Shown one piece after another: positions 1-64,000 of a DNA stretch of 64,000 nucleotides. Where the stretch lies: NCBI RefSeq assembly GCF_900115165.1, contig NZ_FOVP01000008.1, positions 1 to 64,000 on the forward strand. The letters run 5' to 3'. The notes below the pieces were generated by a model. The model saw only the letters and a list, made by a program, of their open reading frames with translations, was not told where the DNA came from and ran no database searches. A program made the position numbers and the translations under genes. The first letter of the stretch is position 1, and each line of letters begins with the position of its first letter. The DNA comes from Roseovarius lutimaris. GTDB lineage: Bacteria; Pseudomonadota; Alphaproteobacteria; Rhodobacterales; Rhodobacteraceae.

Positions 1-252
1 GAACATTGGGGCCATTTGCGCACGTCGAACCCGATTGAAAGCGTCTTCGCTACTGTTCGGCACCGAACGGTGCGCACCAAAGGCGCGCTGTCACAAAAGA
101 CCGCAAAGCTGATGGTTTTCACCCTCATTCAGGCCGCATCAAAGAAATGGCTGCGGCTCAAGGGCAGAAACCAGTTGCCAAAAGTCATCGAAGGAATCAA
201 ATTCAACGACGGTGTCGAAGTGACCGACGACACCGAAAACCGCGCCGCCTGA
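1..252 (+). CDS. IS256-family (mutator-type) transposase, C-terminal fragment
   Basis: The reading frame is open from base 1 and begins EHWGHLRTSNPIES, so this is the tail of a longer gene and not a short gene starting at 16. The block RTSNPIESVFATVRHRT followed by AMVF-like TAKLMVFTLIQAA and WLRLKG is characteristic of the C-terminus of IS256/mutator transposases, which are about 400 residues with a DDE active site. The catalytic residues lie mainly upstream, outside the window. The protein would catalyse movement of its own element, which interrupts hsdR on the opposite strand. Whether the full transposase is intact cannot be judged here. Confidence 0.85.
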   Translation, partial: EHWGHLRTSNPIESVFATVRHRTVRTKGALSQKTAKLMVFTLIQAASKKWLRLKGRNQLPKVIEGIKFNDGVEVTDDTENRAA

Positions 253-286
253 TGATGCGCATCACCCATATTCAAGCATAGCTCTT
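1..286 (+). mobile_element. IS256-family insertion sequence, right end only
   Basis: The first ~286 bases are the 3' end of an insertion sequence that runs off the left of the window. It comprises the transposase C-terminus and a short terminal segment reaching about 286. The junction is inferred because the minus-strand HsdR reading keeps family-like sequence down to ...ATIFTYG (plus-strand ccatagg) and then switches to an unrelated PKSYA and a stop. The exact terminal inverted repeat and target duplication cannot be defined because the other end is outside the window. Confidence 0.7.
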
Positions 287-1879
287 CGGGCCATAGGTGA
301 AGATCGTGGCGACGCGCAAATGATGCTCGCCCGCCTCGCGCTTTCGCCTGAACGTCTCGTAATAGGCGATCAGCGCGTCGACCGAGCTGACGCACAACAT
401 GGCGCTGAATTGTTTGTTGTGGGTTTTGCGGTCGTGGTTCTGGATGATCCAATCGACCACGCCTTCGATCCGGTCAGGATTGTCAAAGAACTCGCGCACA
501 TTGATCGCGGGCACCTCTTCGTCGATCAGGCTGCCGTCTTTACGCTTTAACCGCCCCCAATACTCGACCGAAAACCGCAGCACGTTTTCGTCGGCAATCG
601 CGTCGGTGATCACATATTTATGCAGGCATTCAGTGAACAGGTCTTTGGTGGTGCGTTTGCCCACGGCATTGTCGGCAAAGATCGGCGTGCCGGTAAAACC
701 GAACATCTGCGCCTTGCTGAAAAACTTTACAATCCGCTTGTGGGTGTCGCCAAATTGCGAGCGGTGGCATTCATCAAAGATAAACACCACGCGGCTGTCC
801 TTGATCCCCTGCAACGCGCCTTCATAGCGGTCACGGGATATGGCGGTGTTCAGTTACTGGATCGTGGTCATAATCAACCGGGTATCGCCGCCTAACTGAC
901 CGACAAGCGTCTTTGTGTTGTCGGTGCCGTCAACCGAGCCGTCACTGAAATGGTTGAACTCTTTCGTTGTCTGATAATCCAGATCGGCGCGGTCGACGAC
1001 GAACACCACCTTTTCGACCTTGGGGTTTTCAATCAGCACCTGCGCCGCCTTGAAGCTGGTCAGCGTCTTGCCCGATCCGGTGGTGTGCCAGATATAGCCG
1101 TTCTTGCGGCCCGCCTTGACGCGGTTCACAATCGCCTCGACCGCGTAATACTGATAGGGGCGCAGCACCATCAGCACCTTATCGCTTTCGTGCAGCACGA
1201 TGTATTTGCTGATCATCTTGCTGACGTGGCATTTTTCAAGAAAGGCGTCGGCAAAGGCATCAAGCTGGGTGATCAGGCTGTTATCTTCATTGGCCCAGAA
1301 AAACGTCTGTTTGAAATCCTGATTCCGGTTGTTGGCGTAATACTTGGTGTTCACCCCGTTGCTGATCACGAACAGCTGCACATATTGGAACAGGCCCGAC
1401 TCGGCCCAATAGCTGTGGCGCTGATAGCGGTTGATCTGGTTGAACGCCTCTTTCAGCTCCATCCCGCGCCGCTTTAGCTCGATCTGCACCAGCGGTAATC
1501 CGTTGACCAAAAGGGTCACGTCATAGCGGGTCTTGTGGTGGCCTGTCACCGTCACCTGAGTTGTCACCTGATACTGGTTCTGGCACCACTCATCGGTGTT
1601 GAGAAACCGGATATAGGCGGATGTGCCATCATCGCGGGTAAGCTGCATCCGACCGCGCAGGACCTTGGCGCGTTCAAACACATTGCCCTTGTCGAGATGG
1701 TTGAGGACACGGGCAAATTCGGTATCGCTTAGGGTCAACCCGTTCTGCCTGTTGATCTGCGCGCGCAGATTGGCATGCAGCGCCGCCATATCGGGTAGCG
1801 TGACAGGCGCATAGCCAAGGCCGGTCAGGCGTTTGACCAGATCAGTTTCAAGCTGCGCTTCGGATTGATACTCACCCAT
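272..1879 (-). pseudogene. hsdR: Type I restriction enzyme R subunit, broken (nonsense codon plus IS truncation)
   Basis: HsdR is the ATP-dependent translocase/endonuclease of type I restriction systems, normally about 1000 residues. The start at 1879 overlaps the hsdS stop by 8 bases. The N-terminal nuclease motif (VQIELKRRG), Walker A (HTTGSGKT), DEAD-type box (FIFDECHRSQFG) and FTGTPI motif are all recognisable. Two lesions are visible. The codon after LIMTTIQ is TAA (854-856) where the family has a lysine (TTIQKLN), and the same frame continues LNTAISRDRYEGALQGIKDSRVV. About 190 residues later the frame is ended by the IS256 element near 286, removing the C-terminal half. No functional restriction subunit is expected unless another hsdR exists elsewhere. 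Confidence 0.9.
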
Positions 1880-3029
1880 GGTTTACCCCTTGCACAAACA
1901 TCTGTTGCAACAGGCCTTTTTTGAAGGCCTCCATCTGCGCCACCTGATCCGACACGGCGGCGCTTTTGGCGTCCATGGCCGAGCGTGCATCGGCGATTTT
2001 TTGTTGCTCGTCGGGGTGGGGGATCTCAAACTCAGAATCTGCGATGGTCTTCCAATCTGATCTGGGCATCTTTGAACCTGCTGAAATGTTGGCAAGCTGA
2101 TTAAATTGGCTGCCTTGTATTAAATAGAACAAGAAGGCGTTTGAAACCGTCTTTCCCCGCAACACCCAAATCTCGGACGAGCAAACCCCGTCAAAGTTAG
2201 GACGCGCAAATTTGCGAAGATAGGGCCTCAGTTTTCCAAACAGGACATCACCAAACCGGAAACGGTTTTTTTGGCTTAGCTGGCCTTCCAAGCCACTCAA
2301 TCCGATGATTGAACCCACCCCACTCTCAAGATTTTCTAATTCGATAAGAGGCGGCTTTTCCGAGGATGTCACTGGGTTCAGTCGGTCCTTAGACAACCCC
2401 GCAAAGTCCGAGAACGTTGTGCTTTCCCAATCAGGAAAGGCGGTGCCGTCGGGTTTGGTGAAGCGGAGGGTTTGGCTGAACAGCGCCTGCATCAGCCCGC
2501 GTTTATAACGCTCCAGCCCCGCCTCCCGCGCCCGCAACGCCGCGATCTTGGCATCCACCCCCCCCAAAAAAAACGCCGCGATTTTCTTTTGTTCGGCGAG
2601 GCTCGGCGTGGCGACGATCATGTCTGTGATCATCGACATGCGGACACTATCGACAGAGTTCTTGGCGCTTAGTCGCATTACTCTGCGAAGAAAATTCTCG
2701 CGGAAGAATTGAAAGAAAAACTGTCCGTCAACTACGGCTTCGAACTCGCGGATCGCATAGACCCTCTGATGATAGTCAAACTTGCCATTGATATAGTGGA
2801 TATTTTTGCCCACCCCTACACCATCACCTGATGTCAAGATTGCCTCACCATCGAAGGCGAACGAGTTGATGCGCTCAATGGTATCAGAACGAGCAAAGAA
2901 GGGATATTTCCCTCCATCGACACGATTTTGAGTATCGCGAGAGCCAGTCTTGACCACTGCAAAGTCGCCAATTCTTCGCGACTTCAGTTCATCTCCAAAT
3001 CCCGGAAATCTCAGCTTCGGCACATTCAT
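1872..3029 (-). CDS. hsdS: Type I restriction-modification specificity subunit HsdS
   Basis: This 385-residue protein has the two-target-recognition-domain layout of HsdS, which sets the DNA sequence methylated by the HsdM complex. It opens with PKLRFPGF, typical of the family. A first recognition domain runs to about residue 140, a conserved helical spacer follows (PSLAEQKKIAAFF ... RYKRGLMQALFSQ), then a second recognition domain and a second spacer (PHPDEQQKIAD ... FKKGLLQQMF). The start overlaps the hsdM stop (ATGA) and the stop overlaps the hsdR start, so the three genes form one translationally coupled operon. No frameshift is apparent. The target sequence cannot be predicted by eye. 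Confidence 0.9.
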   Translation of the reverse strand: MNVPKLRFPGFGDELKSRRIGDFAVVKTGSRDTQNRVDGGKYPFFARSDTIERINSFAFDGEAILTSGDGVGVGKNIHYINGKFDYHQRVYAIREFEAVVDGQFFFQFFRENFLRRVMRLSAKNSVDSVRMSMITDMIVATPSLAEQKKIAAFFLGGVDAKIAALRAREAGLERYKRGLMQALFSQTLRFTKPDGTAFPDWESTTFSDFAGLSKDRLNPVTSSEKPPLIELENLESGVGSIIGLSGLEGQLSQKNRFRFGDVLFGKLRPYLRKFARPNFDGVCSSEIWVLRGKTVSNAFLFYLIQGSQFNQLANISAGSKMPRSDWKTIADSEFEIPHPDEQQKIADARSAMDAKSAAVSDQVAQMEAFKKGLLQQMFVQGVNHG

Positions 3030-4582
3030 AGCGGGGCCTCTATCCCAAGCTCCTTACAGAACCCGGCAATCTGCGCGTCGATCTCTGCCATGCCTGCCGC
3101 ATTCGCCTTCAACTCAGCGGCGACCTCGGCCAGATCAATCGGCTCTTCGGCCTCGAACGTGTCCACATAGCGGGGAATGTTGAGGTTATAGTCGTTCTCG
3201 GCCACTTGCGTCAGTTTGGCACGGTGTGAAAACCGATCCTCCACCGCGCGCGACCGATAGGTGGTGACGATCCGGTCAATATGTTCTGGCAAAAGGATGT
3301 TCTGGTTCTTGGCCTTTTCAAAACAGGTCGAGGCATCGACAAACAATATTTCCTCGGGCCATTCGCGGCATTTCTTGAACACCAGAATACAGGTGGGAAT
3401 CGACGTGCCGTAAAAGATATTCGCAGGCAGGCCAATCACCGCATCCAGCCAGTTGCGTTCCTTGATGATATATTCGCGGATATGCCCTTCGGCTGCGCCC
3501 CGAAACAGTACGCCATGGGGCAAGATCACCGCCATGGTGCCGTTTTCATCGAGCTGGTGCAGCATGTGCTGGACAAAGGCGAAATCGGCCTTGGACCCCG
3601 GTGCCAACCGCCCGTATTGGCTATAACGGTCATCATTCAGCAGCAGCGGATTGGCCGACCACTTGGCACTGAACGGCGGATTGGCGACGACCGCCTCAAA
3701 CCGCTTGTCGACGTGCTGGGGGTGTTCCAGCGTGTCTTCCTGGCGCAGGTCAAAATTGCGGTAATGCACCCCGTGCAGGATCATGTTCATCCGGGCAAGG
3801 TTATAGGTGGTGCGGTTCATTTCCTGACCGTTGAAATCCCCCACCTCAACCTCTTTGGCGACGCGCAACAGCAACGAGCCAGAGCCGCAGGTGGGATCAT
3901 AGACCGATTTGATCCGGGTTTTGCCGGTGGTCACGATCCGGGCCAGAATGGTGGACACTTCTTGCGGGGTATAAAATTCCCCCGCCTTCTTGCCCGCCCC
4001 GCTGGCGAACTTGCCGATCAGATATTCATAGGCATCGCCCAGAACATCGCTGTCGATCTTGTCGAGTTCAAAGTCGATCTCGTCAAGGTGGGTCAGAACC
4101 TTGGCAATCAGGGTGTTCTTGGCCTCTTCTGAGCGGCCCAGTTTGTTCGAGGTCAGGTCCATATCCGAGAACAGATCGTCGAAATCATCCTCGGACTCGG
4201 TGCCCATGGTCGAGCGTTCGATGTTGTTGAGGATGCGCGCGAGGTCTTCAATGATGAAGTTGCCCGGCTTGCTGCCCCGTTTGGCAACGGCGCTGAATAG
4301 CTCGGACGGTTTAAGGAAATACCCCAGTTCATCAATCGCCGCTTCGGCCACTGCATCCAGAACCGCGCGCCCGTCGTCGGTGTTTTCGTTAACGTCAGCA
4401 AAGTCCAAGCCGTCCTGGCTTAGGATCGAATTGGCATAGATATACAGCCGCTCGGACAGGTATTTGTAGAAGATGAACCCAAGGATGTAATCGCGAAATT
4501 CATCGGCGTTCATCTTACCGCGCAGGGTATTGGCAATGTCCCAAAGTTTCTGTTCCAGCTTCTTTTTTTGTTCGTCGGTCAT
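3026..4582 (-). CDS. hsdM: Type I restriction-modification DNA methyltransferase subunit HsdM
   Basis: This 518-residue N6-adenine methyltransferase has an N-terminal helical domain (LWDIANTLRGKMNADEFRDY), the linker GEFYTPQEVS, the SAM-binding motif DPTCGSGSLLL and the catalytic motif NPPFSAKW. These are all hallmark residues of HsdM in the right order. The start at 4582 is preceded by a GGAAG ribosome-binding site. HsdM works as M2S with the HsdS encoded immediately downstream. With hsdR broken, the pair is predicted to act as a stand-alone modification methylase. The length matches the family and no lesion is seen. Confidence 0.95.
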   Translation of the reverse strand: MTDEQKKKLEQKLWDIANTLRGKMNADEFRDYILGFIFYKYLSERLYIYANSILSQDGLDFADVNENTDDGRAVLDAVAEAAIDELGYFLKPSELFSAVAKRGSKPGNFIIEDLARILNNIERSTMGTESEDDFDDLFSDMDLTSNKLGRSEEAKNTLIAKVLTHLDEIDFELDKIDSDVLGDAYEYLIGKFASGAGKKAGEFYTPQEVSTILARIVTTGKTRIKSVYDPTCGSGSLLLRVAKEVEVGDFNGQEMNRTTYNLARMNMILHGVHYRNFDLRQEDTLEHPQHVDKRFEAVVANPPFSAKWSANPLLLNDDRYSQYGRLAPGSKADFAFVQHMLHQLDENGTMAVILPHGVLFRGAAEGHIREYIIKERNWLDAVIGLPANIFYGTSIPTCILVFKKCREWPEEILFVDASTCFEKAKNQNILLPEHIDRIVTTYRSRAVEDRFSHRAKLTQVAENDYNLNIPRYVDTFEAEEPIDLAEVAAELKANAAGMAEIDAQIAGFCKELGIEAPL

Positions 4583-4729
4583 TGGGGTCTTCCATAAGTT
4601 GCGCCAGATATTGATGCCGGATTAGGACACGATGGAAAAGCCCCGAATCCGTCAGAACGGCGCCAACTATCAAACAAAGGCGAGCAACTTCATTGAAGGC
4701 GTTAATTCGGAAACAAGCAATTCACCGAA

Positions 4730-5755
4730 TTAGCCTGCCAGCATCCCTTGGATCAACTCCAACTGGCGCTCCTGTGTGACGGGCAGATAGGAATTGATCG
4801 TGGTGGTCAGACTTTCGTGCCCAAGATTCATTGACCAAGCCTTGAGTTGTTCCATTGACGTGCAAACCTGATCACCATGCTTTGTGAGGGTCTTGCGGAA
4901 AGCATGCGGGGTATATTCCCGCATTTGCACATTGGCGAAGGCGCCCCGAATGATCGCGTTGAGCGGTGACGCATTGGCATAGCCCTCGAGTGCCAGACCC
5001 AAATTGCAAAGCCCCTGCCCCGGCACATAGCCCGTCTTGGCCTTGGGAAACAGCGCGTCTTCCGGCCCGAACAGCTTATCATTCTGCAAGAACCTGACCC
5101 ACGCGACGAAACACTCGCGATAGGCGAGATCAACCGGGAAGAACTGGCACATGATGGTTTTCGCGTTCTTGGCGTTCACTTCGCGCGCATCCTGAAATAC
5201 GTGGCCCAGCTCGACGTTGACGTGCTTGATCTTGAGCGATGCGACAGCCCCATCCCGCGCCCCGGTCAACATGAAGAACGCAAAGAGCGCCTTGTCACGT
5301 TTCTGGAACTCGGTTTCAAATGGCATCGCCTGAAACGCATGGGCGGCCTGCTGCATGGATGGATAGGGAATTTCGCGATGGGTATGGGCCACCCGCCCAG
5401 CTTTAAGCGTATTGTTGAAATACTCCACATCGGCATAGGTCAGCACCCGCTTGAAACCCGCGCGACTGACAAGCCAGTGAAAGAACCCTTTGACCAACCG
5501 CAAGGTGGCATCGACCGTCGAGAAAGCCAGCGGCCTGCCCGTCTTCACGTTCTTTTGCTTGGCCAGATAGGTTTTGAAGTCCGCCGCCTGCTGGCGATGA
5601 AACTTCTTGAACGGCTTGGTTTTCGTGCTGTCCTCAAACTGACGAATTGCGGCCATCGTCTTGTCGATAGACTTCTCATCCTGGCCTTTGGCGTGGTGCA
5701 AATAGGTGGCGTAGTCGTGTTTGATACGCTCGTTTTCCTCGATATATTTTGCCAT
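4730..5755 (-). CDS. Tyrosine recombinase/site-specific integrase (island-borne)
   Basis: A 341-residue tyrosine recombinase. The N-terminal SAM-like DNA-binding domain (EKSIDKTMAAIRQFEDSTK) precedes a catalytic domain with the family residues: Arg I in LTGARDGAVASLK, the HxxR box in PHAFRKTL, and the GHES plus tyrosine nucleophile in LGHESLTTTINSYLPV. I chose ATG at 5755 because it has an AAAGGA ribosome-binding site and gives the usual N-terminus for this subfamily. A longer frame reaches 5866, where an ATG overlaps the stop of the upstream gene, but it adds 37 residues with no family resemblance and no ribosome-binding site. It follows two small HTH genes and probably belongs to the same integration module. 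Confidence 0.85.
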   Translation of the reverse strand: MAKYIEENERIKHDYATYLHHAKGQDEKSIDKTMAAIRQFEDSTKTKPFKKFHRQQAADFKTYLAKQKNVKTGRPLAFSTVDATLRLVKGFFHWLVSRAGFKRVLTYADVEYFNNTLKAGRVAHTHREIPYPSMQQAAHAFQAMPFETEFQKRDKALFAFFMLTGARDGAVASLKIKHVNVELGHVFQDAREVNAKNAKTIMCQFFPVDLAYRECFVAWVRFLQNDKLFGPEDALFPKAKTGYVPGQGLCNLGLALEGYANASPLNAIIRGAFANVQMREYTPHAFRKTLTKHGDQVCTSMEQLKAWSMNLGHESLTTTINSYLPVTQERQLELIQGMLAG

Positions 5756-5859
5756 GGTCCGATCCTTTCTTTGACCCTCGTTTCGCTTGTCATTTCCGCT
5801 GGATTCAGCGACCCGCCAGAAGTGGTGTTTCACGTTAGGCTTGTGGGGTTCTCTTAGGG

Positions 5860-6279
5860 TCAGCATCTAGCGCGTGTGGCAATGGTCAGGGTCTTGGCCA
5901 GTTCACCGCACATCTTGAGCGATACAAACTTGTTGCAAGACGCCTCACAGACCCCGCACAGCGCCACCAGCCTGCCCCGCGCAGGGTTGAACGGCACATA
6001 GTCGGCCATCGCCCCATAGGGCGTGCGTGGGGCGCGGCATGACATGCAATAAAACTCATCCGGTGCAAGTTTGTAGGACTTCTTTGACGCCCGGCTTTCA
6101 ACAAAACGCTTGAGTTCGATGCCAAGGATCAGGTGCGGTTTTTGGCTATCCAAGACCGCAAGCCCCGCAGGTCGCCATGCCCGCACCGTGTGAGCCGTGA
6201 CGCCCACCGCATCGGCTGCACTGTCATAAGTGTATTGGCGATGGATCTTGACCCGACGCGCAGATAGGCGCTTGGCCAT
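5860..6279 (-). CDS. HTH plus zinc-ribbon protein, putative integrase accessory factor
   Basis: A 139-residue protein with no name I can assign. The N-terminus reads as a MerR/excisionase-like helix-turn-helix (YDSAADAVGVTAHTVRAWR, about residues 18-36). The C-terminal half has two CxxC pairs (CMSC near residue 79 and CGVC near residue 108), a likely zinc ribbon. Its ATG overlaps the stop of the upstream 70-aa HTH gene (TGATG), and its stop lies just upstream of the integrase, so all three are probably one transcript. A role as recombination directionality factor or regulator of the neighbouring integrase is inference from context. Confidence 0.6.
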   Translation of the reverse strand: MAKRLSARRVKIHRQYTYDSAADAVGVTAHTVRAWRPAGLAVLDSQKPHLILGIELKRFVESRASKKSYKLAPDEFYCMSCRAPRTPYGAMADYVPFNPARGRLVALCGVCEASCNKFVSLKMCGELAKTLTIATRARC

Positions 6280-6491
6280 CAGACCTGCCCACCCTTGGAA
6301 GGCTCAACGCGCTGGGCCTCGGCCCAGACATTCAGATCAGCGCCGCGATAGATGATCTTGCGGCCCAAGCGATAGAATGCTGGCCCCATGCCTTTGTGAC
6401 GCCATTGAGCCAGCTTATCGCGGTCGCCAATGATGTTGAGTTCATCATCACCAAGGACATAGTTGCGGTTTTGCTCGAATAGGTTAGCCAT
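6279..6491 (-). CDS. AlpA/excisionase-like small DNA-binding protein
   Basis: A 70-residue protein that fits the helix-turn-helix excisionase pattern: LAQWRHKGMGPAFYRLGRKIIYRGADLNVWAEAQ resembles the wing and recognition region of AlpA/MerR-like proteins, which read a permitted helix then an R-x-I-Y-R strand. Such proteins bind att regions or promoters and direct excision or integrase expression. It heads a three-gene string with the zinc-ribbon protein and the tyrosine recombinase, overlapping the former by one base. Function is inferred from family and neighbours. Confidence 0.65.
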   Translation of the reverse strand: MANLFEQNRNYVLGDDELNIIGDRDKLAQWRHKGMGPAFYRLGRKIIYRGADLNVWAEAQRVEPSKGGQV

Positions 6492-6589
6492 GTTTCCAAT
6501 CCCTTTTTGTTGGACTGGATAGGTTTAAGCATGCTTCCGTCACGTTGAGAACAAAGCATGAAACTCCGTATCACCAACGAAAAAAGGTC

Positions 6590-7399
6590 TTAATTCTTGG
6601 GGCTTTTTACCAGCATATCCGCGATCTTTTGTCTGGTTTTTTGCCGCTCTTCGGTGCTCGACGGCGGGTTCAAACCCAATAACATGCCCCTAAACGCGTT
6701 CGTTGACGGGTTAATCTCATCTTCCGTCAGTTGATTAATCGCCCATTCAGCCGCATTCCGCACGGTTGCTTTGATCTTTAGCACGTCAAAGATTTCCTCA
6801 AGCGCCCGGCCAAAATCGGTGGACGGATGGTTCCCATCCCTCGCGGTGCCAAAAGGCGGCTTCTGGCGCTTATGAAGGGCGTAGAGACGCGCAAGCCTTA
6901 GAGCAATCGTTCGGGCGTAGTAGTTCGGAGCGCGATTGGCTAAGCTCCAAAACTCCGCCTCTTGATCCTTCAACTCGTTAAGCCGCTCTTGGTAAACATT
7001 AATCATCCGAACAATCACGAGCTGGGAATTGTAGTAAAACCCCGTCTGAACAATGTTTCTCAACGCTAAACCGTGCGCAGCTTCTGGGTCATCAAACTTC
7101 TGCGGCTTTCGCGCACCTGTATCAATTGCAACCTGCAGGCGATCAGCCATATCTTGATGTTGAACATCATCCTCGGACCCGAACAGTTCTGTTATTGCCA
7201 AGTTGAGATGCTCAACGATGGATGCAACAGCATCTCGCTCCTTTAAAAAATCCTTTTTGCTATCATGTATGTTGGGCCTTGACGTATCCAGTCGTGGTCC
7301 TTCCTCATTGCTGTCAGATACCAATGCATTGCGCATCGGCGGCCCAATCAACCGATCAACGATAGCTTCAATCCGGTCTTGTGGCGAATCCTGCTGCAT
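6590..7399 (-). CDS. Hypothetical island protein, 269 aa
   Basis: I do not recognise this protein. It is soluble, largely charged and predicted mostly helical, with no signal peptide or membrane segment. The N-terminal region contains MQQDSPQDRIEAIVDRLIGPP and a helical stretch around VASIVEHLNLAITELFG. The C-terminus is lysine-rich (ERQKTRQKIADMLVKSPKN). It lies between the two integrases of the island, with slightly lower GC than the flanking core genes, and is not overlapped by another gene. It could be cargo (for example a defence or regulatory protein) or part of the mobile module. No catalytic motif was found. Confidence 0.6.
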   Translation of the reverse strand: MQQDSPQDRIEAIVDRLIGPPMRNALVSDSNEEGPRLDTSRPNIHDSKKDFLKERDAVASIVEHLNLAITELFGSEDDVQHQDMADRLQVAIDTGARKPQKFDDPEAAHGLALRNIVQTGFYYNSQLVIVRMINVYQERLNELKDQEAEFWSLANRAPNYYARTIALRLARLYALHKRQKPPFGTARDGNHPSTDFGRALEEIFDVLKIKATVRNAAEWAINQLTEDEINPSTNAFRGMLLGLNPPSSTEERQKTRQKIADMLVKSPKN

Positions 7400-7505
7400 A
7401 AAGGGGAGGCTAAGCGCCCCCTTTCAGCATTTCAATCTCGTTCAACGACGCGCCTGCCAAATTGATTCTGGGCAAAAGGTGCCCCTATTGGCACCTTTCA
7501 GCATT

Positions 7506-8714
7506 TCATTGTTTCACCGCCCCAGCGATATTGACCACTTGCCCGCTGGTTTCGGTGACAAAATCAGACCAACGAGCCATCAAAACACGTCGCTTGTCCA
7601 ACAAATCTGACCGCGCATAGGCTCGTTCCACATTCGACCCGACCGTATGCGCCAAGCTCATTTCCGCAACCTCGCGGGGCGCATTGGCCACCTCAGAGGC
7701 CCAATCGCGGAACGTGGACCGGAACCCATGTACCGTGACGCCTTCCACCTGCATCCGGCGCAAGAGCATAAGCATCGACATATTTGACAGCGGTTTGTGC
7801 CGCTTCTGGCCCTCAAACACATACTCGGATTGCATAGCCCGCAGCGGTTCGATGATCGCCAGCATTTCATCCGTCAACGGGACGCGATGATCTTCGCCCG
7901 TTTTCATACGGATCGCCGGGCAAGTCCAAAGCCGTGCGTCAGAGTCGATCTCTTCCCAACGCAGCCCCAACACCTCGCCCGTCCTTGAGCCGGTCAGACA
8001 GGTGAACATCAGCGCCTTCGCGGCCATTGCATTGCGGGTTTTCAGATCGGCGTAGAAGGCGGGCACGTCCTGCCAGTGCATCGCCTTGTGATGCTTGGGC
8101 TTGACTTTGACTTTAGGCAAGGCTTGCGCGTCCTTGATTGCAGTCACCGGGTTTTCACCATCACGAAAGCCTTTGGAACGCGCCACGTCCAGCACCGTCT
8201 TGATTCGCTGCATCAGACGTTTCGCCGTTTCGTGCTTGTCCGTCCAGATCGGCGACAGGCACATCATCACCTCGGGCATCCCGACGCTATCAATCGGCAT
8301 CCGCCCTATCTTAGGAAAGGCATAGTCGCGCAGGGTGTTGATCCATTGCTGCCCATGCTTGGCATTTTTCCAAGTCGGCATCCGGTCGATGTGAACCTGT
8401 TTGGCAAACTCTTCAAAGGTTGGCACCTCTTGGCGCGCATTGAAACGTGGGTTCAGCCCTTGCTTGGCCATCCGCCGATATTCCAACGCCCGCTCGCGTG
8501 CTTGGTTCAGCGTCACAATATCAGCACCGCCCAAACCAAAGTCAGTACGCAACGGTGCGCCCTTCTTGTTTTTCTGACCTTTGACCACCACCCGCACGAT
8601 CCAGCGCCGCGCGCCGGAAGGATCGACCACAAGATAAAGCCCGTAGCCATCACCGTGCCGCCCCAGCCCAAGGTTCTCGACCAGCTTCTTTGTCAGTTTA
8701 CCAGATAGGGCCAT
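7506..8714 (-). CDS. P4-type tyrosine integrase at tRNA-Ser
   Basis: A 402-residue integrase with the N-terminal DUF4102-like arm-binding domain ([19 protein letters not shown]) found in P4-family island integrases. A core-binding domain follows, then a catalytic domain with Arg in [18 protein letters not shown], the HxxR box in [11 protein letters not shown] and the H-Y region [18 protein letters not shown] carrying the nucleophilic tyrosine. It is read away from the 3' end of tRNA-Ser(GGA), which begins about 150 bases away. That is the standard position for an integrase that uses the tRNA 3' end as attB. It is therefore the best candidate for the enzyme that inserted the island lying to its left. 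Confidence 0.92.
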
Positions 8715-8865
8715 TTAAAAAATACCACATTCCATACCACTCAAGGAGTGAATATAGGCATCATCGAAAGAAACTCAAGATAAAGCGCAAGGCGCGCAAA
8801 AGCCTTAAAAACAGAAGAAAAAGGCCGCCCAAGGCGACCTATTCAAATCGTATAAAATGCTGGTC

Positions 8866-8890
8866 TGGCGGAGCGACAGGGATTCGAACC
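8866..8890 (-). other. Putative island attachment site (tRNA-Ser 3' end)
   Basis: The T-arm to CCA part of tRNA-Ser is the usual crossover region for P4-type integrases, and the integrase starts just beyond it. The matching direct repeat that would mark the far end of the island was not found in 1-8865, so that end should be to the left of the window. Confidence 0.5.
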
Positions 8891-8955
8891 CTGGAGACGG
8901 TCTCCCGCCTACACACTTTCCAGGCGTGCGCCTTCGACCACTCGGCCACCGCTCC
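8866..8955 (-). tRNA. tRNA-Ser(GGA)
   Basis: A 90-nt serine tRNA with the long variable arm. The acceptor GGAGCGG pairs with TCGCTCC, followed by discriminator G and encoded CCA. The anticodon loop CTGGAAA gives anticodon GGA, and the T-arm reads GGTTCGAATCC. The 3' end faces the integrase at 7506-8714, and the gene remains complete, as expected when an integrating element restores the tRNA end. Confidence 0.97.
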
Positions 8956-9105
8956 GTTGCGCGGTTTCTAGACGCTGGGGCATAGGATTTGCAAGGGGGT
9001 CTGTGTGTTCTGTGCGCAAGTGATTGTAACTTTCGCAAAAATTCTGAATAATCAGGTCGCTACCCTCTGGTTTTCAGACAATATCACATCAAAACAGGCG
9101 TCCTC

Positions 9106-10245
9106 GTGCCCGAAAATTCAAACCAAAAGCTCACCAGCGCCCCGCCGACCTCCGAGTTGCAGCGCATTCGGACCATTGCGCAGGTGATTATTGCCTTTGC
9201 GGTGGTCCTGTTTTTGTTGGTACAGGCGCGGTTCCTGCTGATTTCACTGGCCACGGCGATCATCCTGTTCAGCCTTACCTCTGACGCAATCAGCTCGATT
9301 GCGCGGGTGCGGGTCGGGCCGTTCCGCATTCCCAACTGGCTGGCGAGTGTGGTGGCGCTCTTGATGATCTCGATGGCGCTGTTGTCGCTGTCGGCGATCA
9401 TCCTGTCACAGGTCAACACGGTGCTCTCGACCACGCTGGCCTATACCGACCGCGCGCCCCAGGCGATTGCGGCGATGGTGGCCTGGCTTGGCCCCGACGC
9501 CGAGCAATCGGTGCTGAACTCACTCTCGACGCTGGATGTGGCGGGCTATTTGCGGGCCTTGGCCGGACAGGCAAGCAACCTGATGCAAGGAACCGTTCTG
9601 GTGATCCTCTTTGTGGGCTTTCTCTTTGCCGAGCGGATTCGCTTTAATACCAAGCTTGAGAATTTCTTTGGCGACGCCGAGCAGGCCCAGAAAGTCAGTA
9701 AGATCGTTGGCTCGATCATACATCGGGTAAACTATTATCTTCTGGTCAAGACCGCCGTCAGCGCGGTGACCGGCGGGATGGTTTACGGTCTGGCGTTGTT
9801 CTTTGGGCTAGATCTTGCCGGGCCGCTTGGGATTCTCGCCTTCGTGCTCAACTATATCCCCAATGTCGGCTCGATCGTGGCGACGGTGCTTGTGGCCCTG
9901 GTGGCTTATGTGCAGCTGGCAGATGGCACGCTGGCGCTGGTGATTTTCGCGCTTGTTGGCGGGATTCAGTTCATGAACGGCAATGTGATCGATCCGATGC
10001 TGATGGGGCGCGCGCTGCGGCTATCCTCCTTCGGGATCATCATCAGCCTGGCGTTCTGGGCCGCCGTCTGGGGCATTCCAGGGATGTTCTTGTCGGTGCC
10101 GATCATGGTGGCGCTGATGATCGTATGCAGCCATGTGCCGGGCCTGCGCCGGGTCGCGATTCTGCTGTCGCGCGAGGGCCTGCCGGAAACCGCGCAGGAT
10201 CTTGAGCCGCGCGGACCGGGCGCGCGCGACAAGAACGCGGCTTAA
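9106..10245 (+). CDS. AI-2E family transporter (PerM/YdiK-like permease)
   Basis: A 379-residue polytopic membrane protein with the AI-2E exporter family layout. An N-terminal pair of helices (IAQVIIAFAVVLFLLVQARF) comes first, then an extracytoplasmic middle region (about residues 100-165), then a cluster of helices. The signature block includes LNYIPNVGSIVAT and the C-terminal GNVIDPMLMGRALRLS. The family includes TqsA/YdiK-like proteins, but substrates are mostly unproven. The start is GTG. The gene is convergent with alaX, their stop codons sharing bases at 10242-10245. It is the first core gene right of the tRNA-Ser island boundary. Confidence 0.88.
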   Translation: MPENSNQKLTSAPPTSELQRIRTIAQVIIAFAVVLFLLVQARFLLISLATAIILFSLTSDAISSIARVRVGPFRIPNWLASVVALLMISMALLSLSAIILSQVNTVLSTTLAYTDRAPQAIAAMVAWLGPDAEQSVLNSLSTLDVAGYLRALAGQASNLMQGTVLVILFVGFLFAERIRFNTKLENFFGDAEQAQKVSKIVGSIIHRVNYYLLVKTAVSAVTGGMVYGLALFFGLDLAGPLGILAFVLNYIPNVGSIVATVLVALVAYVQLADGTLALVIFALVGGIQFMNGNVIDPMLMGRALRLSSFGIIISLAFWAAVWGIPGMFLSVPIMVALMIVCSHVPGLRRVAILLSREGLPETAQDLEPRGPGARDKNAA

Positions 10246-10961
10246 CTGTCGAGGTGCAGATAAACCCGGCGGTTCTGGCGGCCCTTCTTTTCGACCTTGC
10301 CAAGGCGCAGGCTGCCGATTTCTCCGGTGCGTGCCACATGGGTGCCACCGCAGGGTTGCAGATCGACCTGATCCCGCCCCTGCCCGATCCGCACAAGGCG
10401 CACGTGACCGGACCCCAAAGGCGGCATCGCCGACATGGTTTTCACAAGGCCCGGATTGGCGCGCAGGGCGTCGTCGGTGATCCACTCATCGGTGACCGGA
10501 AGATCGCGGTCCACCAGCAGGTTGAGATGCTCTTGCAGGGTCTCGCGATCCTCGGGCGCCTCGGGCATATCGAAATCAAGGCGGCTGCGCTCTTCAGAAA
10601 TTGCGCCACCCGTCACCGGCAGCGGGATGATCACCGACAACAGGTGAAGCGCAGTATGCATGCGCATCAGTTTATGCCGCCGGGCCCAATCGAGATGTTG
10701 CACTACAACGGCGCCAATCGGCGGAAGTGCGGCGGGTTCGGCAGGCACAAGCGCAATCCCGCCGTCATCTGTCTTGACGGTGGTGGCAATCGGTAGCGTC
10801 TGCCGATCCCATGCAAGGCGCCCGCTATCGCCGGGCTGTCCGCCGGCGGTGGCGTAAAACAACGTCCGATCCAGCACAACGCCGCCCTCCTGCGTGTGGG
10901 CGACGACCTTGGCACTAGCCTCGGTCAGATAGGGATCGGTGCGAAACAGCAGATCTGTCAT
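10242..10961 (-). CDS. alaX: Alanyl-tRNA editing protein AlaX
   Basis: A 239-residue free-standing editing domain related to that of alanyl-tRNA synthetase, which hydrolyses mischarged Ser- or Gly-tRNA(Ala). The glycine-rich start (LFYATAGGQPGDSG), the zinc-binding MHTALHLL box and the C-x3-H-type motif CGGTHVARTGEIG are all present. A length of 239 fits the medium-size AlaX class. Its ATG overlaps the stop of the MscS-type gene (ATGA), making it the last gene of the long minus-strand operon that begins at cfa. Confidence 0.92.
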   Translation of the reverse strand: MTDLLFRTDPYLTEASAKVVAHTQEGGVVLDRTLFYATAGGQPGDSGRLAWDRQTLPIATTVKTDDGGIALVPAEPAALPPIGAVVVQHLDWARRHKLMRMHTALHLLSVIIPLPVTGGAISEERSRLDFDMPEAPEDRETLQEHLNLLVDRDLPVTDEWITDDALRANPGLVKTMSAMPPLGSGHVRLVRIGQGRDQVDLQPCGGTHVARTGEIGSLRLGKVEKKGRQNRRVYLHLDS

Positions 10962-13426
10962 CGGCCATCTCCATCTCCATCTGCACCTTCGCCATCACCA
11001 TCGCCATCACCGTCATAATCGGCCACCGTCTTAAGCGGCGACTGGCTTGGCGGCGGGGATGTCGCGTCGCTTGGCGGCACCTCCTGCGCGGGCGTCGGCT
11101 TGCCCGACAGAGCCTCGGGGTTGCGTATCCATATATCCTGTTGGGGAAAGGCCATTTCGATATTGGCAGCACCAAAACGTTTAACGATCTCATGGTTCAT
11201 ATCGGATTTGACCGACATCACCCAATTAACGTCACGCAGGATCGCGCGAATCTCAAAGTCATAGGTGCTGGTTCCGATACTTGTAAACACAACATTTGGG
11301 GCTGGATTGGCCAGCACCATCGGATGCTCTTCGGCGATCTCGCGCAGAATGGTCTCGACCTCACGGGTGTCCGAACTGTAAGCCACGCCGACCGGTACGA
11401 TCACCCGACCTACGGTGTTGCCACGGGTATAGTTGGTCACCGTGCCGCTGACGAAATCGGCATTGGGCACGATCACATCGGTGCGGTCAAAGGTCTCGAT
11501 CCGGGTCGAGCGCACGCTGATGCCGCGCACATAGCCATGCTTGCCACCGACTTCGATCCAGTCGCCCTCGGAAATCGGGCGCTCGATCAAAAGGATGATC
11601 CCCGCAACAAAGTTCGACACCACATTCTGAAGACCGAAACCGATCCCGACCGAAAGCGCACCGGCAACGATGGCAAGCGAACTCAGGTCGATGCCGGCAC
11701 TGGTAATGGCAATCAGCGCGGCCAGAAATATGCCGACATAGCCAACCCCCGACACGATCGCATTGCGCCCGCCTGGATCAAGCCTGGTCTTGGGCAGAAC
11801 GGTGGTCTTGAGGGCGCCCTGCACCAGTCGCGTCAGCAGATACCCAAGCACAAACACCACCGCCAGCGTCATGAAGATCGACGGCGAAATCTGCGTACCG
11901 CCAACGGTCACACCCTCGGTAAAGCGCACCCATATCTCGCTAAGCTGCGCCGGTCGCGCGCCCCAGATTAGCGCGAAAAGCGGCAGCGACAGAATCACAA
12001 GCGCAAAGCCCGCAAGAACCGGGATCAAGGCATCATATGCCCCTTCGCGATTGCCGCTCAGCATGACGTAAACCTCGGTCACCACCCGTTGCAGGACCAA
12101 AAGCACAGCCAACAGCATCAGCGACAACAAGGTCGGCAACATGATCGCCTGCGCCGCCTTGAGATAACCAACAGCGGCCAGGATCGGCGCAAGCACGGCA
12201 AGTAACATCAGCGTCCGCGCCAACAGCCGCGCCAGCCGGTCACGAAAGGTTTCCTCGTCATCGCTGTCGTCTCTGGCGGCGCGGCTGTGCATCAACAGCA
12301 GCTTGGCCAGGTTGAACAACAACAGCCCCGCCAGCACCAGCACCGGGAACAGAACGACGTTTGTGGCCGGCTCGCTCCACTTGCTTTGCTCGGCAATAGT
12401 GTGCAGGAAATAGAACGCCGCAATCACAAGCCCCATCAACGCGCCATAAAGACGCCCCGAATAACGGCACCTGGAATCGAGATTGAGCAAGGGCGCGCGC
12501 TTTTCATGACGCGGGAAAATCTGTAGGGCAAGCCATCGCGCAAGAAAGAAAATGAACGCCGCAGGCTGGACGGTATCCAGAATAAGGGTGCCGCGTGGCC
12601 CAAACAGCGCCGTGGCCGATAGTGCCTCTGCCAAGGCACAGATCCCCGCATAGGGCAAAAGCCATTCACCCAGAGAAATCAAAAAGGTGACCATCCAACG
12701 CCCGGCGCTCACCTCTTCCTTGGTGATGGAACGCATCAACCGATTTGACCAACGTCGCCCCCGTGCCAAAAGCACCAACCCCAGCAGGAGCCAGGCCAGC
12801 ACAACCGGCAGATTGTCGTTGAAGACCGTGCGCCCGACCGGGGTTTCCCAATCGTCCAGCACCTCGCGCTGAACGGAGTCAGCAAGCTGATAGAGCACCA
12901 GCAAGCCTTCGGGCCAGTGCAGCGGATTGACCGGCGACGGGCCAAGGCGCAACAACTCTGCGGTCTGGCGATTGCGAATTATCTCGTCAATGCCGGCAAT
13001 AAGGCCGTCAGCGCGGCTGCGCGCCAATTCGGCGGTGCGCACCGGTGCCTGAAGCCGCGACAAACGCCGGTTCAACTCGTCGCGCTGTGCGGCGATGTCG
13101 CTGGCCTCCGTGTCGTTTTCGGGCGCCGGGCCAAGCGCAGCAAGCTGATCTTGAACGGTTTTGATGGTGGTTGAATTGGCGCCGAGCGCATTGGTGAACT
13201 GCTCGCGCCATTTCGTCAACTCACGGCGCAGATCCTCAAGCACTGCCGTGCTGACGTCACCGTTTTCAATCGCGTTCTCAACCCGTGTCGCGGTGTCTTC
13301 CCATGCGGCGAAATCCGGCCCCTCGATGGTTTGCTGGGCATGGGCCATCTGGCCCGCGCCGGTGATGGGCAGGCTGGCAAAACAAAGCGCAAGGATCAGG
13401 CAAAGCGCGCGAAAAAGATGTTTCAC
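10958..13426 (-). CDS. DUF3772/MscS-family mechanosensitive ion channel
   Basis: An 822-residue large mechanosensitive channel. It has a signal peptide (about residues 1-30, ending AHAQQ), then a periplasmic DUF3772-type helical domain (about 35-180). Multiple membrane helices follow (about 205-540), and then the MscS pore and beta domain (about 545-765), including LSSLAIVAGALSVGIGFGLQ and ISEGDWIEVGG. Such channels open on hypo-osmotic shock. The C-terminal tail is unusual: a run of Asp-Gly pairs encoded by a hexanucleotide-like repeat immediately before the stop. The start overlaps the cysK stop (ATGA) and the stop overlaps the alaX start. Confidence 0.92.
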   Translation of the reverse strand: MKHLFRALCLILALCFASLPITGAGQMAHAQQTIEGPDFAAWEDTATRVENAIENGDVSTAVLEDLRRELTKWREQFTNALGANSTTIKTVQDQLAALGPAPENDTEASDIAAQRDELNRRLSRLQAPVRTAELARSRADGLIAGIDEIIRNRQTAELLRLGPSPVNPLHWPEGLLVLYQLADSVQREVLDDWETPVGRTVFNDNLPVVLAWLLLGLVLLARGRRWSNRLMRSITKEEVSAGRWMVTFLISLGEWLLPYAGICALAEALSATALFGPRGTLILDTVQPAAFIFFLARWLALQIFPRHEKRAPLLNLDSRCRYSGRLYGALMGLVIAAFYFLHTIAEQSKWSEPATNVVLFPVLVLAGLLLFNLAKLLLMHSRAARDDSDDEETFRDRLARLLARTLMLLAVLAPILAAVGYLKAAQAIMLPTLLSLMLLAVLLVLQRVVTEVYVMLSGNREGAYDALIPVLAGFALVILSLPLFALIWGARPAQLSEIWVRFTEGVTVGGTQISPSIFMTLAVVFVLGYLLTRLVQGALKTTVLPKTRLDPGGRNAIVSGVGYVGIFLAALIAITSAGIDLSSLAIVAGALSVGIGFGLQNVVSNFVAGIILLIERPISEGDWIEVGGKHGYVRGISVRSTRIETFDRTDVIVPNADFVSGTVTNYTRGNTVGRVIVPVGVAYSSDTREVETILREIAEEHPMVLANPAPNVVFTSIGTSTYDFEIRAILRDVNWVMSVKSDMNHEIVKRFGAANIEMAFPQQDIWIRNPEALSGKPTPAQEVPPSDATSPPPSQSPLKTVADYDGDGDGDGEGADGDGDGR
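10965..11012 (-). repeat. In-frame 6-bp repeat encoding an Asp-Gly tail
   Basis: Near-perfect repeats of a six-base unit (plus strand ccatct/ccatca-type) encode alternating Asp-Gly at the C-terminus of the MscS protein. Because the unit is two codons, length changes would not shift the frame. It ends a few bases before the MscS stop and the overlapping alaX start. Confidence 0.7.
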
Positions 13427-14454
13427 TCGGCAAATACTCCGGGGATCGAGCGTGGTGCATGATCAAGCCAGGCAGGGGCCGGCAGGTTGTTGGCATGCAG
13501 GAATTCGGGATTGAACAGCTTGGACTGATAGCGCGTGCCATAATCGCACAGGAGCGTCACGATGGTGTGGCCCGGGCCCATGTCGCGCGCCATGCGGATT
13601 GCGCCCGCCACGTTCACGCCGCTTGAGGCGCCCATGCAAAGCCCCTCATGTTCGAGCAGATCAAACACCACCGGAAGCGCCTCTTGATCGGGCACCTGAC
13701 AGGCGAAATCGGGGGTGAACCCTTCGAGGTTCTTGGTGATGCGCACCTGACCGATGCCTTCAGCAATCGAGCCGCCCTCAGAGGCCAGCTCGCCGGTGGT
13801 GTAATAGGAATAAAGCTTGGCGCCCATCGGATCGGCAATGCCGATCTTCACGCCCCTGGGCTGAAGCGCCATGCCGACGCCCGCCAATGTGCCGCCCGAT
13901 CCAACCGCGCAGATAAAGCCGTCAACCTTGCCGCCGGTCTGTTCCCAGATCTCGGGGCCGGTGGTTTCGATATGCGCCTGACGGTTGGCAACATTGTCGA
14001 ACTGGTTAGCCCAGATTGCGCCATTAGGTTCGGTTTTGGAAAGTTTTGCTGCCAAACGCTCGGAATACCGGACAAAATTGTTCGGATTTGAATAAGGCGC
14101 GGCAGGCACCTGAACCAGATCGGCGCCGGCAAGGCGCAGCATATCTTTCTTTTCCTGACTTTGGGTTTCGGGGATCACGATCACCGTCTTGAACCCAAGC
14201 GAAGCCCCGACAAGCGCCAGACCGATACCGGTATTGCCGGCCGTGCCCTCGACAATCGTGCCACCAGGCTTGAGGTCGCCACGCGCGATGGCATCGCGGA
14301 TGATGAACAGCGCCGCGCGATCCTTGACCGATTGGCCGGGATTGAGGAATTCGCATTTGCCGAGGATTTCACAGCCCGTCTCTTCGCTGGCGCGCCGCAG
14401 CCGAATAAGCGGGGTATTCCCTACGGCCGAGGCCAGATCCTTTGCAATGCGCAT
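13423..14454 (-). CDS. cysK: Cysteine synthase A (trg-locus type)
   Basis: A PLP enzyme of 343 residues that forms L-cysteine from O-acetylserine and sulfide. The PLP lysine is in NPGQSVKDRAA, the substrate loop is GTAGNTGIGLA, the phosphate-binding loop is GSGGTLAGVG, and GASSGVNVAG is near the C-terminus. ATG at 14454 is chosen because it follows AGGAG at 8 bases and starts MRIAKDLASAVGNTPLIRL, the normal family start. It is somewhat longer than the housekeeping enzyme. In Rhodobacter sphaeroides a cysK lies with trgAB at a tellurite-resistance locus, and the same arrangement is seen here. It overlaps the downstream MscS start (ATGA). Confidence 0.93.
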   Translation of the reverse strand: MRIAKDLASAVGNTPLIRLRRASEETGCEILGKCEFLNPGQSVKDRAALFIIRDAIARGDLKPGGTIVEGTAGNTGIGLALVGASLGFKTVIVIPETQSQEKKDMLRLAGADLVQVPAAPYSNPNNFVRYSERLAAKLSKTEPNGAIWANQFDNVANRQAHIETTGPEIWEQTGGKVDGFICAVGSGGTLAGVGMALQPRGVKIGIADPMGAKLYSYYTTGELASEGGSIAEGIGQVRITKNLEGFTPDFACQVPDQEALPVVFDLLEHEGLCMGASSGVNVAGAIRMARDMGPGHTIVTLLCDYGTRYQSKLFNPEFLHANNLPAPAWLDHAPRSIPGVFAE

Positions 14455-14511
14455 CACCCGTGCTCCTGTTGTAAAATTGCTGTCCACACTTAGGGCCTCA
14501 GCCCTGAAAAC

Positions 14512-15624
14512 TCAAGCGGATGCACGCAGACGCGCACGTTCCCGCTCCAGCCACATGAGGCTCAGGATGAGCGGGCCATTGTCGGCCTCACCGCTCTCCA
14601 AAAGGGCCATCGCGCGCTCATAACCGATGATATGGGTGCGGATATCCTCTTGTTCGCTGGCCAGACCGCCCTGCCCGACCGTCTCGGCCGGCAGATCGCA
14701 CAGCCCGAGAAACAGGTGGAAATATTCGGTCGAATAACCCGGCGTGCAGTAGTGACTTGAAATCGTCTCAAGAGCGCGCAGCTCAAGCCCCGCCTCTTCA
14801 AGACATTCGCGGCGCGCGGTCTGTTCGGCCGTCTCGCCCGCATCCATCCGCCCCGCGACCGGCTCAAGCATCCAGGGGCGCACGTCACCGCGCCCATAGG
14901 GGCCCATGCGGAATTGTTCGACCAGCAAGACCCTGTCGGTCACCGGATCATAAGGCAGCACCAGCGCGGCATCGGTGGCGACAAACACCTCGCGGCGCAT
15001 CGGTGCGCTCATGCTGCCGTCAAAACGGGGATGGCGCAGGGTATAGTCGCGGCTCAGGAAATACCCGGCGTGTGAGATATCAGAAGCGATTTCATCAACC
15101 TGACTGGCCTCTGTGACACTGCGCAGATCGGCGGGAACACCGCGCCCGGCGGCCAGGCGCGCCGAGGCGCGCGACAAGACCATTTGCAGACGCCCGCCAA
15201 GGTCGGCGGCGGGTATGCGCGTCATAAGCTCGGTTATTTCCGCCGCCGCCGTCAGGATCAGATCCCCCCAGAGATTGGCCCACCCCCCCTGATGCCAGGG
15301 CTCTGGTCCGGGCTGGCCGGGAAATGTCTGTGCCTCGGCGTTCAGGCCTGCAAGGTCAAGCGTGACCGGCGTTGGCGCGCCCATGCCGAACGCTTCGGCA
15401 AAATAGGCAAGCCGCGCCGCCGCGTCGCATTCGCTCACAAGCCAGCCCTCGACACGCCCCGTGCCGGGGCTGAGCCCCGCCATCAAGGGTGCGCCGCTTT
15501 GGGCCGTCACCTCATGCTCTGGAAGATAGGCGATGCGGGCCCGGTCAAGCCCGTCCTGCCCAAGGACAGCGCGCAACAGCGGCCCCCAGCCAAGCGGGCC
15601 ATAGACAAACACCGGTCCGGTCAT
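14512..15624 (-). CDS. trgB: TrgB-like tellurite resistance protein: GGCT-like plus Nudix hydrolase domains
   Basis: A 370-residue two-domain protein. The first ~150 residues (FVYGPLGWGPLLRAVLG) resemble a gamma-glutamylcyclotransferase-like fold (FVYGxL start). The C-terminal half is a Nudix hydrolase of the ADP-ribose pyrophosphatase type, with the Nudix box GRMDAGETAEQTARRECLEE and the preceding LVEQFRMG. The start at 15624 overlaps the trgA stop as ATGA; an upstream in-frame ATG at 15645 would lie inside trgA. The trgA-trgB-cysK order matches the Rhodobacter tellurite-resistance locus. The substrate is presumably ADP-ribose or a related nucleotide, which is inference. Confidence 0.88.
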   Translation of the reverse strand: MTGPVFVYGPLGWGPLLRAVLGQDGLDRARIAYLPEHEVTAQSGAPLMAGLSPGTGRVEGWLVSECDAAARLAYFAEAFGMGAPTPVTLDLAGLNAEAQTFPGQPGPEPWHQGGWANLWGDLILTAAAEITELMTRIPAADLGGRLQMVLSRASARLAAGRGVPADLRSVTEASQVDEIASDISHAGYFLSRDYTLRHPRFDGSMSAPMRREVFVATDAALVLPYDPVTDRVLLVEQFRMGPYGRGDVRPWMLEPVAGRMDAGETAEQTARRECLEEAGLELRALETISSHYCTPGYSTEYFHLFLGLCDLPAETVGQGGLASEQEDIRTHIIGYERAMALLESGEADNGPLILSLMWLERERARLRASA

Positions 15625-16079
15625 GACCAACGGTGCGACACCCATTCCGACATCACACCGACAATGACACTTCCCGCCAGCAACAGACCGATCAATGGCC
15701 CGTTCAACATATAGGCACCATATTCCACGCCAAGTTCCATGACTGCCGTCAACCCTTCGACCGGGCCATCATAGCGATTGTCAAGCGCGCGCCGCAGCAT
15801 CTCGTTGAAGCTTTGCAGAAACAAGGCCCAGAACACCATCGCCCCGACCCCGGTCAGCCCCGCGCTAAAGCCTTCTGCATAGCCAAAGCCAAGCCGCGTG
15901 CCCGTCACGAACCAGCCGCAGAGCAGGCCCAGCACGAGATTGACCTCGTTGAACATGCCGAAATTGGTTTCGGGTGGCATGAGCGGGCGAAACACCTCTG
16001 AGGCGACCCAGCCCAGAGCCCCCAACCCGATGGCCGCAGCAATCTTGCCCGCGGTTGGCATTTTATCTGTTACCGGCAT
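15621..16079 (-). CDS. trgA: TrgA-family membrane protein (tellurite resistance locus)
   Basis: A 152-residue inner-membrane protein with about four hydrophobic segments (IAAAIGLGALGWVASEVF, LVLGLLCGWFVTGTRLGFGY, GVGAMVFWALFLQSF, GPLIGLLLAGSVIVGVMSEW). The pattern and the placement directly upstream of a Nudix gene and cysK identify TrgA. In Rhodobacter sphaeroides it contributes to high-level tellurite resistance with TrgB and CysK; its biochemical role is unknown. The ATG follows the cfa stop with no gap, and the stop overlaps trgB, so translation is probably coupled. Confidence 0.88.
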   Translation of the reverse strand: MPVTDKMPTAGKIAAAIGLGALGWVASEVFRPLMPPETNFGMFNEVNLVLGLLCGWFVTGTRLGFGYAEGFSAGLTGVGAMVFWALFLQSFNEMLRRALDNRYDGPVEGLTAVMELGVEYGAYMLNGPLIGLLLAGSVIVGVMSEWVSHRWS

Positions 16080-17288
16080 TCACCTTGGCCTTGTGATCGT
16101 GATTTGCGTCACGTCACAGTTACCCACGTGAAAGGTCGCGGCACAAGAGGTGAGATAAAAATTCCACATCCGCCGGAACCTGTCGTCAAAGCCCATGGCC
16201 GCGATCTGATCCCATTTCGCGTTGAAGGTTTCATGCCAGCGGCGCAGCGTTTGATCATAGCCTTCGCCGAATTCGATCGAGCGCGCCACCACAAGGCCCG
16301 CCTTTTCGACCTCGGCCCGCAACACGCTCGGGCTTGGCAGCATACCACCGGGGAAGATGTATTTCTGGATGAAATCCACACCCTTTCGATAGGCTTCCCA
16401 GCGGCGATCCTCGACGGTAATCACCTGAAGCGTGGCCATGGCGCCGGGGCGCAGTCGCTCGCGCACCGTCTTGAAGTAGGATGGCCAGTATTTCTCGCCC
16501 ACGGCCTCGAACATCTCGATACTGGCGATTCCATCATAGGTGCCGCGCTCGTCGCGGTAATCCTGTAGCTTGAGGTCGACCATATCCGACAGGTTGGCCT
16601 TGGCGATCCGATCCCTGGCATAGGCAAGCTGTTCGCGGCTGATGGTCAGGCCGGTGACGCGCAGGCCCCGCTCGCGCGCCGCATATTCGGCAAACCCGCC
16701 CCAGCCACAACCGATTTCAAGCACGTGATCGCCGGGTTTTACGCCCATCTGATCGACCATGCTGGCATATTTGGCGATCTGGGCGCGCTCAAGGCTTTCC
16801 TGTCCGGTGTCAAACAGCGCGCTGGAATAGGTCATGGTTTCATCAAGCCAGAGCCGGTAAAACTCATTGCCAAGGTCATAATGGTGGCTGATGTTCTTCT
16901 TCGCCTGCCGCTTGGAATTGCCCTTGAGGAAATGGCGCAGCCGCTCATAGGCGCGCACCAGCGACATACCCGGAAAGCCGTCATAGATCACGTCATTGTC
17001 GGTATGGACGAAATCCATCAGCGCCTGTAGGTCCGACGTCTCCCACCAGCTGTCAAGATAGGCGTCCGAAAAGCCAAGATCGCCCTCGCGGATAAGCCGG
17101 GCAAAGCAATCTGGGTTCTTCACCACCACCTCGGCCACCGGGCCGGGGTTTGGCCCCTCGGCGCGAAACACGCGGCCATCGCTCAGGACATAATCAAGCC
17201 GCCCGGCGTTGATCTTTCTGGTCACGTCAAAGACCTGCGCAAAATAGCGCGGCAGGTCTTTCTGGCCGGTGGTGTCGGTCAGGATCAT
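16080..17288 (-). CDS. cfa: Cyclopropane-fatty-acyl-phospholipid synthase family protein
   Basis: A 402-residue SAM-dependent methyltransferase that adds a methylene bridge to unsaturated acyl chains of membrane phospholipids, or carries out a closely related lipid methylation. The N-terminal lipid-binding part leads to NISHHYDLGNEFYRLWLD and MTYSSALF, which are diagnostic of the family. The SAM motif VLEIGCGWGGFAEYAA and IEMFEAVGEKYWPSYF follow. It is the first gene of the packed operon cfa-trgA-trgB-cysK-mscS-alaX. A 73-base gap separates it from the photolyase gene upstream. Confidence 0.93.
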   Translation of the reverse strand: MILTDTTGQKDLPRYFAQVFDVTRKINAGRLDYVLSDGRVFRAEGPNPGPVAEVVVKNPDCFARLIREGDLGFSDAYLDSWWETSDLQALMDFVHTDNDVIYDGFPGMSLVRAYERLRHFLKGNSKRQAKKNISHHYDLGNEFYRLWLDETMTYSSALFDTGQESLERAQIAKYASMVDQMGVKPGDHVLEIGCGWGGFAEYAARERGLRVTGLTISREQLAYARDRIAKANLSDMVDLKLQDYRDERGTYDGIASIEMFEAVGEKYWPSYFKTVRERLRPGAMATLQVITVEDRRWEAYRKGVDFIQKYIFPGGMLPSPSVLRAEVEKAGLVVARSIEFGEGYDQTLRRWHETFNAKWDQIAAMGFDDRFRRMWNFYLTSCAATFHVGNCDVTQITITRPR

Positions 17289-17361
17289 ACGGGTCGTTCC
17301 CTTGCCTTATGCCAATATGCTAGGGCGACTTGCCCCGATTGATCAATATTTTTCATGATGT

Positions 17362-18783
17362 TCAGAAATCCCGGTCGCTATAGGCCGCAAGCGCGCGTTC
17401 GCGTCCCTCGGCCAGATCGACAATCGGTTCGGGGTAGCTGTCGCTTGGATCAAGGCCCCAACGTTTCGGGATCGCCTCGAAATACGACAGCGCCGTTTGC
17501 GGCGGCTCTGCCTGCCCTTCGGCGATCCAGCGCTCGGCATAGGCCCGCTTGGGGTCGAATTTATCAAGCTGGGTTTCTGGGTTGAACACCCGGAAATAGG
17601 GCGCGGCATCCGGGCCACAGCCTGCCGCCCACTGCCAGCCCATGGCGTTCGAGGCTATATCCCAATCGGTCAGGCAATCGGCGAACCACTCAAGCCCGAT
17701 GCGCCAATGGGTCATCAGGTGCTTGGTCAGATAGCTCGCCACGATCATCCGCGCCCGGTTGTGCATACGCCCGGTGACATACATCTCGCGCATGGCGGCA
17801 TCGACAAAGGGCACGCCGGTGCGCCCCTGCTTCCAAGCCAGAACCTCGGGCGTGTCGCCACCCTCGTTCCAGGGGAAGGCCGACCATTCCCGACGCCAGT
17901 TATCGGTCAGGATATGGGGCGTGTGATCCATCAGGTGATAGGCGAATTCGCGCCAGACCAGCTCTTTCAGCCAGTGTTCCGCGCCTTTCGCGCCGTCGTG
18001 GCGCGCACGCATCCCCGCATGCCAGCATTGGCGCGGTGAAATCTCGCCAAGGGCAAGGTTTTCCGACAGGCCTGATGTGCCATCCACGCCCGGCAGGTTG
18101 CGGTCATCCTTGTAATCGACGATCGCATCACTGGTGAAGTCGTGCAACCGCTCCATCGCGGCGACTTCGCCAACCCGCTGGTACGGCTCGCAAATCGCCG
18201 CGCCGCGCCGCATTGCGGCGGCCATATTCCAATCCTCAAGCGCATCGCTTTCGGGCCAGTGATCAGGCGCGGGGATATTTGCAGGCACCGCGAGCGGCGC
18301 GCAGACCTCGCGGTCTTTCACCGCGCGCCACATCGGGCTGTAGACCTTGTAATACCCGCCGGCCTTGGTCTTTACACTCCAAGGTTCAAACATCAGGTGG
18401 CCGGCATAGCTCTGGGCGTCCAGGCCGTCCTCGCGCAGGGCCGCCTTGACACCCTTGTCACGCTCGATCGACTGCGGATCATAAAGCCGCGACCAATGCA
18501 CCGCCCCTGCCCCGGTTTCCTTTGCCAACGCGCGCAGCACCGTCAGCGGCTCGCCCTTGCGCAGGATCAGACGGCTGTCTTTATCGCCGAGCGCGCGCGC
18601 CAGATCGGCGAGCGACAGACCAAGCCGCCACTTCGGGGCCGCGCCCAGGGTGGCAACGCTGTCGTCATGAATGAAGACCGGGATAACCGGCCCGCCAGTC
18701 TTGCAGGCCGCAACAAGTGCGGGATGATCCGCAAGACGCAGATCGCGCCGCAGCCATAGGATTGTCGGTTTACTGTCACTCAT
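17362..18783 (-). CDS. phrB: Deoxyribodipyrimidine photolyase (cryptochrome/photolyase family)
   Basis: A 473-residue flavoprotein that uses blue light to split cyclobutane pyrimidine dimers. The N-terminal alpha/beta antenna domain starts ILWLRRDLRLADHPAL. The C-terminal FAD domain has TGVPFVDAAMREMYVTGRMHNR, WDIASNAMGWQWAAGCGPDA and PYFRVFNPETQ, all conserved in class I CPD photolyases. The length fits. It lies just upstream of cfa on the same strand with a small gap, so it could share transcription. No LexA box was noticed in front of it. Confidence 0.93.
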   Translation of the reverse strand: MSDSKPTILWLRRDLRLADHPALVAACKTGGPVIPVFIHDDSVATLGAAPKWRLGLSLADLARALGDKDSRLILRKGEPLTVLRALAKETGAGAVHWSRLYDPQSIERDKGVKAALREDGLDAQSYAGHLMFEPWSVKTKAGGYYKVYSPMWRAVKDREVCAPLAVPANIPAPDHWPESDALEDWNMAAAMRRGAAICEPYQRVGEVAAMERLHDFTSDAIVDYKDDRNLPGVDGTSGLSENLALGEISPRQCWHAGMRARHDGAKGAEHWLKELVWREFAYHLMDHTPHILTDNWRREWSAFPWNEGGDTPEVLAWKQGRTGVPFVDAAMREMYVTGRMHNRARMIVASYLTKHLMTHWRIGLEWFADCLTDWDIASNAMGWQWAAGCGPDAAPYFRVFNPETQLDKFDPKRAYAERWIAEGQAEPPQTALSYFEAIPKRWGLDPSDSYPEPIVDLAEGRERALAAYSDRDF

Positions 18784-18831
18784 GTCCTGCCCCGGTGTTT
18801 TAGAGACATACGTCGCGACGCGGGGCGCGGA

Positions 18832-20058
18832 TCAAAGAATGTCGTCGAGGGCCGTCAATAGTTTATCAATCTCGTCGCGGCTTGTGTAATGCACAAAGCT
18901 CAGACGCAGAACGCCATGCTCGGGATCAATGCCCATGGCGCTCAACGGGCGCACGGCGTAAAAGTCGCCGCCCCCCGCCATGATGCCATGCGCCGCTAGC
19001 TCTGTTGCCGCCTCTATGCCCGGTCGATTGAGCGCAAGCGCCACCGTGGGCGCGCGATCCTCGGCACGATCCGGCCCCAGAAGGCGCAGGGAATTGCGGC
19101 CCTTGAGATCATCCAGAAGCGGTTGCAACAAGGCCACCTCATGGGCGCGCATCAGGTCATGCACGCCGCTCGCGCGCGCGGCGGCAGTGCCGGTGATGCC
19201 GTGATGCGCGGCCAGGTCATCGACATAATCCGCCATGCCCGCACTTGCCGCGACCTGCGCGTGATCGGGGCCCGCAGGCGTAAAGCGCTTGTAAAGCGTA
19301 TCGGCGTTGAAATAATGCGCCTGATTGGGCAAGAGATTGCCCAACTCGCGGCGGATCACCATGATGCCCTGATGCGGCCCATAGGTCTTATAGGCCGAAA
19401 ACAGATAGATATCGGGGCCCATTCCGCCCACATCCGGCAGGCCATGCGGCGCATAGCTAACCCCGTCGACACAGACGAACGCCCCCGCCGCATGGGCGGC
19501 GGCGGTGATGGCAACCACTGGGTTGATTGCGCCGATGACGTTGGAACAATGTGGAAAACATACAAGGCGCACCCGTTCGTCGAGCAGGTTCTCAAGATCC
19601 TCGGGGTTCAGCAATCCGGTATCCGGGTCCACTTTCCATTCGCGGACCTCGAAACCCTCCTCGGCCAGACGGCGCCAGGGGCCTGAATTGGCCTCGTGGT
19701 CCTGATTGGTGACGACGATGGCATCGCCGGGCGCCATCCATTTGCGCACCGCTTGCGCAAGGACATAGGTATTGGCCGTGGTCGAGGGACCAAAGCTTAC
19801 CTCGTCACTGGCCACACCAAGCATTGCGGCAAGGCGCGTGCGCGCCTCGTCCATTTCTTCGCCTGCAAGGCGGCTTGCCTCGTAAGGGCCATAGGGCTGC
19901 ACCTTGCGCTGACGGTAGTACCGCTCAAGCCGGGCAATCACCGGCGCACAGGTATAGGACCCGCCGGCATTCTCGAAAAACGCCTGTCCCTGAAGGGATG
20001 GCTCGGCAAAAGCCGGAAACTGGGACCGCACAAAATCAACATCCAATGTCACCGACAT
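18832..20058 (-). CDS. Class V aminotransferase / cysteine desulfurase-like protein
   Basis: A 408-residue PLP enzyme of the class V aminotransferase family. FFENAGGSYTCAPV is at the N-terminus, PLP contacts are in FGPSTTANTYVLAQ, FPHCSNVIGAINPV and VCVDGVSYAPH, and the Schiff-base lysine is in FSAYKTYGPHQG. The arrangement resembles the cysteine desulfurase-like (CsdA-type) subfamily. There is no obvious active-site cysteine loop, so the substrate is uncertain. It is preceded by a strong terminator (about 20101-20128) closing the BCCT gene, so it should have its own promoter. Confidence 0.82.
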   Translation of the reverse strand: MSVTLDVDFVRSQFPAFAEPSLQGQAFFENAGGSYTCAPVIARLERYYRQRKVQPYGPYEASRLAGEEMDEARTRLAAMLGVASDEVSFGPSTTANTYVLAQAVRKWMAPGDAIVVTNQDHEANSGPWRRLAEEGFEVREWKVDPDTGLLNPEDLENLLDERVRLVCFPHCSNVIGAINPVVAITAAAHAAGAFVCVDGVSYAPHGLPDVGGMGPDIYLFSAYKTYGPHQGIMVIRRELGNLLPNQAHYFNADTLYKRFTPAGPDHAQVAASAGMADYVDDLAAHHGITGTAAARASGVHDLMRAHEVALLQPLLDDLKGRNSLRLLGPDRAEDRAPTVALALNRPGIEAATELAAHGIMAGGGDFYAVRPLSAMGIDPEHGVLRLSFVHYTSRDEIDKLLTALDDIL

Positions 20059-20087
20059 ATCCCCCTTGGTCTTTTATGATTGCAGGC

Positions 20088-20128
20088 ACAAAACAACAAA
20101 GCCCCCCGGCACGCAAGCACCGGGGGGC
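20088..20128 (-). terminator. Rho-independent terminator of the BCCT transporter gene
   Basis: Read on the minus strand, a 9-bp GC stem (GCCCCCCGG/CCGGGGGGC) closes a 10-base loop and is followed by TTTGTTGTTTTG. It begins about 25 bases after the stop at 20154. Confidence 0.9.
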
Positions 20129-20153
20129 AATGATCGTTATTTTGACGGGCGCG

Positions 20154-21866
20154 TCAGAGGCCCCGCTTTTCGCTCTGCAAGCCGCGGAAGATCGCCCAGC
20201 ACATCACCAGCAACACAATTGTGAATGGCAGGCCGGTCGAAATCACCGCCGATTGAAGCGAGGCAAGCCCGCCGCCAACCAGCAACACGATGGCGACCGC
20301 CCCCTCAAAGATGGCCCAGAACACCCGCTGTGTGACCGGTGCGTCGACCTTGCCACCCGCCGTGATCGTGTCGATCACAAGACTGCCGGAATCCGACGAG
20401 GTGACGAAGAACACCACCACAAGGACAATCCCGATGGTCGAGGTGATCGTGGCCAGCGGCAGCTGATCAAGCATGTAAAATAGCTTGAGTTCGAGCGAGG
20501 CATCCTTGGCGAGGGTATACCCGTCGTTGACGACCTGGCTGATGGCGGTGCCGCCGAAAACGCTCATCCATAGCACGCAGACAAGGCTTGGGATCAGCAG
20601 CACGCAAATCAGGAATTCGCGCACCGAGCGGCCCCGGCTGACGCGGGCGATGAACATGCCGACAAAGGGCGACCAGCTGATCCACCACGCCCAATAGAAC
20701 GCGGTCCAACCCTGCATGAAGTTGGTGTCCTCACGCCCGAACGGATTGCTGAGCGGAATGACATTTTGCAGATAGGCCCAGAGGCTGTCGGCAAAGAATG
20801 TCAACAGAAAGATCGGCCCGCCGACCAACAGGGTGAACACCAGCAAGAGCGCCGCCAGCCCCATGTTGATCTCGGACAAGACCTTGACCCCGCCATCAAG
20901 GCCGCGCACGACCGAGATAAGCGCAACGGCCGTAATCCCGGAAATCAGCAGCACCAATAAGAGGCTGGAGTTTTCAACACCGCTTTCCTCGCTGTTGCCA
21001 TAGGGGATACCGATGAAGTTTCGCGTGCCCTCTGCCGCGTCGCCCGATCCGTAAAGGAAGGTCAGCCCCGAGGCCGCCTGTTCAGCGCCAAAGCCAAGCG
21101 AGGTGGCCAGACCGAACAGCGTGGCAAACACCGCCAGCGTGTCGATGATGTGGCCGGTCCAACCCCAGACCCGTTCGCCAAAGATCGGATAGAACGCGCT
21201 GCGCAGGGTCAGAGGCAAGCCTTTGTTATAGCTGAACAAGGCCAGCGCCAGGGCAACCACCGCATAGATTGCCCAGGGGTGAAGGCCCCAGTGAAAGATC
21301 GTCGCCGCCATGCCAAGCCGCGTGGCCTCGGCCGCGTCACCGCCCGCCGCCCCAAGCGGCGCCCAGTCAGAGCGCAGGCCGTTTTCGCCCAACGACGTGC
21401 CCCCCATCGAGCTTGCGAAATGGCTCATCGGCTCAGAGACGCCGAAGAACATCAGGCCGATCCCCATGCCGGCCGCGAACAGCATCGAGAACCAGCCGAC
21501 ATAGGTGTAATCCGGCTTTGCATCGGCGCCGCCAAGGCGAACACTGCCATAGGGGCTGATGATCAGGAACAGGCAGAACAGCACAAAGATGTTCGCCGCC
21601 CCCAGAAAGAACCAGTCAAAGCTCTTGGTGACCGCCGAAAACAGCCAGCTGAATACCGCAGTCGCCTGCTCTGGCAAAGCGAGGGCGTAAAAGACGAACA
21701 GAACAATCGCCAGGCCGGAAATGAAAAATACCGGGTTGTGAATATCAAGCCCGAACGGCCCCACTTGCGGTTGTACGTTGTCCTGACCGACCTCGTAATC
21801 GGTGTCGATCAGGTCAGAATGACCATCGGGCGTGGGAATGCCCTGATTTACAGTTTCATCGGCCAT
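20154..21866 (-). CDS. BCCT family transporter (betaine/choline/carnitine type)
   Basis: A 570-residue secondary transporter with 12 predicted helices. The glycine-rich motif GMGIGLMFFGVSEP and the signature WAWWISWSPFVGMFIARVSRGR (in shorter pieces WAWWISWSPF and FIARVSRGRSVREF) define the betaine/choline/carnitine transporter family. It uses ion gradients to import quaternary ammonium compounds, supplying osmoprotection or methyl donors. A link to the homocysteine methyltransferase encoded at 40142 is tempting but unproven. The gene stands alone between a terminator and a ~400-base intergenic region. Confidence 0.92.
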   Translation of the reverse strand: MADETVNQGIPTPDGHSDLIDTDYEVGQDNVQPQVGPFGLDIHNPVFFISGLAIVLFVFYALALPEQATAVFSWLFSAVTKSFDWFFLGAANIFVLFCLFLIISPYGSVRLGGADAKPDYTYVGWFSMLFAAGMGIGLMFFGVSEPMSHFASSMGGTSLGENGLRSDWAPLGAAGGDAAEATRLGMAATIFHWGLHPWAIYAVVALALALFSYNKGLPLTLRSAFYPIFGERVWGWTGHIIDTLAVFATLFGLATSLGFGAEQAASGLTFLYGSGDAAEGTRNFIGIPYGNSEESGVENSSLLLVLLISGITAVALISVVRGLDGGVKVLSEINMGLAALLLVFTLLVGGPIFLLTFFADSLWAYLQNVIPLSNPFGREDTNFMQGWTAFYWAWWISWSPFVGMFIARVSRGRSVREFLICVLLIPSLVCVLWMSVFGGTAISQVVNDGYTLAKDASLELKLFYMLDQLPLATITSTIGIVLVVVFFVTSSDSGSLVIDTITAGGKVDAPVTQRVFWAIFEGAVAIVLLVGGGLASLQSAVISTGLPFTIVLLVMCWAIFRGLQSEKRGL

Positions 21867-22274
21867 GAAGGCCCCCTTTTATGTTAGCCGCTCTGTTAAT
21901 CTTGCGCGCCAAAGGGCCCGTCTTGGGACGGGCTTTGCCGGAACGCGATCACACAAGATGCGTCGGCTATTGTTGCATTTTGGGTCGGGCATACTGACAT
22001 CAAAACCGCGCCTTTGCACTGTTGCGATACCAATCTGCCGACCCGCTTGATTTGCAAGCTTAACAAGGCAAGGTGGGGCGGCGCAACTCTAACCGCGGCA
22101 TTTGAGGTAAGGAAACGAACCGTATCACGTCGCAAATGTGCATTTTCCGGCCTGCGGAATCGCAGATGGCGGTCGGGCGCCGTATTTCTCTCCACGGCAA
22201 AATTCTGCCTTGTGAGGCCCTACCAAGGCACGCATGGCGGCGCAGAGCCTGTGCCGGTCGAGTAACCGCCACGA
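21867..22274. other. Intergenic region upstream of the BCCT gene
   Basis: About 400 bases separate the BCCT start from the terminator after the RHH gene. I see no convincing gene, tRNA or riboswitch in it. Short open frames on both strands have no ribosome-binding site or family resemblance. It presumably holds the BCCT promoter. Confidence 0.4.
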
Positions 22275-22312
22275 CAAAAATAGAAAATGGCACCCCATCC
22301 CTGCGGCGCCAT
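22275..22312 (-). terminator. Rho-independent terminator after the fumC operon
   Basis: On the minus strand ATGGCGCC pairs with GGTGCCAT-type bases (one G-T pair) around a 9-10-base loop, followed by TTTCTATTTTTG. It lies about 10 bases past the RHH gene stop. Confidence 0.8.
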
Positions 22313-22322
22313 ATTCGCACGA

Positions 22323-22541
22323 TTACCGACCCTGAAAATGACGTAGAACATATAGCCGGATCGCCGAGGCAAGCCCGATATCGACGCCGCGCTCTGCATC
22401 AATTTGTGCCGCCAAGGCATTGATCGGTATTTGTTTTTGCGCCGCGATCTCGCGAAATGCCTGCCAGAACTCCGCCTCAAGCGACACGCTGGTGCGATGG
22501 CCCTTGAGGGTCAGGGAATGCTTGACCGGCCGCGCGCTCAT
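22323..22541 (-). CDS. Ribbon-helix-helix domain protein (RHH_4 type)
   Basis: A 72-residue protein with the RHH_4 pattern: KHSLTLKGHRTSVSLEAEFW forms the strand and first helix, and IPINALAAQID plus LASAIRLYVLRHF the rest. Such proteins bind DNA as dimers and are often encoded beside fumC in Rhodobacteraceae. The target is unknown. The ATG overlaps the stop of the DUF4169 gene (ATGA), so the two are coupled, and a terminator follows directly. Confidence 0.82.
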   Translation of the reverse strand: MSARPVKHSLTLKGHRTSVSLEAEFWQAFREIAAQKQIPINALAAQIDAERGVDIGLASAIRLYVLRHFQGR

Positions 22542-22717
22542 TCGTCGCCCTTGCGTTGATCAAGATCGCGCGTGGCCTTGTCAGCGCGGGCCTTTTCAAG
22601 CTCTTTTTGCGCCTTGCTGCGCCCGAATTTGACCGCGTTTTCATCGGCGCGGGCCTTGTCCCTGGCCCGCGCCTTGTCTTTCCTGAACCGGTTCAGATTG
22701 ACCGGCCCCGATGTCAT
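22538..22717 (-). CDS. DUF4169 family small protein, 59 aa
   Basis: A short gene that is easy to miss. It begins [20 protein letters not shown] and ends DLDQRKGDE, with an extremely basic, Lys/Arg/Ala-rich composition and the segment [18 protein letters not shown]. The N-terminal (V)[11 protein letters not shown] and KFGRSKAQK pattern matches DUF4169, a small alphaproteobacterial family of unknown role. Both ends overlap neighbours as ATGA: the start with the fumC stop, the stop with the RHH gene start. This tight coupling supports its being real. Confidence 0.85.
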
Positions 22718-24105
22718 TTCGGGCCGATCATGTCTTCCGGGCGCACCACGCGGTCAAAGGTTTCGGCATCGACAAGACCCAAGGCAATCGCCTCTTCCTT
22801 GAGGGTGGTGCCATTCTTATGCGCGGTCTTGGCCACTTTGGTCGCATTGTCATAGCCAATGGTAGGCGCAAGCGCCGTCACCAGCATGAGGCTTTCCTTC
22901 ATCAGCTTGTCGATCCGCGGCTCGTTGGCCTTGATGCCGTTCAGCATCCGCTCGGTAAAGCTATCGGCGGCGTCGCCCAAAAGCTGTATGGATTGCAACA
23001 GGTTATAGGCCATCATCGGGTTGTAAACGTTCAACTCAAAGTGCCCCTGACTGCCGGCGAACTTGATCGCCGCGTCATTGCCCATCACATGCGCCGCGAC
23101 CTGCGTCAGCGCCTCGGCCTGGGTCGGGTTGACCTTGCCCGGCATGATCGAGGAGCCGGGTTCATTCTCGGGCAGGATCAGCTCGCCCAGACCAGAGCGC
23201 GGGCCGGACCCGAGAAAGCGGATGTCGTTGGCGATCTTGTAGCAAGAGCCTGCGACCGTCGCCAGGGCACCGGACATGAACACCATCGCGTCATGGGCGG
23301 CAAGGGCCTCGAACTTGTTGGGCGCGGTGACAAACGGCAGGCCGGTGATCTCGGCCATATTTGCGGCAACGGTTTCGCCCCAGCCCGGCGCGGTGTTCAG
23401 CCCGGTGCCCACGGCGGTGCCGCCCTGTGCCAGCTCGTAAATGCCGGGCAACGTCGCCTTGACGCGGGCAATCCCTTGGCGGATCTGATGGGCATAGCCC
23501 GAGAATTCCTGGCCCAGGGTCAGCGGCGTGGCATCCTGCGTATGGGTGCGGCCGATCTTGATGATGTCCTTGAACTCTTCGGCCTTGGCTTCCAGCCCGG
23601 CCAACAGCTTTTCCAAGCCCGGCAAAAGCACATCGCGCGCGCTCATTGCGGTGGCGATATGCATGGCCGTGGGGAAGGTATCATTTGATGACTGGCCCAT
23701 GTTGCAATGGTCATTTGGGTGAACCGGATCTTTGGAACCGATCACCCCGCCAAGGATTTCAATCGCGCGATTGGCGATCACCTCATTGGCGTTCATGTTG
23801 GATTGGGTGCCAGAGCCGGTCTGCCAGACGACCAGCGGAAAATTGTCATCGAACTTGCCCTCGATCACCTCGCCTGCGGCCTGCAGGATCGCATTGCCAA
23901 GGGTCTGGTCAAGCTTGCCAGAGGCCATATTCGCCTGCGCACAGGCCTTTTTGATCACCCCAAGCCCGCGCACGATGGCGATGGGCTGTTTTTCCCAGCC
24001 GATCGGGAAGTTCTGGATCGAGCGCTGCGTTTGCGCGCCCCAATATTTATCTACGGGAACCTCTAGCGGGCCAAAACTATCGGTTTCGGTACGGGTGGCG
24101 GTCAT
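22714..24105 (-). CDS. fumC: Fumarate hydratase class II
   Basis: A 463-residue iron-independent fumarase that interconverts fumarate and malate in the TCA cycle. [34 protein letters not shown] and [19 protein letters not shown] are typical, and the superfamily signature [17 protein letters not shown] is present. The start at 24105 is chosen because it has an AGAGAGG ribosome-binding site and gives the family's usual length; an in-frame ATG 42 bases upstream adds an atypical leader. It is followed by the coupled DUF4169 and RHH genes. Confidence 0.96.
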
Positions 24106-24220
24106 GGCAAAGCCTCTCTCTGACGGTTTGTGCTGTTCATAACGCACGCACCGGAAAGATCAATACTGTATACCGTGGGATACAGTGTCGCGCGGCGCGC
24201 AGGCCACCGGGTAAAACAGG

Positions 24221-24685
24221 TTATTTGCGAAAACTGTCAAGGCTGACAACATCGGCCTCGGTCTTTTCGGGTTCAACCTCAAGGCTCGCGGGATCACTTG
24301 GGTCGTCGTCATCGTCATCCGTATCGTCGCTGTCTTGCGTTTCAAACCGAAGACCGAATTCCACCGACGGATCAACGAAAGTCTGGATCGAATCGTAGGG
24401 CACATAGAGCGTCTCGGGGGCATCGCCGAAATTCAGCGTGATCGAAAACCCGTCATCCGTGACCTCTAGATTGTCATACCAATGCTGCATCACCACGGTC
24501 ATTTCCGCCGGATACCGCTCTTTTAGCCAATCGGCCAGCTTGGCGTCAGGGTGAGTCGTGTCAAAGGTGATGAAAAAGTGATGCGCGCCCGGCAATCCGT
24601 TGTCGCGAACCTCGGTCAAGACCTCTTGAATCAGGCCACGCATGGCCCGATGCATCAAATTTCCATAGTCGATTGAACGAGACAT
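24221..24685 (-). CDS. sspB: SspB-family ClpXP adaptor protein
   Basis: A 154-residue alphaproteobacterial SspB. The folded domain (IDYGNLMHRAMRGLIQEVL, HHFFITFDTTHPDAKLADWL, YPAEMTVVMQHWYDNLEV) binds ssrA tags. A long acidic linker (DSDDTDDDDDDPSD) follows, and a short ClpX-docking tail ends VVSLDSFRK. The adaptor delivers tagged proteins from rescued ribosomes to ClpXP. The tmRNA gene itself lies only about 1.5 kb away at 26140-26455. The gene is monocistronic by spacing. Confidence 0.9.
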   Translation of the reverse strand: MSRSIDYGNLMHRAMRGLIQEVLTEVRDNGLPGAHHFFITFDTTHPDAKLADWLKERYPAEMTVVMQHWYDNLEVTDDGFSITLNFGDAPETLYVPYDSIQTFVDPSVEFGLRFETQDSDDTDDDDDDPSDPASLEVEPEKTEADVVSLDSFRK

Positions 24686-24759
24686 GCTTTACCTCAGGGA
24701 ATTGCTGCACTCCAGCATAGGGGATTCGAAGCAAAACAAAAGACCTCCAATGCGCAGCT

Positions 24760-26106
24760 TTAGATCAAACCATGGAGAGCGCCCGCGAAAACCACCATGA
24801 GCCCCAGAACCCGGACCATCGACAGATGCAGCCAAAGCAGCAAGCCGCCTGCAAGCCCCACCATGATGAAACTCAAAGGGTCAAAACTTGCAATCTCGGG
24901 GAGCGGGCCAAAGCGGGTCTCGCGCACCGTCCCAAACAGCACATGAAGCGCAAACCAGACCGACAGATTCGCGATCACCCCGACCACCGCCGCCGATATC
25001 CCCGCCAGGGCACCCTTGAGTCGGGGGCGCTCCAGCAGGCGTTCGATATAGGGGGCGCCGGTAAATATCCATAAAAAACAGGGGGTAAACGTCACCCAAA
25101 GGGTCATGATCCCGGCAACAACCGCAAGCCCCGGCCCGCCCTGGGCAAAGCCCGCCAACAGGCCGACAAATTCGGTCACAAGGATAAGCGGCCCCGGCGT
25201 TGTTTCCGCCAGTCCAAGCGCGTCGATCATCTGCGCCGTGCTGAGCCAGCCTTTGGTCGAGACAACCGTGTCGGTCATATAGGCCAGCACCGCATAGGCC
25301 CCGCCAAAAGTGACCAGCGCCAGCTTGCTGAAAAACAGCGCCAGATCGGCCAGGAATGTCGCCCCAAACGCCCAGGCAATGATGATCGGCGCCGCCCAGA
25401 GAGCGCCCCAGAGCGTGGCCGTGCGCAGCGTCGTGCCAAGTGGCACCGGCGTGGTAACGGATGGCGCCGCGACCTGCCCCCGGCTTGCCAGATAGCCCCA
25501 GAGCGCCGCCGCGCCGATAATCAGCGGAAACGGCACCGACAGGAAAAACATCGCCGCAAAGCCAAGAGCCGCCAGAACCCAGCTTTGCACGCCCACAAGC
25601 GCGCGGCGCGACAGGTTCAAAAGCGCCTGAAGCACGATGACCACCACCGCCGCCTTGACCCCCAGAAATAACGCCTGCACCAGCGGCAGCTGGCCGTAAT
25701 AGGCATATCCCATCGCCAGGGCCAGAATCACAGCCGCCCCCGGCAACACGAACAACAGCCCCGCCATCAGCCCGCCGGGCACGCCACGCAATCGCCAGCC
25801 CGCATAGGTCGCCAATTGCATCGCCTCGGGGCCCGGCAACAGCATGCAAAACGACAGCGCGCCAAGAAATTTCTGTTCTGTCAACCACTTATGACGCACA
25901 ACCAATTCGTCATGCATCATCGAAATCTGCGCCGCCGGGCCGCCAAACGACAATAGGCCGATGCGCCCGAAGACACGAAAAATCTGTGCAAACTCAATGT
26001 GCTGCAATGCGTTTCTCACCTTTAATGGTGTGGCGCCGGGGGAAATCTCGGTCACGTCGGACAGGCGTCGCCAATCCTGTATCGTCACAGGAAGTGCATG
26101 GATCAC
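24760..26106 (-). CDS. chrA: Chromate efflux transporter (long-chain CHR family)
   Basis: A 448-residue membrane protein with two homologous CHR halves. The first has FGRIGLLSFGGPAAQISMMHDELV, split here as GLLSFGGPAAQISMM and LPGPEAMQLATYAGW. The second has KLALVTFGGAYAVLAYM and TTPGPLILVTEFVGLLAG. The duplicated FGGP/FGGA and PGP motifs define long-chain ChrA, which exports chromate by proton-linked efflux. The start codon at 26106 is not certain; downstream alternatives exist before the first conserved motif. It sits just downstream of ssrA on the same strand. Confidence 0.9.
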   Translation of the reverse strand: MIHALPVTIQDWRRLSDVTEISPGATPLKVRNALQHIEFAQIFRVFGRIGLLSFGGPAAQISMMHDELVVRHKWLTEQKFLGALSFCMLLPGPEAMQLATYAGWRLRGVPGGLMAGLLFVLPGAAVILALAMGYAYYGQLPLVQALFLGVKAAVVVIVLQALLNLSRRALVGVQSWVLAALGFAAMFFLSVPFPLIIGAAALWGYLASRGQVAAPSVTTPVPLGTTLRTATLWGALWAAPIIIAWAFGATFLADLALFFSKLALVTFGGAYAVLAYMTDTVVSTKGWLSTAQMIDALGLAETTPGPLILVTEFVGLLAGFAQGGPGLAVVAGIMTLWVTFTPCFLWIFTGAPYIERLLERPRLKGALAGISAAVVGVIANLSVWFALHVLFGTVRETRFGPLPEIASFDPLSFIMVGLAGGLLLWLHLSMVRVLGLMVVFAGALHGLI

Positions 26107-26139
26107 GCAGGCCTGTCAATCACAGCTATGGTTTGGGGA

Positions 26140-26455
26140 AAGTGCAGGCTTCTGTTGCCAGGTGCCTGCGAACCCCGCCTTACGCGGCTAGGCGCAAGGG
26201 CTTAAGTTTCGGCTTGTCTAACAGCTTACGCTGCGAGAGCTACCGGAGCACGATTGTCATTTGCAATTGTACTTTTCGGACCGATAACGGTGGTACCTCA
26301 CCGAGACAAAGCAAAACCCCTTTAGACGTTCGTCGATCCTGTTTCGACCCCAGGATCCCCCAAATGAAGGGATTATTGGTGGAGTCGCCGGGTACCGCCC
26401 CCGGGTCCGATCCGCTTATTACGAGCGCGTTTATGTCCATAGTCCCCGAAAGGAC
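26140..26455 (-). ncRNA. ssrA: tmRNA, circularly permuted two-piece alphaproteobacterial type
   Basis: On the minus strand the acceptor piece comes first, ending GGTACCCGGCGACTCCACCA with CCA at 26377. A short intervening segment separates it from the coding piece, which begins GGGGATCCTGGGGTCGAAAC near 26361. The coding piece carries the tag frame (26226-26264). This inverted order is the permuted arrangement known from Caulobacter and other alphaproteobacteria, where the precursor is cut into two RNAs. The 3' end is set near a GCAGGC/GCCTGC stem at 26144-26169. It rescues stalled ribosomes and tags the nascent chain for ClpXP. A 66-residue open frame across it is a chance reading. Confidence 0.92.
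26226..26264 (-). other. tmRNA proteolysis tag reading frame
   Basis: The resume codon GCA starts the frame ANDNRAPVALAA followed by TAA. The AND(N) start and the hydrophobic LAA end match alphaproteobacterial ssrA degrons; LAA is the ClpX signal and the AND region is contacted by SspB. Confidence 0.93.
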
Positions 26456-26461
26456 AACACA

Positions 26462-26489
26462 TATATAGGGGCTCGGAACGCGCTTGCAA
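26462..26489 (-). promoter_or_regulatory. Putative sigma-70 promoter of ssrA
   Basis: TTGCAA (26489-26484) and TATATA (26467-26462) are separated by 16 bases on the minus strand, placing a start near 26455, just upstream of the acceptor piece. Confidence 0.6.
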
Positions 26490-26503
26490 AGGGGCGGTTT
26501 GCG

Positions 26504-27883
26504 CTATTTTTCAAGCGGCGTGCGCGGGGTGATGGCAAGCCATATCCCGTCGCGCCCGCGCACCGTGAGATGCGCCACCGGCATCGCCGGGCGCTCGGCC
26601 ACAAGCGCGAACCGGTAGGCCCGCACCAGCATGGCCAGCAAAAGCGGCCCCTCGATCATCGCGAACCCGGCACCGGGGCAGACCCGCTGACCGGCGGAAA
26701 ACGGCATATAGGCATTGCGCAGACAGGTCTTGCCGTTCTCGGTTTGAAACCGGTCCGGATCAAACCCGTCCGGATTGTCCCAGAGCCGCTCGTGACGGTG
26801 CAGATGCCAGGGGCTCAGCACAATCTGCGCGCCCGTCGGAATATCACGGTCACGAAAACGCTCGGGACAGGCGGTTTCGCGCACCATCATCGGCACCGGC
26901 GGATAAAGCCGCAGCGCCTCGCGAAAGACGTCTTTTGCCACCCTGAGACGCGCCATATCGCCAAATTCCGGGGGCCGCGATTGCAGGGCCCCCTGCGCCT
27001 CGGCGGCGGCCTTGTCCTGCCATTCGGGATGCATCGCCAACAGATATAGCGCCCAGGCCAGAGCAGAGGCGCTTGTTTCATGCCCGGCCAGAAAAAAGAT
27101 CGCCACCTGATCGACCATTTCTTCGGTCTCAAACCGCTGTCCGGTGACCGGATCGGCGGTGGTCATGATCTTGGTGGCAAGATCGTCGGGCGCGGTGCCT
27201 GCCGTGATCTCGTCCATCCGGGTTTCGGTCAGCGTGGTGATCAGCTGGCGAATGGCGCGGGCCGTCTGGCGGGTGCGGCGGCGGTGAAAGCGCGGGAACC
27301 AGCGCGGCAAGGGCACAAAGGCGGCAAGGTTTAGTACCGGTTGCGTGCGCTGATGGGCCCGAAACTGATCAAACACACGCGCGGCGACGGCGTTTTCAAT
27401 CGGGATCGAAAACAGCGTGCGAAAGATCACATCCGCCGCAACGTGGCTTGCTTCGGCCTCGATCTCGACCGGCTGGCCGGTTGCGAGCGGGGCAAGACGC
27501 GCCACCGCGCCCTCGCCCGCCTTGACCATGGCACCAAAGGTATCGCGCAGCCGCCCGCCCTCGAACGCCGGGTCGATGATGCGGCGCTGATGCTTCCAGA
27601 GATCGCCATTGGTGACAAAGACCGATTGCCCCAACAGCGGGCGCAGCCCCTCACCCACGCGATCGGATTTCGGAAAATCATCGGGCCGGTGTTTGAGGAT
27701 AAGGTCAACAAGCTCGGGCTGATTGCAAAGATACGAGCGAAAGAACGGCGTGCGAAACTCTGCCATCCAGGGGCGATAAAGCCGCGCAGGCTGGGCCGAG
27801 AGGATATCCTCGCGAAACAGCCGCAGATAACGCCAGAGTGACACTCGCCCGGAACGCGGTGTTGGTTTGGGCGGCAGGGTCAT
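26504..27883 (-). CDS. Cytochrome P450
   Basis: A 459-residue P450 monooxygenase of unknown substrate. The oxygen-binding I-helix motif is FFLAGHETSASAL, the ExxR pair is in FREALRLYPPVP, and the haem-thiolate loop is FSAGQRVCPGAGFAMIEG (FxxGxRxCxG with Cys ligand). No membrane anchor is seen. The ATG at 27883 has GAGGA upstream; a GTG at 27901 in the same frame overlaps the preceding gene. It lies 10 bases after the alpha/beta-hydrolase-like gene, so the two are probably co-transcribed. Redox partners are not encoded here. Confidence 0.92.
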   Translation of the reverse strand: MTLPPKPTPRSGRVSLWRYLRLFREDILSAQPARLYRPWMAEFRTPFFRSYLCNQPELVDLILKHRPDDFPKSDRVGEGLRPLLGQSVFVTNGDLWKHQRRIIDPAFEGGRLRDTFGAMVKAGEGAVARLAPLATGQPVEIEAEASHVAADVIFRTLFSIPIENAVAARVFDQFRAHQRTQPVLNLAAFVPLPRWFPRFHRRRTRQTARAIRQLITTLTETRMDEITAGTAPDDLATKIMTTADPVTGQRFETEEMVDQVAIFFLAGHETSASALAWALYLLAMHPEWQDKAAAEAQGALQSRPPEFGDMARLRVAKDVFREALRLYPPVPMMVRETACPERFRDRDIPTGAQIVLSPWHLHRHERLWDNPDGFDPDRFQTENGKTCLRNAYMPFSAGQRVCPGAGFAMIEGPLLLAMLVRAYRFALVAERPAMPVAHLTVRGRDGIWLAITPRTPLEK

Positions 27884-27893
27884 GGGGTTTTCC

Positions 27894-29102
27894 TCATGCA
27901 CTCATGCTTCGATAGCCCGAGGTCGGTCGCTCAATCCGGCTTTTGGAGGGGGCGCGACCGGCGTAGCGGGTGCCAAGAGTTTTCGGCCCGGCGGTGATCT
28001 GAAAGTAATCGTAGTCGCCGGGCCGGTCAAAGGCGCAGAGATACTGAAAATGCAGCCGGAAAAACCGCCAGCGCAGCGCCTTCCATCGTGCCGGACTCAG
28101 GGTCTGGGAAAAGGCAGCAGAGAGCACCAGAGGCCAGCGTTTGTTATCAGGGGCAACGCCGGTGACGGCGACCGGATCGCAAAGCGCAAAGGCGCAGCCA
28201 TCGCCGGGCGCGGTGACATCGACCCATGTCAGGTCACGGCGCGCCGAGAGATACGCCAGATCGGCGCGCAGCCGGTCCGCGCGCGGCAGGAAGGATACCA
28301 TCGGCACCACCTGCCCCAGCGACAGGAACGACAGCACCGGGCCATCCTCGGGCACCCGGCCCGAGCGGATCAGATCGGCCAGAATCGACACCCCGAGATG
28401 CGCACCAGAGGAATGGCCAACCACCAGCACCTCGTCGCTGTCTTGCGTCAGCGCCTCGGCAATCTCGGTGGCAAACTCGGCCATGCGCGCCTCAAGCTCG
28501 GGCGGGTTGGCGCCCAGATAGCGGGCCGAATAGGCATAATCATGCATCAGGTAATAGGCGAAAAACCGGCCATCCATGCGCCGGAACCATTCCAGCACCA
28601 CGGGCACCACCACAAGTCCGCCCCAGACGCCCCATGGCAGCCATAGGGCAAGGAGGCGCCCCAGCCCCCAGGCCAGCAAAAGCGCCAGCATCAGTTGCAC
28701 GATCAGAAAGCCGACCGGATAAAGCGCCGCGATCACCGGCCCCTTACGCAGCCGTATCAGCCGAAAAAGCGCGCCAGAACCGATATAGGTCGCCGCCGTG
28801 CGCGTCATTTGCAGATAGGTCGCGATGATCCCGCGCGCCATGCTGTCTTTGACAATATCGGACCAGACCAGCACCGCGAAATCGCTTTGCACCTCGGTGC
28901 CGTCGATTGCCGCCTGCACGCTCCAGCCGAACCGCGTACCGGGCGCCCCCGGCACAAGCGCCATGTCATAGCCCGACACCCCTGCCTGCGCGGCGCTTTC
29001 CTTGCGGTAAAGCTCGCGGTAGCGACGCGGCGGAATGGGATCATATCCCGGAATGTAAAACACGCGCCTGCGGCGCACTTCGGGGGTTTGGGGGCTGCTC
29101 AT
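27894..29102 (-). CDS. Membrane-associated alpha/beta-hydrolase-like protein of unknown function
   Basis: A 402-residue protein I cannot name. It starts with VFYIPGYDPIPPRRYRELYRK, has two membrane helices in the middle (about residues 125-170, rich in Leu/Ala/Trp), and then a serine-hydrolase nucleophile elbow GHSSG in VLVVGHSSGAHLGVSILADL. An upstream YIPGYD loop could serve as the oxyanion region. A lipid or ester substrate is plausible but is inference. It is immediately upstream of the P450 gene (10 bases) and probably expressed with it. Confidence 0.72.
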   Translation of the reverse strand: MSSPQTPEVRRRRVFYIPGYDPIPPRRYRELYRKESAAQAGVSGYDMALVPGAPGTRFGWSVQAAIDGTEVQSDFAVLVWSDIVKDSMARGIIATYLQMTRTAATYIGSGALFRLIRLRKGPVIAALYPVGFLIVQLMLALLLAWGLGRLLALWLPWGVWGGLVVVPVVLEWFRRMDGRFFAYYLMHDYAYSARYLGANPPELEARMAEFATEIAEALTQDSDEVLVVGHSSGAHLGVSILADLIRSGRVPEDGPVLSFLSLGQVVPMVSFLPRADRLRADLAYLSARRDLTWVDVTAPGDGCAFALCDPVAVTGVAPDNKRWPLVLSAAFSQTLSPARWKALRWRFFRLHFQYLCAFDRPGDYDYFQITAGPKTLGTRYAGRAPSKSRIERPTSGYRSMSA

Positions 29103-29156
29103 ACCTTACCTCTTGCACAGGCAAGCCTAGCGCAGGATTTTGGCAAGAGTAAGGTC

Positions 29157-29918
29157 TTATCCAAGCACCGCAAGCGCCGGGAAGACCTCAAGCAGCCAGA
29201 AGGAAAACGCCGAAAAGCCGCCGGTCAGCATCAACAGGCCAATCGTCCAGAGCAACAGGCCCATCACCCGCTCGATCTGTTCCATGTGGCGTTTCATCCA
29301 GCCCATAAGCCCGGTCAGGCGCGGCAGGAAGGCCGCCACCAGAAGGAACGGCACCCCAAGGCCGATGGCATAGATCGCCAAGAGCGTCGTGCCGCGCGCA
29401 ACATTGCCCTCCGAGGCCGCCAGCGACAGGATCGCGCCAAGTTGCGGGCCGATGCAGGGCGTCCAGCCAAAGGCAAAGGCAAGGCCCAGAACATAGGCCC
29501 CAAAGGACGATCCGCCCCGATCCCCGGCATCAATCCGCGCCTCGCGATCCAGAAAGGAAATCCGGTAGACTCCGATGAAATGCGCCCCAAAGACCATCAC
29601 AAGAATACCCGCTATCGTATTGAAATAGCTTTGATATTGCAAGAAAACCGTGCCAATGGCCGAGGCCGTGAAGCCAAGGAACAAGAACACCGTCGAGAGG
29701 CCGAGAACGAAGAACAAGGCCGGTATCACCGCGCGCGCCCGCGCGCCGGACCTGTCGGATGCATCGGACAACTCGTTCAGGCTGACCCCACTCATATAGG
29801 CGAGGTAAGGCGGTACGATCGGCAGCACACAGGGGCTGAGAAATGAGATGATTCCGGCCACCAGGGCCACGATCATCGCGGGCATAAGGCCTGCGTCTAT
29901 AATTTCGATTCCAAACAT
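29157..29918 (-). CDS. ccdA: Cytochrome c biogenesis protein CcdA
   Basis: A 253-residue, six-helix membrane protein that carries reducing equivalents from thioredoxin across the inner membrane for cytochrome c maturation. The paired redox cysteines are in FLSPCVLPIVPPYLAYMSG and FGWTPCIGPQLGAIL, the hallmark of the family. ATG at 29918 (MFGIEIIDAG) is the common family start; upstream in-frame starts add an arginine-rich leader without a clear ribosome-binding site. It is divergent from the TusA-like gene. Confidence 0.93.
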   Translation of the reverse strand: MFGIEIIDAGLMPAMIVALVAGIISFLSPCVLPIVPPYLAYMSGVSLNELSDASDRSGARARAVIPALFFVLGLSTVFLFLGFTASAIGTVFLQYQSYFNTIAGILVMVFGAHFIGVYRISFLDREARIDAGDRGGSSFGAYVLGLAFAFGWTPCIGPQLGAILSLAASEGNVARGTTLLAIYAIGLGVPFLLVAAFLPRLTGLMGWMKRHMEQIERVMGLLLWTIGLLMLTGGFSAFSFWLLEVFPALAVLG

Positions 29919-30011
29919 ACCCCGTGACATAGCCCGTTCGCGCCCGCGCGTCACCCGGCATTGCGTCACATCCTTGTGGACAGGTTGTAACAAGGCCGCT
30001 ATCTGGCAGGT

Positions 30012-30239
30012 ATGACACCGAAAGACACGCTTGATGCCACCGGGCTTTTATGCCCCCTGCCCGTTCTGAAACTACGCAAGCGATTGAAATCGCTTGGCGT
30101 TGGCGATCTGATTGCAATGCAGGCCGATGATCCGGCGGCCATCATTGATGTGCCGCATTTCTGCGCCGAGGCCGGGCATGACCTTGTCGAGGCCAAAGAG
30201 TCGGGCGGCGTGCAGACCTATATCATCCGCAAATCCTAA
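30012..30239 (+). CDS. TusA-family sulfurtransferase
   Basis: A 75-residue protein with the diagnostic N-terminal motif LDATGLLCPLPVLKLRKRL; the Cys of CPxP carries persulfide sulfur. The rest (GDLIAMQADDPAAIIDVPHF, AGHDLVEAKESGG) follows the TusA fold. It may supply sulfur for tRNA thiolation or other carriers; family members differ in partner. It stands alone, divergent from ccdA and convergent with rne, with a hairpin terminator between. Confidence 0.92.
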   Translation: MTPKDTLDATGLLCPLPVLKLRKRLKSLGVGDLIAMQADDPAAIIDVPHFCAEAGHDLVEAKESGGVQTYIIRKS

Positions 30240-30253
30240 AGCCCGCCAACGCG

Positions 30254-30283
30254 AAACGCCGCGCTTTTCAGGGCGCGGCGTTT
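30254..30283. terminator. Hairpin between convergent tusA-like and rne genes
   Basis: AAACGCCGCGC and GCGCGGCGTTT form an 11-bp inverted repeat around an 8-base loop. It can act in both directions because the stem ends in A/T runs. It follows the TusA-like stop by 14 bases. Confidence 0.75.
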
Positions 30284-30331
30284 GCATGTCTTAGATCAGG
30301 CGCCTTGGCTTAGAGTATCCGTCTTGATTTC

Positions 30332-30378
30332 GCATGTTCGAGAAGCTCAAAACCGCTTCCCACTTTTGAGCAACATGC
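30332..30378. repeat. Composite hairpin element just downstream of rne
   Basis: GCATGTT/AACATGC forms an outer stem and GCTCAAAA/TTTTGAGC an inner stem, with six unpaired bases on one side. The loop contains CCGCTTCCCAC. The sequence resembles the GCTCAAAAGTGG-type mobile intergenic hairpins common in alphaproteobacteria. Only one copy is seen here. It ends two bases from the rne stop codon. Confidence 0.5.
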
Positions 30379-30379
30379 T

Positions 30380-33097
30380 CTAGCCGCCAAGCGACCACCA
30401 GCCACGGCGTTTGGGCTTGGTGTCTTCCTTTGCGACCTCCTCAACCACCGGTGCCGGGGCTGGTTCGGGCTCTGGCGTGATCGCAGCCGGTTCCGGCTCC
30501 GGGGCTGGCTCGGGCTCTGGCGTGACCGCAACCGGTTCCGGCTCCGGGGTCGTCGGCTCGGGTTCTGGGGCGACCATCGCGGGCGCTTCGGTCGCGGGGT
30601 CCTCTGGCGCGATTTCACCAGTATCGACGGCGTCGGCTTCGGGTGCCGCCTCCGCGACAGGCTCTTTCTTCTTGCGCGGCGCCCGGGTACGTTTGGGCTT
30701 TACGGGCTCTGCCTCGGCGGCGGGCGCGTCCGTTTCTGCTGCGACCGCGTCGGGCTCGGCTTCAGCCGCCTTCGGCTCGGGCTTTTTGCGGGGCTTGCGT
30801 GTGCGCTTGGGCTTGGGCTTTTCCTCGGCCTCGGGCGCAGCCTCGGCAGTGGGTTCGGCGGCTTGCTCTGCGGGTTTCGCATCCGCCTCGGGGGCGGCCT
30901 CTTCGCTTACAGCGCCATTTTCACCGTTTTCGCCATTCTCATCCTGACCATTACCGCCGGATTTGGACCGCCGTCGCCGCCGACGACGGCGCTTTTTCGG
31001 CTTGTCGCCATCCTCATTGCCGTTGGTGGCCTCATCATTGGGGGCCTTGGTGTCCGCCTCAGCCTCGTCCGCCGCCACATCCGCTGTGACCTCGTCTTCG
31101 GGGTCATCCATCAACGAGCTGTTAGCCGAGACAAATTGCGGCACAACCATTTCGGGCACGGCGCGGGTTGCGGTCTTGAATTTCTCAAGCGTGAAATCAG
31201 GGCTGACAAGCATCGGGTCGCCCTCGATGCGCACCGACAGACCATAGCGGGTTTCGATCCCGGCCACATGCTCGCGCTTCTGGTTCATCAGATAGTTGGC
31301 AATGCCCACCGGACATTTCACCAGAACCTCGCGCGAGCGGCGGCGCACGCCCTCTTCTTCAATCTGACGCAGGATCGACAGCGCAAGGTTGTCATCCGAG
31401 CGGATAAGACCGGTGCCATGACAGGCCGGGCACGGCTGGGTCGTGGCCTCGATCATGCCGGGGCGCAGACGCTGGCGCGACATTTCCATCAGGCCAAAGC
31501 CGGAAATCCGGCCAACCTGAATGCGCGCGCGGTCGGTCTTGAGCTTGTCTTTCATGCGCTTTTCGACGGCCGTGTTGTTGCGACGCTCGTCCATGTCGAT
31601 AAAGTCGATGACGATCAGACCGGCCAGATCGCGCAGCCGCAGTTGGCGGGCGACCTCATCGGCGGCCTCAAGGTTGGTCTTGGTCGCGGTGTCCTCGATC
31701 GAGCCTTCCTTGGTGGCACGACCGGAATTGACGTCGATGGCGACAAGCGCCTCGGTCACGCCGATCACGATATAGCCGCCGGATTTGAGCTGAACCGTGG
31801 GGTTGAACATGCCCGAGAGATAGGATTCGACCTGATGGCGGGCGAAAAGCGGCTGTTGGTCGACGTAGTGTTTCACGTTCTTGGCATGGGACGGCATGAT
31901 CATTTTCATGAAGTCCTTGGCGATGCGATAGCCGCGCTCGCCTTCCACCAGAACCTCGTCGATCTCGCGGTTGTACAAGTCGCGGATCGAGCGTTTGATC
32001 AGATCGCCCTCTTCGTAAATCTTGGCGGGCGCGATGGATTTCAGCGTCAGCTCGCGGATCTGCTCCCAGAGCCGCTGAAGATATTCGTAATCGCGCTTGA
32101 TTTCGGCCTTGGTGCGTTTGGCCCCGGCAGTGCGCACGATAAGACCAGCGCCGGTCGGCACGTCGATCTCATTGGCGATTTCCTTGAGCTTCTTGCGATC
32201 CACCGCATTGGTGATCTTGCGGCTGATCCCGCCGCCACGTGCGGTGTTGGGCATCAACACACAATAGCGACCGGCAAGGCTAAGGTATGTGGTCAGCGCC
32301 GCGCCCTTGTTGCCGCGCTCTTCCTTGACAACCTGCACCAGAAGGATCTGGCGCACCTTGACCACTTCCTGGATCTTGTAGCGGCGCGGGCGCGGTTTGC
32401 GCACCGGGCGGATATCTTCGCTGTCGTCTTCGTCGGCAACCGATTCGATCTCGGCATCGCGCGATGAGTGATCGCGGGCTTTCTCGCCGTTGTCCTCGTC
32501 GTCGCCATCATCATCGCCGACTTCGCTCTCGCTGGCCTGATCGGCTGCGGGCGCGATGTCTTGGGTTTCGGTGACGTCCGGGGCCTCTGCGGTATCGCCG
32601 TCCGGCTCTTCCACGGGGGTTTCGCCAACCCGCTCCATCGGCGACGACCCCTCTTCGCCCTCGCCCTCAAGGTCGATGGTTTCCATGCCGGAAATCTCGG
32701 CATTCACCACCGCATCATCGGATTTGGTGGTCTCTGCCTTGCTGCGCGACCGCGAGCGCGACCGGGTGCGGCGCTTGGGCTTTTCGTCTTCTTCTTTTTG
32801 CGCCTCGGCATAGGCACGTTCTTCTTCCATCAGGGCCTCGCGGTCAGCGACCGGGATCTGATAGTAATCGGGATGAATTTCCGAGAAGGCGAGAAAGCCG
32901 TGGCGATTGCCGCCATAATCAATGAACGCCGCCTGAAGCGACGGTTCGACCCGGGTAACCTTTGCTAGATAGATATTGCCTGCAAGTTGGCGTTTGTTTT
33001 CGGATTCAAAATCAAATTCCTCAACCTTGTTTCCGTCGACCACCACAACGCGGGTTTCTTCCGCGTGGGTGGCATCAATGAGCATTTTCTTAGCCAT
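30380..33097 (-). CDS. rne: Ribonuclease E/G family endoribonuclease
   Basis: A 905-residue RNase E. It has an S1 domain (GNIYLAKVTRVEPSLQAAF, FIDYGGNRHGFLAFSEI) followed by a long acidic and Arg/Ser-rich insertion (about 110-240). The catalytic core then has GLIVRTAG, GGYIVIGVTEALVAIDVNSG, IVIDFIDM and the zinc link CPACHGTG. A disordered C-terminal tail rich in Pro, Glu, Ala and basic RRRRRR-like clusters is the expected degradosome scaffold. ATG at 33097 (MAKKMLIDATHAEE) is the normal start; nine in-frame residues upstream are atypical. It works in mRNA decay and rRNA processing. The tail includes a 45-bp tandem repeat. Confidence 0.93.
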   Translation of the reverse strand: MAKKMLIDATHAEETRVVVVDGNKVEEFDFESENKRQLAGNIYLAKVTRVEPSLQAAFIDYGGNRHGFLAFSEIHPDYYQIPVADREALMEEERAYAEAQKEEDEKPKRRTRSRSRSRSKAETTKSDDAVVNAEISGMETIDLEGEGEEGSSPMERVGETPVEEPDGDTAEAPDVTETQDIAPAADQASESEVGDDDGDDEDNGEKARDHSSRDAEIESVADEDDSEDIRPVRKPRPRRYKIQEVVKVRQILLVQVVKEERGNKGAALTTYLSLAGRYCVLMPNTARGGGISRKITNAVDRKKLKEIANEIDVPTGAGLIVRTAGAKRTKAEIKRDYEYLQRLWEQIRELTLKSIAPAKIYEEGDLIKRSIRDLYNREIDEVLVEGERGYRIAKDFMKMIMPSHAKNVKHYVDQQPLFARHQVESYLSGMFNPTVQLKSGGYIVIGVTEALVAIDVNSGRATKEGSIEDTATKTNLEAADEVARQLRLRDLAGLIVIDFIDMDERRNNTAVEKRMKDKLKTDRARIQVGRISGFGLMEMSRQRLRPGMIEATTQPCPACHGTGLIRSDDNLALSILRQIEEEGVRRRSREVLVKCPVGIANYLMNQKREHVAGIETRYGLSVRIEGDPMLVSPDFTLEKFKTATRAVPEMVVPQFVSANSSLMDDPEDEVTADVAADEAEADTKAPNDEATNGNEDGDKPKKRRRRRRRRSKSGGNGQDENGENGENGAVSEEAAPEADAKPAEQAAEPTAEAAPEAEEKPKPKRTRKPRKKPEPKAAEAEPDAVAAETDAPAAEAEPVKPKRTRAPRKKKEPVAEAAPEADAVDTGEIAPEDPATEAPAMVAPEPEPTTPEPEPVAVTPEPEPAPEPEPAAITPEPEPAPAPVVEEVAKEDTKPKRRGWWSLGG
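30462..30551 (-). repeat. 45-bp tandem repeat in the RNase E tail
   Basis: Two adjacent copies of a 45-base unit encode a Pro-Glu-Pro-rich 15-residue repeat (about AVTPEPEPAPEPEPA) near the C-terminus of RNase E. Copies differ at only a few bases, which suggests recent duplication or ongoing slippage. Confidence 0.75.
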
Positions 33098-33503
33098 GTT
33101 TTCCGTTTGCATCGTGGCGCACACACCTGCCCCAGAAGGGCGGCGCGTTGCGGGCGATGTCTGATAAGGGCGATAGCGCGTGCGCAGCCAAGGGGCCCTG
33201 TATCGGCCCCGGCTTTGACGTTTTGATGTGTCGCGCGCTGCATCGCGGTTCTTTTACTCCGGCACCTGTTGGAGTGCCAATTCAGGGCCTGACCAACCTG
33301 GCATTCAGGGATCAGGCGTGTATTTGGCCCCTTTACGAGGCCCAATCGGTCTATTGGGAACTGCGGGATATCATCCTAGGCACGCACCCAATAGCGAAAC
33401 TCTCTCGGAGGTTGCATCACGATGCATGTCTCCATTCGGGTACACTAAAGCGTCACACAGAGGAATTACAATGGAGAAAATGCGATTCCGCGCGAATGAA
33501 CGC
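33098..33503. other. Intergenic region and probable long rne leader
   Basis: About 400 bases lie between rne and dctD, both read on the minus strand. No gene is supported. It contains a GGGGCC/GGCCCC hairpin near 33193-33211 on the upstream side of rne. A long 5' untranslated region for rne is plausible because RNase E genes are often autoregulated through one, but no specific element was recognised. Confidence 0.35.
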
Positions 33504-34838
33504 TCAGAGATAATCCGAGCGTTGCAGCGCATATTTCGCCATTTTTTCATTCAGGGTGCGGCGCGGCAGGCAGAGTTCCTCCATCACTGCCGCAATCGAC
33601 CCTTTGTGGCGGCGCATGGTGTTGTCGATCAGCATCCTCTCGAACGCCTCGACATATTCCTTGAGCGGCTTGCCCTCGGTGGTCATCACCGGTTGCATGT
33701 CCTGATGATCCGATATCAGCAGCGAGGCGATGGTGCCGCTGCCCCGGCGCGATTGCAGCACCGCGCGCTCGGCGACGTTGAAAAGCTGGCGCACATTGCC
33801 CGGCCAGGGCGCCTGCAAAAGCTGGGTCGCCTCCTGCGCCGAGACCTGCGGCGCGTCGCAGCCATAATCATCGGCAAACTGATCGCTGAACCGGGTGAAC
33901 AGCGTCAGGATATCTTCGCCCCGCTGGCGCAGCGGCGGCAGGGTGATGCGCAGCGACGCCAATCGGTAAAACAGATCAGGGCGAAGCGCGTCTTCACAGG
34001 TGCGCCCCTCGTCCTGCATGTTGGAAATCGCGACAATACGGGTTTCGGGCGGCGTGCCATCGTCATTGATATGGGTCAGAAGACGGGCCTGCGCCGCCTC
34101 GGAGAGGGATTCGATATCCTCAAGCACGAGCGTGCCGCCGCGCGCCTCTTCGACCGCGGGCAACTGGGTGTCTTCGGGGTGCATCGGGCCGAACAGCCGC
34201 TTGATCAGCGCCTCTTCCTCGAACGCGGCGCAGGAGACGGTGACAAACTTTTTGCCTGCCCGTGCGCCGACCGCATGAAGCGCGTGCGCCACAAGGGTCT
34301 TGCCGGTGCCGGTCTCGCCCTCGATCAGAACGTGACCATCGGCCTGCCCCAGATCAAGAATATCCTCTTTCAGCCGCTCCATCGCCTGGCTGGTGCCGAT
34401 CAGCTTTTTCATGAGCTGGCCGCCATCCGACAGCTCTTTGCGCAACGCGCGGCTATCAAGCGTCATGCGGCGCGCCTGCGTGGCCTTTTTGGCCAGTTCG
34501 GTCATGCGATCCGGGTTGAACGGCTTTTCCAGGAAATCAAACGCCCCGATGCGCATCGCCTCGACCGCCATCGGCACATCGCCATGCCCGGTGATCATGA
34601 TCACCGGCAGGCTTGAATCCGCCCCCATCAGCTTTTTGAGGAACTGCATGCCATCCATGCCCGGCATCTTGATGTCGGTGACCACGATGCCCGGATAATC
34701 CACCCCCAGAGATTTCAACGCCTCTTCGGCGCTTGGAAAGGCCTCGGTGTCATAGCCTGACAGGGCCAGCCACTGGCTGATCGACTGACGCATGTCTTTT
34801 TCGTCGTCAACAATCGCAATCTTCATCGCACTTGGCAT
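33504..34838 (-). CDS. dctD: DctD-like response regulator with degenerate sigma-54 AAA+ domain
   Basis: A 444-residue NtrC-family regulator. The receiver (residues 5-120) has the phospho-Asp D55 in VVTDIKMPG and the Lys of FLEKPF. The AAA+ domain has Walker A GETGTGKT (174-181) and DLFYRL downstream, and the C-terminal Fis-type HTH reads GSIAAVMEELCLPRRTLNEK. The segment between them is abnormal: where NtrC-type proteins have ELFGHE-x-GAFTGA, this reads KRLFGPMHPEDTQLP, and Walker B reads LVLED instead of LFLDE. The sigma-54 contact loop is therefore missing. It follows dctB by 6 bases and should receive phosphate from it; C4-dicarboxylate sensing is inferred from family. Confidence 0.85.
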   Translation of the reverse strand: MPSAMKIAIVDDEKDMRQSISQWLALSGYDTEAFPSAEEALKSLGVDYPGIVVTDIKMPGMDGMQFLKKLMGADSSLPVIMITGHGDVPMAVEAMRIGAFDFLEKPFNPDRMTELAKKATQARRMTLDSRALRKELSDGGQLMKKLIGTSQAMERLKEDILDLGQADGHVLIEGETGTGKTLVAHALHAVGARAGKKFVTVSCAAFEEEALIKRLFGPMHPEDTQLPAVEEARGGTLVLEDIESLSEAAQARLLTHINDDGTPPETRIVAISNMQDEGRTCEDALRPDLFYRLASLRITLPPLRQRGEDILTLFTRFSDQFADDYGCDAPQVSAQEATQLLQAPWPGNVRQLFNVAERAVLQSRRGSGTIASLLISDHQDMQPVMTTEGKPLKEYVEAFERMLIDNTMRRHKGSIAAVMEELCLPRRTLNEKMAKYALQRSDYL

Positions 34839-34844
34839 TCTATA

Positions 34845-36614
34845 TCACTCCGCTGCACGGGTCTTTTCCGGCTCTTGTTGCAAGATAGGTAGTTGCATTT
34901 CAAATACAGCCCCCCCATCAATCGCATTGCGCGCCGTAAGACGCCCGCCTAGGTCGTTTACGATACCCGATGAAATGGCAAGCCCCAAGCCGACCCCGTC
35001 ACCGGGAAGCTTGGTTGTGTAAAACGGCTCGAAAATGTTCTCGAAGTTGACAATCCCGGTGCCATTGTCGCGCACCGTCAGGATCGCGGTTTCCCCGGCG
35101 GCCAACAGGATACCGATGGTGGCATCCTTGACGTTTTCGGTGGCATCCATGGCGTTGCGCAAGAGGTTGATCATGACCTGTTCCACGCGCACCCGATCGC
35201 CCATGATCATCACCGGTTCACTGGGCAGGGTGCGGTCGATCTTGATCTTGCGCAGACGTAGCTGCGGTTCCATCATCGCAAGCGCCGAGGCAAGCGCATC
35301 GCCCATGTTTACAGGCTCGAACGTGTCACCACTCCGGCGCGCATAGGACTTGAGCTGTTTGGTGATCGCGCCCATCCGCTCGATCAGATCGTCGATCCGC
35401 TGGAACGACGACAGCGCCTCATCCGGGCGGTTTCGAGTCAGCAAAAGCCGCGCGCCAGCCAGATAGGTTTTCATCGCCGCCAAGGGTTGGTTCAGCTCGT
35501 GGCTGACCGCCGCCGACATCTCGCCCAGAGCCGCCAGTTTCGAGCTTTGCTGAAGCGTCTGTTCGGCCACGGCAAGGTTTTCCTGCACCCGTCGGCGTTC
35601 GGCGATTTCCCGCTGGAGCCGGGCATTCAATGCGCGAAGCTCTGCCGATTCCCGCTGAAACAGGACCATGCGCACGGCGGTGCGCCGGTTCAGGAAATAA
35701 AATGCGAGCGCCAGAAGAATCGCAAAGCCCATGATTTCAAGCGCGAGATAGCCGTTTACCTTGTCGCGCACGGCGGCATAGGTGGTGAAACTGGCAATGC
35801 GCCAGCCCCGAAACGCCACCCGCCCCTCGACGCGCATCACCGCCTCGCCGCGTACATAGGCATCGGGGGGCAAGGCGGTCCAGTCGGCGGTGGCCTGAAT
35901 GGCGCGCTGGATGGCGCTATTGGCGGGCTCGCGGCGCAGCGCGTCGGCCTCTGTCACACCGCGCCAGCGGGGTTCGGTTGCAAGGATGATCTGGCCCTCG
36001 CTATCGGTGACCATCACCGCATCGGAAATCCCCGCCCAGGCCCGTTCATACTTGCGCAGATCAACCTCGACCAGGATCACGCCAAGCACTTCGTTCTGCG
36101 TGTCGATCCGGCGCGAATAATAAAAGTTATATTGGCCCGATTCCTGACGCAACACCTTGAAAACAGTATCTCTTGAGCGCAGGGCATCAACAAAATACGG
36201 CTCCTGCTTGAGCGACTTGCCAAGCGAACTGCGCTCGGTCGCGGCCACCGTGCGCCCGTCCTTGTCAAGCAGGGTCAAAGACGCGGCGCCGATCTCGCTC
36301 AGGAAGGAGATAAGCCGCTGCGTGGACTGGGCGTAATCATCGGTACTGAGCGCCCGAATAAGCGCCGGGTCACGCGCCAGAAGCTGGGGCACAATCGCGT
36401 TCTGGCGCAGCTCGCTCAGCAAGTTGCCGCTGTAAAGCACCAGCCGCAGCTCGGCGCGGTTGCGGGTGTTTTCGGTAAAGCGGTCGGTCAACAGGCGATT
36501 GGTCACCACCACCACCGACACCGCCAGCACCACAAGCGCCAAGAGCACAAGGCGCGCGCGCCAGCTTATGGTGCGCATGCGGGAGGGTGGGGTTTTGACC
36601 AATGAGCCGCTCAT
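34845..36614 (-). CDS. dctB: DctB-like sensor histidine kinase
   Basis: A 589-residue membrane kinase. A first transmembrane helix (about 18-40) and a second (about 290-308) enclose a large periplasmic double-PAS (dCache-like) sensor, as in DctB of C4-dicarboxylate systems. A coiled coil follows, then the H-box AVSHELNQPLAAM with phospho-acceptor His372. The ATPase domain has an N-box (NLLRNAMDAT), G1 box (VRDNGTGI) and G2 (GVGLGLAISSGIV). It pairs with the adjacent regulator. No dicarboxylate transporter genes are in the window, so the ligand is an inference from family. Confidence 0.9.
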   Translation of the reverse strand: MSGSLVKTPPSRMRTISWRARLVLLALVVLAVSVVVVTNRLLTDRFTENTRNRAELRLVLYSGNLLSELRQNAIVPQLLARDPALIRALSTDDYAQSTQRLISFLSEIGAASLTLLDKDGRTVAATERSSLGKSLKQEPYFVDALRSRDTVFKVLRQESGQYNFYYSRRIDTQNEVLGVILVEVDLRKYERAWAGISDAVMVTDSEGQIILATEPRWRGVTEADALRREPANSAIQRAIQATADWTALPPDAYVRGEAVMRVEGRVAFRGWRIASFTTYAAVRDKVNGYLALEIMGFAILLALAFYFLNRRTAVRMVLFQRESAELRALNARLQREIAERRRVQENLAVAEQTLQQSSKLAALGEMSAAVSHELNQPLAAMKTYLAGARLLLTRNRPDEALSSFQRIDDLIERMGAITKQLKSYARRSGDTFEPVNMGDALASALAMMEPQLRLRKIKIDRTLPSEPVMIMGDRVRVEQVMINLLRNAMDATENVKDATIGILLAAGETAILTVRDNGTGIVNFENIFEPFYTTKLPGDGVGLGLAISSGIVNDLGGRLTARNAIDGGAVFEMQLPILQQEPEKTRAAE

Positions 36615-36687
36615 GAACTAAACTCTAGGCCGCACGGTCGGCTGCCTCAAGGTGTCCGGTCTCAGAGAGTCTGGCCACACGGCGGCG

Positions 36688-37356
36688 TCAGGCGTCGGCA
36701 AGCTGGTTCACAAGAGATGTAAACATCGCCGCGCCGTCGCTGCCACCGTGAAGCGGCTCTGCCATGCGTTCAGGATGCGGCATCATGCCAAGCACGCGAC
36801 GGTTGTCAGACAGGATACCGGCAATGTCGCGGGCCGACCCGTTGGGATTGTCGTCATAGGTAAAGGCCACACGATCCTCTTTCTCAAGCCGATCAAGCGT
36901 GGCATCATCGGCAAAATAATTGCCATCATGGTGGGCAATCGGAACGGTCATGCTGCTGCCCGCAGCATAGCCTTGGGTAAAGGCACTATCGGCGGTCTTC
37001 ACCTTAAGCGAGACCGGCTTGCAGATATATTTCAGCCCGGCATTGCGCAGCAGAACCCCAGGCAACAGCCTGGTTTCGGTCAGCACCTGAAAGCCGTTGC
37101 AGACGCCCAGGACATAACCGCCCTTTTGCGCGTGGGTGATCACCGACCGGCAGATCGGCGAATTGGCCGCAATCGCCCCGCAACGCAGGTAGTCGCCAAA
37201 CGAAAACCCACCCGGAACGCCAATGATATCAACCCCTTGCGGAAGGTCCGTATCCTTGTGCCAGACCATCGACACCTGTGCCCCTGCCCGTTCAAAGGCG
37301 ACGGCCAGATCACGGTCACAGTTGGATCCCGGGAAAACGATGATGGCCGCTTTCAT
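36688..37356 (-). CDS. purQ: Phosphoribosylformylglycinamidine synthase subunit PurQ
   Basis: A 222-residue class I glutamine amidotransferase, the ammonia-producing subunit of FGAM synthase in purine synthesis. [12 protein letters not shown] opens the protein, the catalytic cysteine is in [15 protein letters not shown], and the His/Glu pair is in MMPHPER. It forms a PurLQS complex with PurS encoded upstream; purL is not in the window. It follows the alcohol dehydrogenase gene by only 10 bases, so a foreign-looking enzyme sits in the middle of this operon. Confidence 0.96.
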
Positions 37357-37366
37357 GGCGCGCTCC

Positions 37367-38410
37367 TTAGCTTGAGAAATCTGTGATGACAGCTACGCCA
37401 GGCGGGGCTGCCTTGTCAAACGCCGCAAGTTCTGACGTCACCGCGCTGAGCGCGATGCGGCGGGTCACCAACGGGTTCAGGTCGACATGACCGCCCTCAA
37501 TCAGGCTGAGCAGGCTGGGATAGCACCAGCTCGGCATGCCGCGCGTGCCGTAAATCGCCAGCTGCCCGGAATAGACCACATCCATCGGAATCGGCATGGT
37601 CGCGTGATCGCCCGCAGGCATCCCCACCTGAACCAGCCGCCCGAGTTTGCGCAGGGATTTGAGCGCGCCGATGGTTGTGGCCGCAATGCCCAGGGCCTCA
37701 ATCGCAAGATCGGCCCCGCCGCCGGTGATCTCTTTCACAACGCTCGCGGCATCGACCTGCGCCGCATTGACCACCGCATCGGCGCCAAGCGCCCTGGCAT
37801 AGGCCAGTTTTTCGGGAACGATATCAACCACCACGACGCGCGCGCCAAGCGCTCGCCCCAGCAACAGCGCCGAAATTCCAACACCACCACCCCCAAAAAC
37901 CGCCAGCCATTCCCCCGGCCGCAGGGCCGCGCGCCCGGTCAGGGCGTGCCAGGCGGTTGTCACCCGACACCCCAGACCAGCGGCCAACTCGGGGCTGATC
38001 CCTGTCGGCAAGGCGGTCAGGTTGGCATCGGCAAAGGGCACGGCAATCTGTTCGGCAAAGGCGCCCGGAATGGTAAAGCCCGGCACCGCCTGATCTAGAC
38101 AGATCGTCTGATGTCCGGCGGCGCAATCGGGGCAAGCGCCACAGGCCAAAATGAAGGGCGCAATAACCCGGTCGCCGATTTGCCAGCGAGTGGTGCCTTG
38201 ACCGACGCCAATCACCTCGCCGCAAAATTCATGGCCCGGCGTATGCGGCAGCGCCACATCAGGATCGGCCCCGACCCAGGCATGCCAGTCAGAGCGGCAA
38301 ACGCCACAGGCCAGAACCTTGAGAACCACGCCACCCTTGGGGGCTTCAGGATCGGGCACGTCAACGATTTCAAGCGGTTCCCGCCAGGCCGTCAGCCGGG
38401 CGGCCCGCAT
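37367..38410 (-). CDS. Zinc-dependent alcohol dehydrogenase family protein within the purine operon
   Basis: A 347-residue medium-chain dehydrogenase. The catalytic zinc site ([10 protein letters not shown] and [10 protein letters not shown]) and the structural zinc cysteines ([15 protein letters not shown]) are complete, followed by a Rossmann NAD-binding motif ([20 protein letters not shown]). The substrate is not identifiable from sequence. Its ATG overlaps the purS stop by one base (TGATG) and purQ follows 10 bases later, so it is translated within the purS-purQ transcript. The link to purine synthesis is unexplained. Confidence 0.9.
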
Positions 38411-38649
38411 CAGCCCAGCTCCACCGAGTAGCTTTCGATCACGATATTGGCCAGAAGCTTTTCACACATATCGGTGACGGCTTTGCGGGCCTCGGCCTCG
38501 TCGGTCTCGGCCAGATCAAGCTCGATCACCTTGCCCTGGCGAACGCCGTTCACCCCGTCAAAGCCCAAGGACCCAAGCGCGTGGCGCACGGCCTCGCCCT
38601 GTGGATCGAGAACCCCGGTTTTCAACATGACATGCACGCGTGCTTTCAT
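38410..38649 (-). CDS. purS: Phosphoribosylformylglycinamidine synthase subunit PurS
   Basis: A 79-residue small subunit of the PurLQS complex. KARVHVMLKTGVLDPQGEAV, HALGSLGFDGVNGVRQGKVIELDL and CEKLLANIVIESY match the family along its whole length. It bridges PurL and PurQ for ammonia channelling. It lies 68 bases after purC and overlaps the dehydrogenase gene by one base. Confidence 0.95.
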   Translation of the reverse strand: MKARVHVMLKTGVLDPQGEAVRHALGSLGFDGVNGVRQGKVIELDLAETDEAEARKAVTDMCEKLLANIVIESYSVELG

Positions 38650-38717
38650 GGCGTCTTTCCTATGTGGTCTGGCGGCGCGTATCGCGCCGGATGGTCATTG
38701 GGCGCAAAGCCGCGCCC

Positions 38718-39479
38718 TTAGTTGATAAGCGTCGGCCGCGCCATCGGGGTGGCCCCTTTGGGCATGACGCCAAGACGGTTTGCCACCTCGGTATAGGCAT
38801 CCGTGAGGCTGCCGAGATCACGGCGGAACACGTCCTTGTCAAGCTTGCGACCGGTTTCGATATCCCACAAACGACAACTGTCGGGGCTGATCTCATCGGC
38901 AACGATCAGGCGCTGGAAGTCGCCATCATAGACGCGGCCGACCTCAATCTTGAAATCCACTAGCTTGATGCCGATACCGAACATCACACCGGCCATGAAA
39001 TCATTGACCCGCAGCGCAAGGCTGAGGATATCGTCCATATCCTGCTGGCTGGCCCAGCCAAAGGCGGCGATATGCTCTTCTGTCACCAGAGGATCGCCAA
39101 GCGCATCATCCTTGAGGCAATATTCGACAATCGGGCGCGGCAGTTGCGTGCCCTCTTCGATGCCAAGCCGCTTGGCCATGGAGCCTGCGGCATAGTTGCG
39201 CACGATGATTTCAAGCGGCACAATTTCACAGGCGCGCACCAGTTGTTCGCGCATATTGATCCGCTTGATGAAATGCGTCGGCACGCCAATCGTGTTCAGC
39301 CCGGTCATGAAATATTCCGAAAGCATGTTGTTAAGCACGCCCTTGCCTTCGATCACCGCCTTCTTTTCGGCATTGAAAGCGGTGGCATCATCCTTGAAAT
39401 ACTGAATGATCGTGCCGGGTTCTGGCCCTTCATAGAGGGTCTTTGCCTTGCCTTCGTAAATTTTCTTGCGCCGCGCCAT
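38718..39479 (-). CDS. purC: Phosphoribosylaminoimidazole-succinocarboxamide synthase
   Basis: A 253-residue SAICAR synthetase of the purine pathway, which joins aspartate to CAIR using [17 protein letters not shown] is the ATP-binding start, followed by [23 protein letters not shown] and the signature [15 protein letters not shown]. It is the first gene of the minus-strand set purC-purS-ADH-purQ. Confidence 0.97.
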
Positions 39480-39641
39480 GCCAACTCCGCCGGTTGGGTC
39501 AGGGGCCGAGTCCCCTGTACCGTTGCGCTCTCATAGTGCATGGGCGGCATTGTCGCAAGATCACGTTGGCCCCTTGCCCTTTGGCGCACAGAATTGCATA
39601 TCTTGATAGAGATTAATCCTTGGCTAATGGGGAATGGACCT

Positions 39642-39956
39642 ATGACCACATTCGATGATCGCGAAAACGCGTTTGAAAATAAATTCGCCCATGACGAGGA
39701 AATGAAATTCCGCGCCGAGGCCCGCCGCAACAAGCTTTTGGGCCTCTGGGCGGCGGAGCTTCTGGGCAAGACCGGCGATGATGCCGATGCCTATGCCAAA
39801 GAGGTCGTCAAAGCCGATTTCGAAGAGGCCGGCCACGAAGACGTCGTGCGCAAGGTCGCCGGTGATCTTGGTGATATCGCCGATGCCGATACGATCCGCG
39901 GCAAGATGAACGAATTGCTCAAGATCGCCAAAGATCAGCTGATGAAAGAAGCCTAA
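39642..39956 (+). CDS. F1-ATPase inhibitor zeta subunit (DUF1476)
   Basis: A 104-residue protein that matches the DUF1476/zeta family found in alphaproteobacteria. FDDRENAFENKFAHDEEMKF is the N-terminal inhibitory helix region, then ARRNKLLGLWAAELLG and the C-terminal KMNELLKIAKDQL. In Paracoccus denitrificans zeta inserts its N-terminus into F1 and blocks ATP hydrolysis. The ATG at 39642 gives the family length; an upstream in-frame start adds 34 atypical residues. A clear terminator follows. Confidence 0.93.
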   Translation: MTTFDDRENAFENKFAHDEEMKFRAEARRNKLLGLWAAELLGKTGDDADAYAKEVVKADFEEAGHEDVVRKVAGDLGDIADADTIRGKMNELLKIAKDQLMKEA

Positions 39957-39984
39957 GCGCCTCTTCTCCTGAAACACCAAAGAC

Positions 39985-40012
39985 AGGCGCGCCCCCGCAG
40001 GTGCGCCTTTTT
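39985..40012 (+). terminator. Rho-independent terminator of the zeta subunit gene
   Basis: AGGCGC and GCGCCT pair around a 12-base loop and are followed by TTTTT, 29 bases after the stop. Confidence 0.85.
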
Positions 40013-40141
40013 CATGACCGGTAAATGTGTCAACACCCGGCCCAATCGGAACCAACCTCACAATTGTCATGAGAAATATGAGTTTGCGCCAGGCCGGCAT
40101 TCATGAGAGGACACCCGGCACACTTATCCAGGACACCCCCC

Positions 40142-41152
40142 ATGACAAATGCCCTTTCCCAGATGCTGGCCGCGCGCGACTGGATCCTCGCTGATGGCGC
40201 CACCGGGACCAATCTTTTCAACATGGGCCTGCAATCGGGCGATGCCCCCGAGATGTGGAATGATGAGCATCCCGACCGGATCGAGCTTTTGTACAAACAG
40301 GCGGTCGATGCCGGCAGCGATCTATTCCTGACCAATTCTTTTGGCGGCAACGCGGCGCGCCTCAAACTGCACGGTGCGCAGAAACGCGCGCGCGAGCTGT
40401 CGCGCATTTCCGCAGAGATTGGCCGCGAGGTGGCGGACCGCTATGATCGCCCGGTGATCGTGGCCGGCTCTGTCGGTCCCACCGGCGAGATCATGGCCCC
40501 GATGGGCGCGCTGACCCATGAGCTTGCGGTGGAAATCTTTCACGAACAGGCCGAGGGTCTGAAAGAAGGCGGGGCCGATGTGCTCTGGCTGGAAACCATT
40601 TCCGCGCCCGAAGAATACAAGGCTGCCGCCGAAGCCTTCAAACTGGCCGATATCCCCTGGTGTGGCACCATGAGTTTTGACACCGCCGGGCGCACGATGA
40701 TGGGTCTGACATCGGCCGATATGGTGAATATGGTCGACAAGCTTGGCAACACGCCGCTGGCCTATGGCGCAAATTGCGGGGTTGGCGCGTCGGATCTGTT
40801 GCGCACCGTGCTTGGCTTTGTCGCCCAGGGCAGCGAGCGCCCGATCATTGCAAAAGGCAATGCCGGCATCCCGAAATATCATGACGGGCACATCCATTAC
40901 GACGGCACGCCCGATCTGATGGCAGACTATGCGGTTCTGGCGCGCGATGCCGGGGCGACGATTATCGGCGGCTGCTGTGGCACCATGCCCGAGCATCTGT
41001 CGAAAATGCGCGAGGCCCTGGAAACCCGCCCGCGTGGCGAACGCCCGACGCTGGATCAGATCACCGATGCGCTTGGGGCGTTTTCCTCGGCGGCGGATGG
41101 CACCGGCGATGACACCCCCGCGCCGCGCCGCAATCGCCGCCGCCGCGCTTAG
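40142..41152 (+). CDS. bmt: Homocysteine S-methyltransferase (betaine-homocysteine type)
   Basis: A 336-residue zinc methyltransferase that makes methionine from homocysteine. WILADGATGTNLFNMGL and LTNSFGGNAARL form the substrate region. The zinc cysteines are in YGANCGVGAS and IIGGCCGTMPEH, as in the homocysteine domain of MetH and in BHMT. The ATG at 40142 follows AGGAC. The C-terminus ends in a run of arginines. The methyl donor could be betaine directly or a methyl-corrinoid; a corrinoid protein is encoded 1.4 kb downstream (42519-43223), consistent with the split methionine synthase described in roseobacters. No SAM or B12 riboswitch was recognised upstream. Confidence 0.9.
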   Translation: MTNALSQMLAARDWILADGATGTNLFNMGLQSGDAPEMWNDEHPDRIELLYKQAVDAGSDLFLTNSFGGNAARLKLHGAQKRARELSRISAEIGREVADRYDRPVIVAGSVGPTGEIMAPMGALTHELAVEIFHEQAEGLKEGGADVLWLETISAPEEYKAAAEAFKLADIPWCGTMSFDTAGRTMMGLTSADMVNMVDKLGNTPLAYGANCGVGASDLLRTVLGFVAQGSERPIIAKGNAGIPKYHDGHIHYDGTPDLMADYAVLARDAGATIIGGCCGTMPEHLSKMREALETRPRGERPTLDQITDALGAFSSAADGTGDDTPAPRRNRRRRA

Positions 41153-41157
41153 CGATT

Positions 41158-41215
41158 GGCTCTTCGCGCCCTTACGTGCGCGCCTCGCGAGGCGGGCTGT
41201 CAGGCCTGACGAGCC
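41158..41215 (+). repeat. Intergenic palindromic repeat, copy A
   Basis: A 58-base element begins GGCTCTTCGCGCCCTT and ends GACGAGCC, with a central perfect palindrome CGCCTCGCGAGGCG. About 50 of 58 bases match copy B at 56648-56705, and it sits right after the bmt stop codon in the same orientation. Confidence 0.75.
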
Positions 41216-42304
41216 TCATCCGAAAAGCGACATTTGATCGCCCCGTTGAAACGGGCGATCAAACAGATCGGTGCGAAGCCCCGGCTGAGGCCCATTGAGC
41301 CCGAGCCGCGTCGCCGCGGCCTCGAATCGACGCGCGATAAGGCGCGCATAAACACCGCTGCCGCGCATGCGCCTGCCCCAATCGGCCTCATATACCTTGC
41401 CGCCGTGCATTTCGCGCACCCGGTTCATCACCCGGTTCACACGGTCGGGGTAATGCGCCGTCAGCCAGTCCTGGAAAAGCGGCGCCACCTCAAGCGGCAG
41501 CCGCAGCATGATCCAGCTCGCCGCATCCGCCCCCGCCTCGCGACCGGCAGCAAGCAGCGTCTCGATCTCATGATCCGTCAGCCCCGGAATAACCGGTGAG
41601 GTCATGATGCGCACCGGCACCCCCGCCCCGCTCAACGCGCGAATTGTGGCCAACCGCCGCTTGGGCGACGGCGCCCGCGGCTCAAGCTTGCGCGCAAGAT
41701 CCGCATCAAGCGAGGTCACCGAAACACCAACCCGCACCAGCCCCTGTGCCGCCATATCCGACAGAATATCGAGATCGCGCTCAATCAGCGTGCCCTTGGT
41801 CACAATTGCCACCGGGTGCCGGAACCGGCGCAAGACCTCAAGACAGGCGCGGGTGATCTCTCGGTTCTGCTCGATCGGCTGATAGGGGTCGGTATTGGTG
41901 CCAATCGCAATCGGGCGCGGCGCATAACGCGGGTTGCGCAACTCTGCATCCAACAGCGCCGCCGCATTGGGCCGCGCAATAAGCCGGGTCTCGAAATCCA
42001 ACCCCGGCGATAGCCCAAGCCAGGCATGGGTCGGGCGGGCAAAGCAATAGATGCACCCATGCTCGCAGCCGCGATAGGGATTGATCGACCGGTCAAACGG
42101 AAGATCAGGCGAGCGGTTATAGGTTATGATCCGGCGCGCGACCTCATCGCTGACATGGGTGCGCAGCGGTTGCTCTGTCGTCTCCTGCGCCCAGCCATCG
42201 GGCTCATAGCGCGTCTCGGTCGCCTCATAGCGACCGGCGAGATTGCTGCACGCCCCGCGAGCAGCGACCCGCAGGCCGGGCGATATCGATTCACTCTCGG
42301 ACAT
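41216..42304 (-). CDS. PA0069-family radical SAM protein (spore photoproduct lyase-like)
   Basis: A 362-residue radical SAM enzyme. The 4Fe-4S cysteine motif is in YRGCEHGCIYCFARPTHAW (CxxxCxxC), followed by IGTNTDPYQPIE, AIVTKGTLIERDLDIL and GVSVTSLD, all typical of the PA0069 group, which resembles spore photoproduct lyase. The start at 42304 gives the normal N-terminus (MSESES...RYEATETRYEPDGW); upstream in-frame sequence is atypical and contains the regulatory region. A GTTC-N7-GTTC LexA-type site lies 13-27 bases upstream, so DNA-damage induction is likely. The reaction is unknown. Confidence 0.85.
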   Translation of the reverse strand: MSESESISPGLRVAARGACSNLAGRYEATETRYEPDGWAQETTEQPLRTHVSDEVARRIITYNRSPDLPFDRSINPYRGCEHGCIYCFARPTHAWLGLSPGLDFETRLIARPNAAALLDAELRNPRYAPRPIAIGTNTDPYQPIEQNREITRACLEVLRRFRHPVAIVTKGTLIERDLDILSDMAAQGLVRVGVSVTSLDADLARKLEPRAPSPKRRLATIRALSGAGVPVRIMTSPVIPGLTDHEIETLLAAGREAGADAASWIMLRLPLEVAPLFQDWLTAHYPDRVNRVMNRVREMHGGKVYEADWGRRMRGSGVYARLIARRFEAAATRLGLNGPQPGLRTDLFDRPFQRGDQMSLFG

Positions 42305-42316
42305 GTGAAATTTATG

Positions 42317-42331
42317 GAACATAAAGGGAAC
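42317..42331 (-). promoter_or_regulatory. LexA (SOS) box upstream of the radical SAM gene
   Basis: On the minus strand the sequence is GTTC CCTTTAT GTTC, an exact match to the alphaproteobacterial LexA direct repeat GTTC-N7-GTTC. It lies between an AT-rich TATATAAG stretch and the start codon at 42304. Confidence 0.75.
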
Positions 42332-42518
42332 ATATGCAACAGGCTTATATAGATCATGACAATTTCGACGTGGGGTGCTCCGCAATTTGTCGCTATAAGT
42401 CGGTTGCAGGACGGCCAGTGTCGTATTCCGGAAAGTGGACCCGCGACAAATTGTCGAAAGCTGCACAAGACACAAACACTCCGTGCCCCGCGCGCACAGC
42501 AATCTGAGGATTCCCGAA

Positions 42519-43223
42519 ATGTCTGACCAAGAAGACGACATCATCCTGTCGGAGCTGGACAATGAAGAACTTGTTCAGCAGATGTTTGACGACCTTTACG
42601 ACGGTCTCAAGGAAGAGATCGAGGAAGGCGTGAATATCCTTCTTGAGCGTGGCTGGCAGCCCTATCAGGTGCTGACCGAGGCACTTGTCGGTGGGATGAC
42701 CATCGTTGGCAAGGACTTCCGCGACGGAATCCTCTTTGTCCCCGAGGTGCTCCTGGCCGCCAACGCAATGAAGGGCGGCATGGCCATCCTCAAACCGCTT
42801 CTGGCCGAAACCGGCGCCCCGCGCGTTGGCAAGATGGTGATCGGCACGGTCAAGGGCGACATTCACGACATCGGCAAGAACCTTGTCTCGATGATGATGG
42901 AAGGCGCCGGCTTTGAGGTTGTCGATCTCGGCATCAACAATCCGGTCGAGAATTACCTTGAGGCGCTCGAAACCGAAGAGCCCGACATCCTTGGCATGTC
43001 GGCGCTTTTGACCACCACGATGCCCTATATGAAGGTTGTGATCGACACGCTGATCGAACAGGGCAAGCGCGACGATTACGTGGTTCTGGTCGGTGGCGCA
43101 CCGCTGAACGAAGAATTCGGCAAGGCCATCGGCGCCGATGCCTATTGCCGCGATGCCGCCGTGGCCGTGGAAACCGCCAAGGATTTCATGGCGCGCAAAC
43201 ACAACAAGCTCGCCGCAGGCTAA
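42519..43223 (+). CDS. Corrinoid (B12-binding) protein of a split methionine synthase
   Basis: A 234-residue two-domain cobalamin carrier. The helical cap (about 15-95: VQQMFDDLYDGLKEEIEEGV, FFVPEVLL-type FVPEVLLAANAMKGG) precedes a B12-binding Rossmann domain with the DxHxxG ligand motif in GTVKGDIHDIGKNLV and GMSALLTTTMPYM. The His of DIHDIG coordinates cobalt. The ATG at 42519 follows GAGGA. It would shuttle methyl groups between a folate- or methyl-donor-binding partner and homocysteine. Bmt and DUF1638 flank it; the pterin-binding partner is not in this window. Confidence 0.92.
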   Translation: MSDQEDDIILSELDNEELVQQMFDDLYDGLKEEIEEGVNILLERGWQPYQVLTEALVGGMTIVGKDFRDGILFVPEVLLAANAMKGGMAILKPLLAETGAPRVGKMVIGTVKGDIHDIGKNLVSMMMEGAGFEVVDLGINNPVENYLEALETEEPDILGMSALLTTTMPYMKVVIDTLIEQGKRDDYVVLVGGAPLNEEFGKAIGADAYCRDAAVAVETAKDFMARKHNKLAAG

Positions 43224-43292
43224 GCTGCGCAGCCGCGTAAAAGCGTGACGGCCCGCGGTCATTTGCGGGCCGTATTCGCGAGAGGAGCCGCC

Positions 43293-43943
43293 ATGACCAA
43301 GCCACCAAGCGATGACACCCTGACCCATAGCGGCCTTGAGGCACACCACGGCGGGCGCATCCTGCTGATTGCCTGCGGGGCCCTGGCGCATGAAATCCTG
43401 ACGCTCAAACGGCTCAACGGGTGGGATCACATGGATCTGACCTGCCTGCCCGCCAAACTGCACCTCTACCCCGACAAGATCACCGAGGCGGTTGCAGAGG
43501 CGGTTGAAAACAATCGCGCCGCTTACGATCATATCTTTGTGGTCTATGCCGATTGCGGCACCGGTGGCCAGCTAGCGGCGAAATGCGCCGACCTCGGCGT
43601 CGAGATGATCGCAGGCCCGCATTGCTATTCTTTTTTCGAGGGCAATGATGCCTTCGCGGCACGTGGCGATGATGACATGCGGGCGTTTTTCCTGACCGAT
43701 TTTCTGGTCCGCCAATTCGATGCTTTCGTGTGGAAACCGATGGGGCTTGATCGCCACCCCGAATTGCGTGACATGATTTTCGGCAATTACACCACGCTGA
43801 TCTATCAAGCACAGACCGAAGACCCGGCGCTGCTCAGCAAGGCACGCGCCTGCGCAGACCGGCTTGGCCTCGCGTTTGAATACCGCTTTACCGGCTACGG
43901 TGACCTTAAGACATCACTTGAAAATCAGGCATCAAAATACTGA
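43293..43943 (+). CDS. DUF1638 protein, corrinoid-associated
   Basis: A 216-residue protein of a family commonly encoded beside corrinoid methyltransferases. LLIACGALAHEILTLKRLNG, LPAKLHLYPDKI, FVVYADCGTGGQL and MIAGPHCYSFFEG are the conserved blocks, with cysteines in IACGAL, YADCGTG and PHCYSF that could bind a metal. The function is not established. It follows the corrinoid gene by 69 bases with its own AGAGGAG site. A compact hairpin follows the stop. Confidence 0.85.
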   Translation: MTKPPSDDTLTHSGLEAHHGGRILLIACGALAHEILTLKRLNGWDHMDLTCLPAKLHLYPDKITEAVAEAVENNRAAYDHIFVVYADCGTGGQLAAKCADLGVEMIAGPHCYSFFEGNDAFAARGDDDMRAFFLTDFLVRQFDAFVWKPMGLDRHPELRDMIFGNYTTLIYQAQTEDPALLSKARACADRLGLAFEYRFTGYGDLKTSLENQASKY

Positions 43944-43975
43944 AATATTTCATCTTTCCAAAAATACTCTGGGGA

Positions 43976-44000
43976 GTTTGAGGGGTGAAACCCCTCATCA
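43976..44000 (+). terminator. Hairpin downstream of the DUF1638 gene
   Basis: GAGGGGT and ACCCCTC form a 7-bp stem around GAA, extended by flanking TTTG/CAAA-like bases. It lies about 35 bases after the stop and has no U-tract. Similar GGGGT-GAA-ACCCC hairpins are a frequent extragenic element in Rhodobacteraceae (recalled, not checked). Confidence 0.5.
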
Positions 44001-44043
44001 AACCAAACCTGCGCGCCAACGGCGCACCGCCTGGTCACCCCCG

Positions 44044-44454
44044 TCAGGCCGCCTCACTCGCCACCAGACGAATCCGTTCGATCATCGCGCGAAGCCCGTT
44101 TGAGCGTTGCGCCGACAGGTGATCATTAAGCCCAAGCCGCCCAAGCTCGCCGGGCGCATCCACGGTCGTGACCTCACCCACTGGCAGGCCGTTGTATAAC
44201 GCGCGCAGCACCGCGATCAGACCGCGCACGATCATCGCGTCGCTATCGCCCTCGAAACTGAACTTCCCCGCCTCGATACGCGGATGCAGCCAGACCTGAC
44301 TGGCACAGCCCTCGACCTTGGTGGCGGGCACCTTCAACGCATCCTCAAGCCCCGGCATCGCCTTGCCATAATCAATGACATAGCGATAGCGGTCTTCCCA
44401 CTCCTCCAGAAACTCGAAATCGGCAACAATCTCTTCAAATGTCTCGGTGGCCAT
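44044..44454 (-). CDS. sufE: SufE-family cysteine desulfuration protein
   Basis: A 136-residue sulfur acceptor that takes persulfide from SufS for Fe-S cluster assembly. FEEIVADFEFLEEWEDRYRY, then the active Cys in VEGCASQVWL, and GLNDHLSAQRSNGL near the C-terminus match SufE throughout. The ATG at 44454 is preceded by GAGGAG. It is divergent from the lipoprotein gene and not in a suf operon here. Confidence 0.93.
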   Translation of the reverse strand: MATETFEEIVADFEFLEEWEDRYRYVIDYGKAMPGLEDALKVPATKVEGCASQVWLHPRIEAGKFSFEGDSDAMIVRGLIAVLRALYNGLPVGEVTTVDAPGELGRLGLNDHLSAQRSNGLRAMIERIRLVASEAA

Positions 44455-44562
44455 CGCGTGCTCCTCATTGGTTGCTGCAAGACCTAAGTGCCGCATTGAT
44501 CAACGTCCAGTCCCAGCTTGCACCTTTTCAACCCCGCCCGGATAGGGTAACCGAAGGAAAAG

Positions 44563-45099
44563 ATGTCAAAGGCGGTACTGATGCGCATCCTTCTTGCACT
44601 CACGATGGTTTCTTCGATGGCTCTTGCGGGCTGTGGCGGTTTGCGCGGCTCGCGGGTCAATCCGGCCAACTGGTTCGGCAAAAGCCAATCCCGCCCGGTC
44701 GCGGCGGCCTCGGCCGAAACCGTGAACCCGCTGATCCCTGAAGAGGAAGACAGTATCTTTCGCCGTAACAAGGCCGAGGTCTATGACGGCACGCCGGTGG
44801 ATCAGATCACCGACCTACGGATCGAGCGCACAAGCGACGGCGCCATCATCCGCGTCATCGGGCTGAGCGCGCATCAGGGCGCGTTTGACGTGCGTCTGGT
44901 CCCTGACGACAAGGACGAACGCCCGGTCAACGGGGTGCTGAGCTACAAACTACTGGCGCTGCAACCGCAAACTCAGCCTCCGGGATCACAGCGCGCGCGC
45001 ACCGTGCAGGCGGCCCAGTTCATCTCGACCCAGACCCTGGACCAGGCGCGCACCATCACCGTGACCGGCGCGCGCAACGCGCGCAGCAGCAGCCGCTAG
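44563..45099 (+). CDS. Hypothetical lipoprotein
   Basis: A 178-residue protein with a lipoprotein signal: hydrophobic helix then the lipobox LAGC with Cys24. The mature part is probably periplasmic or outer-membrane attached and has a short repeat-free beta-rich domain (ITDLRIERTSDGAIIRVIGL, GAFDVRLVPDD). I do not recognise a family. It is monocistronic, with AAGGA before the ATG, and convergent with rnd (stops 7 bases apart). Confidence 0.8.
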   Translation: MSKAVLMRILLALTMVSSMALAGCGGLRGSRVNPANWFGKSQSRPVAAASAETVNPLIPEEEDSIFRRNKAEVYDGTPVDQITDLRIERTSDGAIIRVIGLSAHQGAFDVRLVPDDKDERPVNGVLSYKLLALQPQTQPPGSQRARTVQAAQFISTQTLDQARTITVTGARNARSSSR

Positions 45100-45105
45100 A
45101 CCCGG

Positions 45106-46263
45106 CTAAAGATCCACAACCTCGATCACCTGGCCCTTGACCGCCAGTGCGATTTCGCCATCGCAAAGCCGCAGGGCATCGCGGCCAAACACATCAAGCC
45201 GCCAGCCCTGCAAGGCCGCCACATCGCGCTTGCCCGCCGCCATCAGGTCTAGATCGGCCGCCGACGCAATAAGCTTGGACGCCACCCCGTAATCTTCGGT
45301 CTTGGCCTTGAGCAACACCCGCAACAGCTCGGCCAGCGCCGGGTTCACCTGTAGCTTGTCATTGCTGCTATCGACTTTCGGCGCCTTCTCGGGCGGGCAG
45401 GCCAGCCCGGCCTTGACCGCCGCCAGAATGCCATCGGCAATCTCGCCCTTGCGGGCCTCGCGCATCAAAAGACGCGAGCGCCCGAGATCCTGATGCGTCG
45501 CGGGTTTGGTCGAGGCCAGCTCGACCAGCGCATCATCCTTGTAAACCCGGCTGCGTGGCACATCGCGCGATTGGGCAAACTCTTCGCGAAACCGCGCCAG
45601 TTCCCGCACCACTGCCAGGAATTTTCCGGAAGAGTTACGGGTCTTGATCCTTTTCCAGGCGTCTTGGGGATCAACCCGATAGGTGCCCGGATTGGTCAGC
45701 ACGCGCAACTCTTCGGCGACCCATTTGTCGCGCCCCGTGGTCTGAAGCTTTTTCGCAAGATATTCGTAGATGTCGCGCAGATGTGTCACATCGGCCAGCG
45801 CATAGGTTTTCTGCGCATCGCTCAGCGGGCGGCGCGACCAGTCGGTAAAGCGCGAGGTCTTGTCAACCGGCAGCTTGCAGATCTTGCGCACCAGCGTCTC
45901 GTATCCCGCCTGTTCGCCAAAGCCACAGACCATCGCCGCGACCTGACTGTCAAACAGCGGGTCGGGGATCACCCCGGCATCGACATAGAAAATTTCCAGA
46001 TCCTGCCGTGCGGCGTGAAACACCTTGACCACCGATGTGTCGCGAAACAGATCATAAAGCGGTTCAAGCGACATGCCCTCGACCAGCGGATCGACCAGAA
46101 CGGCGCTATCCGGGTCGTCACTCTGCACCGCCAACTGCACGAGGCAGAGCTTGGAATAATAGGTGCGCTCGCGCAAAAACTCTGTGTCGACGGTGACATA
46201 ATCGTGCTTTGCGGCCATGGCGCAATAGCTGGCCAGCTCTTCGGTCGTGGTGATGGTTTTCAT
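45106..46263 (-). CDS. rnd: Ribonuclease D
   Basis: A 385-residue 3'-5' exoribonuclease acting on tRNA precursors and other structured RNAs. The DEDD active site starts with VDTEFLRERTYYSKLCLVQ (D and E), then FHAARQDLEIFY, and DVTHLRDIYEYLAKKL. A HRDC-type domain follows (about 210-290: LARFREEFAQSRDVPRSR). The start at 46263 is the family start. It is the third gene after purM and purN on the same strand, a block often kept in alphaproteobacteria. Confidence 0.93.
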   Translation of the reverse strand: MKTITTTEELASYCAMAAKHDYVTVDTEFLRERTYYSKLCLVQLAVQSDDPDSAVLVDPLVEGMSLEPLYDLFRDTSVVKVFHAARQDLEIFYVDAGVIPDPLFDSQVAAMVCGFGEQAGYETLVRKICKLPVDKTSRFTDWSRRPLSDAQKTYALADVTHLRDIYEYLAKKLQTTGRDKWVAEELRVLTNPGTYRVDPQDAWKRIKTRNSSGKFLAVVRELARFREEFAQSRDVPRSRVYKDDALVELASTKPATHQDLGRSRLLMREARKGEIADGILAAVKAGLACPPEKAPKVDSSNDKLQVNPALAELLRVLLKAKTEDYGVASKLIASAADLDLMAAGKRDVAALQGWRLDVFGRDALRLCDGEIALAVKGQVIEVVDL

Positions 46264-46363
46264 ACCGGGTGCTCTTGCTCTTTTATGTGTGCCCTGCGGT
46301 GGTCCGGGCGCGGTATAGGTCAGATTGCGACGAGATGGAATGCCCCGCACCGTCAGGTCCCAC

Positions 46364-46957
46364 TCAGGGCAGGAAAATCGGGGTACGATCCCCCGCCGCA
46401 AAGCGCCGCAATACGGCCGGATAAAGAATATGTTCCTGCGTCAGAACCCGCGCGGCCAGCGTTTCGGGCGTATCATCGCTCAGGACCGGCACGCGCGCCT
46501 GTCCAAGGATCGGGCCCTCATCAAGTTCTGCGGTGACCTCATGCACACTACAACCGACCTCGGCCTCACCCGCCGCAAGCGCGCGGGCATGGGTGTGCAA
46601 CCCGCGATATTTGGGCAAAAGCGAGGGGTGGATATTCAGCATTCTGCCCTGCCAGGGCACCACAAATCCCGCCGTCAGCACACGCATGAAGCCCGCAAGG
46701 CAAATCAGATCGATGGCGTAGGGCACAAGCCGCGCAGCGATCTCTGCCTCAAACGCGGCGCGGTCGCCTTTAAAGGGGCGGTGATCGACCACTTCGGTCG
46801 CGATCCCCTGCCCCTTGGCCCAGTCAATCCCGCCCGCATCGGCGCGGTTCGAGAGCACAAGCGCCGGGCGCGCCGGATGATCGCCGGTCATATCCGCCAC
46901 CAGGCTGCGCATGTTCGACCCACCACCCGAAAGAAAAATCGCGACGCGTTTGCTCAC
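46364..46957 (-). CDS. purN: Phosphoribosylglycinamide formyltransferase
   Basis: A 197-residue folate-dependent GAR transformylase of purine synthesis. [18 protein letters not shown] opens the phosphate-binding site. The catalytic residues lie in [16 protein letters not shown] and in [17 protein letters not shown]. The ATG overlaps the purM stop (ATGA), so the two are coupled. Confidence 0.96.
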
Positions 46958-48003
46958 AGCAAGGCGCCTGTGTAACTCACTGTGCCATCACCGCGCGTGA
47001 CATGGCCGATCTCGGAGACGGTTTCGCCCGCAGCTTCCAGCGCCGATTTCACCTCGGGCGCGCGCGCCGGATCGGCGACCACGATCATGCCAAGGCCCGA
47101 ATTGAAGGTCTTGAGCAATTCAGCCTCGGCCATGCCGCCGGTTTCGGCCAGCCAGCGGAACACCGGCGGCAAATCCCAGGCCCCAAGATCGACCGTCGCC
47201 GCCAGCCCGTCGGGCAGAACGCGCGGCAGGTTCTCGGTCACACCGCCGCCGGTGATATGGGCCATGCCCTTGACCCCGCCCTGTTTCATCGCGCCCAGAA
47301 CCGAGCGCACATAAAGCCGCGTCGGCGTCAGCAGTGCCGCGCCAAGGCTGCCCGTCGCCCAGGGACAGTCATCGCCCCAGCCAAGGCCCGACATCTCGAC
47401 GATGCGGCGCACAAGGCTATAGCCGTTGGAATGCACGCCGTCGCTCGCGAGCCCCAAGAGAACATCCCCCTCAGCAATATCGCGCGGCAGGTCCTGGCCG
47501 CGCTCCATCGCGCCGACGGCAAAACCGGCAAGGTCAAAATCGCCCTTCGGGTACATGCCCGGCATTTCCGCGGTCTCGCCGCCGATCAAGGCACAGCCCG
47601 AGCCTTCGCAGCCCCGCGCAATGCCTTCGATAATGCGCGCGGCCTGATCAAGCTCTAGCTTACCGGTGGCAAAATAGTCGAGAAAGAAAAGCGGCTCGGC
47701 CCCCTGACAGATCAGGTCATTGACGCACATCGCTACCAAATCGACGCCGACACCGTCGACATGCCCGGTATCAATCGCGATCCGAAGCTTGGTGCCGACA
47801 CCATCCGTCGCCGCGACCAGAACCGGGTCGTCATAGCCCGCCGCCTTGAGATCAAACAGTCCGCCGAACCCACCAAGGCCCGACATCACACCGGAGCGCT
47901 GCGTGCGTTTGGCGGCGGGTTTGATCCGCTCGACAAGCGCGTTGCCCGCATCAATATCCACACCGGCATCGGCGTAGGTTATACCCGTCTTTTTATCGGT
48001 CAT
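46954..48003 (-). CDS. purM: Phosphoribosylformylglycinamidine cyclo-ligase
   Basis: A 349-residue AIR synthetase that closes the imidazole ring using [22 protein letters not shown] is the classical start, followed by [44 protein letters not shown] and [16 protein letters not shown]. It heads the purM-purN-rnd string and is divergent from the CAU tRNA. Confidence 0.97.
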
Positions 48004-48110
48004 GACTGTGCTCCGTCTTTCGCTTTGCCCCGGTTAGACCATCGGCCGGGCCTTCGCAATGTGAAAGCCTTGACGCCCCGCGCGCCAGCTTTTACCACGG
48101 CACTCAGGTC

Positions 48111-48187
48111 GGGCCTGTAGCTCAATTGGTTAGAGCAGAGCGCTCATAACGCTTTGGTTGGGGGTTCGAGTCCCTCCGGGCCTACCA
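48111..48187 (+). tRNA. tRNA with CAU anticodon (Met or lysidine-type Ile2)
   Basis: A 77-nt cloverleaf with encoded CCA: acceptor GGGCCTG pairs with CGGGCCT (one G-T), anticodon loop CTCATAA gives CAT, and the T-arm is GGTTCGAGTCC. It lacks the unpaired acceptor and GGG-stem features of initiator tRNA. The anticodon-stem and variable-loop pattern (AACGCTTTGGTT) resembles Ile2 as much as elongator Met, so identity is left open; automated tools would usually call it Met. Confidence 0.9.
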
Positions 48188-48257
48188 TTTACCTTAACTT
48201 TGGGCCGTAAATCGCTGTTTTTATGCCATTTACCGGATGCACCCACTTGATCGCCCA

Positions 48258-48283
48258 AGAAAAAGGGGGGCACGAGGCCCCCC
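48258..48283 (-). terminator. Rho-independent terminator of nrdJ
   Basis: On the minus strand GGGGGGC pairs with GCCCCCC around CTCGT, followed by TTTTTC. A second inverted repeat (ATCGGG.../...CCCGAT around a TAAAAAA loop) lies just upstream. It is 113 bases beyond the nrdJ stop. Confidence 0.88.
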
Positions 48284-48395
48284 AGTGTCACGGATCGGGT
48301 GGATTTTTTACCGCCCGATTGTTTTTCGCCTGTATCCCGATCCGCGTTCAGGGCGAGCGCACCCGCCCCAGAACCTGTTGCGTTTGCCCGAAGCC

Positions 48396-51300
48396 TTAGC
48401 TGCACCCGCTTGTCGAACCGCAGGTGTTGCATTTCATGCAGGTGCCGTTGCGCACCAGCGTGTAGTTGCCGCATTCGCCGCAAGCCTCGCCCTCATAACC
48501 CTGCAGGCGGGCCTTGGTGCGCGCATCCATGGCAACTGTGCCGGATGCCATCGCCGTGGTGGTGGTCGCCACGGTCGCGGTCATTGATCCCGGCGACGTG
48601 GCCGGCACCAGGGTTTCCAGCGCGCTGACCGGGTCCATCGCATTGTTGACAGCGCGGGCCATGTTCTGCCCACCGTTCAGCACGATAAGCTCTTGCGGCA
48701 GACGCTTGCGCAGATAGCCGGTCGAGCTGATCTGCTTGAGCACTTCAAGCGACCGGCTGGCGGCATCGCCGCTCATTTCCGAGACGTTCGACACGCCCTC
48801 TTCTTCACCTCGCCCAAGGTCGTCAAAGCTTGCGCCTTCGGGTTTGACATGCGCCAGATCGGTGCGGTCAAGATAGCTTACCGCCAGTTCGCGGAAGATA
48901 TAGTCGAGGATCGAGGTGGCATTCTTGATGCTGTCATTGCCCTGCACCATGCCGGCTGGTTCGAACTTGGTGAAGGTAAAGGCATCGACGAATTCCTCAA
49001 GCGGCACGCCGTACTGAAGGCCAACCGACACGGCGATGGCGAAATTGTTCATCATCGCGCGGAAGCCGGCCCCCTCTTTGTGCATGTCGATGAAGATTTC
49101 ACCAAGGTTGCCGTCTTCATATTCGCCGGTGCGCAGATAGACCTTGTGACCGCCAACAATCGCCTTTTGGGTATAGCCCTTGCGACGCCCCGGAAGCTTT
49201 TCGCGGTGCGATTTCTGGATTTCCTTGACGATGATCTTTTCAACGATCTTTTCGGCCAGAACACCGGCTTTTTCCTGCGCCGATCCGCTTTCAAGGATCT
49301 CTGCGGCATCCTCATCATCCTCGACAAGCGCAGCGGCCAAAGGCTGACTTAGTTTCGAGCCGTCGCGATAGAGCGCATTGGCCTTGACCCCAAGCGACCA
49401 GCTTAGCTCATAGGCTTTCTGACAATCCTCGATGGTAGCGTCATTGGCCATGTTGATGGTCTTGGAAATAGCGCCCGAGATAAACGACTGGGCCGCGGCC
49501 ATCATGGTGATATGGCTGTTAACCGACAGATAACGCTTGCCTTTCTTACCGCAGGCATTGGCGCAATCGAAGACATGGTAATGTTCAGGCGCAAGGTGCG
49601 GCGCGCCCTCAAGGGTCATCGAGCCACAGACATGATCATTGGCCGCCTCGATATCTTTTTTCGAATAGCCAAGATGCGCCAGCAAATCAAAGGTCGGGTT
49701 GTTGAGCTGCTCGGCCGGGATGCCCAGAACATTGGTGCAGAATTCAAGCCCAAGCGTCCATTGATTAAACACAAAGCGGATATCAAAGGCCGAACCAAGA
49801 GCCGCGTCAACCTTGGCCAGTTCATTGGCGCCAAAACCATGCCCCACAAGCGAGGTGTGGTTGATCCCCGGCGCATTGCCGATGGTGCCGTGACCGACGG
49901 CATAGCTGACAATCTCTTCGATCTGCGCCGAGCCATAACCAAGCTTTTCAAGCGCGGCAGGCACCGATTGGTTGATGATCTTGAAGTAACCGCCACCGGC
50001 CAGTTTCTTGAACTTCACCAGGGCAAAGTCAGGCTCGATCCCGGTGGTGTCGCAATCCATCACAAGACCGATGGTGCCGGTCGGGGCAATCACGGATGTC
50101 TGCGCATTTCTAAACCCATGCTTTTCCCCAAGCTTGAGCGCCTCATCCCAGCTTGCCATCGCCAGATCGACAAGGCGGTTGTCGGGGCAATTGCTCAGGT
50201 CGAGCGGCACCGGCTTGACGGCAAGGCCTTCATAGCCCTCGGTCGCGCCATAGGCGGCGTTGCGGTGGTTGCGGATGACACGCAGCATGTGGTTTTGGTT
50301 GCGTTTGTAGCCCGGAAAGGCGCCCAGCTCGCCGGCCATTTCGGCGCTTGTGGCATAGGCGACGCCAGTCATGACGGCAGTCAGAGCACCACAGAGCGCG
50401 CGGCCCTCGTCGCTATCATAGCCAAGGCCCATATTCATCAGCAAGCCACCGATATTGGCATAGCCAAGACCAAGGGTGCGGAAATCATAAGAGCGCTGCG
50501 CGATTTCCTTGGAGGGGAATTGCGCCATGGTCACCGAGATTTCCAGTGTCACGGTCCAAAGCCGCGAGGCGTGGACATAGGCGTCGGCGTCAAATTTTCC
50601 GTCGCCAAAGAACTTCAACAGGTTCATCGAGGCGAGGTTACAGGCGGTATCGTCAAGGAACATATATTCCGAGCACGGGTTCGAGCCGCGAATCTCGCCG
50701 TCTTCGGGGCATGTATGCCAGGCGTTGACGGTGTCGTGATACTGAATGCCCGGATCGGCGCAGGCCCATGCGGCGTGACCGACATCTTCCCAAAGATCGC
50801 GCGCCTTGATGGTCTTGGCGACGGTGCCATCGGTGCGGTTGAGCAAGGCCCAGTCGGCATCATCCTTGACCGCCTTGAGGAAGGCATCGGTCACCCGGAT
50901 CGAGTTGTTCGAATTCTGGCCCGACACGCTTGCATAGGCCTCAGAATCCCAATCGGTGTCATAGGTCGGGAATTCGATGCTCTCATAGCCCTGCTTGGCG
51001 TAATCCAGCACGCGCTTGACGTAAGTCTCGGGGATCGCGACCTTTTTGGCGCCGCGGATCGCGGATTTGAGCTGTTCGTTTTTCTTGGGATCAACCGAAT
51101 CCTCGCTGCTGCCATCCCAGGCGCGGATCGCGGCAAAAATTTCGTTGAGCTTTTCCTCGTGCATCTTCGAGCCGGCAACGATGCTGGCGACTTTCTGCTC
51201 TTCTTTCACCTTCCAGTTGATAAATTCCTGAATATCGGGGTGGTCGGCATCGCAGATCACCATCTTGGCCGCACGACGCGTGGTGCCGCCCGATTTGATC

Positions 51301-52079
51301 GCGCCCGCCGCGCGGTCACCGATTTTCAGAAACCCCATCAGCCCCGAGGATTTACCACCGCCCGACAGCTTTTCCCCCGCGGCGCGCAGGCTTGAAAAGT
51401 TGGTGCCGGTGCCCGAGCCGTATTTGAACAGACGCGCCTCGCGAACCCAGAGATCCATGATGCCGCCATCGCCGACAAGATCATCGGCCACCGACTGAAT
51501 GAAACAGGCGTGCGGTTGCGGGTGCTCATAGGCGCTCTTGGATTTGGTCAGCTTGCCGGATTGGAAATCAACATAATAGTGACCCTGGCCGGGACCGTCG
51601 ATGCCATAGGCCCAATGCAGACCGGTGTTGAACCACTGCGGGCTGTTCGGGGCGGCCATCTGATTGGCCAACATGAACCGCATCTCGTCATAATAGGCGC
51701 TCGCGTCGGCCTCGGTGGTGAAATAGCCACCCTTCCAGCCCCAATAGGCCCAGGCCCCGGCGAGCCGGTCGAACACTTGCTTGGCACTGGTTTCACCAGT
51801 GGTTTCAACGCCGTCCTCTGCGGGCACCGAGCGCCACAGGAATTCCGGAACATCCTTTTCCCTGACCTTCTTGAGACGCGTCGGCACGCCGGCCTTGCGG
51901 AAATATTTCTGGGCAATGACGTCGCTCGCCACCTGGCTCCAGCCTGCGGGCACTTCGACATCGTCGAGGCGGAACACCGTGGTGCCATCCGGATTGCGGA
52001 TTTCTGAGCTGGTGGTCACAAAGTTCAACGCCGCATATGCGTCGGTCCCGGAGGTGGTGAATTTTCTTTCGATCTTCAT
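48396..52079 (-). CDS. nrdJ: Adenosylcobalamin-dependent ribonucleotide reductase, class II
   Basis: A 1227-residue enzyme that makes deoxynucleotides without oxygen, using coenzyme B12 to generate the thiyl radical. The N-terminal domain has [13 protein letters not shown]. The catalytic barrel has [20 protein letters not shown], with the radical Cys and Glu, and [20 protein letters not shown] nearby. The C-terminal zinc-ribbon and redox cysteines are in CGECGNYT and [13 protein letters not shown]. Length and motif order fit the long alphaproteobacterial NrdJ. Two candidate NrdR boxes lie about 170-220 bases upstream. Confidence 0.96.
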
Positions 52080-52687
52080 ATCGACTGCCCCATGTTCAGC
52101 AATTTTCTGTTCGGCCTAAGCCATTTTTTTCCGCCCGCTCGACACGATAGGCACAATGATATCCCCTTCGCTTGCGCCCGACGCGCCGCGAAGAATATGC
52201 CCTGTACCGAGTCTGGCTATCTGGTGGATTTTACTCCCCGCCGGGCCTGACCACTATATGTTGTGTTCTTACACCCTGCTGACACAAACTGACGTATTCA
52301 CCCATAGTTGGTCAACGACATTTTTCACGTTTTTTTAACAAAAATCGTTTGACTATGAGCAAGATCACATTGCCGGGTCACGCCCGCGTGATTCATTCCA
52401 GAGTTGTCCACAGGCCAGCCCCTGTCTCGCCCCAAGAAGAAGCCTTGTTCTTCGGCTGACTTAGCAGGCACAGTTGAAAAATCACTGAAAGATCGAGCGG
52501 GATTCGGAACTGACCACAACCGGGATCTTGCTGCGATGCGGCAGTACCGGGCATGCGCGACACCCTTAGGTTGCTGCCCCAGGTCAAAGTGACCCCCACG
52601 CAACACCCCCTGGCTTTGATCATCGCCAATAGCAAAAACCGCCCACTCGAAAAATGGACGATCCAAGCCGTCTAACATGGGATTTTG
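52080..52687. other. Long intergenic region upstream of nrdJ
   Basis: About 600 bases without a supported gene. It holds the NrdR-like boxes (52251-52297), A/T-rich DNA around 52310-52350 and one DnaA-box-like site TTGTCCACA (about 52405). No B12 riboswitch (no B12-box pattern) was recognised. The rest, 52430-52687, shows no gene, tRNA or clear regulatory element. Confidence 0.4.
52251..52297 (-). promoter_or_regulatory. Candidate tandem NrdR boxes of nrdJ
   Basis: CCACTATATGTTGTGT (52251-52266) resembles the NrdR consensus ACAC-x-ATAT-x-GTGT. After 15 bases there is a weaker ACACAAACTGACGTAT. NrdR boxes normally occur as such pairs with 15-16 bases between them, upstream of nrd genes. Confidence 0.55.
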
Positions 52688-52764
52688 TGGTCGGGGCGGA
52701 GAGATTCGAACTCACGACCCCCTGTTCCCAAAACAGGTGCGCTACCAGGCTGCGCTACGCCCCG
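52688..52764 (-). tRNA. tRNA-Pro(TGG)
   Basis: A 77-nt proline tRNA with encoded CCA. Acceptor CGGGGCG pairs with CGCCCCG, the anticodon stem CCTGT/ACAGG has loop TTTGGGA giving TGG, and the T-arm is AGTTCGAATCT. The C1-G72 start is typical of bacterial tRNA-Pro. Confidence 0.96.
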
Positions 52765-52827
52765 ACTTGAGCGCGTATCTAAAGGCGATTCCCGCGATTG
52801 AAAAGCCCTAACTGACCGCTCCTGAAT

Positions 52828-53316
52828 TTATCCGTCGCAGGGCCAGGCCGCCGTCTCCTGGGCAAAGCTCGGGTGACGCATCTGCCAGCCTTCGCGAATG
52901 CCGATCTTGCTGGCCAGACCACCGTTGATTTCCAGAACCGCAAAAATGTTATTTCCGCCCATGATCGGGGTTTCATCATGCGGCTGTGCATTGCTGTGCA
53001 CTTTTGCGACAGTGCCGGTTTTGTCCAAAAAGATCATGTCGAGCGGGATAAGGGTGTTCTTCATCCAGAATCCAACCCGCTGCGGGTGCGGATAGACAAA
53101 CAGCATGCCCGCACTTTTCGACAGGGTTTCCCGGTTCATCAGGCCCTGCGCGCGCTCGGCCTTGTCATCGGCAACCTCGACACGAAACCGCGCCATGCCC
53201 GCATCGCTGCGGAAAATCACCGCATCTTCGCGACAGTCCTCGGCCGAGGCCATCGCCCCCGCAAAGGCCAGAACACCCGCCGTTACAAGTCCGACGCCTT
53301 TATTGCCATTTCCCAT
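52828..53316 (-). CDS. DUF192 domain protein, secreted
   Basis: A 162-residue protein with a signal peptide (VGLVTAGVLAFAGAMASAED) and a DUF192 domain: FRVEVADDKAERAQGLMNRE, GMLFVYPHPQRVGFWMKNTL, PLDMIFLDKTGTV, and ending IREGWQM. It is probably periplasmic; the family function is unknown. The start at 53316 is an ATG with GAGG upstream. This start lies inside the last 34 bases of the cold-shock gene, read in another frame, so the two are overlapping and may be translationally coupled. Confidence 0.88.
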   Translation of the reverse strand: MGNGNKGVGLVTAGVLAFAGAMASAEDCREDAVIFRSDAGMARFRVEVADDKAERAQGLMNRETLSKSAGMLFVYPHPQRVGFWMKNTLIPLDMIFLDKTGTVAKVHSNAQPHDETPIMGGNNIFAVLEINGGLASKIGIREGWQMRHPSFAQETAAWPCDG

Positions 53317-53819
53317 CCGCACACCTCAGTTGCCATTCGGCCCCTTTTACCCTCAATCACGCGGATGGCCAATGCCTCACCGGGTTGTAAATCGGCCAAA
53401 CCCGAGCGATGCAGCACTTCTATGTGAACAAACACGTCCTCATCGCGCCCAAAGGTGTTGGCAAACCCAAATCCCTTGCCCTTGTCGAACCATTTGACGC
53501 GCGCCGGTTCAAGCGGTGCCGCGCGAATGATTTCGGGGTCAATATCATCAAAATCGGCCAGCCCGCCCGTCTCTGAGACATCAGGCGGCTCGATCAGATG
53601 GACTGTAACCGCCTGACGGCCGCGCTCAGTGCTTTGCACGTCAAGTTCAACGGCGGCACGATCGGCCACCGAGCTTTGGCCAAAATTCCTCAGAACATTA
53701 GCATGCAGCAATATATCAGGGCCGCCCTCGTCGGCGACTACAAACCCAAACCCTTTGACCGGGTCGAACCACTTAACACGGCCTCTTACTCTGCGAATAT
53801 CTTCGTTTTCTGTGGTCAC
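53283..53819 (-). CDS. Double cold-shock domain protein
   Basis: A 178-residue protein made of two cold-shock domains joined by an acidic linker. Domain 1 (about 10-75) has VKWFDPVKGFGFV (RNP1) and DILLHANVL (RNP2). Domain 2 (about 105-170) has VKWFDKGKGFGFANTF and DVFVHIEVL. Cold-shock domains bind single-stranded RNA/DNA and melt mRNA structure. The fused two-domain form is typical of Rhizobiales/Rhodobacterales. Its 3' end overlaps the DUF192 start by 34 bases. Confidence 0.94.
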   Translation of the reverse strand: MTTENEDIRRVRGRVKWFDPVKGFGFVVADEGGPDILLHANVLRNFGQSSVADRAAVELDVQSTERGRQAVTVHLIEPPDVSETGGLADFDDIDPEIIRAAPLEPARVKWFDKGKGFGFANTFGRDEDVFVHIEVLHRSGLADLQPGEALAIRVIEGKRGRMATEVCGWEMAIKASDL

Positions 53820-53941
53820 GTTGTCCTACCTAACAGTCTTCATCCCCAAGACTGTGTTAACACTTGCGTTATAACGCCCTCCTCATGCAAGCCAAAAATA
53901 ATCTTACTTTTCAGCATATTGCATTTCACGTGACGTGAAAT

Positions 53942-54544
53942 TCATGGATTCAGACGTTGGATTTCCCAAGTTCCACCCGGAGTTTCGGTGCGCCAAACAA
54001 AGCGATCATGAAGGCGGAATGCCCCATCTGCCCAGAATTCAATCTCAACCGGTGCGATTCTGAAACCTCCCCAAAAGGGTGGGCGTGACGGGCTCGGCCC
54101 TTTTTGAGCGGTGATCCTGGCCACCTTCGCCATCAGGGTTGCGCGCGAATCCAGCGGCTTGGACTGGTCCGAGGCCCAGGCCCCAAGGCGGCTCTTGAGC
54201 GAGCGCGATGCGTAATAGGCATCCGCCTTTGCGCCCTCTTCACGCACCACCGGCCCGCGAATGCGAATCTGGCGGCGGAGCGATTTCCAGTGCAGCACCA
54301 TCGCGGCCTGTCCGTTCCCGGCAAGTTCTGTGCCTTTGGCGCTGTTGTAATTGGTGTAAAAGACAAACCCGTCTTCGGCGATTTCCTTGAGCAGAACCAT
54401 GCGCACATTGGGAAGCCCGCTTGCGTCAACCGTGGCCAGAGCGACAGCATTGGGATCGTTCAGTTCAGAGGATTCGGCCTCGGCCAGCCAGCGGCGGGCG
54501 ATCTCGAACGGGGTGTCGCCTGCGAAAATTCCGTCTCGTTGCAT
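53942..54544 (-). CDS. pdxH: Pyridoxamine 5'-phosphate oxidase
   Basis: A 200-residue FMN enzyme that produces pyridoxal phosphate. [40 protein letters not shown] and [11 protein letters not shown] are FMN/PLP site segments. The C-terminus WEIQRLNP is the family signature. The start at 54544 ([14 protein letters not shown]) fits the family; in-frame upstream sequence is non-conserved. It is divergent from fabI. Confidence 0.95.
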
Positions 54545-54711
54545 GGTAATGATCTTCTCTTCTATAGGATACCCGTGACACTGGCCTCGCGCATCGTGCC
54601 GAAAATACCCATTGTTGCGGGTCTCTGCCCAAGTGGAGGGACGCGGCCCTTGATGCAATCCCGCCTATCGCCTAAAGGACAGATAACGCAGAATTGGGCC
54701 GGGGGCTGGGA

Positions 54712-55518
54712 ATGTCAAATAATCTGATGGCGGGGAAACGCGGGCTTATCATGGGTCTTGCCAATGATAAATCAATTGCCTGGGGCATCGCCAAAGCCTG
54801 TGCCGACGCGGGCGCCGAACTTGCCTTTTCTTATCAGGGGGATGCGCTCAAGAAGCGGGTTGATCCGCTCGCCGCTCAACTTGGCTCGGATGTTGTTCTG
54901 CCCTGCGATGTCGGCGACATGGCCTCGGTTGATGCGCTGTTTACCGAGTTGGAAAAACGCTGGGGCACGCTTGATTTCGTGGTTCATGCCATCGGATTTT
55001 CCGACAAGAGCGAATTGCGCGGTCGTTATGTCGACACCAGTCGCGACAATTTCATGATGACGATGGATATCTCGGTTTATTCCTTTACCGCCGTGATGCA
55101 GCGCGCCGAGAAAATGATGACCGCAGGGGCAAGCGCCCTGACCCTGACCTATTACGGCGCCGAGCAGGTGATGCCGCATTACAATGTGATGGGCGTCGCC
55201 AAGGCCGCGCTTGAGGCCAGTGTAAAGTATCTGGCCGAGGATCTCGGCAAGGACGGTATCCGCGTCAACGCCATCAGCGCAGGCCCGATCAAGACGCTGG
55301 CCGCCAGCGGCATCGGCGATTTCCGCTATATCCTGAAATGGAACGAGCTCAACTCACCGCTGCGCCGCAATGTGACGATTGACGATGTGGGGCGCTCCGC
55401 GCTTTATCTGCTGTCGGATCTCGGCAGCGGTGTGACCGGCGAGAACCTGCACGTGGATGCAGGCTATCATATTGTCGGCATGAAAGCAGTTGACGCGCCT
55501 GACATCGACGCGACCTGA
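54712..55518 (+). CDS. fabI: Enoyl-[acyl-carrier-protein] reductase (NADH) FabI
   Basis: A 268-residue short-chain dehydrogenase that performs the last step of fatty acid elongation. GKRGLIMGLANDKSIAWGIA binds NADH and HAIGFSDKSELRGRY is the substrate loop. The Tyr-x6-Lys catalytic pair is in LTYYGAEQVMPHYNVMGVAK. AISAGPIKTLAASGI and GVTGENLHVDAGYH complete the family pattern. It is the first of a plus-strand string running to trpE. Confidence 0.96.
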   Translation: MSNNLMAGKRGLIMGLANDKSIAWGIAKACADAGAELAFSYQGDALKKRVDPLAAQLGSDVVLPCDVGDMASVDALFTELEKRWGTLDFVVHAIGFSDKSELRGRYVDTSRDNFMMTMDISVYSFTAVMQRAEKMMTAGASALTLTYYGAEQVMPHYNVMGVAKAALEASVKYLAEDLGKDGIRVNAISAGPIKTLAASGIGDFRYILKWNELNSPLRRNVTIDDVGRSALYLLSDLGSGVTGENLHVDAGYHIVGMKAVDAPDIDAT

Positions 55519-55535
55519 GCGCGCAGGGCCCCGTG

Positions 55536-56138
55536 ATGACCTGGCTCGATCTTCTGGCATTCAATGCGGTTCTGGCCGCGGCCCTGCTAAGCCCCGGACC
55601 GGCGCTGTTGTTTGCCCTGCGCACCGCGCTTGCGGATGGGCGCGCCTCGGGGATTGCGGCGGGTCTGGGGCTAGGCGCGGTTGCGGCGGGCTGGACGCTG
55701 GCGGCACTACTTGGGCTTGAGGGGGTGTTCGCGGTCTTTCCCTGGGCCTATGCCCTGCTCAAGACCGCCGGGGCGATCTACCTCCTCTACATCGCCTTTG
55801 CCACATGGCGCGGCGCCAAAGACGTGATTGGCCCCTCTGCCCGGCCACGCGGCCGGGCGTTTGTTGATGGCGCGCTGATCAACCTTGGCAACCCAAAGTC
55901 GGTTTTATTCGCCGCCTCGGTGCTTGTCGTGATATTCCCCAAGGGGCTTGGCGCCACAGAGATCGCGTTGATTGTCGCCAATCATGCGCTGGTCGAATGG
56001 CTGTTTTACGGGGTCTTTGCCCTGTTGCTTTCGGGCGCCTCGGCGCGCCGGGCCTATCTTGGCACCAAGCCGGTGATTGATCGCGCTGCGGCGCTTGTGA
56101 TGGGCGCCCTGGGATTGAAACTTTTACTGGACAGGTGA
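55536..56138 (+). CDS. LysE-family translocator
   Basis: A 200-residue membrane exporter of the LysE/RhtB type, which exports amino acids such as lysine or homoserine. [21 protein letters not shown] at the N-terminus is the signature SPGP region, followed by [20 protein letters not shown] and [20 protein letters not shown]. About six helices are predicted. The start is ATG at 55536 (a GTG lies 3 bases upstream). The substrate is unknown. Its stop is 6 bases upstream of the gpt ATG (56144). Confidence 0.88.
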
Positions 56139-56143
56139 CAGAG

Positions 56144-56641
56144 ATGAGCGATTGGCTTCCACACGAAAAGGGCTTTCACGTCAGCTGGGATCAGCTTCAC
56201 CGCGACGCCCGCGCCCTTGCATGGCGCTTGCAGAACGTCGCCCCCGAGGGCGGCTGGCGCGCGGTCGTGGCGATCACCCGTGGCGGCATGGCGCCCGCAA
56301 TGATCGTGGCGCGCGAGCTTGATATTCGCATCGTCGACACGATCAGCGTCAAATCCTATGACCATCAGACCCAAAGCGAGCCACGGGTGATCAAATCCCC
56401 GGACAGCGAGATTGTCGGCGATGGAACTGGCGTGCTGATCGTCGATGACCTTGTCGATACCGGGCGCACCCTGGAAGTGGTGCGCCAGCATATGCCAAAG
56501 GCGCATGTGGCCACGGTCTATGCCAAGCCGATGGGCCGCGCACAGGTCGAGACCTTTGTCACCGAAGTGAGTCAGGACACCTGGATTTTCTTTCCCTGGG
56601 ATATGGCTTTGCAATACGTTGAGCCTTACCGTGGCAAGTAA
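56144..56641 (+). CDS. gpt: Xanthine phosphoribosyltransferase
   Basis: A 165-residue purine salvage enzyme that converts xanthine and guanine to nucleotides. The PRPP-binding motif is [15 protein letters not shown], and the hood and base-binding regions include [19 protein letters not shown] and [14 protein letters not shown] with a C-terminal WIFFPWD. The ATG at 56144 is used; a GTG at 56135 overlaps the LysE stop. A palindromic repeat (copy B) follows the stop. Confidence 0.93.
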
Positions 56642-56647
56642 CCGCGC

Positions 56648-56705
56648 GGCTCTTCGCGCCCTTGCGTGCCCGCCTCGCGAAGCGGGCTGAGAGGCCCGAA
56701 GAGCA
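56648..56705 (+). repeat. Intergenic palindromic repeat, copy B
   Basis: A 58-base element starting GGCTCTTCGCGCCCTT, with outer stem GCTCTTCG/CGAAGAGC and inner stem CCCGC/GCGGG. It is about 50/58 identical to copy A at 41158-41215 and likewise lies directly after a plus-strand stop codon. Confidence 0.75.
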
Positions 56706-56727
56706 CCCCGCTATCCGGAGATGAAAT

Positions 56728-57930
56728 ATGTCCCTGCCCCGCACTGCCTGCACCTTCAGCCCGCCCGTGATGGAGGCGCGTCGCTGGCTTGACGGGGCAG
56801 ACTTTCCGCCCGATCGCCCGCTGATCAACGTGAGCCAGGCCGCCCCGGTCGAGCCCCCGCCCGAGGCCCTGCGCCAAGTGGTGGCCGAGGCCGCGCTCAG
56901 CCGTCCCGAGGCGCATCTTTATGGCCCGGTCCTTGGCCTGCCCGAGCTGCGCCAAGAAGTGGCGCAGCAGTGGAGCGCCTCTTACGGTGGCACGCTTGCG
57001 GCCGAGAATGTCGCCATCACTTCGGGCTGTAATCAGGCGTTTTGCGCGGCGATCACCGCGCTTTGCGGCGAAGGCGACGAGGTGATCGTGCCGACGCCCT
57101 GGTATTTCAACCACAAGATGTGGCTCGACATGGCCGGTGTGCGCTCGGTTCCTTTGCCCGCCGGGGCCGAATTGCTGCCTGATCCGGATCAGGCCGCCCG
57201 CCTGATCACCTCGCGCACCCGCGCCATTGTTTTGGTGACCCCCAACAACCCCGGCGGGGTCGAATACCCGGCGGACCTTCTGCGCGCGTTTTTCGAGCTT
57301 GCGCGGTCCTGTGGCATTGCCCTGATCGTCGATGAAACCTATCGCGATTTTGATGCACGCCCCGGCGCGCCGCATGATCTTTTTCACGATCCCGACTGGC
57401 ATGATACGCTTATTCAGCTGTATTCGTTCTCCAAGGCCTATCGCCTGACCGGGCACCGCGTTGGGGCCATGGTCGCAAGCCCCACACGCCTTGCCGAGGC
57501 GGAAAAGTTTCTCGATACCGTCACCATCTGCCCCAATCAGCTTGGCCAGATCGCGGCCCTCTGGGGGATGCAGAACCTGGGCCAGTGGCTTGCGGGCGAG
57601 CGCGCCGAAATTTTGGACCGGCGCGCCGCGATTCATGACAACATGCCGATCCTGCTGGCGCAGGGCTGGCGGCTTCTGGGCTGTGGCGCCTATTTTGCCT
57701 ATATGGCGCATCCGTTCACCCTGCCCTCGGATCAGCTTGCGCCGAAACTGGTTCGCGAGGCCGGTATCCTGCTCTTGCCCGGCACAATGTTTCAACCCGA
57801 GGAACACCCGTCAGGGCAACGCGAAATGCGCATCGCCTTTGCCAATCTTGACCGCTCCGGGATCGCAACGCTGTTCGAACGGCTGGCAGCCCTACGCTGG
57901 CCTCTTGCCCCGGCGGGTGTCAACGCGTAG
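56728..57930 (+). CDS. Class I/II aminotransferase
   Basis: A 400-residue PLP-dependent aminotransferase. NVSQAAPVEPPPEALR, LYGPVLGLPELRQEVAQQW, ITSGCNQAFCAAI, VLVTPNNPGGVEYP and DETYRDFDARPGAPHD are family segments, and the PLP lysine is in LYSFSKAYRLTGHRVGAM. It belongs to fold type I aspartate-like aminotransferases; the substrate cannot be named. It lies between gpt and ppiD on the same strand. Confidence 0.87.
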   Translation: MSLPRTACTFSPPVMEARRWLDGADFPPDRPLINVSQAAPVEPPPEALRQVVAEAALSRPEAHLYGPVLGLPELRQEVAQQWSASYGGTLAAENVAITSGCNQAFCAAITALCGEGDEVIVPTPWYFNHKMWLDMAGVRSVPLPAGAELLPDPDQAARLITSRTRAIVLVTPNNPGGVEYPADLLRAFFELARSCGIALIVDETYRDFDARPGAPHDLFHDPDWHDTLIQLYSFSKAYRLTGHRVGAMVASPTRLAEAEKFLDTVTICPNQLGQIAALWGMQNLGQWLAGERAEILDRRAAIHDNMPILLAQGWRLLGCGAYFAYMAHPFTLPSDQLAPKLVREAGILLLPGTMFQPEEHPSGQREMRIAFANLDRSGIATLFERLAALRWPLAPAGVNA

Positions 57931-57975
57931 ACAGTCGCGCAAACGCGGTTTCAGACAAGACGTACAGGGGGTCAC

Positions 57976-59814
57976 ATGGCGGGCAACGGCATCACGAAAA
58001 CACTGGTCTGGATCCTGATGGGCCTGTTGATCATCGGGCTTGGCGGCTTTGGGGCGACCAACCTGTCGGGCCATGTCCGCAGCATCGGCGCCGTCGGCAA
58101 GACCGATATCGACGTCACCACCTATGCCACCGCCCTGCAAAACGAAATTCGCGCGCTTGAGGCCGAACGCGGCGAAGCCATAAGCTTTGCCCGCGCCCAG
58201 GCCCTCGGGGTTGATCAGCAGGTTTTGTCACGGCTTGTCTCGGCCGCTGCGCTGGAAAATGAAACCGACCGCGTCGGCATTTCCATCGGCGATGAGAACC
58301 TGCGCGACCAGATCGTCGATATCCCCGCCTTTCAGGGCCTCGACGGCACGTTTGACCGCGAGGCCTATGCCTTTGCCCTGCAACAGGCGGGCATGAATGA
58401 GGCCAGCTTTGAGGATAATATCCGCTCCGAGACCGCCCGCACCCTGTTGCAGGCGGCGGTGGTGTCGGGCGTTCAGGTGCCCACCTCCTACATGGATGCC
58501 ATGCTTGGCTATCTGTCCGAGCGGCGCAGCCTTGCCTTTGCAACCCTTGAACGCAGCGATCTTGCGACCGGCCTTCCGGTGCCCTCCGAAGAGGACCTGA
58601 AAACCTATCATCAGGGTCACCTGCCCGATTTCACCACACCGGAAACCAAAAAGATCACCTATGCCTGGATCACCCCGACGATGATTCTGGACACGGTCGA
58701 GGTGGATGAGACCACGCTGCGCGAGGCCTATGACGACCGCAGTTCGGATTTCAACCGGCCCGAACGCCGTCTGGTCGAGCGCCTGATTTTTTCCGATACC
58801 GAAGCAGCGCAAGCCGCGATGAAACGCATCGACGAAGGCGTGATGTTTGAAATGCTGGTGTCCGAACGTGGCCTTGAACTGGCCGATATCGACATGGGCG
58901 ATGTCTCGGCTGCCGATCTCGGGCCTGCGGCGGATGTGGTCTTTGGCGCCACTGCGGGCGAGGTGGTCGGCCCGGCCGAAACCGGCCTTGGCCCGGCGCT
59001 TTTCCGGGTGAATGCAGTGCTCGGCGCCGAAACCACCAGCTTTGAAGAGGCCAGACCCGAGCTGCGCGCCGCCCTTGCCGCCGACCGGGCACGCCGGGTG
59101 ATTGATGCACAGATCGAAACGGTCGATGACCTTCTGGCCGGTGGCGCCACACTTGAAGAAATCGCCGATGAAACCGACCTTGTGCTTGGCCAGATCGACT
59201 GGCACCCTGGCCTGAGCGAAGATATTGCCGCCTATGACGCGTTTCGCACCGCCGCCGCCGAGGTGACCGACGCGGATTATCCCGCGGTTGCCAAGCTTGA
59301 GGATGACGGCATTTTCGCGATCCGGCTCGATGCCATCGAAGAGCCGCGCATTCAGCCGCTGGAAGACGTGCGCGACGCCGTGGTGCAGGGCTGGCGGGCG
59401 CAGGCCACGATCGAGGCGCTGCGCAGCCAAGTCGAAAGCCAGGTGACAGACTTGCAGGCCGGCGCGTCGTTTGACAATCTCGGGCTTGAGGCGACAGTGG
59501 TCGATGACCTCACGCGCCGCAGCTATCAGGCCGACGCCCCTGCCGAATTCATCGAAACCGTGTTCGGCATGGAAAAGGGCGAGGTCCGCGTGATCGAAGG
59601 CGCCGGGCGTCTGTTTGTTCTCAGGCTCGACGATATCCTGCCCCCTGCGCAAGAGGATGAAGACCTTCAGCGCCTGCGCGAGGCCCTGCGCGATCAGGTC
59701 GCTGCGGATCTAAGCCAGGATCTCTTTCAGGTGCTGGCCGATGACATTCGCAACCGCGCCGGTGTAACCCTTGATCAGGCCGCGATGAACGCCGTGCATT
59801 CCAATTTCAACTAA
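57976..59814 (+). CDS. ppiD: Periplasmic peptidyl-prolyl isomerase / SurA-type chaperone (PpiD-like)
   Basis: A 612-residue inner-membrane-anchored chaperone. A single N-terminal helix (about 9-28) is followed by a SurA-N-like domain (AVGKTDIDVTTYATALQNEI, RLVSAAALENETDRVGISIG). A parvulin-type PPIase domain (about 260-370: SDFNRPERRLVERLIFSD, GEVVGPAETGLGPALFRV) and a long C-terminal region come after. It helps envelope proteins fold. It precedes trpE by 12 bases on the same strand. Confidence 0.9.
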   Translation: MAGNGITKTLVWILMGLLIIGLGGFGATNLSGHVRSIGAVGKTDIDVTTYATALQNEIRALEAERGEAISFARAQALGVDQQVLSRLVSAAALENETDRVGISIGDENLRDQIVDIPAFQGLDGTFDREAYAFALQQAGMNEASFEDNIRSETARTLLQAAVVSGVQVPTSYMDAMLGYLSERRSLAFATLERSDLATGLPVPSEEDLKTYHQGHLPDFTTPETKKITYAWITPTMILDTVEVDETTLREAYDDRSSDFNRPERRLVERLIFSDTEAAQAAMKRIDEGVMFEMLVSERGLELADIDMGDVSAADLGPAADVVFGATAGEVVGPAETGLGPALFRVNAVLGAETTSFEEARPELRAALAADRARRVIDAQIETVDDLLAGGATLEEIADETDLVLGQIDWHPGLSEDIAAYDAFRTAAAEVTDADYPAVAKLEDDGIFAIRLDAIEEPRIQPLEDVRDAVVQGWRAQATIEALRSQVESQVTDLQAGASFDNLGLEATVVDDLTRRSYQADAPAEFIETVFGMEKGEVRVIEGAGRLFVLRLDDILPPAQEDEDLQRLREALRDQVAADLSQDLFQVLADDIRNRAGVTLDQAAMNAVHSNFN

Positions 59815-59826
59815 GGATCTCGTGCC

Positions 59827-61338
59827 TTGGATCTGACCCCTTCGTTTTCCGAATTTGCCCGCGCCTATGAGGCCGGTAAAAACCAGGTCGTGCATGCCCG
59901 CCTGGCCGCCGATCTCGACACACCGGTGAGCTTGATGCTCAAGCTGACGGGGGCGGCGCGCGATGCCTTCATGCTTGAATCGGTGACGGGTGGCGAAGTG
60001 CGCGGGCGCTATTCGATCATCGGCATGAAGCCCGATCTGATCTGGCAATGTCACGGCACCACCAGCCGGATCAACCGTCAGGCGCGCTTTGACGTGGACA
60101 GCTTTGAGGATCAAAAGGGTGATCCGCTCGCCAATCTGCGCGCGCTGATAGCCGAAAGCCAGATTGATCTGCCCGAGGATCTTCCGGCCTCAAGCGCCGG
60201 GCTGTTCGGCTATCTTGGCTATGACATGATCCGCCTGGTCGAACATCTGCCGGATGTGAACCCCGATCCGCTTGGGCTTCCGGATGCGGTGATGTTGCGT
60301 CCCTCGGTGGTGGCGGTGCTTGACGGCGTCAAGGGCGAGGTGACCGTCGTCGCCCCCGCCTGGGTCAGTTCCGGGCAATCGGCCAAGGCCGCCTATGCGC
60401 AGGCCGCCGAGCGGGTGATGGACGCGATGCGCGATCTTGACCGCGCCCTGCCACAGGCCAGCCGCACCCTTGGCGAGGCCCGTGAAGACGCCCCTCCGAT
60501 GTCGAATTTCACCCGCGAGGGTTACAAAGCCGCCGTGGAAAAGGCCAAGGATTACATCCGCGCCGGTGATATCTTTCAGGTGGTGCCGAGCCAACGCTGG
60601 ACCCAGGATTTCCGCCAGCCGCCGTTTTCGCTCTATCGCAGTCTGCGGCGCACCAACCCCTCGCCTTTCATGTTCTATTTCAATTTCGGCGGCTTTCAGG
60701 TGGTTGGCGCCAGCCCCGAAATCCTTGTGCGGGTGTTTGGCAACGAGGTCACCGTGCGCCCCATCGCGGGCACCCGCCCGCGCGGCGCGACCCCGGTCGA
60801 GGATCGCGCCCTTGAGGCCGATCTTCTGGCCGACAAGAAAGAGCTGGCCGAACATCTGATGTTGCTTGATCTGGGCCGCAACGACGCCGGTCGCGTCAGC
60901 AAGATCGGCAGCGTGCGCCCGACCGAGCAATTCATCATAGAGCGCTATAGCCACGTGATGCATATCGTCTCGAACGTGGTGGGCGAACTGGCCGAGGATC
61001 AGGATGCGCTTTCGGCGCTTCTGGCGGGTCTGCCTGCGGGCACGGTCTCGGGGGCGCCAAAGGTCCGCGCCATGCAGATCATCGACGAGCTTGAGCCGGA
61101 AAAACGCGGTGTCTATGGCGGCGGTGTCGGCTATTTCAGCTCGGGCGGCGATATGGATGTCTGTATCGCCCTGCGCACGGCGGTGGTGAAGGATGAAAAG
61201 CTTTATATTCAGGCCGGCGGCGGCGTTGTCTATGACAGCGATCCTGAGGCCGAATATATGGAAACAGTTCATAAATCCAATGCGATACGGCGCGCGGCGG
61301 CGGATGCGGCGCGGTTTTCCAAGGATGGCAATAGCTAG
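59827..61338 (+). CDS. trpE: Anthranilate synthase component I
   Basis: A 503-residue enzyme of tryptophan synthesis that makes anthranilate from chorismate with ammonia from TrpG. RGRYSIIGMKPDLIWQCHG, GYLGYDMIRLVEHLPDVNPD, IFQVVPSQRW, PIAGTRPRGATPVED, LDLGRNDAGRVSKIGSV and SGAPKVRAMQIIDELE are family motifs. The start is TTG at 59827 after AAGGA; no in-frame ATG is near, so this is a rare start. trpG and trpD are not in the window. Confidence 0.95.
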   Translation: MDLTPSFSEFARAYEAGKNQVVHARLAADLDTPVSLMLKLTGAARDAFMLESVTGGEVRGRYSIIGMKPDLIWQCHGTTSRINRQARFDVDSFEDQKGDPLANLRALIAESQIDLPEDLPASSAGLFGYLGYDMIRLVEHLPDVNPDPLGLPDAVMLRPSVVAVLDGVKGEVTVVAPAWVSSGQSAKAAYAQAAERVMDAMRDLDRALPQASRTLGEAREDAPPMSNFTREGYKAAVEKAKDYIRAGDIFQVVPSQRWTQDFRQPPFSLYRSLRRTNPSPFMFYFNFGGFQVVGASPEILVRVFGNEVTVRPIAGTRPRGATPVEDRALEADLLADKKELAEHLMLLDLGRNDAGRVSKIGSVRPTEQFIIERYSHVMHIVSNVVGELAEDQDALSALLAGLPAGTVSGAPKVRAMQIIDELEPEKRGVYGGGVGYFSSGGDMDVCIALRTAVVKDEKLYIQAGGGVVYDSDPEAEYMETVHKSNAIRRAAADAARFSKDGNS

Positions 61339-61395
61339 GGCGGTTTGACAAAGGTCAAGGCACAGGAGGCTTGACAGGCATAAGTCTGACAGATC

Positions 61396-61415
61396 ACATT
61401 CACTTATCGGAATGT
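61396..61415. promoter_or_regulatory. Putative SqrR/BigR-type operator upstream of the rhodanese gene
   Basis: ACATTC-ACTTATCG-GAATGT is a 20-bp inverted repeat whose core ATTC-N8-GAAT matches the operator reported for the persulfide-responsive repressor SqrR of Rhodobacter capsulatus (recalled from the literature). It lies 20 bases upstream of the ATG. Confidence 0.6.
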
Positions 61416-61434
61416 AACTGGAGAGGACTTGAAC

Positions 61435-62061
61435 ATGTTTTCTATCACCCGACTTTCACGCCTTGCCGCCCCTGCGTTTGTCGCCCTGACGCTGGCATGC
61501 AGCCCGCAGATCGGCGCCGCCGAAACCGCACTTGATCTACAATCTCCGGTCATCACGGCGGATCTGAGCAAAAGCAAACAGACCACCCCCGGTCTTTATA
61601 TCACCGCCGCCGATGCGGGGCCTGTGCTGGCCGATCACCCCAACATGGCGCTGATCGACGTGCGCACCCCATCCGAGACCATGCTGATTGGTTATGCAAC
61701 GCAGGCGGCGGCTAATATCCCGTCCAAATTCGTCGATCCCGGCCTGGCTTTTGACCCCAAAAAGGGCGTCTACAAGATGATCGACAACCCCGATTTCGTG
61801 GCCGGGGTGCAGGCCTGGCTTGCCAGCGATGCCGCCTCGGGCGTCGACACCCTTTTGGTCATGTGCCGCTCTGGCTCGCGCAGCGCGGCGGCGATTGAAA
61901 AGCTGGTCAAGGCCGGGGTCGATGTCACGCTTTACAATGTCGTTGACGGGTTTGAGGGCGACAAGGATGACACGGGCGCGCGCACGGTGAATGGCTGGCG
62001 CAATGCGGGCCTGCCCTGGACCTATAAGGTACGCGAAGGCCTCTGGCCCGGCCAGAACTGA
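61435..62061 (+). CDS. Exported rhodanese-like sulfurtransferase
   Basis: A 208-residue protein with an N-terminal signal sequence (ending near GAAETA) and one rhodanese domain: MALIDVRTPSETMLIGYA, then the active-site loop LLVMCRSGSRSAAAIEKLV with the catalytic Cys, and YNVVDGFEGDKDD. It probably handles persulfide or thiosulfate in the periplasm. The ATG follows GGAGAGGA. An operator-like palindrome just upstream suggests control by a sulfide-sensing ArsR-type repressor. Confidence 0.88.
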   Translation: MFSITRLSRLAAPAFVALTLACSPQIGAAETALDLQSPVITADLSKSKQTTPGLYITAADAGPVLADHPNMALIDVRTPSETMLIGYATQAAANIPSKFVDPGLAFDPKKGVYKMIDNPDFVAGVQAWLASDAASGVDTLLVMCRSGSRSAAAIEKLVKAGVDVTLYNVVDGFEGDKDDTGARTVNGWRNAGLPWTYKVREGLWPGQN

Positions 62062-62100
62062 GGCTTGCAGGCGCGCGCGCGCTCAGGCATCACAGGGGCC

Positions 62101-62646
62101 ATGACCCGGCTGATCCTGTTCAATAAACCTTTCGGCGTGTTGTCGCAGTTCACCGACCGCGGCACTGCCGGAAGCGCGCGCGCAACCCTGTCGGATCATA
62201 TCGACATCCCCAAGGTATATCCCGCCGGGCGGCTTGATCGCGACAGCGAAGGGTTGCTCTTGCTGACCGATGATGGAAAACTTCAGGCACGGATCGCAAA
62301 CCCCCGTTTCAAAACGGAAAAGACCTATCTTGTTCAAGTCGAGGGCCTGCCGGATGAAGCCGCCCTTGCGGCGCTGCGCCAAGGCGTGACCCTCAAGGAT
62401 GGCCCGACCCGACCCGCCAAGGTGGCCCGCATCGAAGCGCCCGAACTCTGGGTCCGAAATCCGCCGGTACGCTATCGCAAATCTGTGCCCGATTGCTGGC
62501 TGTCGATCACCATATCAGAAGGCCGCAATCGTCAGGTGCGCCGGATGACCGCCCATATTGGCCACCCCACCCTGCGCCTTGTGCGGTGGCGGATTGGCGA
62601 ATGGTCGCTTGATGGCATCGCGCCGGGGTCTTGGCGCGATGCCTGA
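62101..62646 (+). CDS. rRNA pseudouridine synthase (RluE-like, RsuA family)
   Basis: A 181-residue pseudouridine synthase. [14 protein letters not shown] opens the domain, the catalytic Asp lies in [20 protein letters not shown], followed by [19 protein letters not shown] and [23 protein letters not shown]. The family modifies 23S rRNA in E. coli (RluE). The ATG at 62101 gives the standard N-terminus, with AGGGG directly upstream. Short length and absence of an S4 domain fit the RluE branch. Confidence 0.88.
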
Positions 62647-62652
62647 GCGGCC

Positions 62653-63147
62653 TCAGTATTTGCCAATGTCGAAATTGGTGATCTCGTCCAAAACCTTACC
62701 GGCCTTGTCGATCGCCTTGAGATCTACCGTATAACGATTGCCACGCCCCCCCGAACAGGGCGGTAGGTAACCGGGGCTGGCATAATCGCCGCTGGAACGC
62801 GCCGCTTTGATCACCCGCGCCCCGCCGGGCAATTTGGCACTCATCCCCGGCACCGCAGGCAGATCGGTCGTCGCGCCCCGTACCGGATAGGCAATCGTAC
62901 CATGGCCGCCATCGCGCGACAGCGGACCATAGGATTTATCGTTGAAATAGGCCACGATCCAGACCGCCCCCTGAGGAATGCCCGAGACGCGCATCGGCGG
63001 GGTGCTGCCCTTGCCGCCATGCAGCTTGCATTGTTGCCCCGCAGGCACCTTGCGGCCATCCCAGCCGCCGGATAATTGCGCGGTCATGTCCGCCATGGCC
63101 GTGCTCGCCGCCATCATAAGCCCGCAGGTCAACGCAATGGTTTTCAT
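62653..63147 (-). CDS. Small exported protein, possibly PEBP-fold
   Basis: A 164-residue protein with a clear signal peptide (ending ASTAMADM). The mature part has features faintly like the phosphatidylethanolamine-binding/YbhB family: STPPMRVSGIPQGAVWIVAY early and PGYLPPCSGGRGNRYTVDL late, where YbhB-like proteins have SPALxWxGVP and a GPxPPxGxxHRY block. The classical ligand residues are not all seen, so this is tentative. Start ATG at 63147 with AAGGAG upstream. It ends 7 bases after the pseudouridine synthase gene on the other strand. Confidence 0.7.
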   Translation of the reverse strand: MKTIALTCGLMMAASTAMADMTAQLSGGWDGRKVPAGQQCKLHGGKGSTPPMRVSGIPQGAVWIVAYFNDKSYGPLSRDGGHGTIAYPVRGATTDLPAVPGMSAKLPGGARVIKAARSSGDYASPGYLPPCSGGRGNRYTVDLKAIDKAGKVLDEITNFDIGKY

Positions 63148-63248
63148 CTGTCGCTCCTTGTACCTCACCAAAAGAATAGGGTCAGTCTGACCGACTCACG
63201 CGCCCGGATCAAGCCCCGCGAGGCCGCCTGCAAGGGCGGAAGAGCGCC

Positions 63249-64000
63249 CTATTCAGCCAATAGAATGGCCGAGACAGGCGCAAGCGCGACACTGGTGGCA
63301 CGGTCCTGCAACCCCCAGAGCAACAGCGCGCTGATCGTGTCGGCGCGCAGACGGCCAAGCATGATCACGCCCGTCTCCTCTTGGCCGGCCTTGAACGCGG
63401 CCTGATCGAGAAAGCGGCGGATCACGCTGGCATCTTGCCCCTTGGCATCAAAATCGCGAAACACGCTGGCCGAGGGCACGCCTTCGCGCGCCATAAGTTT
63501 CTGCGCGGTGTTCAACCCCTTGGGATGCATCACAAGCCCATGTCCGGTCTCTAGCAGGATCGGCGCAAGCTGTTCGGTGGCGGCGCGATCCGATTGCAGG
63601 CCGGTGCCGGTGCCCTCCATGATGGCAACCGCTTGCGGCACGGCCTCAAGATAGGCCTGCATGGCCACTTCGGTATCGGTCGCACTTGCCCCTGCGGGCA
63701 GATCGGCAAGTGCCAGAACCTCAAAACCAGCCGCCTTGTATCGCGCCGCTGCATCCGTCGCGCCGGGCCAATTGGCATCAACCGCGAAACTCAACGGATA
63801 GGGAAAGCTTTGCAACGCCTCAAGGCCGATCGGGCTTGTGCCATCGTCCACGAGGACAATCGCCATAAGCGGCTTGGCCTCGGGGTTTTCGAAGGCGACC
63901 GCATTGGCCACAAGCGCGCCGGGGGCGGCTTGCGGCGCCTCGTCCTCTGCGGTGGCGGGATCTTCGGCCTCTGCGGGCGCGTCAGCCTCTGGCGCATCCA
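63249..64000 (-). CDS. Divergent polysaccharide deacetylase family protein, N-terminus missing
   Basis: The C-terminal ~250 residues of a protein continuing past the window. ANAVAFENPEAKPLMAIVLV, SPIGLEALQSFPYPLSFAVD, VLALADLPAGASATD and ETGHGLVMHPKGLN match the divergent polysaccharide deacetylase (DUF610) family, whose metal-binding residues are partly lost. The upstream frame is open to base 64000 with a Pro/Glu/Ala-rich linker (ADAPAEAEDPATAEDEAPQ). Members are often secreted and linked to envelope biogenesis. The start lies outside the window, so the true length is unknown. Confidence 0.82.
   Translation of the reverse strand, partial: DAPEADAPAEAEDPATAEDEAPQAAPGALVANAVAFENPEAKPLMAIVLVDDGTSPIGLEALQSFPYPLSFAVDANWPGATDAAARYKAAGFEVLALADLPAGASATDTEVAMQAYLEAVPQAVAIMEGTGTGLQSDRAATEQLAPILLETGHGLVMHPKGLNTAQKLMAREGVPSASVFRDFDAKGQDASVIRRFLDQAAFKAGQEETGVIMLGRLRADTISALLLWGLQDRATSVALAPVSAILLAE

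Follow-up and report, generated by a model that had tools for sequence, protein, structure and literature searches.

We find that dctB1-dctD1 is a widely conserved signalling pair, present across the Rhodobacteraceae (in the GTDB sense; mostly marine bacteria), and the sequence of the pair in the window, as we call the 64,000-nucleotide stretch of Roseovarius lutimaris DNA analysed here, indicates that it probably controls genes by a route other than sigma-54. The regulator DctD1 combines a receiver (REC), an AAA+ (Sigma54_activat) domain and a Fis-type HTH, an architecture that places it in the sigma-54 enhancer-binding group. In the AAA+ domain of NtrC-class proteins, the GAFTGA loop contacts the RNA-polymerase subunit sigma-54. 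Because this loop is absent from all orthologue rows read and rpoN was undetected in the genome, canonical sigma-54 activation is not expected, which supports what an earlier note on this DNA had proposed. The features of the locus are as follows.

30380..33124, minus strand: rne, downstream neighbour, annotated ribonuclease E/G in Paracoccus ferrooxidans
33504..34838, minus strand: dctD1, REC-AAA+-Fis-type HTH response regulator, 444 aa
33531..33566, minus strand: recognition-helix stretch PRRTLNEKMAKY (modal frequency averages 0.995 across residues 424-436)
33960..33986, minus strand: arginine-finger region LRPDLFYRL (two Arg, each in 157/160 rows)
34116..34139, minus strand: altered Walker B GGTLVLED, residues 234-241 (ED where DE is expected; ED in 141/160 rows)
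34140..34193, minus strand: shortened loop 1 FGPMHPEDTQLPAVEEAR, residues 216-233, replacing the GAFTGA loop (0/160 rows GAFTGA-like)
34296..34319, minus strand: Walker A GETGTGKT (ATP binding), residues 174-181 (Lys in 157/160 rows, Arg in 3)
34674..34676, minus strand: Asp55, putative phospho-acceptor (D in 160/160 rows)
34845..36614, minus strand: dctB1, partner sensor histidine kinase, 589 aa (dCache, HisKA, HATPase_c)
36066..36068, minus strand: Glu183 of DctB1, Lys in relatives' DctB sensors (tblastn alignments)
36688..37356, minus strand: purQ, conserved upstream neighbour, annotated purQ in Paracoccus ferrooxidans

The earlier note had reported a missing GAFTGA, an intact Walker A and ED in place of DE in Walker B, and had proposed an alignment with other DctD proteins. 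All three readings are borne out by that alignment, in which a GAFTGA-like motif is absent from every one of 160 orthologue rows, including the 58 whose genomes are known to carry rpoN; these rows count the window twice (P0001, L089), include two more rows that duplicate others, and hold two incomplete ones, L101 (contig end) and L108 (split frame). Where DctD1 has FGPMHPEDTQLPAVEEAR, relatives that keep the motif read FGHEKGAFTGA..., and between F and GG inclusive DctD1 has 18 residues, where a hand count gives 23 for the GAFTGA relative L260. The Walker B pair is more varied: ED occurs in 141 rows, EG in 7, EN in 5, DE in 2, and EE, EA, EH, DD and KN in 1 each, so that the catalytic Glu is retained in just 3/160 rows, while DE is present in the GAFTGA relatives L260-L263 and L266. 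Asp55, judged by its family, is presumably the phospho-acceptor. Across the rows there is hardly any variation in the receiver, the Walker A lysine, the arginine finger or the recognition helix.

The note had also allowed that a sequence error might account for the loss, and some observations could be read as decay: Walker A Lys has become Arg in L113, L114 and L116, arginine-finger residues are also gone in L113 and L114, and the DctD1 match in one genome (G044) is split across two reading frames. Against these stand the uniform loss over 160 rows and a median dN/dS of 0.10 (0.027 in the HTH). The agreement of the rows and the low dN/dS rule out a sequence error, a private mutation or a pseudogene, and we regard a decaying or misread DctD1 as having next to no chance of being correct.

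How far DctD1 still depends on ATP is a separate question. One could imagine that its AAA+ domain is a mere scaffold, that ATP has no role and that DctD1 simply binds DNA under the control of a phospho-switch. Consistent with this, VspR is reported to be ATP-independent (PMC10274813), and the paralogue DctD2, on contig C70 of the same genome, no longer has a Walker A lysine (it reads GPAGAGVS) but keeps its HTH next to palindromic sites. In DctD1, however, 157/160 rows retain the Walker A lysine and as many retain the arginine finger, and we consider the scaffold reading improbable. Some ATP hydrolysis might nevertheless be supported by the ED pair. The AlphaFold model of DctD1 is weak (mean pLDDT 60.7, pTM 0.41; 64-88 per ten-residue block over residues 151-300) and is therefore used solely as agreement with an NtrC-class fold; activators that depend on sigma-54 are among its fold matches, and so are loop-deviant members, for example VpsR. 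The accompanying structure alignment, of 24 rows, was made with L128 and divergent rows excluded.

Conservation extends from the protein to its surroundings. A match to DctD1 at E<=1e-100 was found in 276/296 family genomes, and a tree (from which L001, L002, L004 and L006 were omitted) places the DctD1 rows all on one side of a branch with support 100/100. The pair is adjoined by purQ in 78/80 named loci and in 20/20 loci of a second set, and by rne in 59/80 named loci, that is, in many loci but not all. Among the loci examined, we found no linked C4-dicarboxylate transporter (dctA or dctPQM). The two gaps flanking dctBD within the window contain no exact palindrome with 7-base arms, and the dctD-rne gap, aligned for 18 of the 80 named loci, gave no common block among the alignment part listed.

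We now consider the sigma factor itself. In the Roseovarius genome (99.95% complete), PF04552 and PF04963 are without a match at E<=0.001; as a control, each of the two matches in 4/14 control genomes. At this completeness, and with two domains searched, it is unlikely that rpoN was missed through an incomplete assembly. None of the six other NtrC-class proteins read from this genome has GAFTGA (a reading that omits two weak matches of ~25 bits, C37 and C21, with ORFs of 888 and 786 aa): the C67 protein reads GGFPGA, and in the remaining five the loop is shortened or deleted.

The same division is seen across the family. The best PF00158 E-value splits the 296 genomes by rpoN status (rpoN+ n=93, median exponent 67; rpoN- n=203, median exponent 49; AUC 0.97), with the rpoN- class including nine genomes with weak partial PF04552 matches (E 1e-4 to 1e-3), two of which, G069 and G271, exceed Pfam's cut-off. 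Reading the loop of one best protein each in 40 of the 296 genomes, we find Thr at the fourth motif position in 29/29 rpoN+ genomes (selected as top-scoring) and Pro or Asn in 10/11 rpoN- genomes (drawn from 20 high-scoring ones); one rpoN- genome, G287 (94% complete), retains GAFTGA proteins. Since 93 family genomes have rpoN, the loss of the DctD1 loop is not simply a result of rpoN loss. It is conceivable that DctD1 retains a non-canonical sigma-54 contact in rpoN+ members, from which 58 of its rows come and of which 80/93 have an orthologue. An orthologue is also present in 196/203 rpoN- genomes, though, with the loop missing in each one read (a part of them), and the 29/29 rpoN+ genomes read have a separate GAFTGA/GSFTGA protein; a contact of this kind therefore seems very unlikely to us.

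Relatives outside the family suggest where DctD1 came from. L260, L261 and L266 keep GAFTGA and have the PRRTLNEKM helix in common with DctD1. Each of the three is followed by a TRAP-type binding-protein gene (confirmed for L260 by the dctP model), and palindromes together with a predicted sigma-54 promoter lie ahead of the three TRAP-type operons adjoining them; from these palindromes we guessed a putative DctD1 site, TCGGCGGA-like. This is an activator arrangement, and it argues against the idea that DctD1 acts at housekeeping promoters mainly by repression or competition, comparable to part of the Caulobacter NtrC regulon. That idea draws on the absence, in the loci examined, of a linked transporter for DctD1 to activate, and on Caulobacter NtrC, also GAFTGA-less, which represses CtrA-activated genes (PMC10274813); we judge it unlikely, though it is the stronger contender among the alternatives to an activating DctD1.

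Targets of DctD1 were sought in two ways. With the C22 TRAP locus as model, the site TTGCGGAATTCCGCAA was found with <=2 mismatches at four places in the genome, C22 itself being the best, where a control reading gave one. Six putative sites by L260, L261 and L266, picked by eye, were turned into a matrix, which scored no better than background across 256,513 own-genome bases (overlaps counted separately; a small part of 4.28 Mb), the top score being 15.9 vs 15.6-24.5 for the matrix's source sites. As the scanned bases are a small part of the genome, this null result is no evidence of absence.

The sensor qualifies one claim of the earlier note, which had called DctB normal. The kinase core (HisKA, HATPase_c) bears this out, but the sensor pocket does not: there a conserved Lys has become Glu. 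At position 183, tblastn gives E in 89, A in 3, D in 2 and L in 1 of 95 close orthologues, with Lys in none, and K in 24 and R in 2 of 26 relatives. In DctB sensors this conserved Lys contacts the ligand. DctB1 lacks the sensor Lys of the DctBD C4-dicarboxylate system, and its dCache_1 match is sub-threshold in Pfam (38.2 vs 45 bits).

The dctPQM genes probably have a DctD other than the window's dctD1, and the C70 gene fits this role: this DctD-type gene encodes a recognition helix of sequence KTFYDK, is accompanied by tandem palindromes and adjoins dctPQM, which thus has a regulator pair of its own. In a comparison of the dctP region in ten family genomes, five rpoN-less ones keep DctD-type palindromes while a sigma-54 promoter does not stand out, an observation that concerns the paralogue, not DctD1. 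In Ruegeria pomeroyi a GAFTGA-less paralogue type (like L003) adjoins dctPQM; by gene order we assign it the tag SPOA0237, dctD-2. In co-culture, SPOA0237 dctD-2 mutants show reduced fitness, and mutants of the adjacent dctP and dctM genes shift in the same direction (PMC10041152); these effects are small, and being co-culture fitness differences they are silent on the direction of regulation.

Among known systems, Sinorhizobium meliloti DctD/DctB is a natural reference. Its DctD is of the KTFYDK type. Two DctD receiver structures, 1qkk and 1l5y, are matches for the receiver of DctD1, and the structures 3by9, 2zbb and 3e4o are matches for the DctB1 sensor. The window pair differs in having no GAFTGA, an RRTLNEK rather than a KTFYDK helix, Glu for the sensor Lys, and no linked C4-dicarboxylate transporter found. 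The earlier note's comparison with Rhodobacter capsulatus NtrC is apt: both are REC-AAA+-HTH proteins with a GAFTGA-less loop 1 that keep the ATP-binding site and the phospho-Asp, and in R. capsulatus the ATP site is needed and the protein is phosphorylated, as we predict for DctD1. In 1998 Bowman and Kranz reportedly described R. capsulatus NtrC as a sigma-70-dependent enhancer-binding protein, and it is quoted as such in PMC10274813. Unlike it, DctD1 belongs to the DctD lineage, has an RRTLNEKM helix and is partnered by DctB; its Walker B has ED vs DE in the NtrC-like protein L006 of the same genome. Caulobacter NtrC, VspR, TyrR, HupR and DhaR are likewise NtrC-class proteins that lack a functional GAFTGA and operate at sigma-70 promoters (PMC3162934; PMC10274813). 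These are single regulators, whereas the Roseovarius genome has six more GAFTGA-less proteins and no detected rpoN. A further case is Jannaschia sp. CCS1, a member of the same family as the window's Roseovarius. It is sigma-54-less and has a regulator with a changed GAFTGA, for which sigma-70 dependency was suggested in 2011 (PMC3162934). There the change is Thr/Ser to Glu, while DctD1 has a shortened loop and an altered Walker B.

We think it likely, taking these points together, that DctBD1 derives from a sigma-54-dependent enhancer-binding ancestor and that DctD1 is now a regulator that is gated by phosphorylation, binds ATP and acts at housekeeping-sigma promoters. The ancestor would have controlled, probably, TRAP-transporter operons. 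Loss of the sigma-54 contact loop would have preceded the diversification of the family, and loss of the Walker B catalytic glutamate would have followed in most lineages, with DctD1 being retained under strong selection. As a phosphorylation-gated oligomer it would require bound ATP with little or no hydrolysis, bind palindromic sites via its little-changed HTH and act on housekeeping-sigma promoters, activating and perhaps repressing too, as R. capsulatus NtrC.

A broader proposal, which we hold tentatively and at somewhat less than even confidence, is that in rpoN-less Rhodobacteraceae the entire NtrC-class set was adapted in situ to work with the housekeeping polymerase, with GAFTGA deleted or its Thr changed to Pro. 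DctD enhancer sites would have been kept while the adjoining sigma-54 promoter went, and the purQ-linked DctBD1 would have been released from TRAP control to a new signal and regulon. Because loop-less DctD1 is also present in rpoN+ relatives, the sigma switch would under this proposal have come first, and rpoN would have become dispensable later.

The finding carries a warning for annotation, since public records (Paracoccus; the paralogue type in R. pomeroyi) say 'sigma-54-dependent' despite the missing contact loop. To our knowledge, an activator moving between RNA-polymerase classes is poorly documented. DctD1 and its relatives form a natural series of this kind, from GAFTGA-bearing proteins with palindromes and predicted sigma-54 promoters outside the family, through loop-less proteins in rpoN+ genomes, to loop-less proteins in genomes where rpoN is undetected.

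The regulator pair lies on the minus strand of the window, in a Roseovarius assembly whose 72 contigs sum to 4.28 Mb (completeness 99.95%), arranged as follows.

Features of the dctBD1 locus in the window
33504-34838, minus strand: dctD1, response regulator with receiver, AAA+ domain and Fis-type helix-turn-helix
34845-36614, minus strand: dctB1, sensor histidine kinase gene, adjoining dctD1
37367-38410, minus strand: alcohol-dehydrogenase-like gene (by sequence reading), adjoining purQ among purine genes

The earlier note had described a DctD1 that keeps Walker A, has lost GAFTGA (the loop 1 motif that contacts sigma-54) and carries ED in Walker B, and on re-reading the protein we find this exact: the Walker A motif is unbroken, FGPMHPEDTQLPAVEEAR stands in loop 1 and GGTLVLED in Walker B. 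A named orthologue, that of R. marisflavi, shares 98% identity. Of the 80 named loci, 78 have purQ beside the pair (in the remaining two the contig start is too near), as do 20/20 loci of one set of genomes with rpoN; rne then follows in 59 of the 80, part of the other loci being incomplete. No linked transporter was found at window positions 31000-39500 or at the annotated Paracoccus locus. At one locus (L110, genome G280) dctD1 comes after purQ and no dctB1 was found in between or on either side; this regulator may be an orphan.

We searched 296 Rhodobacteraceae genomes (completeness filter 90%) and find a DctD1 match at E<=1e-100 in 276. The 160 rows aligned comprise the window, the own-genome copy L089, 80 named loci, 7 more high-identity loci, 20 divergent loci from low-identity genomes, one Paracoccus plasmid record and 50 loci from rpoN+ genomes. 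None of the 160 carries a GAFTGA-like motif; the loss of the loop is a family trait. No row departs from the phospho-Asp, its acidic partners or the Thr and Lys of the receiver; the Walker A Lys and each of two finger-region arginines are found in 157/160. The second Walker B position is D in 142 rows, G in 7, N in 6, E in 3, and A and H in one each. Among the 58 rows from the 93 rpoN+ genomes (8 from the divergent set, plus 20 and 30), 49 have the ED pair; two others (L111, L112) lack the loop and keep DE, as would be expected of an intermediate. Against the window, median dN/dS over 69 equal-length named loci is 0.100 (receiver 0.076, AAA+ 0.133, HTH 0.027), rough values given the nearly saturated synonymous sites and the non-independence of the pairs. 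Separately, the DctD1 of two rpoN+ genomes (L113 in G187, L114 in G014) has further eroded AAA+ motifs, with Walker A reading GERGAGRS and both Walker B and the arginine-finger region changed, and in G044 (L108) the match is divided between two frames, one covering residues 1-304 and the other 301-444.

Is there a sigma-54 for DctD1 to contact? Neither the RpoN DNA-binding domain (PF04552) nor the core-binding domain (PF04963) has a match in the window's genome, and each search is positive for 4 genomes of a control set of 14, those of E. coli, B. subtilis, Caulobacter and one Bacteroides. PF04552 at E<=0.001 occurs in 102 of the 296 family genomes, strongly in 93 and weakly in 9, the weak ones being scored as rpoN-absent; excerpts of PMC11999139 already describe patchy rpoN presence in the group. 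We consider it very likely that DctD1 is independent of sigma-54 in this organism.

Other NtrC-class proteins bear on the same point. Six PF00158 matches besides DctD1 were read in the own genome, two weak ones being left out, and none of the six has GAFTGA: the best-scoring (L001, contig C67) reads GGFPGA, Thr to Pro, and the loop is shortened or deleted in those of C39, C22, C26 (two) and C70. Across the 296 genomes, whose relatedness makes p-values overstated, the best PF00158 E-value per genome separates rpoN+ from rpoN- with an AUC of 0.97, and an exponent of at least 62 is reached by 89/93 rpoN+ vs 20/203 rpoN- genomes. GAFTGA or GSFTGA stands in the best protein of all 29 rpoN+ genomes read, chosen as top-scoring; of the 20 rpoN- genomes that score high, 11 were read, and the Thr position is Pro in 9 and Asn in 1 (10/11 vs 0/29). 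The eleventh, G287 (L180), keeps two adjacent GAFTGA/GSFTGA proteins with no detectable rpoN, which may be missing from the assembly because this is only 94% complete. Four rpoN+ genomes score low (G027, G152, G190, G231); the rpoN match of G027 contains a stop, and the NtrC-class proteins read there are DctD1 of G190 and G231 only. GAFPGA also occurs with no traceable tie to rpoN loss, in L126 of rpoN+ G173 and L127 of S. meliloti.

In a 69-row tree, whose midpoint root serves drawing only, the 25 DctD1 rows form one side of a branch with support 100/100. The best matches outside the family (about 40-42% identity), Azospirillum plasmid records among them, include L260, L261, L262, L263, L266, L251 and L252. 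These seven all have GAFTGA, D-E and an RRTLNEK helix; the DNA-reading helix of the DctD1 lineage has probably hardly changed. At six loci inspected, a TRAP-type binding-protein gene follows L260, L261 and L266 by sequence reading (L260 also by the dctP model) and is not visible after L262, L263 and L271. The gaps after the first three hold imperfect TCGGCGGA..TCCGCCGA-type palindromes together with a predicted TGGCAT-N5-TTGC sigma-54 promoter, the L261 promoter and most of the palindromes being called by eye and not flagged by the script. Given these sites, the lineage probably used to act at TRAP-operon promoters of the sigma-54 type.

The sensor has changed as well. DctB1 has HisKA and HATPase_c, with dCache_1 below cut-off (38.2 vs 45), and its sensor matches DctB structures. 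At the sensor lysine position, which we take to be the succinate-contacting residue of S. meliloti DctB, 26 relatives have K (24) or R (2), and 95 close orthologues (>60% sensor identity) have E (89), A (3), D (2) or L (1); K is found in none of 19 divergent family rows (L108 is in both sets). We infer that the signal of DctB1 has changed.

Two further pairs stand beside TRAP operons.

DctBD-like pairs beside TRAP operons in the own genome
L189 (contig C70), 5195-5244 and 5259-6530: dctB2-dctD2, tandem TGTGCG-type palindromes and dctPQM
L190 (contig C22), 4595-10920: third DctBD-like pair and TRAP operon, TTGCGGAATTCCGCAG palindrome before the operon

On C70 the DctB-like kinase and DctD-like protein are followed by two tandem palindromes (TTGTGCGGAAAACCGCACAA, GTGCGGTTTTCCGCAC) and then dctPQM. 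In DctD2 neither loop 1 nor the Walker A lysine (GPAGAGVS) survives, and a KTFYDK recognition helix is kept. The C22 locus adjoins apparent flagellar and motor genes by sequence reading. Upstream of dctP, sigma-54-type promoters score 17.5-18 in G516, G506, G472 and G547, genomes grouped by lying outside the family rather than by rpoN status, on an ad hoc scale with maximum 19 where one or none of 300 simulated sequences is as good. Within the family the scores are 12.5-16.5 (11 loci from 10 genomes, 4 rpoN+ and 6 rpoN-), the 16.5 of rpoN+ G046b being better than 97% of simulations; longer upstream stretches score similarly. By pattern search, TGTGCG-type palindromes occur at 5/11 family loci, all in rpoN- genomes, and at 1/4 outside (G547). 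Enhancer-like sites therefore stand with a promoter in G547 and without one in the family, a pattern that bears on the DctD2 type of paralogue, not on DctD1.

Can such a regulator work? On the Ruegeria pomeroyi megaplasmid, kinase, DctD and TRAP genes lie in a row, this DctD has no GAFTGA-like motif, and a CTGCGGAAATCCGCAG palindrome lies in the gap 5' of the binding-protein gene. Excerpts of a transposon study (PMC10041152) give log2 fitness differences in three co-cultures of -0.27, -0.25 and -0.22 for SPOA0237 (dctD-2), -0.18, -0.2 and -0.18 for SPOA0238 (dctP) and -0.14 in all three for SPOA0240 (dctM), tags that we assigned by gene order as the sequence record carries new tags only. Because regulator and transporter mutants behave alike, this suggests that the GAFTGA-less DctD is functional and acts positively, the fitness assay itself being silent on the direction of regulation.

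Precedents exist. GAFTGA loss with sigma-70 action is published for NtrC, HupR, TyrR and DhaR, and a Jannaschia protein, from an organism that has no sigma-54, has been proposed as a further case (excerpts of PMC3162934 and PMC10274813); loop-less NtrC of Rhodobacterales is likewise published (excerpt of PMC10274813). Among the papers listed from the openly licensed literature, with subscription papers mostly outside its scope, we recognised none on a loop-less DctD of Rhodobacteraceae, on its altered Walker B, on the altered sensor or on enhancers retained where the promoter is gone. As quoted in PMC10274813, R. capsulatus NtrC has no GAFTGA, acts at sigma-70 promoters and needs phosphorylation, ATP binding rather than hydrolysis being essential. 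DctD1, with its ATP site kept and catalytic Glu gone, resembles this protein more than it does Caulobacter NtrC, in which the importance of hydrolysis has been argued. DctD1 probably works as an R. capsulatus NtrC-like regulator, binding ATP with hydrolysis not essential, and we consider the whole reading of DctD1 a likely one.
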